Positions 1-35,861 of a stretch of DNA of 35,861 nucleotides are shown piece by piece. The notes beneath the pieces were generated by a model. That model ran no database searches and had not been told where the DNA came from. It saw only the letters and a list, made by a program, of their open reading frames with translations. The stretch covers positions 1-35,861 of the forward strand of contig JANXTL010000204.1 in assembly GCA_025352375.1 (NCBI GenBank). The letters are read 5' to 3'. Made by a program: the position numbers and the translations under genes. Position 1 is the stretch's first letter; the number at the start of each line of letters is the position of its first letter. Source of the DNA: Acetobacteraceae bacterium. Lineage in GTDB: Bacteria; Pseudomonadota; Alphaproteobacteria; Acetobacterales; Acetobacteraceae.

Positions 1-10
1 GGATCATGGT

Positions 11-138
11 CTAAGCCTTTGTTTGAGAGGGTGATTCACGCCCGAGGTTGAAGTCAACCTCAGGCGATCACGCTCTAAGCCTTTGTTTGAGAGGGTGATT
101 CACGCCCGAGGTTGAAGTCAACCTCAGGCGATCACGCT
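11..138. repeat. Two tandem copies of a 64-bp intergenic repeat with internal palindrome
   Basis: Positions 11-74 and 75-138 are two essentially identical 64-bp units. Each contains a near-perfect palindrome (GAGGTTGA, two bases, TCAACCTC) that could fold as a hairpin. The unit probably extends left of the window, because bases 1-10 match the flank of the other copy. A reverse-oriented copy lies at 17918-18034. The last unit runs directly into the stop codon of the minus-strand gene at 139. This looks like a dispersed intergenic palindromic element, not a CRISPR, since there are no spacers. Confidence 0.85.
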
Positions 139-552
139 CTAGGCCGTCGTCGGGCTGATACGCTCCCAATGCAGCTCCCTGTGTTGCAGCACGCCCCTCA
201 GAGTCGCGGGCGGCGGGGTCAGGATCATGCGCTCGCCCTCGAAGCGCACGCCGCGCACCTGATCGCCGCCGACCGCCAACCGGGCGAGGGCGGAGGCATC
301 GACGCGGGTGGTCAGCGTGGCCCCATCGAAGGTGTAGTTGCCGCAGTAGGACGCGTAGTCGCGGGTTTCGCCGTCCCCCAGGCTGGCGCGGCCGTCGCAT
401 AGCACCGCCATCATACGGCCCTCGGCCGTCAGCGTGACCATGCCCATGCCCTTGGGGCCGTAGGGTTTGGGCAGCGCGTTACCGTGCTCGTCGCGGGCGC
501 TGGAATCGACCAGCTTCCAGGTGCCGACGATTCTGGGTGGGGTGGCGGTCAT
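139..552 (-). CDS. Lipocalin-like domain protein
   Basis: This is a 137-residue protein of the lipocalin-like family (Lipocalin_5 type). It opens with the typical strand GTWKLVDSSAR, followed by a PYGPKGMGMVTLTAEGRM segment and a C-terminal REL.WER strand. Such proteins are small single-domain beta-barrels of unknown ligand, and there is no signal peptide. The ATG at 552 is preceded by a GGAG ribosome-binding site and is divergent from the dehydrogenase at 635. Its TAG stop is formed at the edge of the 64-bp repeat. The family is fairly clear; the function is unknown. Confidence 0.75.
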   Translation of the reverse strand: MTATPPRIVGTWKLVDSSARDEHGNALPKPYGPKGMGMVTLTAEGRMMAVLCDGRASLGDGETRDYASYCGNYTFDGATLTTRVDASALARLAVGGDQVRGVRFEGERMILTPPPATLRGVLQHRELHWERISPTTA

Positions 553-634
553 GGGGTTTCTCCGGTTTCAAGCGTGCTTGCCAAACTCCGGGCGACGGAT
601 CAACAACGGGGCACAATTTTGAGGACACCCACCC

Positions 635-1543
635 ATGACCCAACCCCGCATCGGATACATCGGCCTCGGCGTCATGGGCGGCGCGCTCGCCCGGCGCCTG
701 ACGCGCGAGCACACGCTGACGGTGTTCGACCTGTCCCCCGACCGATGCGCGGAATTCGCGGCGTTGGGCGCCACGGTGGTGGGGTCGCCGGCCGAGGTGG
801 GGGCGGCGTCGGACATCGTGCTGACCTGCCTGCCGACGTCCGCCCAGGTGCGGGAGGTCATCTTTGGCGACAACCACGGCCTGATCCGCGGCATGAAGGC
901 CGGTGGGATCATCGTCGACCAGACCTCGGGCGCCACGGTGCAGACCCGCGCCATGGCGGCGGAACTAGCCGGTACCGGCATCGCGCTGATCGACGGCCCT
1001 GTCTCCGGCGGACCGGCCGGGGCGGATGCCGGGACCATCGCCATCATGGTCGGCGCCTCGGACGAGCAATACGCCCGGGTGGCGCCGGTGTTGAAGGCGA
1101 TCAGCCCCAACGTCACCCATGTCGGGCCGCTCGGCGCCGGGCACACGCTGAAGGCGGTGAACAACATGATGTCCGCCGCCAACCGCCTGCTGGCGTTCGA
1201 GGCAGTGTCCATCGCCGTCGCAAATGGGTTGGACCCTCGTGTCGCCGTCGAGGTGATCAACCAGTCCTCGGGCCGCAACAACGCCACGCTGAACGAGTTT
1301 CCGAACAAAATTTTCACGGATGCGTTCGACGCGCGGTTCACCATGGCGTTGATGGAGAAAGACGTGGCCATGGCGGCCGATCTGGGCGAAGCCGCGGGCG
1401 TCGGGCCTTTGTCGCTGGCCCCCGCCATCCTGCGTAACTATCGCATGGGGATGGAGCGTTACGGCCGCAACGCCGACATCCACAACATGCTCCGCTTCTA
1501 CGAGGAAGCCGCCGGCGTCGCGGTTGCCAAGAAGCCCGCATGA
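635..1543 (+). CDS. NAD(P)-dependent 3-hydroxyisobutyrate dehydrogenase family oxidoreductase
   Basis: This 302-residue beta-hydroxyacid dehydrogenase has an N-terminal Rossmann motif [10 protein letters not shown] (residues 7-16), the substrate-binding signature [11 protein letters not shown] near residue 120, and the catalytic lysine in [10 protein letters not shown] (about Lys173). The C-terminal helical domain is complete, so length and motifs match 3-hydroxyisobutyrate dehydrogenases and tartronate semialdehyde reductases. The exact substrate cannot be read from sequence. A GAGGA site precedes the ATG. The GMC oxidoreductase follows about 35 bp downstream on the same strand, so the two may be co-transcribed and act in sequence on an alcohol or hydroxyacid substrate (inference). 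Confidence 0.9.
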
Positions 1544-1577
1544 TGGTTCATATCCGCCACTAGGGAGGAAACCTAAC

Positions 1578-3194
1578 ATGGCGGATTACGACTACATCAT
1601 CGTGGGCGCCGGTTCGGCGGGCTGCGTGCTGGCCAACCGGTTGACCGAGGATGGGCGCACCCGCGTGCTGTTGCTGGAGGCGGGTCCGAAAGATTCGTCG
1701 ATGTGGATCAACATCCCGGTCGGGTTCACCAAGCTGCTGAACAGCCCGAAATACAACTGGAATTTTGTCACTGAACCCGAACCGAACGCGGCGGGGCGGG
1801 TGATTCCGGTGCCTCGGGGGAAGACGCTGGGTGGTTCGTCGTCGATCAACGGGATGCTGTATGTGCGAGGCAATCCGCTCGATTACAACACGTGGTCGCA
1901 GTACGGGAATCGCGGCTGGTCATATGATTCGGTGCTGCCGTACTTTAAAAAAGCCGAACATTTTGAGAGCGCGTGCGACGATACGCGCGGGCTTGGCGGG
2001 CCGTTGAACGTGGCGCCGATGCGGGAGCGGGCAGAGCTGCTGGACGCCTTCATCGATGCGGGGGTGGATGAGGGTTATCCGCGCAACGCCGATTACAACA
2101 ACGGCAAGCAGGAAGGTTTTGGCTACTTCCAGGTGACGCAGAAAAACGGCGAACGCTGGTCGACCGCGCGCGGGTTCCTCGATCCCATCCGCGATCGAGC
2201 GAATCTGCGTATCGAGACCGAGGCGATGACGTTGCGCGTGCTGCTGGAGGGCAAGCGCGCCGTCGGTGTCGCCTATATGCAGGGCGGCACGGTCATTGAG
2301 GCTCGGTGCGATCGCGAGGTTATTTTGGCGGCCGGCGCGGTGAAATCGCCGCATTTGCTGGAACTGTCCGGCATCGGCCAGCCGACTTTGTTGCAGTCGC
2401 TGGGCATTCCTGTGCAGCACGAGTTGCGCGGCGTGGGCGAAAATTACCGCGACCATTATGCCCCGCGCATGAACTGGCGGGTGAAGCTGCCGGTCACGCT
2501 GAACGATCAGACCCGGGGGCTCAATTTCGTCAAGGAGATCGTGAAATACTACACAAAGCGGACTGGTATCCTGACGTTCACCGCGGGCATCGCCTACGGG
2601 TTCGTGCGGACCCGGCCCGAGTTGGAGGAGCCGGACGTGCAGTTCCATTTCGCGCATGCCAGCTACGCCACCGCCGCTACGCGCGTGCTGGATAAGCTGC
2701 CGGGGATGACGTTGACAGTTTACCAGTGCCGGCCGGAGTCGAAAGGTTCAATCCATGCGAAGAACAACGATCCCTTCGCCGCACCGGCGATACGTCCGAA
2801 TTATCTGGCCGATCCCTACGACCAGCGGGTGCTAGTGGATGGGATGAAGATCGGGCGGCGGATTATCGAGAACCGGGTGCTGGATAAATACCGCGCCTAC
2901 GAAATGAACCCCGGCGATAAGGTGCAGACCGACGAGGAATGGTTGCAGTTCGCTCGAGAGAACGGCCAGACCACGTATCACGTGATTGGGACCTGCAAGA
3001 TGGGGCAAGACCCGATGGCGGTGGTGGACGATACGTTACGTGTGCATGGGATCGCGGGGCTGCGGGTGGTCGATGCCTCCATCATGCCAACGGTTCCGAG
3101 CGGGAATACGAACGCGGCGGTTATCATGATCGCGGAGAAGGGGGCGGATATGATCAAGGCCGCCGCCAAGGGGGAGATGAAGGCGGCGGCCTGA
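1578..3194 (+). CDS. GMC family FAD-dependent oxidoreductase (choline/alcohol dehydrogenase-like)
   Basis: This is a 538-residue glucose-methanol-choline oxidoreductase. The FAD-binding motif [16 protein letters not shown] starts at residue 7, the GMC signature ([14 protein letters not shown]) is near residue 90, and the C-terminal active-site region has [11 protein letters not shown] (His468) and PSGNTNAA (Asn512), the usual His/Asn pair. It oxidises an alcohol to an aldehyde; the substrate is unknown. I chose the ATG at 1578 because GGGAGGAA lies 7 bases upstream and translation then starts right at the dinucleotide fold. An in-frame ATG at 1524 adds 18 residues inside the previous gene and is unlikely. 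Confidence 0.93.
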
Positions 3195-3202
3195 TTTCGG
3201 CT

Positions 3203-3622
3203 TTACCAGGAGCCGGTGTTGGCCATGCTGGTCCAGGGTTCGGCCGGCGGCAGCTTGTTGCCGGCCTGCAGCAGCTCGATGGAGACGCCGTCCGGCGTGC
3301 GGACGAAGGCCATGTTGCCGTCGCGCGGCGGGCGGTTGATCGTTACGCCGTGGGCGATGAGGGCGTTGCAGGTGTCGTAGATGTTTTCGACGGCGTAGGC
3401 GAGGTGGCCGAAATTGCGGCCGCCGGTGTAGCCGCCCTCATCCCAGTTGTGGGTGAGTTCCACGGCTGCGGCCTCATCGCCGGGGGCGGCGAGGAAGACG
3501 TTGGTGTAGCGGCCTTTTTCGTCGGGGCGGCGGCGGATTTCGCGCAGGCCGAGGACCTCGAAGAAGGCGATGGTGTCTTCGAGGTTGCTGACGCGGATCA
3601 TGGTGTGCAGGTATTTGGTCAT
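3203..3622 (-). CDS. gloA: Glyoxalase I / lactoylglutathione lyase
   Basis: This 139-residue VOC-superfamily protein has the expected metal ligands of glyoxalase I: His in YLHTMIRV, Glu in AAVELTHNW, His in FGHLAYAV and Glu in GVSIELLQ. It converts the methylglyoxal-glutathione hemithioacetal to S-lactoylglutathione. The start at 3622 has an AAGGA site and matches the usual MxxLHTMxRV beginning; a longer frame upstream encodes low-complexity arginine-rich sequence and is rejected. It is convergent with the GMC oxidoreductase (8 bp apart) and downstream of the DUF4276 gene. The enzyme family is clear, but paralogs of different specificity exist. Confidence 0.88.
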   Translation of the reverse strand: MTKYLHTMIRVSNLEDTIAFFEVLGLREIRRRPDEKGRYTNVFLAAPGDEAAAVELTHNWDEGGYTGGRNFGHLAYAVENIYDTCNALIAHGVTINRPPRDGNMAFVRTPDGVSIELLQAGNKLPPAEPWTSMANTGSW

Positions 3623-3636
3623 GGGGTTCCTTAGGG

Positions 3637-4281
3637 TTATGGGGCGGTCATTGCGGTTTTGACGGCGGTAACGAAGCGGGCAGCCCATGGGGAGGCGGCG
3701 GTTACTTTGGCGGGATGGATGCGGGCGAGGAGTTCGAAGGAGTGTTCGCCTTTGTCGTAACGCAGCGTGGGTTTGCAATCTTGGGTTGCTTTCACCAGTG
3801 CGTCGATAGCTGTAGCCTTCGGCATCGTTTCAATGTCTCGACTGCGCGGTGGTAGGGCTGTCTCCCTGAAATCCTGGCCGAAGAAAGCCCGAAGCGTTTC
3901 GCGATCTGCCAAAAACCAATTTTCCATACATTCCACCATAAGGTGGCAATGATCGTCCGTCGCGATGTCGGGTTTTGTCCAACCGTCACCGGGTCGGTTG
4001 TGAAGGTGCAGCCAGGGTGACGTTTGCTTGACGGACGCTTCCGAGTCGATCAGCAGAAGTGCGTGTTTGCCTTCGCGCAAGGCAGTGCGGAATCTATCGT
4101 ATGCTCGAGATCGGCCGCCACACGCGACAATGCGAGGTCTGTTCTTCGTTACGACGTCGTTTTCAAAGAACACTCTAAAACCGCGGCGGCATGCGTCATG
4201 CGGCTTGCCGGTGTCCCCGCCGCCTTCGACATAGAGAACGAAGTCTACCAACGGTTTCCGCCGATTTGGCCGCTGGTCCAA
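3637..4281 (-). CDS. DUF4276 family TOPRIM-like protein, partner of the upstream AAA ATPase
   Basis: This 214-residue protein matches the DUF4276 family. An early strand ends in LYVEGGGDT (Glu19, Asp23), and a later strand ends in LLLIDSEA (Asp79, Glu81). This Glu then Asp-x-Glu layout is that of TOPRIM-fold nucleases. A conserved HLMVECMENWFLAD stretch follows. The gene starts inside the 3' end of the ATPase gene (37-bp overlap), so the two are translationally coupled. ATPase plus TOPRIM-type partner is the logic of OLD, Gabija and PARIS anti-phage systems; a nuclease or effector role here is inference. Family assignment is good; function is not demonstrated. Confidence 0.78.
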   Translation of the reverse strand: MDQRPNRRKPLVDFVLYVEGGGDTGKPHDACRRGFRVFFENDVVTKNRPRIVACGGRSRAYDRFRTALREGKHALLLIDSEASVKQTSPWLHLHNRPGDGWTKPDIATDDHCHLMVECMENWFLADRETLRAFFGQDFRETALPPRSRDIETMPKATAIDALVKATQDCKPTLRYDKGEHSFELLARIHPAKVTAASPWAARFVTAVKTAMTAP

Positions 4282-5417
4282 AGCTCGCCGAGGCGGTATT
4301 TCTCAAGCCAGGGTACCATTTCCTCGGCTGATAGCCGATTGAGCTTGGTGGCACCATCGACCTTTTCGCACACAACGATGGCCTCGGGCGTGTTGGTCAT
4401 GGCGTCTACGAGGACTTCGGAGTGGGTAGTGACGATTAGTTGGCAACGTTCCGATGCCTCGCGCAACAGCTTGGCGACGGTGCGGATGATGTCGGGGTGC
4501 AGGCCGAGCTCGGGTTCCTCGATGCAGACGAGTGGTGGGGGATTCGGGTGGCAGAGGATGGCGAGTAGGCAGAGGTAGCGGAGTGTTCCGTCGGAGAGGC
4601 GAGTTGCTGGGATTTTGAAATCGCCCTCTTGCAAAAATACCCCGACATGGCCGGATTCTATATCGACCCCAAAATTATCTATGCCGTCGTAGAGTTCCTT
4701 AAGAGCGCTCACAATTCTGGCCCTTGTGCCAGGGTCATTGCCCAGTTTGTGCAGAATTAAGCCCAGGTTACTGGCATCTGGCTCGAGCCATTTGGTCGGC
4801 ATGTCAGTTCGTTGCGGCAGGCGGACCCCCGTGTGACGGCCAAAACTCCATTCGCGATAAAGCCGGATAAGCCCGAACGCTTCTGTCAGCGCGGTGATCT
4901 CGGGATAGTTGACCGGGTCCCTGAACTGCGCAAGGACCGATCTACTCATATCGATCGCACCGGGCAGAAGGTCGTTTATCACGTTATTTGTACTAATACT
5001 GGCGCCATTCGGTTCCAGTCGATAGTGGACATGAGGCCCGCTTGTCGCGGCTTCGGTTGCCGTTCGTTCAATCAGTTCCCTGGTTATAAGTGTGTTCCAG
5101 TGGCTATCTCCGAAGGAGAACATATATCGAGTGGGACGAGTAACCGAATAAACCTTAGGCAACACGTTACAGTCGACACTAGCAACAGCTCCTGGGCCTT
5201 TGTCCCCTTTCCATATCCATTCCTGGAACCCGCCTCCCCTTTGGATCGGCGCTAATAGTTGATCGGGCGCGTTCCGCAGTAAATCGATAACCTCCAACAG
5301 GTTCGATTTCCCCGACCCATTCGCCCCGATCAGCACCGTCAGCGGCCCAAACGTCACCGTCTCCGGCTCGGGGCCGAAGCTGAGGATGTTGGTCAGCGTC
5401 AGTTGCTCAATTAGCAA
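4245..5417 (-). CDS. AAA_21-type ABC/RecF-like ATPase, probable sensor of a defence module
   Basis: This is a 390-residue single-chain ABC-type ATPase with all motifs: Walker A GANGSGKS (31-38), signature LSDGTLR (274-280), Walker B LVCIEEPELGLHPD (from 296) and an H-loop THSEVLVD (His332). There is no long coiled coil, unlike SMC or RecN, so it belongs with the AAA_21/AAA_15 ATPases found in OLD-like and PARIS-like systems. It overlaps the DUF4276 gene by 37 bp. The middle of the gene (about 4.8-5.2 kb) is visibly less GC-rich than its neighbours, which suggests acquisition. The flanking genes are ordinary metabolic enzymes. The anti-phage role is inferred from the pair, not from direct evidence. 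Confidence 0.85.
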   Translation of the reverse strand: MLIEQLTLTNILSFGPEPETVTFGPLTVLIGANGSGKSNLLEVIDLLRNAPDQLLAPIQRGGGFQEWIWKGDKGPGAVASVDCNVLPKVYSVTRPTRYMFSFGDSHWNTLITRELIERTATEAATSGPHVHYRLEPNGASISTNNVINDLLPGAIDMSRSVLAQFRDPVNYPEITALTEAFGLIRLYREWSFGRHTGVRLPQRTDMPTKWLEPDASNLGLILHKLGNDPGTRARIVSALKELYDGIDNFGVDIESGHVGVFLQEGDFKIPATRLSDGTLRYLCLLAILCHPNPPPLVCIEEPELGLHPDIIRTVAKLLREASERCQLIVTTHSEVLVDAMTNTPEAIVVCEKVDGATKLNRLSAEEMVPWLEKYRLGELWTSGQIGGNRW

Positions 5418-5477
5418 CGGGTGGGTCTCCGCTCGGAATGCCTATTGTGAGCTCATCATACACATAAAAGTCGTGGG

Positions 5478-5497
5478 TGGCGGGCCTTCGCCCGCCA
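5478..5497 (-). terminator. Hairpin downstream of the luciferase-like monooxygenase gene
   Basis: A perfect 8-bp GC-rich stem (TGGCGGGC/GCCCGCCA) with a 4-base loop lies 13 bp after the stop codon of the minus-strand monooxygenase. On that strand it is followed by a short T-rich stretch a few bases further on. It probably separates this transcript from the ATPase gene. The U-tract is weak. Confidence 0.5.
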
Positions 5498-5510
5498 TGA
5501 CGCGAAAAAC

Positions 5511-6719
5511 CTACTTCACCGGATCCAAATCCCGCGCCCCAAGCGTCCGCGCGCGGATCGCTTCCTCCGGCGCCTCCCGCCCATGATCCGTGAACGCCCG
5601 CTTCACTGCCTCGGTGGACGGCGCAAAGATCGTCTTCCGGTTTTCCCGCGCCCAGGTGTTCGACCCAAGGATCGGGTCGAGCGAGCCCTGGAACACCGGC
5701 ATCACATACCGGGCAAACAGCTCGTAGCTGCGCATGGTCTGCTCCCGCGTCGCCCATTCGTGCGCCCGGAACAAAATCCCGCCGAAGCCGCCGTCGCTCA
5801 ACCGCAGCAACGTCTTGATGCCATTGGCCACCGTGTCGGGGGAGCCGACTAGGGTCGTGCCCATTTTTACGCCGTCGCTCAGTGGGTCGTCGGCGCGGCC
5901 CGGCGGGCGTCCGAGTGTGTCCTCGAAGTAGGTGATGGTTTCGTTGCGCTCTCCTTTGCGGACTTCGCGCAGAGCTTGCTCATCGTCCTCGGCGATATGG
6001 GCGTTCACCACGACGCGCCATTTCTTGCGGTCCATTTTCTTGCCATGCTTGGCGGCGGTGTCCTCGGCGATTTTCCATTGCGCACCCAGCGCCTCCGGCC
6101 CGCCCGGCAGCCCGGCTCCGATCGACAGCACGCCCACACCGTGGGTGCCGGCGGCGATCATCCCGAAGGGGGTAATGGTGGAGGCGACCGCAATCTCGAA
6201 ATGCGGATCCGAATAGGGCGCCAGATGCAGCCTGGCGTCGTTCATCTCGAACCAGTCGGATTTGATGGTGACGCGCTCTTCGCATTTGAGAAGCTGCATG
6301 ATGGCGTCCATCGCCTCCAGCATGCGCGGGCGCTGGGTGGTCGGCTCGATGCCCAGCATATACGCGTCGGACGTCAGCGCGCCTGGGCCGCAGCCCAGCA
6401 TCGCTCGGCCGCGGGTCATGTGATCCAGCTGCACCCAGCGCTGCGCCACCATGAACGGGTGGTGGTAGGGCAGGGACGTCACGCCCGATCCCAGCTTGAT
6501 ATATTTCGTTTTCTCCGCCGCCGCCGCGATGATCAGCTCGGGGGACGCAATGGTTTCCCACCCGGCGGAGTGATGCTCGCCGATCCAGGCTTCGTCGTAG
6601 CCGAGGTGATCGAGCCACTGCAGCAGCTCCACATCCCGCTCCATCGACAGCGTCGGGTTTTCGCCCAACCGGTGGAAGGGCGCGAGGAAAATGCCGAAAT
6701 TCAAGCCGCGATGGGCCAT
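5511..6719 (-). CDS. LLM class flavin-dependent oxidoreductase (luciferase-like monooxygenase)
   Basis: This 402-residue bacterial luciferase-type TIM barrel starts with MAHRGLNFGIFLAPFHR. It carries the family features AWIGEHHSAGWE, GSGVTSLPYHHPFMVAQR and a later GSPDTVANGI segment. It uses reduced flavin and oxygen to oxidise an unknown organic substrate; length and motifs resemble limonene- and alkane-type monooxygenases. I chose 6719 because GGAGAG sits just upstream; an in-frame ATG at 6773 adds 18 residues with no support. It is divergent from the SDR at 6827, so the 107-bp gap probably holds both promoters. Confidence 0.88.
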   Translation of the reverse strand: MAHRGLNFGIFLAPFHRLGENPTLSMERDVELLQWLDHLGYDEAWIGEHHSAGWETIASPELIIAAAAEKTKYIKLGSGVTSLPYHHPFMVAQRWVQLDHMTRGRAMLGCGPGALTSDAYMLGIEPTTQRPRMLEAMDAIMQLLKCEERVTIKSDWFEMNDARLHLAPYSDPHFEIAVASTITPFGMIAAGTHGVGVLSIGAGLPGGPEALGAQWKIAEDTAAKHGKKMDRKKWRVVVNAHIAEDDEQALREVRKGERNETITYFEDTLGRPPGRADDPLSDGVKMGTTLVGSPDTVANGIKTLLRLSDGGFGGILFRAHEWATREQTMRSYELFARYVMPVFQGSLDPILGSNTWARENRKTIFAPSTEAVKRAFTDHGREAPEEAIRARTLGARDLDPVK

Positions 6720-6826
6720 GTGTTCTCTCCAGGACAGGTGCCCTATTGTGCCTTGATACTGGTTGGTAGCCAAGCCCGCATGGGCATGGCAGGGTTTCCC
6801 CCATCGAAATCGGGAGGGAACACACC

Positions 6827-7579
6827 ATGCGTCTGGAAAACAAAGTCGCCATCGTCAGCGGCTCGGCATCGGGCATGGGGGCCGCGACCGCCCGCCGCTT
6901 CGGCAAGGAAGGCGCCAAGGTCGTCGTCGCCGACATGCTGGAAGCCGAGGGTCGCGCCGTCGTGAAACAAATCGCCGATGCCGGCGGCACCGCGATGTTC
7001 TGCGCCCTGAACGTGGCGGAGGAAGCCAGTTGGAAAGCCTGTGTCGCCGCCTGTGTCGCAGCCTATGGCCGCCTGGATATCATGGTGAACAACGCCGGTA
7101 TCTCCGGCAGCGCGGTCAACGACCTGCTGGAAACCGGCATTTGGGATCGGGTCATGTCGGTCAACGCCACGGGCGTGTTCCTGGGCACCAAGTTCGCGGT
7201 CGAGCAAATGCAGAAGAACGGCGGCGGCTCGATCGTGAACCTGTCGTCGATCTCGGGCCTCGTGGGCCAGACGATGGTGCACATGAGCTACAACGCCTCC
7301 AAAGGCGCGGTGCTGACGATGACTAAGTCCACTGCGGTCCAGTTCGGCAAGGACGGCATCCGGGCTAACTCGGTGCACCCTGGCCTGATGCCGCCGATGC
7401 GCACGTCCGGCGCTACCGCCGACCCCGTGGTCCGCGCAAAGATGCTTAAAGCCGTGCCACTCGGACGCAACGGCGAAATCGATGAGGTCGCGAACGCCAT
7501 CCTGTTCCTGGCCTCCGATGAGGCGTCCTACATCACCGGCGCCGAGCTGTATGTGGATGGGGGATATTTGGCGATGTGA
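6827..7579 (+). CDS. SDR family NAD(P)-dependent oxidoreductase
   Basis: This is a 250-residue classical short-chain dehydrogenase/reductase. It has the cofactor motif SGSASGMG near residue 11, NNAG near residue 88, an active-site Ser in NLSSISG, Tyr155 and Lys159 in YNASK, and the C-terminal YITGAELYVDGG. It interconverts an alcohol and a ketone; the substrate is not readable. A GGGAGG site precedes the ATG. It is convergent with the methyltransferase gene, and only 18 bp separate the two stop codons. Confidence 0.92.
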   Translation: MRLENKVAIVSGSASGMGAATARRFGKEGAKVVVADMLEAEGRAVVKQIADAGGTAMFCALNVAEEASWKACVAACVAAYGRLDIMVNNAGISGSAVNDLLETGIWDRVMSVNATGVFLGTKFAVEQMQKNGGGSIVNLSSISGLVGQTMVHMSYNASKGAVLTMTKSTAVQFGKDGIRANSVHPGLMPPMRTSGATADPVVRAKMLKAVPLGRNGEIDEVANAILFLASDEASYITGAELYVDGGYLAM

Positions 7580-7591
7580 GTCACCGGGGGT

Positions 7592-7610
7592 GGGGGCCTA
7601 ATCGGCCCCC
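7592..7610. terminator. GC-rich hairpin between convergent genes
   Basis: A 7-bp stem (GGGGGCC/GGCCCCC) with a 5-base loop follows the SDR stop codon and overlaps the last codons of the convergent methyltransferase gene. There is no clear T-tract on either side, so the terminator call is tentative. Confidence 0.35.
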
Positions 7611-8707
7611 ATCGCGACCAGCATTCCCCTCAAATTCGCGGTCTCCGGCAGTTGCGGATGCACCGGATGATCCATCCCCGCCCCACCCCGCCACAAAATC
7701 TTTCCGTCGCGGTGTGCTCGGTGTAGCCCATACGCGACGTGTCCGGCCCAGGACTCCGTCGTTACATGCGGGCTGCACGACGCGGTGAACAGAAACCCGC
7801 CTGGCGCCACCAACGATGCGGCCAGCCGCGCCAGCCGCCCATAGGCCCGCAGGCCCACGTCGACGTCCTGCCGCGACGTCGTGAGCGCCGGCGGATCGCA
7901 TATCACGATGTCGAACCGTTGTTCGGTGCCCGCCAAAACGCCCAGCACATCGAACGCATCGCCGAGCCGGATGTCCACGACATCCGCGAAACCGTTCGAT
8001 AGCGCAGCATCCCGCGCCAGCCCCAGCGCCGGCACGGCGTTATCGGTCAACGTTACGGTTTCGGCGCCGGCGGCAGCGCAACGCAATCCGAAACCGCCAC
8101 TTCCGCAACAAATATCTAAAACCCGAGCACCTGAGGCCAGGTTGGCGACGGCATCCCGGAATGGTCGGCGGTCGAAATGCCAGCCATCGCCGGCGGGATC
8201 GACGGGGAAGCGCACGCCGCCCTCCTCGACGGCGATCGGCCAACCCTCCCGCACCGGCAGCAAGGCCTCCAAGGCCGCAACGACCAGCGGGGCGATGCGT
8301 TCCATGCCTCGCGTTTCGGCCCGCACGGCGGCCACGTCGTCGTAACGGTCGACGATCAGGCCTGGTAGTCCATCGCCCTCCGCGTTGACCAGCCGGTGGA
8401 ACGTTCCGTCGCAAACGCGTGAGCGCAACGCAGCCGCGGCCTCGAGCCGGCGGAACATCCACGCAGAATCGATCTTGGCCGAGGGGTCGCGATCCAGCAG
8501 GCGTGCCGCGATCAGCGCGTGCGGGTCGAACATGAAGGTTCCGTATTCGGTTCCGTCCTGCCCTTCCAACCGGACCAACCCGCCATCTTGCATCCTTCGA
8601 TGCTCGGGGCGCCGCGCGATTTCATTGCTGAAAACCCAGGGCGCGCCGGCCTTCAGCCGCTTTCCCTGTCCGGCCAGCAGCTTGACAACCGGCCGGTCGG
8701 CCCACAT
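7598..8707 (-). CDS. Class I SAM-dependent rRNA methyltransferase, RlmI family
   Basis: This 369-residue protein starts with a PUA-like RNA-binding domain (VKLLAGQGKRLKAGAPWVFSNEI written in part: KRLKAGAPWVFSNEI). A central region follows (LPGLIVDRYDD), then a Rossmann methyltransferase domain with VLDICCGSGGFG, a DPPALT motif and TASCSPHV near the C-terminus. This order is that of RlmI, which makes 5-methylcytosine in 23S rRNA; the exact target here is inferred. I chose the ATG at 8707 because it begins the PUA domain. A frame reaching 8932 would run antisense through the desaturase gene and encodes arginine-rich filler. The gene is divergent from the desaturase. Confidence 0.87.
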   Translation of the reverse strand: MWADRPVVKLLAGQGKRLKAGAPWVFSNEIARRPEHRRMQDGGLVRLEGQDGTEYGTFMFDPHALIAARLLDRDPSAKIDSAWMFRRLEAAAALRSRVCDGTFHRLVNAEGDGLPGLIVDRYDDVAAVRAETRGMERIAPLVVAALEALLPVREGWPIAVEEGGVRFPVDPAGDGWHFDRRPFRDAVANLASGARVLDICCGSGGFGLRCAAAGAETVTLTDNAVPALGLARDAALSNGFADVVDIRLGDAFDVLGVLAGTEQRFDIVICDPPALTTSRQDVDVGLRAYGRLARLAASLVAPGGFLFTASCSPHVTTESWAGHVAYGLHRAHRDGKILWRGGAGMDHPVHPQLPETANLRGMLVAMGAD

Positions 8708-8795
8708 ACGCAATACTCCGCTTCGTCTGGCACTGAAATCGTCGCCAACCCCACGTCCTCGACATAGGCTGGCGGTTTGCAAGGGAAGATAGAGC

Positions 8796-9938
8796 ATGTC
8801 CGACTCGCGCCCAAGCTCGGTTAGCCGCCCCCGTATCGGGGAAGGCCGGATCGGCGCTTTTCTCTGCGCTGCGATCGGCCTGCTCAGTGTCGCGGCCGTT
8901 TTGTGCCTGCGCTTCCCGGCCTTTCTGACCACACCCGAGCTGCGGCCGCATTACGACGTAGAGTTGCTGAGGCTGGTGTTGGCCATCGCCATGATCGCCG
9001 GTGCCGGGTTAGGGTTTCTGTCGCTGGCACTTGGCGGGCCGCGCTGGCGGGCCGGGATCGGGCTGAGCGCCCTGTTTCTCGCCATGCTGCTGGGGGGGCC
9101 TTACGTCCCGACGGCGGATTTTCAGCAACCGAGCGTCTATCTTGGCCTGGACTGGATGGTGCTCGATCTGTTTTTCACAGGCGCGATTTTCGCGCTGTTG
9201 GAGGCCATCTTCCCCCGGGTTCGCCCCCAACAGCTGCCGTTGCGGGAGGGCTGGCAACTCGATCTCGGGTATTTCGGGATCAACCATCTGGCGATCGGGG
9301 TGTTCATGGTGGTCTCGGCGCATTTCGCGCACGACATTTTCGCCTGGGCGGTGAACCCCTGGTTTCAGGCCCATGTCGTGGTGCTGCCAGGCATCGTGCG
9401 CTTTGTCCTGGTGATCCTCGCCGCCGATCTGGTGGAGTACGTCACGCACCGGTCCATGCATGAAATCCCCGCCTTGTGGCGGATCCATGCCATCCACCAT
9501 TCGCCCGATGCGATGGACTGGTTGTCCGGGTCCCGGTTGCACTTCCTGGAGCCGCTCGTGACGCGCTCGCTGGTGCTGGTTCCTATTTTCCTGCTGGGAT
9601 TCCCTCAGGATACGATCTTCGCGTATGTGATCTTCATCAGCGTGCAGTCGGTGGTTATCCACTCGAACATTCGGATGAACCTGGGTGCGCTGCGGTATGC
9701 GATCGTCACGACCCAATTCCATCACTGGCACCATGCCGCGGATCAGGAGGCGGTCGACAAGAATTACACGGCTCACACGCCGCTATGGGACCTGCTTTTC
9801 GGCACCTGGCATTTGCCGGCCGACCGCTGGCCACTGAAGTATGGCACGATCAAGCCGGTGCCCGGCGGCATGGTCGGCCAGTTTCTGCACCCGTTCACCG
9901 GCGCGGTCGCCGACTTCCGGGAGCATCGGAGCAAATAA
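8796..9938 (+). CDS. Sterol desaturase / fatty acid hydroxylase superfamily membrane protein
   Basis: This 380-residue integral membrane protein has about six hydrophobic segments. The first three lie within residues 20-125, and more surround the histidine boxes. The di-iron ligand clusters are HRSMH (His218-His222), HAIHH (231-235) and FHHWHH (His309, 312, 313), the pattern of the fatty acid hydroxylase superfamily. It would hydroxylate or desaturate a membrane lipid; sterol, carotenoid or fatty acyl substrates are all possible. The C-terminal LWDLLFGTWH segment is also typical. The gene is intact, and decayed gene fragments start just after it. Confidence 0.9.
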   Translation: MSDSRPSSVSRPRIGEGRIGAFLCAAIGLLSVAAVLCLRFPAFLTTPELRPHYDVELLRLVLAIAMIAGAGLGFLSLALGGPRWRAGIGLSALFLAMLLGGPYVPTADFQQPSVYLGLDWMVLDLFFTGAIFALLEAIFPRVRPQQLPLREGWQLDLGYFGINHLAIGVFMVVSAHFAHDIFAWAVNPWFQAHVVVLPGIVRFVLVILAADLVEYVTHRSMHEIPALWRIHAIHHSPDAMDWLSGSRLHFLEPLVTRSLVLVPIFLLGFPQDTIFAYVIFISVQSVVIHSNIRMNLGALRYAIVTTQFHHWHHAADQEAVDKNYTAHTPLWDLLFGTWHLPADRWPLKYGTIKPVPGGMVGQFLHPFTGAVADFREHRSK

Positions 9939-9989
9939 CCTGTCGCATCGACAGGAAGTGCCGCCGCATCCGCTCCGCGTCCGGGGCAC

Positions 9990-10117
9990 GTCGGAAGACA
10001 GCCGGAATGCTTCCACCGCCTGAAACACCGCCATGCCGCCGCCGCCCACTGTGCGGCAGCCCGCCGCGCGGGCTTCGCGGAGTAGCTGGGACTCCAGTAG
10101 ACGATTTCGGCCACCAT
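9990..10117 (-). pseudogene. Decayed C-terminal fragment of shikimate dehydrogenase (AroE)
   Basis: Read on the minus strand, one frame gives MVAEIVYW, and after a shift of frame the next continues QLLREARAAGCRTVGGGG followed by MAVFQAVEAFRLSSD. Together these reproduce the conserved C-terminal stretch of shikimate dehydrogenase, where the family has a VADIVYNP.ETPLL-like segment, then GC.TV.G..ML..Q....F. The frame break and the absence of the N-terminal domain show a dead remnant. The working aroE must be elsewhere. The fragment abuts an SDR fragment on the other strand. Confidence 0.65.
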
Positions 10118-10375
10118 CGCTTGCGATGTGCCGGACCCGGTCAGCGTGACGGAAAACGCGGCATTGGCGGGACCGGTGGATGTTCCGGTGAACAACGCCG
10201 GTTTGCCGAAGCCGAAGCCGGGGCCGGTCGCAGCGCTGCCGTTGGCGGAGTGGAATTATTTGCTCGCGGTCAACCTAACCGGGTATTTCCTGTGCGCGCA
10301 GGCGTTCGGGGTGGCGATGCCGGAGCGTCGCAGCGGCGCCTATCGCGTCAGCAAGGCGGGGATCGCGATGCTGTC
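10110..10375 (+). pseudogene. Decayed N-terminal part of an SDR oxidoreductase
   Basis: The plus-strand frame reads ATIACDVPDPVSVTE, then PVDVPVNNAG, WNYLLAVNLTGYFLCAQAFG and finally SGAYRVSKAGIAML. These are the cofactor-binding and YxxxK segments of a short-chain dehydrogenase. The Rossmann start and the stretch between the NNAG region and the catalytic tyrosine (where GG.IVN.SS belongs) are missing, so it is a deleted remnant. SDR-like C-terminal sequence reappears at 13047-13163, beyond the KaiC-CheB operon, and could be the other end of the same gene. Confidence 0.65.
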
Positions 10376-10439
10376 CCCGCACGCCCATGAGCGAGGTGTT
10401 CTATCAGGTGTTAGATCGTCCGATTGCTGACACCGTGCC

Positions 10440-10511
10440 GGTTCAACCCGCCGGCACCGGGTCCTTGCCTGCCTCGCGTACGATCCTGAACATCTGTTCG
10501 TTCGTAAGTCT
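10440..10511 (-). pseudogene. Possible remnant of an IS3-family OrfA N-terminus
   Basis: On the minus strand one frame reads RLTNEQMFRIVREA. This resembles the RFTxEQIxxILREAE start of IS3-type transposase OrfA helix-turn-helix proteins. The match is short, begins after a stop codon and is not followed by recognisable transposase, so it is only a hint of an old insertion element beside the KaiC operon. Confidence 0.25.
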
Positions 10512-10527
10512 TCATTTGCGCGTGTAA

Positions 10528-10820
10528 GGTTGAGATAAACGGCCCCGAATCGCCTGTCGTGGTGGCTGATAGTCGCAGGCGCAATTTGCGTGAATTAATC
10601 CCGTTAAGCATGCTTATCGAGCTCGGCTATGAGTAGTTTCCGAGGCTATCGCACTTGCTTGGGCAACGGTTATCGTCGTGGTTCCCAGAAGGTGGATCGG
10701 ACTCTTCGGCCATTCAAGCGGCTCGTGCGACCATCCAATCGACCTGGATCGAACCGCGTCCGCTTCCCAGGCAGGCACCAATCGTGGCTCGCTCGGGTTG
10801 CTGTCAGAACCTGAGATCGG
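10528..10820. other. Gene-free stretch upstream of the KaiC-like gene
   Basis: I see no convincing gene here. Together with 10376-10527, about 440 bp lies between the SDR remnant and the KaiC gene. A short frame at 10387-10527 (starting MSEVFYQVLDRP) is unassigned. The perfect 12-bp palindrome TAAGCATGCTTA at 10605-10616 could be an operator or part of an element end. Base composition falls toward that of the KaiC gene along this stretch, and the KaiC promoter presumably lies here. Confidence 0.4.
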
Positions 10821-12326
10821 ATGATTGGTATGCCCAGAACTTCTAAAAAGAAAAAGCCAGCTGCTCACAACCCATTGGAAAAATGCGCGACTGGCATAAA
10901 GGGATTCGACCAAATTACCGAAGGCGGACTTCCGAAAAACAGGATCACGCTGGTTTGTGGGAGTGCGGGTTCGGGCAAGACTCTTTTGGGGATCGATTTT
11001 ATGATCAATGGTGCTATTAAGTATGACGAACCGGGCGTCTTCATGTCCTTCGAAGAGACGGAAGAGGAACTTTACCGAGACGTTGCATCTCTCAACCTGA
11101 ATTTAAAACAGCTTGTTTTAGAGAAGAAGATACTGCTCGAACATGTTCTTTTGGAACGCAGAGATATTCAGGAGATCGACTTCAATCTTGAAGGATTACT
11201 CATCCGTTTGGAACATGCCGTTGATTCCATTGGCGCCAAGCGCGTCGTTTTAGATTCTATTGAATCACTATTCGCAGGTCTGACGGATCCTGGCGTTCTT
11301 CGCTTAGAGGTAAAGCGACTCTTCCGTTGGCTTAAGGAGAAAAAAGTTACGACGTTCATTACGGGCGAACCCGGTCAAGGCGGATCCTATACGCGCCACG
11401 GCCTGGAGGAGTACATTTCAGATTGCATCATTTTCCTGGATAACCGAGTCCGTGAACAAATTTCCATCCGCAGAATTCGCATAATTAAATATCGAGGTTC
11501 TAACCATGGAACCAACGAATATCCATTTGTAATAGATAGCGATGGACTATCCGTCATTCCGATTACCTCTGCTGGACTCGATCAACCCGGAACAGCCAAA
11601 AGAGTTTCGACGGGCATTCCATCTTTGGACGAAATGTTCAAGGGCGGAGGATATACCAGAGGCAGTACGATACTTGTCTCGGGTACCGCCGGCACTGGAA
11701 AAACAAGCCTCGCCGCTGCATTCGCGACAGAAAGGTGTAGGCAGGGAGAACGGTGTCTCTTCTTGTCGTACGAGGAATCATCGGGTCAGCTTGCACAAAA
11801 TATGAGCTCTATCGGTTTTCATTTTGAACCATACATAAAAAAAGGGCTTTTAAAGATCGCCTCCACCAGACCCTCATTTTTTGGATTGGAGATGCATTTG
11901 CTCGACTTATATAAGATTATTGCAGATTTTAAACCGCAGGCTGTGGTTATTGATCCCTTGACAAGTCTTATTGGCGAGGGAAGCGAACGTGAGATTAAAT
12001 CCATGGTCACTCGGATGATCGACCTTCTGAAGTCCGAGGGTATAACCGGATTTTTTACCAGCCTGGTTTCCTCGACAGCGCAGAATTTCACTAGCGGCGA
12101 AGTCGGCGTCTCATCCTTAATCGACACGTGGATCGTTGTTAGAGAATTAGAAGAAAATGCGGGATCGAGACGGATTCGTGGGCTTTACATTGTTAAATCT
12201 CGTGGCACGAACCACTCCAGCGATATCCATAAATTAATCCTGAGCGATGACGGAATTACTTTAGTGCCGGTGGATACTGTCGGGAGAGTCGATCAGGGAG
12301 ATACGGTGGATAGAAGCCATCTCTGA
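10821..12326 (+). CDS. KaiC-like tandem RecA-domain ATPase
   Basis: This 501-residue protein has two KaiC/RecA ATPase domains. Domain 1 has Walker A GSAGSGKT (47-54) and the catalytic Glu pair in SFEET (78-79). Domain 2 has GTAGTGKT (288-295) and YEES with Glu318-Glu319. The region matching the clock phosphosites reads VSSLIDT, putting Ser431-Ser432 where cyanobacterial KaiC has Ser-Thr. The C-terminus ends soon after domain 2, so the KaiA-binding tail looks absent, and no kaiA or kaiB is nearby. An ATG at 10830 is an alternative start; neither has a strong ribosome-binding site. GC content is far below that of the neighbours, and CheB follows after 34 bp. ATP-driven autophosphorylation is likely; a clock role is not shown. 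Confidence 0.92.
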   Translation: MIGMPRTSKKKKPAAHNPLEKCATGIKGFDQITEGGLPKNRITLVCGSAGSGKTLLGIDFMINGAIKYDEPGVFMSFEETEEELYRDVASLNLNLKQLVLEKKILLEHVLLERRDIQEIDFNLEGLLIRLEHAVDSIGAKRVVLDSIESLFAGLTDPGVLRLEVKRLFRWLKEKKVTTFITGEPGQGGSYTRHGLEEYISDCIIFLDNRVREQISIRRIRIIKYRGSNHGTNEYPFVIDSDGLSVIPITSAGLDQPGTAKRVSTGIPSLDEMFKGGGYTRGSTILVSGTAGTGKTSLAAAFATERCRQGERCLFLSYEESSGQLAQNMSSIGFHFEPYIKKGLLKIASTRPSFFGLEMHLLDLYKIIADFKPQAVVIDPLTSLIGEGSEREIKSMVTRMIDLLKSEGITGFFTSLVSSTAQNFTSGEVGVSSLIDTWIVVRELEENAGSRRIRGLYIVKSRGTNHSSDIHKLILSDDGITLVPVDTVGRVDQGDTVDRSHL

Positions 12327-12360
12327 AAAACACAACATAGCTCGAAGGGAGACATACCAA

Positions 12361-12927
12361 ATGGGACCAGCGAAATTCATTGTCGGCATTGGCGGCTCAG
12401 CTGGGGGGCTGGCGGCATATGCGGCTCTCTTGGACGCACTGCCGCCTCATACAGGTATGGCTTTCGTTATTGTTGCCCATCTTATGCCATCGGCCAATAG
12501 TCAATTGGTGCAAATATTGTCGCGTCATACAAAAATGAAAGTAATGTTGGCTGCCTCGGACTTGACCATCCGAGAAAATCACGTCTATGTGATTCCGCCG
12601 GATGCCGATCTTCGAATGGAGAGAAATGTTTTCAAAGTCGTCTCACCGCGCACTGGGCGTAACAAGCAGATAGATTTGTTTTTGACTTCTTTGGCAGAGG
12701 CCATGGGGGCGGACGCGATAGGCATTATCCTTTCGGGGTACGATGGAGACGGTACCGAAGGATGCAGGCAAATCAAGGCAAAGGGAGGAACAACCTTTGC
12801 TCAGGACATGTCCGCGGACGTAGAACAAATGCCTCGCAGTGCTCAAGCATCGGGCAGCATCGATTTCGTGCTCTCACCCAAAGATATTGCGGATGAATTA
12901 CAAAGACTGGCAACATGCCGATCCTGA
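12361..12927 (+). CDS. Stand-alone CheB-type methylesterase domain protein
   Basis: This 188-residue protein corresponds to the CheB catalytic domain alone. The triad is visible: Ser13 in IGGSAGG, His40 in VAHLMP and Asp130 in LSGYDGDGTEG. The receiver domain of classical CheB is missing, so phosphorylation control must be absent or supplied by a partner. CheB removes methyl groups from receptor glutamates; this one resembles the domain found in CheB-CheR fusion sensors. A GAAGGGAG site precedes the ATG. It lies 34 bp after the KaiC-like gene, shares its low GC content, and is almost certainly in the same operon. No CheR, CheA or receptor is adjacent. Its substrate may not be a chemoreceptor. 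Confidence 0.88.
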   Translation: MGPAKFIVGIGGSAGGLAAYAALLDALPPHTGMAFVIVAHLMPSANSQLVQILSRHTKMKVMLAASDLTIRENHVYVIPPDADLRMERNVFKVVSPRTGRNKQIDLFLTSLAEAMGADAIGIILSGYDGDGTEGCRQIKAKGGTTFAQDMSADVEQMPRSAQASGSIDFVLSPKDIADELQRLATCRS

Positions 12928-12957
12928 GGAAGCCCAACCGGCTGGCCCATGCGCAGC

Positions 12958-13040
12958 CGCCGATCGACCAGCGTAAGACCACGGCCGACGCCGCCCGGAT
13001 CATGGGCATAGGTCGCACGACCCTCAACCACGCCTACCAG
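12958..13040 (+). pseudogene. Remnant of a resolvase-type C-terminal helix-turn-helix
   Basis: Right after the CheB gene one frame reads PIDQRKTTADAARIMGIGRT followed by TLNHAYQ. This resembles the DNA-binding helix-turn-helix at the end of serine recombinases (resolvases), where ALGIGRxTLYxxL is typical. No catalytic domain precedes it. It may be a scar of the event that brought in or rearranged the KaiC-CheB operon. Confidence 0.45.
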
Positions 13041-13046
13041 GCGCCG

Positions 13047-13163
13047 GACGTGGCCGACAAATGCGCCAGAATCGTGCCGCTGGGCCGCGTCGCCCTGCCG
13101 GAGGACATCGCCGACGTCATCGTGTACCTGGCCAGCGTTCGGGCAGCTTCGGGCGGGTGCTGA
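13047..13163 (+). pseudogene. Decayed C-terminal part of an SDR oxidoreductase
   Basis: The frame reads DVADKCARIVPLGRVALPED then IADVIVYLAS. This is the standard C-terminal segment of short-chain dehydrogenases (PLGR...PEDIA..V.FLAS). The final Gly-rich VxGG strand is lost to a frame change. It is fused in frame with the resolvase-like remnant. Together with the N-terminal SDR piece at 10110-10375 it brackets the KaiC-CheB operon. Confidence 0.6.
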
Positions 13164-13245
13164 TGAGTCTGGTGCCTCGGTTCTAGGGGGCGGGCGCGTC
13201 TGTTCACTTTTTATTCTTTTCTGGTCGTTTGCCCCTTGCTCAGCC

Positions 13246-13305
13246 CCGATCTATGCGTTCCCGATCTACGCGTTCCCGATCTACGCGTTCCCGATCTACG
13301 CGCTA
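13246..13305 (+). repeat. Four tandem copies of a 15-bp repeat
   Basis: CCGATCTACGCGTTC occurs four times head to tail: 13246-13260 (one mismatch), 13261-13275, 13276-13290 and 13291-13305 (last three bases differ). The array lies about 40 bp upstream of a small gene at 13346. It could be a regulatory iteron-like array or simple slippage expansion. Confidence 0.9.
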
Positions 13306-13345
13306 TGGACAAAATAGGAACGTAACGCGCACAAGGATCGAACCG

Positions 13346-13534
13346 ATGGCCATCCACTCTTTCGTCCCTGCCGCCCTTATTGCCGATGCATGCCGGCGCT
13401 CAGCCGATGCGGCGGCACCGACAGTCGTCCGAGTCAGCCGGATGGAAGCCATCTTGGCCGATGTGTTCGAGAAGGGGCTGGCCGCGATGGCGCCGTTGAC
13501 CTCCTCCGGCCGGGTCTACCAGCAGGCCGCGTAA
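13346..13534 (+). CDS. Small hypothetical protein (62 aa)
   Basis: The predicted product is 62 residues, alanine-rich and mostly helical, with no domain I recognise and no signal peptide. The ATG at 13346 has an AAGGAT site 6 bases upstream. The frame is open back to 13229, but that part only translates the 15-bp repeat into arginine-serine repeats. It is convergent with the amidohydrolase gene, and their stop codons abut. It may be a real small gene; evidence is limited to start context. Confidence 0.45.
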   Translation: MAIHSFVPAALIADACRRSADAAAPTVVRVSRMEAILADVFEKGLAAMAPLTSSGRVYQQAA

Positions 13535-15253
13535 TCAACCCGCCCCACGGCCCTTCAACAGAACGCCGCTGCTCGCGCCCGTCGCGACGCCGTTCTCGAA
13601 CGCGACAGCACCGTTGACGACGGTTGCAGCAATGCCCTCGGCTTTTTGCACCAACCGGCGGGCGCCGCCCGGCAGATCGGATTCCACCGTCGGCATGGAC
13701 GGGCGGATGGTTGCTTCGTCGAACAACACCAGATCGGCAGCGAAGCCGGCGCGCACCAGGCCGCGATCGTTCAGTTCCCACGCCGTGGCGTTATCGAACG
13801 TCAGCTTGCGGACGGCCTGTTCAAGGGTGAAGGCCTGTTTTGCCCGCACCCAATAGCTCAGCATATGGGTCTGCAACGACGAACCCATCTCCTGGCACAC
13901 ATGCGCCCCGGAGTCGGAGAATGTGGTCAGTGTCCAAGGGTGCCGCATCATATCCAGGATGTCGGCCGGCGCCTCGTTGACCAACGGCTGCACGAAGACT
14001 TGGTTTTCATTTGCCAGCATCAGGTCGATCATCACCTCGACAGGGTGTTTTCCGGTCGATGCGGCCAGCGATGCAATGGTTGGGTCTTCCCAGGCGACGT
14101 CCTTCATGGCGAATAAGTTGCCGTAGTCCGGCTTGCGCGGATCGGTGGTCGCCGCACCGCCGCCCTGGAACACGTTGTCGCGGGGTTTCATGCGGTTTTC
14201 GTCGGCGACCAAAGCGCGGCGAACTTCGGGGTCGGCCAGCCGGCGCTTCTGTTCCGCCAGCGGCAGCGCCCGTATTTCCTTCCAGGCCGGCAGCCCATCG
14301 AACATAAGGTACGACTTCAAGGAGAAGATCGCGTTGATCGACTTGGTTGTCGTCTGCCCGAACATGCGGGCGCCCGCCGCGACACATTCGTCGAGGTAGT
14401 CCAACTGGTAACGATACGAATTGGGCCGGTCCCCCTGCCGGGTCGAAATGGTGCCGAACATCGTCGGCCGCCCCGACTTCAGCGCCACCCGCTTTAGCTG
14501 TTGCAGGAATTCGCGCTGCGACGCCCCGCTGCTGACATCGGGGCCAATTTGAAAAATGCCGGCGTTGAGGTCCGCCATGGCGCCGACCAAGGCATCGATC
14601 TCGCTCCATTCCGCGATGCGGCTGGCGACGGGGGTGTCGTCGGGTGTCACGTGGGTGCCCGCGCGGGAACTGGAGAAACCCATGGCGCCGGCTTCGATGG
14701 CCTCTTTCACCGATGCGACCATGCGGGCGACATCGTCCTCGGTCGCTGCTTCCGACAGCGCCCGTTCCCCCATCGTATACATGCGCAGGGCCGAGTGCCC
14801 GATATAGGCGCCGTAGTTCAGCGCTTTCGGCAAGTTGTTCACCGTGTTCAAATATTCTGGGAAGGTTTCCCAGTTCCAGTCGATGCCGGACAGCATGGAT
14901 TCCAGCGGGATGTCCTCCACCGCGGTCAGGCAGCGGGCGAACCATTCGCGCTGGTCGGGCGGGCAGGGGGCCAAGGCGAAACCGCAATTGCCCATGATCA
15001 CGCTGGTGACCCCGTGCCAGCAGGAGCATGTGCCGGAACGATCCCAGTTCACCTGCGCGTCCATGTGGGTGTGCCCGTCGATGAAGCCCGGTGCCACGAT
15101 CAGGCCGTCGGCGTTGATGGTGCGTTGCGCGGGCGCGCGGATGCGCCCGATCTCCACGATGCGTCCGCCCTTCATCCCGACATCGGCTCGGTAGCGGCCC
15201 ATGCCGGAGCCGTCGACGATGGTACCGTTTTTGACGATCAGGTCGAGTGTCAT
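13535..15253 (-). CDS. Amidohydrolase family 3, N-acyl-D-amino-acid deacylase (D-aminoacylase) type
   Basis: This 572-residue metal-dependent amidohydrolase starts with the small beta-domain (LIVKNGTIVDGSGM), then GFIDGHTHMD (His61, His63). NCGFALAP carries Cys90, equivalent to the metal-ligand cysteine of D-aminoacylases, and SDSGAHVC lies near the C-terminus. Enzymes of this group release D-amino acids from N-acyl derivatives or hydrolyse related amides; the substrate here is unknown. The ATG at 15253 has a perfect AGGAGG site; upstream in-frame sequence reaches into the divergent dioxygenase and is rejected. The 82-bp gap to that gene holds divergent promoters. Confidence 0.9.
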   Translation of the reverse strand: MTLDLIVKNGTIVDGSGMGRYRADVGMKGGRIVEIGRIRAPAQRTINADGLIVAPGFIDGHTHMDAQVNWDRSGTCSCWHGVTSVIMGNCGFALAPCPPDQREWFARCLTAVEDIPLESMLSGIDWNWETFPEYLNTVNNLPKALNYGAYIGHSALRMYTMGERALSEAATEDDVARMVASVKEAIEAGAMGFSSSRAGTHVTPDDTPVASRIAEWSEIDALVGAMADLNAGIFQIGPDVSSGASQREFLQQLKRVALKSGRPTMFGTISTRQGDRPNSYRYQLDYLDECVAAGARMFGQTTTKSINAIFSLKSYLMFDGLPAWKEIRALPLAEQKRRLADPEVRRALVADENRMKPRDNVFQGGGAATTDPRKPDYGNLFAMKDVAWEDPTIASLAASTGKHPVEVMIDLMLANENQVFVQPLVNEAPADILDMMRHPWTLTTFSDSGAHVCQEMGSSLQTHMLSYWVRAKQAFTLEQAVRKLTFDNATAWELNDRGLVRAGFAADLVLFDEATIRPSMPTVESDLPGGARRLVQKAEGIAATVVNGAVAFENGVATGASSGVLLKGRGAG

Positions 15254-15335
15254 GGCCGTTCCTCCTGGTTTGGACAGAAGGCTAGCAGCCCGCTCGTATC
15301 GGGGCCATAGTCCGCGCGAAATGGGAGGATCGGCC

Positions 15336-16199
15336 ATGACGACCACACGCCATTTGCGTCCCCTCGGCGACAAGCTCGGCACCGAGGCGCTGGGTATCGA
15401 CCTGTCGCAGCCTGTCGATCCCGAGACCTGGGACTGGATCAAGCAGGCATTCGCGGCGCATCCGGTGCTGGTGTTCCGTGACCAGGACCTCGGCGCGGCG
15501 GCGCTGGCGGCCTTCGGGCGGGGGTTCGGGACGCCTCGGAAGCACGCGCTGCTGAAGTATCGGCACGCGGAGCATCCGGACGTGTCGTGGCTGACGAACG
15601 TGGGGGCCGATGGTCAGGTGGACTGGTACGGGGTGAAGCGCGCCACCGATTGGCACAGCGATTCCACCTATGAAGACGAGCTGCCGCTGCTGGCCATTCT
15701 GCATGCGAAAGAGATACCGGCGGTTAAAGGCGGAACGATGTTTGCCGACATGCGAGCGGCCTACGACGCGCTGCCGGAAGACCGAAAATCGTTGCTGGCC
15801 GGCCTGACCGCGCTGCACGGCCGCCACCTCGGCCCGGCGGGGGAACGGTTGTATGGCAACGACAAAGGCGAGACCGAGAAGCAGTACTTGGAAGTCCGCT
15901 GGCCCGCGATCGCCCGCCATCCGGTGACGGGCCGGGAGATTCTGTTCGTTAACCCGATCCACACTCACGGCTTTGCCGACATGCCGCGCGACGAAGCGTG
16001 GCCCCTGATCGAGGCGTTGGCCGCCCATTCCACCCAGGATCGTTTCGTTTACTACCACCAATGGCGGGTGGGGGACGTGCTGATCTGGGACGAGCGCGCG
16101 ACCATGCACCGCAGCGCCGGCGATTACGACCCGAAGGAACGCCGGGTGATGCTGCGGACGATTGTCTATCCGCGTGCCGGCCACTCCGGCTTGTTGTAG
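15336..16199 (+). CDS. TauD/TfdA family 2-oxoglutarate-dependent dioxygenase
   Basis: This 287-residue non-heme iron dioxygenase carries the facial triad His107-x-Asp109 in DWHSDSTY and His258 in TMHRSAGDY. The 2-oxoglutarate-binding arginine lies in RRVMLR (Arg270 or Arg274). N-terminal LGTEALGIDLSQP is also typical. It hydroxylates or cleaves an unknown substrate with decarboxylation of 2-oxoglutarate; sulfonates and aryloxy acids are substrates of relatives. GGGAGGA lies just before the ATG at 15336. The end overlaps the convergent CoA-transferase gene by 34 bp. Confidence 0.92.
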   Translation: MTTTRHLRPLGDKLGTEALGIDLSQPVDPETWDWIKQAFAAHPVLVFRDQDLGAAALAAFGRGFGTPRKHALLKYRHAEHPDVSWLTNVGADGQVDWYGVKRATDWHSDSTYEDELPLLAILHAKEIPAVKGGTMFADMRAAYDALPEDRKSLLAGLTALHGRHLGPAGERLYGNDKGETEKQYLEVRWPAIARHPVTGREILFVNPIHTHGFADMPRDEAWPLIEALAAHSTQDRFVYYHQWRVGDVLIWDERATMHRSAGDYDPKERRVMLRTIVYPRAGHSGLL

Positions 16200-17575
16200 C
16201 CAAGCGGCACTGACGGCCGCGCCCAGTAGGGCGGGGTCAGCGGCAGGCCCACCACCGGTTTCAGATGTTGCAACCGGCCGGCGGGGGTTTCGGTCGCCAT
16301 CGACCACTTCGCCAATTCCTCGGGCGTGAACTCGGTTGGCGCGGCGCGGGCGGCATCCCCTGGCACTTCCCCCAGGTCCACAAGCCACTTGCCGACCTGC
16401 GCCAGGGAGATTCGCACCATCCAGCTGCCGCCCTCCCGAGCACGGCGGCCGAGGGCGACCATGGCGCCGAAGGCCATGAGGTAGCCAGTGCAATAGTCGA
16501 TGGCGGACACGGGGTAGAAGTATGGGGCAGGGGTTTTGCCTGGCACGACCTCGGCCTGGCGATGGGTGATGCCGCTGACGGTTTGTACCGCGGTGTCGAA
16601 GCCTCGGCGGGACGCCCAGGGGCCGGCGTGGCTGAAGGCGCACAGGGACACGTAGACCAGGCCGGGGCGAATGGCGGACAGTTCCTCCGGCGACAGGCCG
16701 CGTGCGCCGAGTGTGCCGGGGCGGTAGCCTTGGGAGAAGACGTCGGTCTCGCGGACCAGTCCCCGCAACGTGTCGACATCGGATTGTTGGCGCAGGTCCA
16801 GTTGTGCGGACAACTTGCCGTGGCCGGTATCGAATTCCTGGTAGCCGATGTTCGGCAAGTGGGCGCCGGTTATTTTCAGGACGTCCGCCCCGTGTTCGGC
16901 CAAGGTGCGGGCGCAGGTGGGGCCGGCCAGGACCCGGGTCAGGTCGAGCACGCGCACGCCGGACAGCGGTCTCGTCCCCGCCGGCAGAGGTTCAACCGGG
17001 GCATCTCCGATCTTGATGACTTCCATCAGGGGCAATGACGCGATGGCGGCGGATTGCGGGTGCGCGGCCCACTCGGCTTTGGAGCGGACCATGCCGCCGG
17101 CGCCTTTGGCGGCGATGATCGCTTCCTCCAGCTCCGCGGCATTCCATTGCAGGACGGCTTTGGCGACGGCGTCGCGGTCTTCTGGCACTCCGAGGACTTT
17201 TAATGCCGCCGCCCGGTGATTCGGAAAATTGCAGTGCAGGTAGCTCCAGCGTCCGTCCTTGGTGGGGTAGATGCCCATGATGGAATTGCGGGCGTGCGAA
17301 ACTTCCCCATCGCCCAGCTTCATGTATTGGCCGCTGCGCAACGACGCGGTGGCCTGGCGCACATCCACCGATACGGGCTGGGACTTGCCCGACCGGAGTT
17401 CCCACAGATCGGCGGCGGCCAGGCCAGTGGCGGCCAGGGTGGCGGCCCCGGCGTCGGCGATGCGGAACGGCGTGGGCAGGATCGGGTCGGTGCCGCCGGA
17501 GAACGTCACGGCGTCCGCCTTGGCGGTGTCCCATCCAACGGCGGGCAGGATCGAGCGAAGGGCTGCTTGCGGCAT
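16166..17575 (-). CDS. Family III CoA-transferase (CaiB/BaiF) with permuted-looking domain order
   Basis: This 469-residue protein has the CaiB signature LSGVRVLDLTRVLAGP at about residue 205 instead of at the N-terminus. The catalytic Asp lies in RRGFDTAVQTVSG. The first 200 residues (IMGIYPTKDGRWSYLHCNFP, then a helical segment) resemble the small-domain part that normally comes C-terminal. A GRRAREGGSWMVRISL-like segment occurs in both halves (ADLWELRSGKSQPVSVDV early on). The chain thus reads as the end of one CaiB copy followed by the start of another. Such 460-470 residue CoA-transferases exist as a family. It moves CoA between acids; the substrate is unknown. Confidence 0.87.
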   Translation of the reverse strand: MPQAALRSILPAVGWDTAKADAVTFSGGTDPILPTPFRIADAGAATLAATGLAAADLWELRSGKSQPVSVDVRQATASLRSGQYMKLGDGEVSHARNSIMGIYPTKDGRWSYLHCNFPNHRAAALKVLGVPEDRDAVAKAVLQWNAAELEEAIIAAKGAGGMVRSKAEWAAHPQSAAIASLPLMEVIKIGDAPVEPLPAGTRPLSGVRVLDLTRVLAGPTCARTLAEHGADVLKITGAHLPNIGYQEFDTGHGKLSAQLDLRQQSDVDTLRGLVRETDVFSQGYRPGTLGARGLSPEELSAIRPGLVYVSLCAFSHAGPWASRRGFDTAVQTVSGITHRQAEVVPGKTPAPYFYPVSAIDYCTGYLMAFGAMVALGRRAREGGSWMVRISLAQVGKWLVDLGEVPGDAARAAPTEFTPEELAKWSMATETPAGRLQHLKPVVGLPLTPPYWARPSVPLGYNKPEWPARG

Positions 17576-17705
17576 GGTCTTTGACTCCCGGTTTGCTGGA
17601 CCGGGAGGAAATCACGACTTCGGTGTTGCCGCCAGAGCTAGGCAGACTTCCTTTGGCAGACCAACGGTTGGGCGGTCCGAACGGATCGGTTTTCGGCACC
17701 CCTTT

Positions 17706-17802
17706 GTATCGCGCCTCTCGCGGTGAATCACGCGGACTTCGCGCCAACGCCGGCGGCGGTTGCTGGTCCGCGATTCTTCACCGCAAGAGGCGCGAGAGAT
17801 AC
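17706..17802. repeat. Imperfect inverted repeat in the gene-free stretch 17576-17917
   Basis: The arms at 17706-17737 and 17766-17802 are near-complementary over about 30 bp (GTATC, GCGCCTCT, GCGGTGAA and GCGGAC blocks), with small gaps and a 28-base loop. They could form a long hairpin. The surrounding 340 bp has no gene I can support. It may be the end structure of a vanished element or a miniature inverted-repeat element. Confidence 0.45.
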
Positions 17803-17917
17803 AGAGACCGTATCCATGCGGCACCGGCTCCGACGGTCAAGCGGCTCGCCGAACGGCCGTGGATAGCAATGGCAACACGCCAGACGCGATCCGTTGGCCA
17901 CCCCGCGAATCGTTGCT

Positions 17918-18034
17918 TAGAGCGTGATCGCCTGAGGTTGACTTTAACCTCGGGCGTGAATCACCCTCTCAAACAAAGGCTTGGACCATGATCCAACGCC
18001 GAGATCGCATGCAACCTCAAACGATCATGGTCTA
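17918..18034. repeat. Inverted copy of the 64-bp palindromic repeat plus a diverged second unit
   Basis: 17921-17984 is the reverse complement of the unit at 11-74, with two to three mismatches. 17985-18034 is a more diverged unit in direct orientation to the left-hand copies, keeping the CAACCTCA, CGATCA and TCTA blocks. The final CTA is the stop codon (TAG) of the next minus-strand gene, as at 139. The two loci stand in opposite orientation about 17.8 kb apart. Confidence 0.8.
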
Positions 18035-18340
18035 GGGGCGCATGGCAATTCTGCCGCGCTGCGCCGCCGCGGACAGCGACTGGATCGTCCGCTGCACGAC
18101 AAGCGCCTGCCGCACCGGCAGCTTCGGATCGCGTGCCAGCTCGGACAGCGAGTCCAGCACCTTGTCCAGCAGCACGGCCAGACGCACCGACCGGTAAAGC
18201 TGGAGCATGATGGCGAGGGGATGGGCGGCGGCGGAGGCAGGCGCGCAGGCGTCGCGCAAAGCCGCCTCCAAACCGCTGAAATCGGGGGTGCTTCGGTTCG
18301 GCTTCACACCGTTCAGGGGGTCAGTCGTTATGCATCCCAC
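18032..18340 (-). CDS. Hypothetical protein, start uncertain
   Basis: This frame is open from 18523 to 18032 on the minus strand. The part that looks protein-like begins around a GTG at 18340 and gives about 102 residues (DFSGLEAALRDACAPASAAA, then LAIMLQLYRSVRLAVLLD), helical and leucine/alanine-rich. I recognise no family. Sequence upstream of 18340 is built from debris of other genes (antitoxin and monooxygenase fragments), so the longer start at 18523 is unlikely. The stop codon is supplied by the 64-bp repeat. Confidence 0.45.
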   Translation of the reverse strand: MGCITTDPLNGVKPNRSTPDFSGLEAALRDACAPASAAAHPLAIMLQLYRSVRLAVLLDKVLDSLSELARDPKLPVRQALVVQRTIQSLSAAAQRGRIAMRP

Positions 18341-18366
18341 TTCGTCCGAGCCGCCGGGAGGGCGCC

Positions 18367-18465
18367 ATGAAAATCGGTACCATGCTGCGGTTGAACCCGG
18401 ACCCATCCGTCTATGACGGGCCGATGCACCGCATGGTCGGGTCTGCTCAGCGTATCGAGGCCGCC
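18367..18465 (+). pseudogene. 5' fragment of a gene, possibly luciferase-like monooxygenase
   Basis: A strong GGGAGG site precedes an ATG, and the frame reads MKIGTMLRLNPDPSV then a HRMVGSAQRIEAA stretch. This resembles the first strand and helix of a luciferase-like monooxygenase (WAQRIEAxGFDGLW expected next). After residue 33 the similarity stops exactly where the truncated antitoxin on the other strand begins. The rest of the gene appears to have been lost at this junction. Confidence 0.4.
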
Positions 18466-18560
18466 AGGAGTGCCCGCAGTTGCTCCCGATCCGCGTCAGG
18501 ATGGCCGAGATCTCGGAACACATTGCCGGTACCCCGGACCATCTCCATATCGTCGTTCAT
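18447..18560 (-). pseudogene. Truncated XRE-family antitoxin
   Basis: Only 37 residues remain: MNDDMEMVRGTGNVFRDLGH, then ADREQLRALLAASIR. This is the typical start of XRE-type antitoxins that follow Gp49/RelE-like toxins (full length about 100 residues). The helix-turn-helix part, which would bind DNA and repress the operon, is missing. The start codon overlaps the toxin stop (ATGA, 4 bp). The break coincides with the end of the monooxygenase fragment on the other strand, which points to a deletion or rearrangement here. Confidence 0.65.
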
Positions 18561-18904
18561 TTCAACGTCTCCTTCAGTCGCCGGGGCCGTTCGCCGATCA
18601 GGTCGATATCGTGCTTTGGCATTTTGATCCCGGACTTCGATTTCTTCTGGAACGCGTTCACGACCCAGATATCGTCGCCGATCTGCAACGCATAAACGAC
18701 CCAAAACGCATCCCCACGATGCTTGAGCGCCAACGCCATGACCCCTGACCCGAAACCGGTCAGCGGCTTGGCGATGTCCGGCATTCGGCCTTCCGCCAGG
18801 ATGGTCAGCGCCCGCGCCATCTCGATTTGCGCCGCCAGCGGGCAATCCTCGAAATCCTTGCGGGCGCCCCTGAGCCTGCTGATGGGGCGGGCGTTTCTCA
18901 GCAT
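18557..18904 (-). CDS. RelE/HigB-like (phage Gp49-like) toxin
   Basis: This protein of up to 115 residues belongs to the RelE/ParE superfamily, Gp49-like branch. GARKDFED lies near the N-terminus, KPLTGFGSGV in the middle, then FWVVYALQIGDDIWVVNAFQ (20-residue core strands) and KKSKSGIKMPKHDIDLI. Relatives cleave mRNA on the ribosome. It is followed, with a 4-bp overlap, by what remains of its antitoxin. The N-terminal start is not certain because no ribosome-binding site is obvious at 18904. With the antitoxin truncated, either the toxin is inactive, another antitoxin covers it, or the short antitoxin still neutralises. Confidence 0.75.
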   Translation of the reverse strand: MLRNARPISRLRGARKDFEDCPLAAQIEMARALTILAEGRMPDIAKPLTGFGSGVMALALKHRGDAFWVVYALQIGDDIWVVNAFQKKSKSGIKMPKHDIDLIGERPRRLKETLK

Positions 18905-19007
18905 CGGATGGATGTCGTCATATTTGACAACGTATGTCGAGCGCTCTCGCTCGCGGCGATTGTGGCAACCCCCCTATCCGTGCGATAAGCGCCCTCAGAG
19001 GTGCACA

Positions 19008-19235
19008 ATGATCGACTGGCGATACTGCCCCGACGTCGACCGAACCCCCGGCATCGTATCAGGGCAATGGAAAGTCGTGGGCACCCGCATCCTCGCGGAA
19101 TGTGTGACGGACAACGCGGACGACAGCAGCCCCGAGGAGATCGCTGCCATGTTCCCCTGCCTCGGGGTCGATCGCGCTCGGCGCATCATCGAATACGTAA
19201 ATCAGCATGCCGACGCATCTGCTGCTGCTAGATAA
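19008..19235 (+). CDS. DUF433 antitoxin
   Basis: This 75-residue DUF433 protein has GIVSGQWKVVGTRILAECVT, then SPEEIAAMFPCLGVDRARRI, the helix-turn-helix-like core of the family. DUF433 proteins pair with DUF5615 PIN-like toxins as predicted VapBC-like modules. An AGAGG site precedes the ATG at 19008. The toxin gene starts inside its 3' end (29-bp overlap). It presumably represses its own operon and neutralises the toxin (family knowledge). Confidence 0.8.
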   Translation: MIDWRYCPDVDRTPGIVSGQWKVVGTRILAECVTDNADDSSPEEIAAMFPCLGVDRARRIIEYVNQHADASAAAR

Positions 19236-19572
19236 CAACGTCCCGATCCAACTGATCCCGCTACTCCGACCGCACGAAGCGACACACGCATCGACGGCAG
19301 GTTGGGCAGCGCTGAGCAATGGCAACCTGATCCGAGAAGCGCATCGGGCGGAGTTTACCGCGATCGTCACGTGCGACCAGAATATTCAGCACCAGCAGAA
19401 CCTCGCCGGCTATGCTTTGGCATTCGTGGTTCTGACGACGACGCATTGGGCGACGATTCGGGACAATGTCGCCGGCCTTCTCGCCGCGATTGAGGCTGCC
19501 ACGCCCGGCAGCTACGCGACCGTCAACCTTCCCAGGCCCACGTTACGCCGAAGACCGTACCTACCCGTTTGA
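19207..19572 (+). CDS. DUF5615 PIN-like toxin
   Basis: This 121-residue protein has a PIN-like fold start LLLDNNVPIQLIPLL (acidic residue Asp9). A GNLIREAHRAEFTAIVTCDQ segment places the second acidic cluster (TCDQN). This is the Mut7-C/DUF5615 family pattern, predicted Mg-dependent RNases. It overlaps the DUF433 antitoxin gene. The proline/arginine-rich C-terminal tail is unremarkable. The pair looks complete and functional, unlike the RelE-type pair next door. Confidence 0.78.
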   Translation: MPTHLLLLDNNVPIQLIPLLRPHEATHASTAGWAALSNGNLIREAHRAEFTAIVTCDQNIQHQQNLAGYALAFVVLTTTHWATIRDNVAGLLAAIEAATPGSYATVNLPRPTLRRRPYLPV

Positions 19573-19600
19573 AGCGCTCGGTATGGCTAACCTTTCGCGT

Positions 19601-20242
19601 TCAGCCGTCGTGTCTCGCCTCCCTCGTGGCCCAACTCGCCCGCCCAGCCTTACGCCGTTTCGCGATCTGCCCAAGAAAATACCGAATTCGGAACGTATCG
19701 ATCTTCACCGGGTCATAGTCCCCGAGCCATCTCGAGACGTCCTTATGATCGCGATGCCTGCGATCGCGCCTAATCTCAAGCTTGTCGTAAAACCCGTAAA
19801 TCCCACCGCAATCCTCGGGCGGGCCGTTCCGTTCACCCCCGACATAATGCGGGTAGGACACGCCCGCCTCCCCCTGTCGAATATCGGTCGCAACGAGCCG
19901 GATCTTCCAATTGTCGCCAAAGTCGTAGGTATAATCTATCTCCACCTCCGGCCGCCGCAGCACGTCGCGCAAGCGGACGTTCTCCCCATCGGTCAGCGGC
20001 GTGTCGCCAAAATCCTCGTCCGAGGGAATTCCATATCGTTTGTCGCCGATCGTGAACTCCCACAGATGGTAATCGCGCCAGTCCATGACGGCCTGCACGA
20101 CACCGTGCAGCACCCTGAGCGTGACGGACGTCGGTACCTCGACCAGTCGCCAGATCGGGGGTTCGCTGTCCCGTAGTTCGAAACGGATGGTGCACACTTC
20201 ATTGAAGCGTTCGGCGGAGGATCTAACGGGCGTTTTGGCCAT
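19601..20242 (-). CDS. Plasmid pRiA4b ORF-3 family protein
   Basis: This 213-residue protein has FELRDSEPPIWRLVEVPTSV near the start, a DWRDYHLWEFTIGDKRYG segment, and YTYDFGDNWKIRLV, the hallmark of the pRiA4b ORF-3-like family (PF07929). The family has no established biochemical role and is common on plasmids and accessory regions. The ATG has a poor ribosome-binding site. It sits between the toxin-antitoxin pair and a broken gene, in keeping with an accessory patch. Confidence 0.87.
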   Translation of the reverse strand: MAKTPVRSSAERFNEVCTIRFELRDSEPPIWRLVEVPTSVTLRVLHGVVQAVMDWRDYHLWEFTIGDKRYGIPSDEDFGDTPLTDGENVRLRDVLRRPEVEIDYTYDFGDNWKIRLVATDIRQGEAGVSYPHYVGGERNGPPEDCGGIYGFYDKLEIRRDRRHRDHKDVSRWLGDYDPVKIDTFRIRYFLGQIAKRRKAGRASWATREARHDG

Positions 20243-20269
20243 TCGGTCAGCACTTCATCCGGCCGTCGC

Positions 20270-20922
20270 TCAGAACATGCCGCCGCGGTTTGACAGCAGG
20301 GTTGGCTTTTTCTTGGCACAGATCAGCCACACGTTCCCCTCCCAAGGGCCAGGGTCGATTTCCACGCCGTCGCGGCTGGCGCGCCCGGCGGGGGCGGACG
20401 GATCCGGCACCACCCGCGAGAACTCCTTGATGGGCGTGAATGTTTGATCCGATGACGACGCACGCATGTTCCCGCAGCCGCGGAGATCGTCTGGCAGAGC
20501 TTGAGGCCGTCAACGACCCTGATCTGATTGCCGACCTTCACCCGTGACTGCGCGGCCACCTGGCAGCCAACCAGTTCGATGCCGAGCAGAGGGTTCAGAA
20601 ATTTCCCGTTAAAGGGCGAGAACAGGGAGTCGGCGTTGTCGATTGTAATGTGGTCTTTGCCGAACTCGATGCCGAAACCGCCGTGAAGGTGCGTGGCCTC
20701 TCCCACGCCATAGCCGTGCGCATAGATGGACAGCAAATCGATCCGGCTATTCCCTATTTCTTTAATCACACGGTCGAACAGGTCGGGGAGATCGTCCTGG
20801 GGCCCGATGGTATAGAACGTTGGCTGCGTGTGGACGAGGTTAAGCAGCGGTCCTGAACCCGTCTTAAGCTGCGCATCGCTCCATGCGACACGAATATCCG
20901 CAATCCCGATCCTAAGGGCCAT
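20270..20922 (-). pseudogene. Frameshifted gene of unknown function (DUF4347-reminiscent)
   Basis: From an ATG at 20922 with a GGAGG site, the frame reads about 150 sensible residues, including RIDLLSIYAHGYG, FGIEFGKDHITIDNADSLF and LNPLLGIELVGCQVA. The coding sense then jumps to another frame near 20465-20475 (…TISAAAG then MRASSSDQTFTPIKEFSRVV, WEGNVWLICAKKK) and ends at 20270. One base lost or gained at a GGGAACATG site would restore a 216-217 residue protein. The HG motif followed by L.GCQVA recalls DUF4347 domains, but this is weak. GC content is lower than in the flanks. It is either a recent pseudogene or a sequencing error. Confidence 0.55.
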
Positions 20923-21057
20923 CCGCTACGTCCTCCGTTTGCTGAGGGAATAGCTTAATCGTTCCCAAATCCGGCCTCCACTTCCGAATTTCATTCTTGG
21001 TCGTTGATTGTATCAAGATTAAGTGAGCGGCGCACCGGATGTGATCCAAAGTCGATC

Positions 21058-21843
21058 CTACGGGAAAATCATCGTCCCCCGCCGTGTTACGACAAACGCC
21101 TCCTGCCGCGCCAGATAATCCGTCACCGCCTCCGAGAAAGCCTCCGGTCGCTCGGCGCCGGGCGCATGCCCGGCGTCGTAGACGAAGATCAGATGGCAAT
21201 GCGGCAGCAGCGCCTTATAGTGCCGCCCCATCTCGGACGGGATGATCCGGTCCATCGTGCCGAACAGCACAAGCACCGGCGTTTCCATCCCCCGCATCCG
21301 CTCCTCCAGTTCGGCGTCTCGCGCCGGACCGATGGAGCGCATCACCAGCGCGAGTTGCCTGGCCTGTACGACGTCATCGACCGGCGGCGGCGGAGGCATG
21401 CGTTCGGGGTGGGCATAGATGCGACGCGCGCGCTCCTCCGGCGTTCCGGTGGAAGGACGGGCATCCAAAGGCCGGATCGCTGCCGGCGCTTCCAGTACCA
21501 AAGCGCGGACGCGGTCCGGGTGTAGCGCCGCCAGCCACAGCACGACTTTGCCGCCGTAGGACGTGCCCATCAGGTCGTAGCTGCCGATCCCCAGCGCCCG
21601 GATCGCTGCCGCCATCGTCTCCGCCAGGTCGCGGGTGGACGCGGATCGCGTGTTCTCCGCCGACGAGCCGAACCCCGGCATTTCCATTATGATCACACGG
21701 TGCTTCAGCGCCAGCAGATCGTGCCCGCGGTGCAGCCGCATGCCTCCGGCGCCGTGCAGATGGACGAGCACTGGCCCGTCCCCGGCCTCCATGTAGCGGA
21801 TATGGAAACCGTCGGCTTCGACGAAACTTTCCCGAAATGACAT
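21058..21843 (-). CDS. Alpha/beta hydrolase
   Basis: This 261-residue alpha/beta hydrolase has an oxyanion-hole motif HLHGAGGM, nucleophile Ser in GTSYGGK, acid Asp in LFGTMDRIIP and His in DAGHAPGAE. Relatives hydrolyse esters or C-C bonds in aromatic degradation. It lies 12 bp after the luciferase-like monooxygenase on the same strand, so both are probably one operon acting on the same unknown substrate. Confidence 0.9.
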   Translation of the reverse strand: MSFRESFVEADGFHIRYMEAGDGPVLVHLHGAGGMRLHRGHDLLALKHRVIIMEMPGFGSSAENTRSASTRDLAETMAAAIRALGIGSYDLMGTSYGGKVVLWLAALHPDRVRALVLEAPAAIRPLDARPSTGTPEERARRIYAHPERMPPPPPVDDVVQARQLALVMRSIGPARDAELEERMRGMETPVLVLFGTMDRIIPSEMGRHYKALLPHCHLIFVYDAGHAPGAERPEAFSEAVTDYLARQEAFVVTRRGTMIFP

Positions 21844-21855
21844 GTCGAAGCCTCC

Positions 21856-22932
21856 TCAAATATCCCGAACGCGCGGCAGGACGGTGCGCCCGAACAGGGC
21901 CAGCGAATCCATCATCGCGTCCAAACTATCGGTGCCTGGATCGGTCAGGGAAATATCCAGCACGCCGGTCCCCACGACATCCCGACATCTGCGGATTTGT
22001 TCGACCACCCGATCCGGCCCGCCGCAGAAGCTGATCGGCAGCACGCCGCCGACATTGGCCTGCATCCGCTGCCCGGCGATATTGCGGGACGTATCGGCCG
22101 CGATCAGCGCATCCCGCAGCCGCCCGCCGATGGGAAAGGGCGGTCGAGCATCACGCCCAGCCAGCATCGCATCGGCCTGTTCGTCGGTTTCCGCCAGGAT
22201 CATGTTCGCTCGGAAAACGATGTCGTCGCGGCCCGGAGTCCAGCCGAACGCCTCGCACTCCCGACGGTAGTGCGCTGTGGCGCGGGCCATGACCTCGAAC
22301 GGGCCATAGGATACGCCCATGCCCATCCGGTGGCGGGCGGCGAAACTACCGGCCTCGGCACTGGTGCCCAAAACATAAGACTGCAACCCGTTCTCCTGCC
22401 GGCGCGGCCAGATCGACACGGTGCGGAACTGGAAATACCGGCCCTGCCAGCCGAACGCCTCCGGCTCTGTCCAGGCCTTCAGGATGAGCTCCATCCCCTC
22501 ATCGGTGCGGCCGCGGGCTTCGTCGGCGTTCAGGTCGTAGCTCAAATACTCATTCGTCGTCCCGCGCAGCAGCCCGGCGACAATGCGGCCGGGGGCCAGG
22601 GCCTCCAGCATCGCGAACTCCTCCGCCACCCGGATGGGGTTGGACGTGGGCACGATGGGACCGAGCAGCGCGATCTTGATTCTTTCCACTTGACCGACGA
22701 GCCAGGCGGCGGATACGGCCGGTGACGGCGTCAGGATGCGCGGCGAATAATGATGCTCCGACAGGCTGATCCAGTCGAACCCCAGCTTCTCCACGAACCG
22801 CCCCCGCTCGGCCATCCCGCGCAACGCGTGGGACACGGTGTCGGGATCGCAGGAACCGGAGCGCACCGGCCACTCGCGCGGCATATCGGGCGGCGGGATG
22901 TAGCGGCCGGTTTCGAAATACGAGATTTTCAT
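21856..22932 (-). CDS. LLM class flavin-dependent oxidoreductase
   Basis: This 358-residue luciferase-like monooxygenase starts MKISYFETGRYIPPPDMPRE. It has FDWISLSEHHYSPRILTPSP, IALLGPIVPTSNPIRVAEEF and a C-terminal GGPDRVVEQIRRC segment. It needs reduced flavin from a separate reductase. GGGAGGA precedes the ATG at 22932; upstream in-frame sequence to 23022 lies inside the previous gene and is rejected. It is coupled to the alpha/beta hydrolase downstream. Confidence 0.88.
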   Translation of the reverse strand: MKISYFETGRYIPPPDMPREWPVRSGSCDPDTVSHALRGMAERGRFVEKLGFDWISLSEHHYSPRILTPSPAVSAAWLVGQVERIKIALLGPIVPTSNPIRVAEEFAMLEALAPGRIVAGLLRGTTNEYLSYDLNADEARGRTDEGMELILKAWTEPEAFGWQGRYFQFRTVSIWPRRQENGLQSYVLGTSAEAGSFAARHRMGMGVSYGPFEVMARATAHYRRECEAFGWTPGRDDIVFRANMILAETDEQADAMLAGRDARPPFPIGGRLRDALIAADTSRNIAGQRMQANVGGVLPISFCGGPDRVVEQIRRCRDVVGTGVLDISLTDPGTDSLDAMMDSLALFGRTVLPRVRDI

Positions 22933-22949
22933 CGCGTCCTCCCTGATCG

Positions 22950-23711
22950 TTACTCCGGTGGTTCGCCGGGGATAGGTGTGCGGCTGAGGCTGACGATCAA
23001 CGTCGTCACTTCGGCGATGCACTTTTCCGCGTCCTCGCCGCTGGTGCCTTTGGCCACCAGCGTTACCCCATTCCCCGTTGGCCGGTAAAACGGGTAGCTG
23101 CCGAGGTCGATATCGGGATACCGGTTCTGAATGTCCGTCAGGCCCTGCGCGATCAGTCCCTCGCCCAGGCCGATGGCATGCACCGACCGGGATTCAATCC
23201 GAGCGCCGCCTTGCAGCCGGGGGGCGAGCCATTCGAACATCGACTGCATCACGCGGGGCACGCCCGCCATGACGTAGACATTCTCCATCTGAAAGCCGGG
23301 TGCGACCGACATCGCGTTGTCGATCAGCGCCGCACCCCGGGGCATGGTGCCCATGCGCTGGCGGGCGGCGTTGAACTCGCCGGGCTTGTAGGCCTTTTCC
23401 ATGCGGGCGAAGGCCACCGGATGCGGCTCCCACGGGACGCCGAAGGCGGCGGCGATGCACTCGCTGGTGATGTCGTCGTGGGTTGGGCCGATGCCGCCGG
23501 TCGTGAACACATACGTGAATTTGCGGCGGACTTCGTTCACCGTATCGACGATGGTCTCGGCAATGTCGGGGATCACCCGCACCTCCCTTAACGGAATTCC
23601 CAGTTCGCCCAAATGCACCGCCAGGAACCGAATATTGGCGTCCTGGGTGCGGCCGGACAGGACCTCGTTGCCGATAACGAGCAAACAAGCGGTGGGGTTG
23701 TTGGCGGGCAT
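22950..23711 (-). CDS. CinA-like molybdopterin-binding domain protein
   Basis: This 253-residue protein is a single MoCF_biosynth/CinA N-terminal domain. It has CLLVIGNEVLSGRTQDANIR at the start and the signature FTTGGIGPTHDDIT near residue 75. The C-terminal nicotinamide-nucleotide amidase domain of full CinA is absent, as in many alphaproteobacterial homologs. Its role may be nucleotide pyrophosphatase-like or molybdopterin binding; unknown. The ATG at 23711 has a GAGGG site; an ATG five codons earlier is also possible. It runs 17 bp ahead of the monooxygenase gene and 11 bp after the GNAT-NUDIX gene, suggesting one long transcript. Confidence 0.85.
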   Translation of the reverse strand: MPANNPTACLLVIGNEVLSGRTQDANIRFLAVHLGELGIPLREVRVIPDIAETIVDTVNEVRRKFTYVFTTGGIGPTHDDITSECIAAAFGVPWEPHPVAFARMEKAYKPGEFNAARQRMGTMPRGAALIDNAMSVAPGFQMENVYVMAGVPRVMQSMFEWLAPRLQGGARIESRSVHAIGLGEGLIAQGLTDIQNRYPDIDLGSYPFYRPTGNGVTLVAKGTSGEDAEKCIAEVTTLIVSLSRTPIPGEPPE

Positions 23712-23722
23712 GGCGGCGTCCC

Positions 23723-24736
23723 TCAAAGAAAATCCCGTAACAGGGGAATCAGCGGTTTGTCGGCGGGCGGCATTTCATACTCGCTCAGCTTGCGCGGCCA
23801 TACCCAGGCGAGGGTCTGGTTCTCCCGCCCGGTCGGCGTGCCCTTCCAGCGGCGGCACAGGAACAGCGGCATCAGCAGGTGGAACGAGTCGTAAGCGTGC
23901 GAGGCGAAAGCGAACGGTGCCAGGCAGGCGGCGCTGACGTCGATGCCGAGTTCTTCCTTCAGTTCCCGGATCAGCGCGACCTCCGGCGTTTCGCCGGGGT
24001 TGAGTTTGCCGCCGGGAAATTCCCACAGGCCGGCCATTTTTTTCCCTTCGGGGCGCCGAGCCAGGAGGATGCGGCCGTCGGGGTCGATCAAGGCGCAGGC
24101 GGCAACCAATAGCAAAGGTTTCTCACCGCTTTCGTTGGCGGGGGCCTCGGTGTGGCCGAAGATGTCGGCGCGGGTCGCCTCGAAATCCCAGACCGGACGG
24201 GTGCCGCCCCGCGCGGGGAAATCGCGCACTGCTTCGCCCACCTGCTGGAAGCCGATGCGGCGCAGAACGGCGGCGGAGGCGGGGTTTTCCATGTCCACAT
24301 CGGCCTGGATGCGGTCGAGTTCCAGGTTCGCCAGCGCCCAACTGACCAGCCTTCCCGCAGCCTCGGTCGCCACGCCATGGCCCCAAAAACGACGCCCGAC
24401 CCAGTAGCCCAGGCGCCCGGTCCGCGTGGCCTTGTTCAGGTGCACGCTGACTACGCCCACCAGAACATCCTTGCCGTCTTCGTCGCCGGTGATGGCAAGG
24501 TCGTAGCCGGTGCCCTCGGCGATGCCCGTCAGGGTGGAGGCAATCCACTCATCCGCGAGTTCCCGAGGATACGGATACGGCACCACCGCCAAAGTCCGGG
24601 TCACTTCCCAATCGTTGACCAGCCGATGCAGCGACTCGGCATCCGCCACTTTCAGCGGGCGCAGCATCAGCCGCTCGGTTTTCAGCGGTTCGAAGCGCGC
24701 GGCGGCCGGTTTCCGGCGGGTTTTGGCGGGGGGCAT
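23723..24736 (-). CDS. Fused GNAT acetyltransferase and NUDIX (MutT-like) hydrolase
   Basis: This 337-residue two-domain protein begins with a RimJ-type GNAT domain, residues about 15-185 (LKTERLMLRPLKVADAES, then GYWVGRRFWGHGVATEA and NPASAAVLRRIGF). A NUDIX domain follows from about 205, with ILLARRPEGKKMAGLWEFPG and the box GKLNPGETPEVALIRELKEE-LG, matching Gx5Ex7REUxEExGU. The NUDIX half would hydrolyse oxidised nucleoside triphosphates (8-oxo-dGTP). Such GNAT-MutT fusions are common in alphaproteobacteria. The ATG at 24736 lacks a good ribosome-binding site; a frame open further upstream is antisense to the ureohydrolase gene. Confidence 0.87.
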   Translation of the reverse strand: MPPAKTRRKPAAARFEPLKTERLMLRPLKVADAESLHRLVNDWEVTRTLAVVPYPYPRELADEWIASTLTGIAEGTGYDLAITGDEDGKDVLVGVVSVHLNKATRTGRLGYWVGRRFWGHGVATEAAGRLVSWALANLELDRIQADVDMENPASAAVLRRIGFQQVGEAVRDFPARGGTRPVWDFEATRADIFGHTEAPANESGEKPLLLVAACALIDPDGRILLARRPEGKKMAGLWEFPGGKLNPGETPEVALIRELKEELGIDVSAACLAPFAFASHAYDSFHLLMPLFLCRRWKGTPTGRENQTLAWVWPRKLSEYEMPPADKPLIPLLRDFL

Positions 24737-24820
24737 GGAGTCCGGGGGGTGCGTGGAAACGTAGGGTGGCGCAGCGGGGCGGGGTCGCGCAAGCTCAGGC
24801 CAGCATTGACGGAGAATGCC

Positions 24821-25789
24821 GTGAGCAAGCAACCCACCCGATACACCGACATGGCCGACCCCCAGGCCCAACCGCGCCATACCGGGATCGCCAGCTTCTT
24901 CCGATGCCCGGTGGCCGAGGGGTTCGACGGCGTGGATATCGGCCTGATCGGCGTACCGTTCGACGGCGGCGTCACCCACCGCTCCGGTGCTCGGCATGGC
25001 CCGCGCGGGGTGCGGGAGCAGTCCACTTTGTTGCGCCGGATCAACGCGGTCACCGGCATCGCACCGTTCGCCAGCCTGCGGGTCCGGGACCTCGGAGACT
25101 GCTGGATCGAGCAGCCCTACGAGCTGCGGGGGGCGCTGGACGAGATCGCGGCGTTCTATGCCCAGGTCGTCGCGGCGGGGATCGTGCCGCTTTCGGTGGG
25201 GGGCGATCATTCGATCAGTTGGCCCATCCTGCGGGCGGTCGCGGCGAGCGGCCCGCTCGGGATGGTGCACATCGATGCGCATTGCGACACGGGGGACGAC
25301 TACATGGGCTCCCGCTTCCACCACGGCGCACCCTTTCGGCGGGCGGTGGACGAGGGGCTGTTGGACCCCAAGCGGGTCATCCAGATCGGCATCCGCGGGA
25401 CCACCAACGACCCGGACATGTGGGGGTTCAGCCAGCGTAGCGGTATGCGGGTCCTCGGGATGGACGAATTCCAAGACAAAGGCTGGCGCTTCGCGGCCGA
25501 GGAGGCGCGGCGGGTGATCGGCGACGGCCCGGCCTATCTGACCTTCGACATCGACAGCCTCGACCCATCCGAAGCGCCCGGCACCGGCACGCCCGAGGCC
25601 GGCGGCATCCGAGCGATTGAGGCCCTGCGGTTGCTGCGTGGGTTACGGGGCATCAACTTCGTCGGCGGGGATTTGGTGGAGGTCGCGCCGCCTTTCGACA
25701 CCGGCACGATCACGGCGTTCAACGGCGCCTCGGTGTTGTTCGAGATACTGTGCCTGCTGGCCGAGGTGCGGTGCCGACAGTCACTGTAA
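24821..25789 (+). CDS. Ureohydrolase, agmatinase/guanidinobutyrase family
   Basis: This 322-residue arginase-superfamily enzyme carries the dimanganese ligands in VGGDHSIS, HIDAHCDTGDDY and FDIDSLDPSEAPGTGTPE, the standard trio. It hydrolyses a guanidino compound to urea plus an amine; agmatine, guanidinobutyrate or guanidinopropionate are candidates. I chose the GTG at 24821 because GGAGA lies 6 bases upstream and the protein then begins like family members; upstream open frame is antisense to the GNAT-NUDIX gene. It is divergent from that gene, with an 84-bp gap. Confidence 0.9.
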   Translation: MSKQPTRYTDMADPQAQPRHTGIASFFRCPVAEGFDGVDIGLIGVPFDGGVTHRSGARHGPRGVREQSTLLRRINAVTGIAPFASLRVRDLGDCWIEQPYELRGALDEIAAFYAQVVAAGIVPLSVGGDHSISWPILRAVAASGPLGMVHIDAHCDTGDDYMGSRFHHGAPFRRAVDEGLLDPKRVIQIGIRGTTNDPDMWGFSQRSGMRVLGMDEFQDKGWRFAAEEARRVIGDGPAYLTFDIDSLDPSEAPGTGTPEAGGIRAIEALRLLRGLRGINFVGGDLVEVAPPFDTGTITAFNGASVLFEILCLLAEVRCRQSL

Positions 25790-25822
25790 GGGATGTGCGG
25801 GCTGAAGACGGATCGGTGTCGC

Positions 25823-27706
25823 TCACGCCGCTCGAGCGACGATGGAGTCGACCAACGCCCGCAACTTCGGCCGCTGGTCGTCGGTCGGCAGTATCTCCAA
25901 GCCCCACCCGTCTGGATCGTTCCGCCTCACGACGAACGACAGCGGTTCGGCGATTGTCGCCAATTGCATCGTGCCCACGGTACCGACAGCGAATTTCGAG
26001 TCGGTTAGGATCCGAGCGCCTCCGGTGGACAGATCGGCTGTCCTGGCTTCGATAGGCGCTATGCCGGCGAACGACACCCGACACGCAAAGTCGGTTGGGT
26101 AACGCTCCGCACCCCGCCGATTCACCTGAGGGGTAGCGTTTCGTATCACCGATACGACTGTCCGTTTCAGATCGGACATGGATGCGGACAGTCCGGCGGC
26201 AGTTCCCCTCACCTCGGTGGCCGAGCGGCCGGTGCGCTCGGCTTCGTGCGTGACTTCGCCGAGGCGCACGGTCACTTCGTTCACCGCGATCACGGTTTCT
26301 GTGACATTGCGGGCGATTTCCCCGGTCGCTGCCGCCTGCTGCTCCACCGCCGCGGCGATCGATCCGGCAATGGCGTTTACCTCCTCCACCGTGCCGATAA
26401 TGGCGCCGACCGCCTGGATGGAAAGGTCTGTCGCGGTCCGTACCTCGCCGATGTGGCGGGCAATCTCATCGGTGGACCGCGCGGTCTGCACAGCGAGCTG
26501 TTTGACCTCGGATGCCACCACGGCAAACCCCTTGCCGGCCGCGCCCGCCCGTGCGGCTTCGATCGTGGCGTTGAGCGCGAGCAGATTGGTCTGTCTGGCG
26601 ATGCCGGCGATGATGTCGGCGACGGCGCCGATCAGGTTCACTTTTTCACTCAACGACTGGATGGCTGCACGGGTGGCGCTGCCACCCGCGACCGCCTGGC
26701 CCACGACCGTGGCGGATTGATTGACCTGAGACGATATCTCCCGGATCGACGCCGTCAGTTGTTCGGCCGCGCTTGCGACCGTTTGGGTTGTGCCAAGCGC
26801 TTGCTCCGCGGCCAGCATCGCCGCCTGGGTCGATGTCTCGGTGCTGGTCGCGGACAGTTCCATCGCGCAAGCGCTATCCGCCATGGTCTGGACGTGCTGC
26901 CCGACGATGTCCATCGACGCGGTTGTTTCGTTCTCCACCCTGTCCGCCATCCCGCGCAGGGTCGTGGTCAGTGTGGCTGTGAACTGAGTCTGTTGTTCCC
27001 GATCGGCGATCCTTTGGGCCTCGATCCGTGCGAGATTATCGGCGATGGAGCGCTGCATGATGGCGAGCGCACCTAGCAGTCGGGCCGTTTCGCTGCGTCC
27101 CCTGATGTCGATCGCGTTGTCCAGTTTTCCGCCAGCGATCGCGGTCGCGACCGCGACGCCCCGGCGAACGGGGCGCACGATCGCGGCACCGAGCAGGAAG
27201 GTAATGATCGCCGCGCCGACCACCGATAATCCCAGCGCGTAGCGGATCGAGTTTTCGCTTGCCGCGATCAGCTTGTCGACGTTGCCGCGCAGGGCGAACC
27301 CGTCGGCCGTGACAAGTTCCACCAGGTTGTCGAAGTCGGTTTCGATCGCACCGATCGCCCCGGATTGCTCGCCGGCGGCTTTTTTCACCGCGGCCTGCAA
27401 CGCCACCACCTTCACGCGCAAATCCCGGGTGGCAGCGAGTGTGGCCGGGGAGGACGCCCGTTCGATCGCAACGTCGAGGTCGCTGAGTACATCGTCCAGT
27501 CCTTTAGTGTCCCGCGGTTTTGTCGTGAACCGCATGAATCCCAGGTTGGCGCTGCGCACGTAACTGATACTCATAAGCGATTGATCGTAGACCTGGATGG
27601 CGACAGCGCCGAGTGTCCGCACCTGCGTCCGCTCGTAGAGTCCCAGACAAATCGTGACCAGGAGCATGGTCAGACAGCCGGACATAATTTTCAGTCGGAT
27701 CGACAT
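25823..27706 (-). CDS. Methyl-accepting chemotaxis protein with C-terminal PilZ domain
   Basis: In this 627-residue receptor TM1 is about residues 7-23. A helical periplasmic domain of about 130 residues (four-helix-bundle type) follows, then TM2 at 156-176, HAMP at 177-230, a long signalling coiled coil with the conserved tip around 367-402 ([20 protein letters not shown], then [13 protein letters not shown]), and a PilZ domain at about 530-610. PilZ has the c-di-GMP motifs RRGAER (530-535) and DLSTGG (558-563). It should signal to CheA/CheW and respond to c-di-GMP. It lies 21 bp downstream of the cupredoxin gene, and AGGGA precedes its ATG. No che genes are adjacent. The ligand is unknown. 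Confidence 0.92.
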
Positions 27707-27727
27707 GACGATTCCCTTGCCAACTCC

Positions 27728-28054
27728 CTATTGGGACTGGATGGTCAGTTTCATTTTCGGATGGATGCCGCACTTCACCTGGTAGTCGCCGGCCTTATCG
27801 AGCACGAACTCCATGCTCTCCCCGGGTTTCTGAATGCCGGTGTTTTTCGTCGCGCCGCCCGGCGGCGTCAGCAGGATGTTGTGTACCACGCCATCATCGT
27901 TGTTGATACGAATAGTCGTGCCGACCGCCGCGGTGACCGCGTCCGGGGCGAATGCCTTGTCCTTTTGTCCGATCTCGATCGTGGCGGCGTGAGCCGCCGC
28001 GATGACCAGACTGCCGGCCAACGCTCCCAGCGTGAGAAATTTGAAGGAACGCAT
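27728..28054 (-). CDS. Periplasmic cupredoxin (plastocyanin-like)
   Basis: This 108-residue secreted blue-copper protein has a signal peptide of about 23 residues (cleavage after AHA), then a single cupredoxin domain. The copper ligands are His58 in GVVHNIL and Cys95, His98, Met101 in KCGIHPKM, a complete type 1 site. It carries electrons in the periplasm, plausibly to or from the di-heme peroxidase encoded just upstream. Its ATG overlaps the peroxidase stop codon by one base (TGATG), so the two are translationally coupled. Confidence 0.9.
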   Translation of the reverse strand: MRSFKFLTLGALAGSLVIAAAHAATIEIGQKDKAFAPDAVTAAVGTTIRINNDDGVVHNILLTPPGGATKNTGIQKPGESMEFVLDKAGDYQVKCGIHPKMKLTIQSQ

Positions 28055-29130
28055 CAGTTCATGGCCTCCGTGGGCAGGGTGGGTAATTCGATAGCCGGGT
28101 CTTTACTGGTGAGCGTTTGCATGAACGCCACGAGTTCGAGGACGTCGGTTTCCGTCAGATGCAGCGCGCGGATTTCCGTCGACAGGCTGGCCCGCTGTGT
28201 GTAGCCGTGGTCGTAGTGCTCGATCACCGCGGTCATCGCGCGGATCGATCCGTTGTGCATGTAGGGCCCTCGGCCGGCGATGTTGCGTAGCCCCGGCGTC
28301 TTGAAAGCATGCATCAACAGGTCCACGCCCTCGACGATTTTGCCGCGGCCGAGGTCGGCGTCCGGCAAGCCGATGTCATGGAAGCTGTCGTCGGTGAAGC
28401 GCCAGCCGCTGTGGCAAGCGGCGCAGTTGGCTTTGGTGTTGAAGGTCACGAACCCGCGTTTCGCCGCCTCGGGGATCGCGGTTTCGTCGCCGTCGATCCA
28501 GCGGTCGAAGGGGGCTTTGGCGCTGACAACGCTTCGTTCGAACGTCGCGATGGCCTTGCCGATCGTTTTTTCCGACACCGGTTCACCGGGGAACGCGGCC
28601 TCGAACGCGTCGCGGTAACCGGGAATGGTCGCCAATGTGGTCAGCAACTTGGGCATCGACTGGTTCATCTCACCGGGCGCCTGGATCGGCCCCACGGCCT
28701 GCTGTTCCAAAGTGTCGGCCCGCCCGTCCCAGCCCATCGCGGAGGCCCAGGCTAGATTCAAAATGGTCGGGGATCTTCGCCCCAGTTTGTTGGCAGCGGA
28801 GCCTATGCCGTTCGGCAGCCCATCGCCCCAGGACAGCGATGGGTTGTGGCAGCTCGCGCAGGACATGGTGGAAGGACCTGACAGGCGCGGATCGAAGAAC
28901 AGCGTGCGACCGAGCTCGCTTTTCACCGCGCTGTATGGATTGTCGGCGGGATACGGGATCTGAGCCGGCCGCGCATACCGCGCTTTCAGCGCCGCGAGGT
29001 CTGGCGTCGTTGACCCGGCTCTCACCGGTTCGGCCAATAAAACAGCCATGGCTGCCATGAACCCGACCGCTGCGAGCGTCGACAGGCGAGGGCGTACCCT
29101 GCGACGTTTGTGGCGGCAATACAGGTGCAT
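28054..29130 (-). CDS. Di-heme cytochrome c peroxidase (MauG/CcpA family)
   Basis: This 358-residue periplasmic protein has an arginine-rich signal peptide (about residues 1-38, ending EPVRA). It carries two heme c attachment sites, CASCH (91-95) and CAACH (236-240). GRTLFFDPRLSG precedes the first heme, and GPYMHNGSIRAM (Met291) resembles the distal-ligand loop of bacterial peroxidases. It reduces hydrogen peroxide using electrons from a small donor, likely the coupled cupredoxin; MauG-like protein oxidation is an alternative. It is first in a minus-strand operon with the cupredoxin and the PilZ chemoreceptor. Confidence 0.92.
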   Translation of the reverse strand: MHLYCRHKRRRVRPRLSTLAAVGFMAAMAVLLAEPVRAGSTTPDLAALKARYARPAQIPYPADNPYSAVKSELGRTLFFDPRLSGPSTMSCASCHNPSLSWGDGLPNGIGSAANKLGRRSPTILNLAWASAMGWDGRADTLEQQAVGPIQAPGEMNQSMPKLLTTLATIPGYRDAFEAAFPGEPVSEKTIGKAIATFERSVVSAKAPFDRWIDGDETAIPEAAKRGFVTFNTKANCAACHSGWRFTDDSFHDIGLPDADLGRGKIVEGVDLLMHAFKTPGLRNIAGRGPYMHNGSIRAMTAVIEHYDHGYTQRASLSTEIRALHLTETDVLELVAFMQTLTSKDPAIELPTLPTEAMN

Positions 29131-29365
29131 TCGACAACCTCCTTATGCTGGCCGGGATCGGTCGAACCGAGGATAGGCATGAGTTTGTTAATGAAAGGTT
29201 AACGCGGACGCCTTTTCGCAAAATAAATTTGCATGCGGGCGTAATCGCCGTCGTACCAGCCAGATGCGCGCGCAAGGGGCGGCCAATATCGTCACAGGCC
29301 GAAGCCCGGTTGAACTCCGCTCCAGCCGGTGCCAAGCTGGGGTGAATATCAACGGGAGAACGACC
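29131..29365. promoter_or_regulatory. Divergent intergenic region with AT-rich palindromes
   Basis: This 235-bp gap separates the peroxidase operon from the VOC-monooxygenase operon. Around 29185-29235 it is much more AT-rich than the surroundings. It contains an inverted repeat GTTAA-7-TTAAC (29187-29203) and GCAAA-5-TTTGC (29218-29232). These are plausible operator or promoter elements for one or both operons; no promoter can be fixed with certainty. Confidence 0.35.
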
Positions 29366-29722
29366 ATGGCCTTCGATCTTCACCACGTACACCTGAAAAC
29401 CCCCGATCCAGAGGCAACCGCGCAGTTCTACGTCGCCAATTTCGGCGGGACGATCAAGGATCGGCCGCCGGGACGCGGGGTGTTGGTCGATCTGCACGGG
29501 TTGCAGTTGAACATCACGAAGATCAACACGGAACAGAACCACGAGCAGCACTACGGCATCGAGCACATCGCCGTACAGACCGACGATTTCGAAGGCACCA
29601 TGGCGGCGCTGCGGAAGAATGGCGTGACGATCCTGGAGGAGCTGTCCCCCGGACCGGGCCGCCAGATCGCGTTCGTGCAGTGCCCGGATGGGGCGCAGAT
29701 GGAAGTCATCAAGAAAGTCTGA
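29366..29722 (+). CDS. VOC family protein (glyoxalase/dioxygenase fold)
   Basis: This 118-residue single-module VOC protein starts AFDLHHVHLKTPDPEATAQF. GIEHIAVQTDDF lies in the middle and MEVIKKV at the end. Candidate metal ligands are His in HHVHLK, His in IEHIAV and Glu in MEVI. The reaction is unknown. GGGAGA precedes the ATG at 29366. The monooxygenase gene starts 3 bp after the stop, so they form an operon. Confidence 0.85.
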   Translation: MAFDLHHVHLKTPDPEATAQFYVANFGGTIKDRPPGRGVLVDLHGLQLNITKINTEQNHEQHYGIEHIAVQTDDFEGTMAALRKNGVTILEELSPGPGRQIAFVQCPDGAQMEVIKKV

Positions 29723-29725
29723 GGT

Positions 29726-30649
29726 ATGGCCTTGAAAGACCGGATCCCGTTTGGGGTCTCGCTGCCGCATCGTTCGCCCGATGCCATTGGCATGGATGCG
29801 GTGCGGCACGTGGCGCAGCGGGCGGAGGCTTTGGGATTCCGGGACCTTTGGGTCACCGAGAATACGTTGGATCACGTCAACTGTTTCGATCCGGTGGTGG
29901 TGTTGACCTATGCCGCCGCCGTCACCACCCGCATCCGCGTGGGGTGTTCGGTGGTGGTGCTCGCGGTGCACTCCCCCAACATGGTGGCGCACCAGTGGGC
30001 TTCGCTGGACTACGTCAGCGGGGGCAGGGCGGTATTAGCGGTCGGCCTGGGGCGGGACCACCATTACCGCGCGTTCGAGGTGCCCGAGGAGGGTAAGGTC
30101 CGCCGGTTCCGCGAGGAGATCGAAATCATCAAGTCGCTATGGACCCAGGAACGCACGTCGTATCAGGGGCGGGTCTACCATCTGGATGGCGCGACGATGG
30201 GGCCGAAACCGGTGCAGAAGCCGCACATTCCTCTGTGGATGGGCGTGGGGCACCCAAATGCCGTGCGCCGTACGGCGGGCATCGCGGACGGCTGGATGGG
30301 CTCGGGCGGGTCGTCGATCGCGGAGTTCGGGCGGTCGGTGCCGATTTTGAAGGAAGCGCTGGCGGCGGCCGGGCGGGATCCGGAGGCATTCCCGATCTCC
30401 AAACGCGTGTTCATGGCAGTGGATGACAAGCCGGAACGGGCGCGGGCCGAGCTTCTTCGCTGGTTTACCGAGGTTTACCATAATCCGCCTGGCACCGACG
30501 CCTCGGGCATCTGGGGCACCCCCGAGCAGGTGCGGGAGAAGCTGGAGGCGCTGGTCGCGATGGGCGCCAACCATCTGATGTTGAACCCCGTTTCCCGCTA
30601 CGCGGAGCAGTTGGAGGCGGTGGCGGAGGTTGTGGGGTTGTCTGCTTAA
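29726..30649 (+). CDS. LLM class flavin-dependent oxidoreductase
   Basis: This 307-residue luciferase-like TIM barrel has DLWVTENTLDHVNCFDP, SVVVLAVHSPNMVAHQWASL, GRAVLAVGLGRDHHYRAF and GVGHPNAVRRTAGIADGWMG, in the usual family order. Some relatives of this length use F420 and some FMN; the cofactor cannot be decided here. It is co-transcribed with the VOC gene before it and the MmgE/PrpD gene after it (26-bp gap). Confidence 0.88.
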   Translation: MALKDRIPFGVSLPHRSPDAIGMDAVRHVAQRAEALGFRDLWVTENTLDHVNCFDPVVVLTYAAAVTTRIRVGCSVVVLAVHSPNMVAHQWASLDYVSGGRAVLAVGLGRDHHYRAFEVPEEGKVRRFREEIEIIKSLWTQERTSYQGRVYHLDGATMGPKPVQKPHIPLWMGVGHPNAVRRTAGIADGWMGSGGSSIAEFGRSVPILKEALAAAGRDPEAFPISKRVFMAVDDKPERARAELLRWFTEVYHNPPGTDASGIWGTPEQVREKLEALVAMGANHLMLNPVSRYAEQLEAVAEVVGLSA

Positions 30650-30675
30650 CGTTGTTGCTTTCAAGGAAACCCACC

Positions 30676-32046
30676 ATGTCTTTGTCCCGCCAATTCGCGT
30701 CCTTCGTTGCCGGTTTGAAATACGAGGACTTGCCCCCCGCCGTGGTTGATCGCGCCAAGGGGGTGATCTTGCAAGCGCTGTCCTCGGCGTTGCTGGCGCG
30801 CGACCTGCCGGCGACGCGCGATGCGCTTGTCTTGGCGCGAGAAGAAGACCCCGGCACCGCCGCGACCGCCCTGTGCTCGGGGGAGCGTTTCACCAAGGCC
30901 GGTGCGGCCTTTGTCAACGCCGAAATGATGTTCGCCGGCGGCAAGTGGGATACGTTCCGCATGTTGACCCATCCGGGGGTGGCGATCATGCCGCCGGCTT
31001 TGGCCGCCGCCGAGGCCACGGGATGCTCCGGCCGGGTATTTATCACCGCCATTGCGGCGGCGTATGAGGTGCTGGAACGCATGGCATCGGAGTTCATTCC
31101 GACGCTGATGTCGCGCGGTTTCCATTCCGGACCGGTGTTCGGCATTTTCGGCGGGGCGGTCGCGGCGGCCAAAATCCATGGGCTGACCGAGGAACAAATC
31201 AACGGCGTCATCGCCCAATGCGTGAATTTGGCCGCTGGGAACTTGGAGGGCGCGCGGGCAGGGGGTGCTTCGTTGCGCGAAGGCGGGGCGGTGCGGAATG
31301 CTCTGCTGGCGTGCGCGCTCGGGCGGTTTGGAAAGCCGAGCGGGGATTCTACCCTTGAGGGGGAGGCGGGGTTTTACCATGCGTACGTCGGCAATAATCT
31401 AGGATTGTTGCGGTATAGTTTTACCGGCAGTAACAGCGTTGATTTGTCGGGCATTACGAAGGGCCTGGGTCAGGATTGGATGTTCCTGGAGACGCTCTAC
31501 CGCGTTTATTCCACCGCCGGCTACAACATCGCGCATGTGGATGTCACTGCTGCTTTGTGCAAGGAACATGGCCTGGGTTATGCGGATATCGACCGGATCG
31601 AAGCCGTTGTGAACTGGCTCGAAACGGAATACCCGAGCCCGGCGTTTCCGTCGCGCGGGGGCGATGCGGTGGTGGGGAGCACGCAGTATTTCTCCGCGTA
31701 TGGCGCGGTGACCGGGGGGTATCCGCTGGTGCGCGGCACCGGGCCGGGGCCGGGGGAGAGCGATCCACCGGAGGTTTTGGATTTGATGAAACGGGTTCGG
31801 ATTATTCCGGTCGTGCGGCGGACTTTGTTCGGCCCTCGGGTGACGGTTTTTGCCAAGGACGGGCGGGTCGTCAGCAAGGAGGGCACCGGGCGGGAGTTTA
31901 TCTGGGACTTTGAAACGCATGCGCTGCGGATGGCGCCGATTGCCGTGGCGGCGCCGGCTTACGATGGGGTGGTAGCGGTGTGCAGGGGGTTGGACGGGGT
32001 GGCGGAGAAGGCTGGGGCGGCATTGGTGGGGGCGACTTTGGGGTAG
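30676..32046 (+). CDS. MmgE/PrpD family protein
   Basis: This 456-residue protein of the MmgE/PrpD superfamily (2-methylcitrate dehydratase-like) has SRQFASFVAGLKYEDLPPAV at the N-terminus, a NAEMMFAGGKWDTFRMLTHP region in the middle and helical PrpD blocks such as SRGFHSGPVFGIFGGAVAAA. Family members include dehydratases, decarboxylases and isomerases; the substrate is unknown. AAGGA precedes the ATG at 30676; an in-frame ATG at 30652 overlaps the previous stop region and has no site. As third gene of the operon it probably processes the product of the monooxygenase. Confidence 0.88.
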   Translation: MSLSRQFASFVAGLKYEDLPPAVVDRAKGVILQALSSALLARDLPATRDALVLAREEDPGTAATALCSGERFTKAGAAFVNAEMMFAGGKWDTFRMLTHPGVAIMPPALAAAEATGCSGRVFITAIAAAYEVLERMASEFIPTLMSRGFHSGPVFGIFGGAVAAAKIHGLTEEQINGVIAQCVNLAAGNLEGARAGGASLREGGAVRNALLACALGRFGKPSGDSTLEGEAGFYHAYVGNNLGLLRYSFTGSNSVDLSGITKGLGQDWMFLETLYRVYSTAGYNIAHVDVTAALCKEHGLGYADIDRIEAVVNWLETEYPSPAFPSRGGDAVVGSTQYFSAYGAVTGGYPLVRGTGPGPGESDPPEVLDLMKRVRIIPVVRRTLFGPRVTVFAKDGRVVSKEGTGREFIWDFETHALRMAPIAVAAPAYDGVVAVCRGLDGVAEKAGAALVGATLG

Positions 32047-32209
32047 ACTTCGTCAGTCTATATCATGGTCTATACGCCGGATACCCCAGCCGTCGGCCAG
32101 GCGGAGGCCTATTGTGGTTCGGTCCACCACCCTAACCCATCCGGCCACCTGGGTGGTGTTCGTCCCGGAACTTGAATCCGCCCTTATGGTAACGGTATGC
32201 GACTGTCGC

Positions 32210-35200
32210 CTACCCCCCAAACAAAGCCTCCACATCCGCCTCCGTCATCTTCAACGCCCCACCCTTCTCCGCCTCCAGCACGCTCGCCACCAGCCCGCGC
32301 TTCCGCTCCTTCAACGATTCCATCTTCTCCTCGATCGTCCCCAGCGTCACCAATCGGTGCACGAACACCTTCTTATCCTGCCCAATCCGGTGCGCCCGAT
32401 CCGTCGCCTGGTCCTCCACCGCCGGGTTCCACCATGGGTCGTAATGAATAACCGTATCGGCCGCGGTCAAATTCAACCCCACCCCGCCAGCTTTCAGCGA
32501 GATCAAGAACAGAGGAACCTCCTCCTTCTGGAACCGCCGCACCGGCGTCGCCCGGTCCTTCGTATCCCCAGTCAAAATAACGTAAGGCACGCCGTCGTGC
32601 CGAAGCCGTTCCTCGATCAACCCCAGCATCTCGGTAAACTGCGAGAAAAGAAGCACCCGCCGCCCCTCCTCCAGCATCACCGTCAGCATCTCCATCAACC
32701 GGTCCAGCTTGGCGGACCCGGCCTTCGACCGCTCCACCGCCTTCAGCTTGATCAGCCGGGGATCGCAACAAGCCTGCCGCAATTTCAGCAGCGCATCCAG
32801 CACAATGATGCCAGACCGAGCCAAACCCTTCTCGGCGATCGCGGCCTTAACCCGAGCGTGCATGGACAGGCGGATGCCCTCGTAGATGCCGCGCTGGGCG
32901 TCCTCCATCTCCACCACTTCGTTGATTTCGGTCTTCGGCGGCAGCTCGGGGGCGACCTCATCCTTTGTCCGCCGCAGCAGAAACGGCTTGATCCGGCCAA
33001 CCAATTGCGTTTGCCGCTCGACATCGCCGCCCTTCTCGATCGGCCCGCGGTACCGCGTCTTGAACCCCCTCTGAGTCCCCAGGAACCCCGGCGCCAAAAA
33101 GTCGAACAGCGACCACAATTCGCCCAAATGGTTCTGCAACGGAGTCCCCGACAGGCACAGCCGCTGCCCCGCCTGCAACCGCAGCGCCTGGCGGGTGGTT
33201 TCGGCGTTCGGGTTCTTGATCGTCTGCGCCTCATCCAAGATAACGACGTGCCATTCCTGCTCGGTCAGCACCGCATGATCCCGCGCCAACAGCGGGTACG
33301 TCGTCAGCACCAGATCGTGCTTGGGGATTTGCTTGAACAGCCGCTTGCGGTCCAACCCGTGCAGCACAAGGACCTTCAACGACGGGGCGAATTTCTCCGA
33401 CTCCATCGTCCAGTTGGGTACCAGGCTGGTGGGGCACACGATCAAAGCGGGCTTTTTCAGCCGCCCGGCCTGCTGCTCAATCAACAGGTGCGCCAGGGTC
33501 TGCACCGTCTTGCCGAGACCCATGTCGTCGGCCAGCACCCCGCCGAGGCCCGCGCTGCCCAGGAACTGCAGCCAGTTCACGCCCTGCTGCTGATACGGCC
33601 GCAGGACCCCCTTAAAGGACCGGGGCACGATGGCGACAGGAACGGACCCGCCGGATTCGCGCAGCGACTGGCCGAGCGCCCGCAGTTGCTCGCCCCCCTT
33701 CAGCACCAAACCCGACCGTTCTTCCAGTGCCGCCAGATCGACGGCGTCCAACCGCGAAAATCCGATCTTTTCGGCGTCCGGGTCGATGCCCCCGCCGGCC
33801 GCCAGCTCCATCAGCGCCTGCAACGTGGGCCGAATGCGCCCGACCGGGATCGACAGCAGCCGCCCGCCCGCCATCGGAATCACAAACGGCGCGTCGTCGC
33901 TCTTGTCCAGCAGCGCCGCCAGATCGGGCCTGTTAATCAGCCGGATCAGCGCGGGGACAAGGTCCACCCGCTCCCCGTTCACCATCACGCCCAGGTTCAG
34001 CTCCAGCCAGTCGATGCCGGAGCCTTCGATCAGCTCCGCTTCGATGTCGCTGTCGGCGGCATAGGCCTGCACGGCGAAATTCTCATCGACCGCGACCCGC
34101 CAGCCGGCGGCCTTCAGCTTCGGAACGGCTCCCGTGACGAAATCGAGCCAATCGGCCTCCCCCCGCGCCTTCACCAGCACCAGATCGTCCGTATGCGCAT
34201 GCCGAAAATTGCTCGGCGCCAACTCGGAAACCGAGGCGAAGCCGAGCGCCTGCAACTGTGCCAGTGCGGCAGCCTCTTTGCGCGGATCGCGTTCGGGCTC
34301 GTAAAACACGCCGTTATGGGACGCCAACTGTACTTGCTTCAATGAGGTGTAGGGCAGGCTCACCGGCGCGTAGTTGTACGACAGCCGTCCCAGGGGCACT
34401 TCGAACAGCCCGCCGGGAATGCGCTTGACCATGCCCCGCCCGCGATACGGATCGGCGGGCAAGGTGCCCGATAGCAGCCGCAAATGCGGCATCAGCGGGC
34501 CCGTCGACTTCTGGGCGGTCTCAGCCTGCTTGGGAACCGCGGACTTCAAGCCGGGGAGCCTTCTTTCGACTTCGGCCCGCACCCGGGCGCTCAGATTGGG
34601 GGGAATGGGTGGCGCCGCCAGCATTTTCGCGGCCACATGTTTGGGTACTTTCAGCGCGATCGGCCCCATCGTGCCGCGTTCCGGGTCCACGTACCAGGGA
34701 TCCGGCACGCGCACCGCCAGTTTGCCGCCGGTTATGTCCAAAGATGGGTACTGGCTGCCGTCCTGCGCCATCTGCCAGCCGAATTCGGCCGGGATCGCAT
34801 CGCCTTCGGAGATATGCGGGCCGGTCACGCTGCCCCAGGTTGCGCGCCCGGTGGCGATAATGCGGCGCAATGTGTCCAGCGGATCGTCCTCGGCCGGCAC
34901 CTGGGTGTCTTGCTTCTCCACCCGCAGCAGGCGCGTCAGGATCGCCCGATCGGACGGACGCACGAAGCGCGCCATATTGGTGACGTTGATCGGGGGGTAA
35001 GGCTTGCTCTGTCCCGGCATGTTGTTCGTGCGCAACATCACGTTCATCGACCGAATCGTCAGCCTGGGCACGCCGCCCGGGCCGGCGGCGGCGTCCAGCA
35101 CGTAGTAAACCCGGTTGCGGACCGAGGGGGGGTAATCCTCCGACTCCAGGTCGTCCGTGTCGTCCAGGGAGTTCAGCCAATCGGTGATCGGGGTCGGAAT

Positions 35201-35626
35201 CGATTCCGGACGCAGCGCCGGCGCCGGAGCGGCCGGTGCTCGGATCGCCGCTTTGCGCGTCGTGGGTGGCGGCGGTGGAACCGGGGTCATGTATGCCTCC
35301 GACCCCGTCGTTTGGTGCCGGTGTGCCGCAATCATGACCGCGGCCAAATGCTTGCAGTTCCGCCCGATGGGGCAGGAGCATCGGCCCGCGACCAGCAGCG
35401 GCCCGAACGGGTTGCGGCGAACCGTGACGCGCTGCGTATACGGGTCGGGCAGCGACCCCACGGTGGTGGCCATTATCGTGTCGCCGTCAGGGCTGATTTG
35501 CAGGTTCTGCACCCGCCCCCTTAGTTCGTACGTGCGGCCTTGCTCCAGCGCGCTCGCGCCGAACAGGCTCTTGATAACGTCGTCGCTGAGCGACAGATCG
35601 GGGGGGGAAGTGGCATCCATGGGCAT
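32210..35626 (-). CDS. SWIM zinc finger, SNF2-family DEAD/DEAH helicase
   Basis: This is a large protein of 1138 residues. An N-terminal SWIM zinc finger (CSCPIGRNCKH; Cys83, Cys85, Cys91, His93) is followed by a proline-rich linker, a long bacterial SNF2-associated region, then the SNF2 ATPase with DDMGLGKT (about 699-706), ILDEAQTIKN (about 796), SGTPLQNHLGELWS and the C-terminal helicase motif QATDRAHRIGQ (about 1073). This is the HepA/RapA-like swi2/snf2 class that remodels protein-nucleic acid complexes, probably helping transcription or repair. ATGs at 35626 and 35620 are both possible; the frame upstream to 35740 looks non-coding. It is divergent from the aminotransferase. Confidence 0.92.
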   Translation of the reverse strand: MPMDATSPPDLSLSDDVIKSLFGASALEQGRTYELRGRVQNLQISPDGDTIMATTVGSLPDPYTQRVTVRRNPFGPLLVAGRCSCPIGRNCKHLAAVMIAAHRHQTTGSEAYMTPVPPPPPTTRKAAIRAPAAPAPALRPESIPTPITDWLNSLDDTDDLESEDYPPSVRNRVYYVLDAAAGPGGVPRLTIRSMNVMLRTNNMPGQSKPYPPINVTNMARFVRPSDRAILTRLLRVEKQDTQVPAEDDPLDTLRRIIATGRATWGSVTGPHISEGDAIPAEFGWQMAQDGSQYPSLDITGGKLAVRVPDPWYVDPERGTMGPIALKVPKHVAAKMLAAPPIPPNLSARVRAEVERRLPGLKSAVPKQAETAQKSTGPLMPHLRLLSGTLPADPYRGRGMVKRIPGGLFEVPLGRLSYNYAPVSLPYTSLKQVQLASHNGVFYEPERDPRKEAAALAQLQALGFASVSELAPSNFRHAHTDDLVLVKARGEADWLDFVTGAVPKLKAAGWRVAVDENFAVQAYAADSDIEAELIEGSGIDWLELNLGVMVNGERVDLVPALIRLINRPDLAALLDKSDDAPFVIPMAGGRLLSIPVGRIRPTLQALMELAAGGGIDPDAEKIGFSRLDAVDLAALEERSGLVLKGGEQLRALGQSLRESGGSVPVAIVPRSFKGVLRPYQQQGVNWLQFLGSAGLGGVLADDMGLGKTVQTLAHLLIEQQAGRLKKPALIVCPTSLVPNWTMESEKFAPSLKVLVLHGLDRKRLFKQIPKHDLVLTTYPLLARDHAVLTEQEWHVVILDEAQTIKNPNAETTRQALRLQAGQRLCLSGTPLQNHLGELWSLFDFLAPGFLGTQRGFKTRYRGPIEKGGDVERQTQLVGRIKPFLLRRTKDEVAPELPPKTEINEVVEMEDAQRGIYEGIRLSMHARVKAAIAEKGLARSGIIVLDALLKLRQACCDPRLIKLKAVERSKAGSAKLDRLMEMLTVMLEEGRRVLLFSQFTEMLGLIEERLRHDGVPYVILTGDTKDRATPVRRFQKEEVPLFLISLKAGGVGLNLTAADTVIHYDPWWNPAVEDQATDRAHRIGQDKKVFVHRLVTLGTIEEKMESLKERKRGLVASVLEAEKGGALKMTEADVEALFGG

Positions 35627-35728
35627 AACCCGGATGTCTAGCACATAAATAAGCGCGAGTCGGAAGACCCTTGCGCGCATTTTTCGCCGGTGGTCATCTG
35701 TGTTGCGTACACGGCAGGGGGAACAGGC

Positions 35729-35861
35729 ATGACCGACCAATCTCGTAGCGAGCAGGAACTGGCCCTCGTGGCACTCGCCAACCGCGTGCTGCCCGGTGGC
35801 GGATTCGGCAATTTGGCGTCGGATATCGTCATCGCCGAAGGGCAGGGGGGCCGCGTGCGCG
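35729..35861 (+). CDS. Class III aminotransferase, N-terminal part, cut by the window edge
   Basis: Only the first 44 residues are present. LANRVLPGGGFGNLASDIVI followed by AEGQGGRV resembles the N-terminus of class III PLP-dependent aminotransferases of the glutamate-1-semialdehyde aminomutase type. The PLP lysine lies beyond the window. A GGGGGAA site precedes the ATG. It is divergent from the helicase, sharing a gap of about 100 bp. Confidence 0.7.
   Translation, partial: MTDQSRSEQELALVALANRVLPGGGFGNLASDIVIAEGQGGRVR

Follow-up and report, generated by a model that had tools for sequence, protein, structure and literature searches.

The KaiBC hourglass of Rhodobacter (Cereibacter) sphaeroides (PDB 8DB3/8DBA/8FWI) contains the closest solved relatives of the KaiC described here (508 bits). 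The R. sphaeroides KaiC has 568 residues, carries a C-terminal coiled-coil extension, works with KaiB and is phosphorylated at S413-S414 (PMC10076222). A KaiC without KaiB has been reported from Ramlibacter tataouinensis, in which Rta_04330/04340 combine KaiC one-to-one with a downstream histidine kinase; the KaiC contexts given in that paper are KaiB, histidine kinase and receiver/GGDEF, and CheB is not among them (PMC3164672). An archaeal survey describes KaiC-receiver links and no KaiC-CheB pairs. In open-access full text, we found no description of a KaiC paired with a CheB, a methylesterase or a CheR.

We analyzed a stretch of 35,861 nucleotides from an Acetobacteraceae bacterium (the window), in which a kaiC gene is followed by a cheB gene; this pair and its relatives are referred to below as the module. 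The module KaiC resembles the R. sphaeroides protein in its double-domain organization (about 50% identity), its Ser-Ser phosphosites and both catalytic Glu pairs. However, it has no coiled-coil extension, most of its hosts have no KaiB, and its partner gene is cheB. Like the Ramlibacter pair, the module consists of a KaiB-less KaiC with one downstream signalling gene, but in Ramlibacter that gene codes for a histidine kinase. The module CheB shares the catalytic fold and the Ser-His-Asp triad with the chemotaxis enzymes (PDB 3sft, 1chd, 1a2o, 6ymz), whereas it lacks the receiver domain and the cheA/cheR/receptor operon, no chemoreceptor is encoded in half of the host genomes, and most of its Crp-fused relatives are without catalytic residues. 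Receiver-less CheB domains also occur in CheB-CheR-PAS-(histidine kinase-receiver) hybrids, which are sometimes encoded near the module, and in other stand-alone CheBs (about 40-50% identity), but these fall outside the module CheB clade and were not seen adjoining a module-clade KaiC. The evidence suggests a clock-protein signalling pair that has not been described before and works without the usual KaiB, in which KaiC signalling is the known part and the conserved CheB output partner is the new one.

KaiC and CheB of the module

The pair in the window has the following arrangement.

10821-12326, + strand: kaiC of the CheB-linked clade, double-domain ATPase/kinase, 501 aa
12327-12360, + strand: intergenic gap of 34 bp, with a Shine-Dalgarno-like AAGGGAG ahead of the cheB start
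12361-12927, + strand: cheB, stand-alone CheB catalytic domain without receiver, 188 aa

The original prediction described a double-domain KaiC with both Walker A motifs, both Glu pairs and Ser431-Ser432, followed after 34 bp by a receiver-less CheB with its triad, and the open reading frames, profile searches and alignments bear this out. The KaiC contains two Pfam KaiC domains (369 bits) and scores 625 bits with the NCBIfam model PRK09302 (cut-off 408). With the cyanobacterial clock model TIGR02655 it scores only 326.4 bits against a cut-off of 546.25 and thus does not reach the equivalog threshold. Residues 47-54 and 288-295 form its Walker A motifs, residues 78-79 and 318-319 are its Glu pairs, and Ser431-Ser432 align with S413-S414 of R. 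sphaeroides KaiC. It therefore has the double-domain structure, ATPase motifs and adjacent phosphosites of the KaiC of KaiABC and KaiBC systems. The Walker A lysines, the Glu pairs and S431/S432/D435 are kept in all intact module KaiCs; the reading frame of one, at locus L072, is broken in the assembly. All module KaiCs have Gly at the position aligned to cyanobacterial T426, a module-specific change. Where the tail was read, it stops about 20-30 aa past the CII core, which leaves no room for a long coiled coil.

Residues 8-180 of the CheB match PF01339 over its whole length (166.9 bits); no other domain was found, and the profile search of the 188-aa protein gave no N-terminal receiver. Alignment to solved CheBs places the triad at S13/H40/D130. 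The NCBIfam CheB models give 94-111 bits, with cut-offs of 293-342. The Ser-His-Asp residues are retained by all 27 unfused module CheBs that were read. An acidobacterial module KaiC is 83% identical to that of the window, and the module CheB of locus L039 is 77% identical. In most module loci, the gap between kaiC and cheB ranges from −8 to about 70 bp.

Conservation and distribution of the pair

Scanning 84,980 species genomes yielded 51 KaiC loci. Wherever the KaiC had at least 70% identity and enough contig followed, a CheB came next on the same strand (27/27 loci, 57-76% identity); this count takes in L044, where the contig ends inside CheB, and 12 more loci at or above 70% end too early. 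Among the KaiCs at 49-55% identity, 11 loci with at least 700 bp downstream had no CheB within 1 kb, and five further KaiCs of this set had no CheB downstream either. To the 27 scan loci we added the window, a locus in genome G358 that was found by two separate searches (KaiC 76%, CheB 66%) and three second copies, L095, L097 and L099, which entered through their CheB and not their KaiC. In each of these 32 pairs the KaiC is followed by a same-strand CheB of the module clade. A CheB partner thus accompanies 32/32 KaiCs at or above 70% identity and 0/16 at 49-55% (Fisher p = 4e-13). These counts rule out a chance juxtaposition in a single genome, and the pairing also exists beyond the window genome.

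By record name, the hosts belong to nine phyla: Acidobacteriota, Nitrospirota, Chloroflexota, Bacteroidota, Bdellovibrionota, Pseudomonadota, Planctomycetota, Elusimicrobiota and Melainabacteria, although many loci are metagenome-assembled and some of these host names may result from wrong binning. Carriers with long contigs or in culture include Aequorivita lipolytica, Gillisia hiemivivida, Polaromonas eurypsychrophila and Mucilaginibacter flavidus. The module is scarce, being found in 2/385 genomes of the class. Phylum samples of Acidobacteriota and Bacteroidota (327 and 326 genomes) returned the starting genome only, which again argues that it is rare. No third conserved gene was found, since no other gene family occurs in more than two loci. 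We also considered phage or plasmid cargo and rejected it: no relatives of the module were found in viral contigs, and the best plasmid matches (54% for KaiC, 45% for CheB) lie outside the clades.

The record titles of many carriers name palsa, fen, bog and Chersky/Siberian samples. Other carriers are glacier or polar isolates, and an association of the module with cold habitats is possible.

Module-type CheBs also occur without KaiC. Mucilaginibacter flavidus, which has two KaiC-linked copies, carries a third module-type CheB (L093:2980-3690) with no KaiC found within 3 kb. In Candidatus Obscuribacter (L096:2855-4249), a module-type CheB without KaiC is interrupted by an internal TGA and runs on, in the same frame, into a receiver-like region, with universal-stress-type proteins on its flanks; on this weak evidence, the arrangement is a possible third fusion or pseudogene. 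These two loci indicate that CheB can act or decay alone.

Co-inheritance and horizontal transfer

The module KaiCs form one clade with a long stem (support 100/100), and so do the module CheBs (99/90). Pairwise KaiC and CheB distances are correlated (Mantel r = 0.675), with none of 9999 permutations giving as high a value. The dN/dS ratios are 0.05-0.30 for unfused pairs and 0.05-0.47 overall. The adjacency in nine phyla, the matched trees and the purifying selection strongly support both the expected joint travel of the two genes and the view that their pairing is functional. The trees of the module proteins mix phyla and the GC content of the module differs from that of its flanks in many hosts, which argues for frequent transfer. 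Judged by its sequences, kaiC-cheB is a horizontally transferred two-gene module.

CheB-Crp fusions

Five module CheBs are fused to a Crp-type regulator.

L037, 9577-10791: CheB-Crp fusion, Acidobacteria; His to Gln, Asp to Glu
L038, 2703-3929: CheB-Crp fusion, Acidobacteria; catalytic residues kept
L041, 9565-10791: CheB-Crp fusion, Acidobacteria; His to Arg
L064, 8615-9499: CheB-Crp fusion, Acidobacteria; His to Gln; contig end leaves only the Crp start
L072, 9493-10803: CheB-Crp fusion, gammaproteobacterial bin; His to Gln; clearly different Crp

Catalytic residues are lost in 4/5 fused and 0/27 unfused CheBs (p = 1e-4, kinship ignored), and on the tree these losses amount to about three separate events. 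The fused acidobacterial Crp part has a cNMP-binding fold and HTH_Crp_2. Over its full length it belongs to a resident paralog family, homologs of which occur in 46/89 Acidobacteriaceae genomes, only two of them carrying the fusion form; the closest stand-alone copy has 72% identity. An incoming CheB was therefore joined to a local transcription factor. In an AlphaFold model of the L038 protein, the CheB fold was recovered (3sft, 1chd), and the Crp half was of low confidence yet matched Crp structures. Stand-alone Crp-type regulators resembling the fused ones lie near the modules at L072:165-854, L078:2719-3129, L055:7740-7997 and L086:5748-6323.

A natural fusion of KaiC to CheB was not found among the module loci. 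At about a dozen loci both genes are in one frame, with one or two stop codons between them. Conserved read-through is unlikely, since the intervening stops are of all three kinds. We modelled KaiC-CheB from such same-frame loci as one linked AlphaFold chain in which the stop codon was read as glycine. All domains were folded (mean pLDDT 81.6, pTM 0.57) and the linker was unstructured; a confident KaiC-CheB interface was not seen in this single-chain model, which contains no KaiC hexamer and thus speaks neither for nor against binding.

Possible function of the pair

Twelve module genomes were searched for the usual partners of KaiC and CheB. KaiB is present in 4/12 and absent from 8/12, and kaiB was not found at the module loci. 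Chemoreceptor signalling domains occur in 6/12 and are absent from 6/12. Neither KaiB nor chemoreceptors are therefore generally required for module function. CheR is present in 12/12, with one to five per genome. Extra CheB/CheR genes lie within 7 kb in 9/43 module loci, six of which have CheR; over the flanks of about 340 kb, a fraction of one CheR locus would be expected from the genome counts. Most of these extra genes are CheB-CheR-PAS-kinase hybrids, which may provide the methylation arm of the pathway.

We consider it reasonably probable that the pair is a KaiB-free, transferred module in which KaiC is a switch and the adjacent CheB is its dedicated output partner, either as a free enzyme or as a fused adaptor. 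A KaiC hexamer, without KaiA or KaiB, would serve as a switch of ATP or phosphorylation state. In the common form, to which the pair of the window belongs, the free CheB probably has catalytic activity; KaiC would bind it when in a particular nucleotide or phosphorylation state and release or activate its methylesterase/glutaminase activity. KaiC would thus replace the missing receiver domain in the control of CheB; since a free CheB has no receiver to control it, the neighboring KaiC would be its natural regulator. CheB would act on a protein that CheR modifies; instead of a chemoreceptor, this target may be a CheB-CheR-PAS-histidine kinase hybrid. The Crp-fused CheB of the derived form may be a KaiC-reading adaptor that connects the KaiC state to DNA, and catalysis would be dispensable because CheB would there be an adaptor. 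CheB is thus probably an enzyme when free and a transcription adaptor when fused, and the decay of its catalysis once a DNA-binding domain is attached suggests that binding, and not only catalysis, matters in the pair. We infer from these patterns the physical binding of KaiC and CheB, the activity of KaiC, the activity and substrate of CheB, the direction of control and any role in timing. Tentatively, the module may represent a class of KaiB-free KaiCs in which KaiC, not a receiver, controls a free CheB and in which CheB elsewhere is a non-catalytic reader wired to Crp.

It had been suggested that the pair acts through protein demethylation or deamidation. This route suits the stand-alone CheBs with their intact triads, but it cannot be the whole story, because catalytic residues are gone from most of the Crp-fused CheBs and chemoreceptors are missing from half of the module genomes. 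A related proposal is that CheB demethylates or deamidates KaiC itself, after modification by CheR, and sets its state, so that CheB would be the input or reset arm. The strict one-to-one pairing, together with CheR in all the searched genomes and chemoreceptors in only half of them, fits a substrate inside the module, and the free CheBs keep the triad. However, a Crp fusion with catalytic loss is easier to explain if CheB is downstream of KaiC, and the module-specific KaiC residues include no clade-wide new Glu/Gln pair of the methylation type; we regard action of CheB on KaiC as improbable.

The two products might also never touch, CheB acting on CheB-CheR-PAS kinases and the adjacency resulting only from joint transfer as a co-mobile stress cassette. 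We think this unlikely, because no third gene ever moves with the pair and because the complete linkage, the correlated divergence and the single origin of the pair are tighter than expected for unrelated cargo, although the cross-phylum transfer with GC mismatch, the extra CheB/CheR/kinase genes nearby, the CheBs without KaiC at L093 and L096 and the lack of a predicted interface in the linked chain would agree with it. A KaiB-dependent hourglass or clock as in R. sphaeroides, with CheB as an extra output and KaiB supplied from other host loci, would be in line with the kinship to that KaiC, the Ser-Ser phosphosites and the two KaiBs encoded elsewhere in the window genome. Against this stand the many module genomes without KaiB, the KaiC tails, which are far shorter than in the R. 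sphaeroides protein, and the Gly at the T426 position, which make such a system very doubtful.

The pair makes the question of what bacterial KaiCs do outside cyanobacteria, above all without KaiB, testable with two purified proteins. The pair is compact, spans nine phyla and is available in cultured strains, and its natural fusions name transcription as the output. If the model is true, a CheB can be controlled by a partner other than a receiver and converted into an adaptor.

Probable insertion of the module in the window genome

The third-position GC content (GC3) is 0.48 for kaiC and 0.51 for cheB and 0.80-0.84 for the neighbors; a low GC content of both genes had been noted originally. 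The codon usage of the pair correlates with that of neighboring genes at 0.24 and 0.42, compared with 0.85-0.91 among host genes. The closest CheB in other members of the same genus has only 46% identity, so the module was probably gained by transfer. It interrupts a decayed short-chain dehydrogenase gene, of which one piece remains on each side.

10128-10427, + strand: left remnant, decayed short-chain dehydrogenase, adh_short profile positions 73-129, E 5.5e-10
12930-13163, + strand: right remnant, short-chain dehydrogenase, adh_short_C2 positions 177-221, E 2.8e-4

The match of the right remnant, which begins directly after the cheB stop, is weak and below the curated cut-off. In the translation, its first part resembles a recombinase-type helix-turn-helix. 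The neighbors are unrelated metabolic genes for a luciferase-like monooxygenase, a dehydrogenase, a methyltransferase, a fatty acid hydroxylase, an amidohydrolase, a TauD dioxygenase and a CoA transferase. The statement that no receptor lies nearby holds within 10 kb but not for the whole window, which contains a methyl-accepting chemotaxis-type signalling domain at 26234-26737 (− strand), about 13 kb from the pair.

The window genome encodes two CheRs, two KaiBs and six receptor domains. Both KaiBs adjoin another KaiC, on contig C95 only (genome G000; L001:4340-15000), which also encodes a PAS-kinase-receiver hybrid and, in an open frame of 1438 codons, a CheB-CheR fusion; another stand-alone CheB is on contig C219. 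In the trees, the C95 KaiC and the C219 CheB fall outside the module clades. Contig C95 appears as an independent KaiC/CheB-CheR neighborhood.

A 9-bp direct repeat, CGATCCTGA, is present at 10481 and 12919, on the GC borders. We do not claim it as a target-site duplication, since chance alone would give about 0.7 repeats of this kind. Downstream of the module, inspection by eye showed a 15-bp unit (GATCTACGCGTTCCC-like) repeated head-to-tail several times in the intergenic region at 13242-13305.
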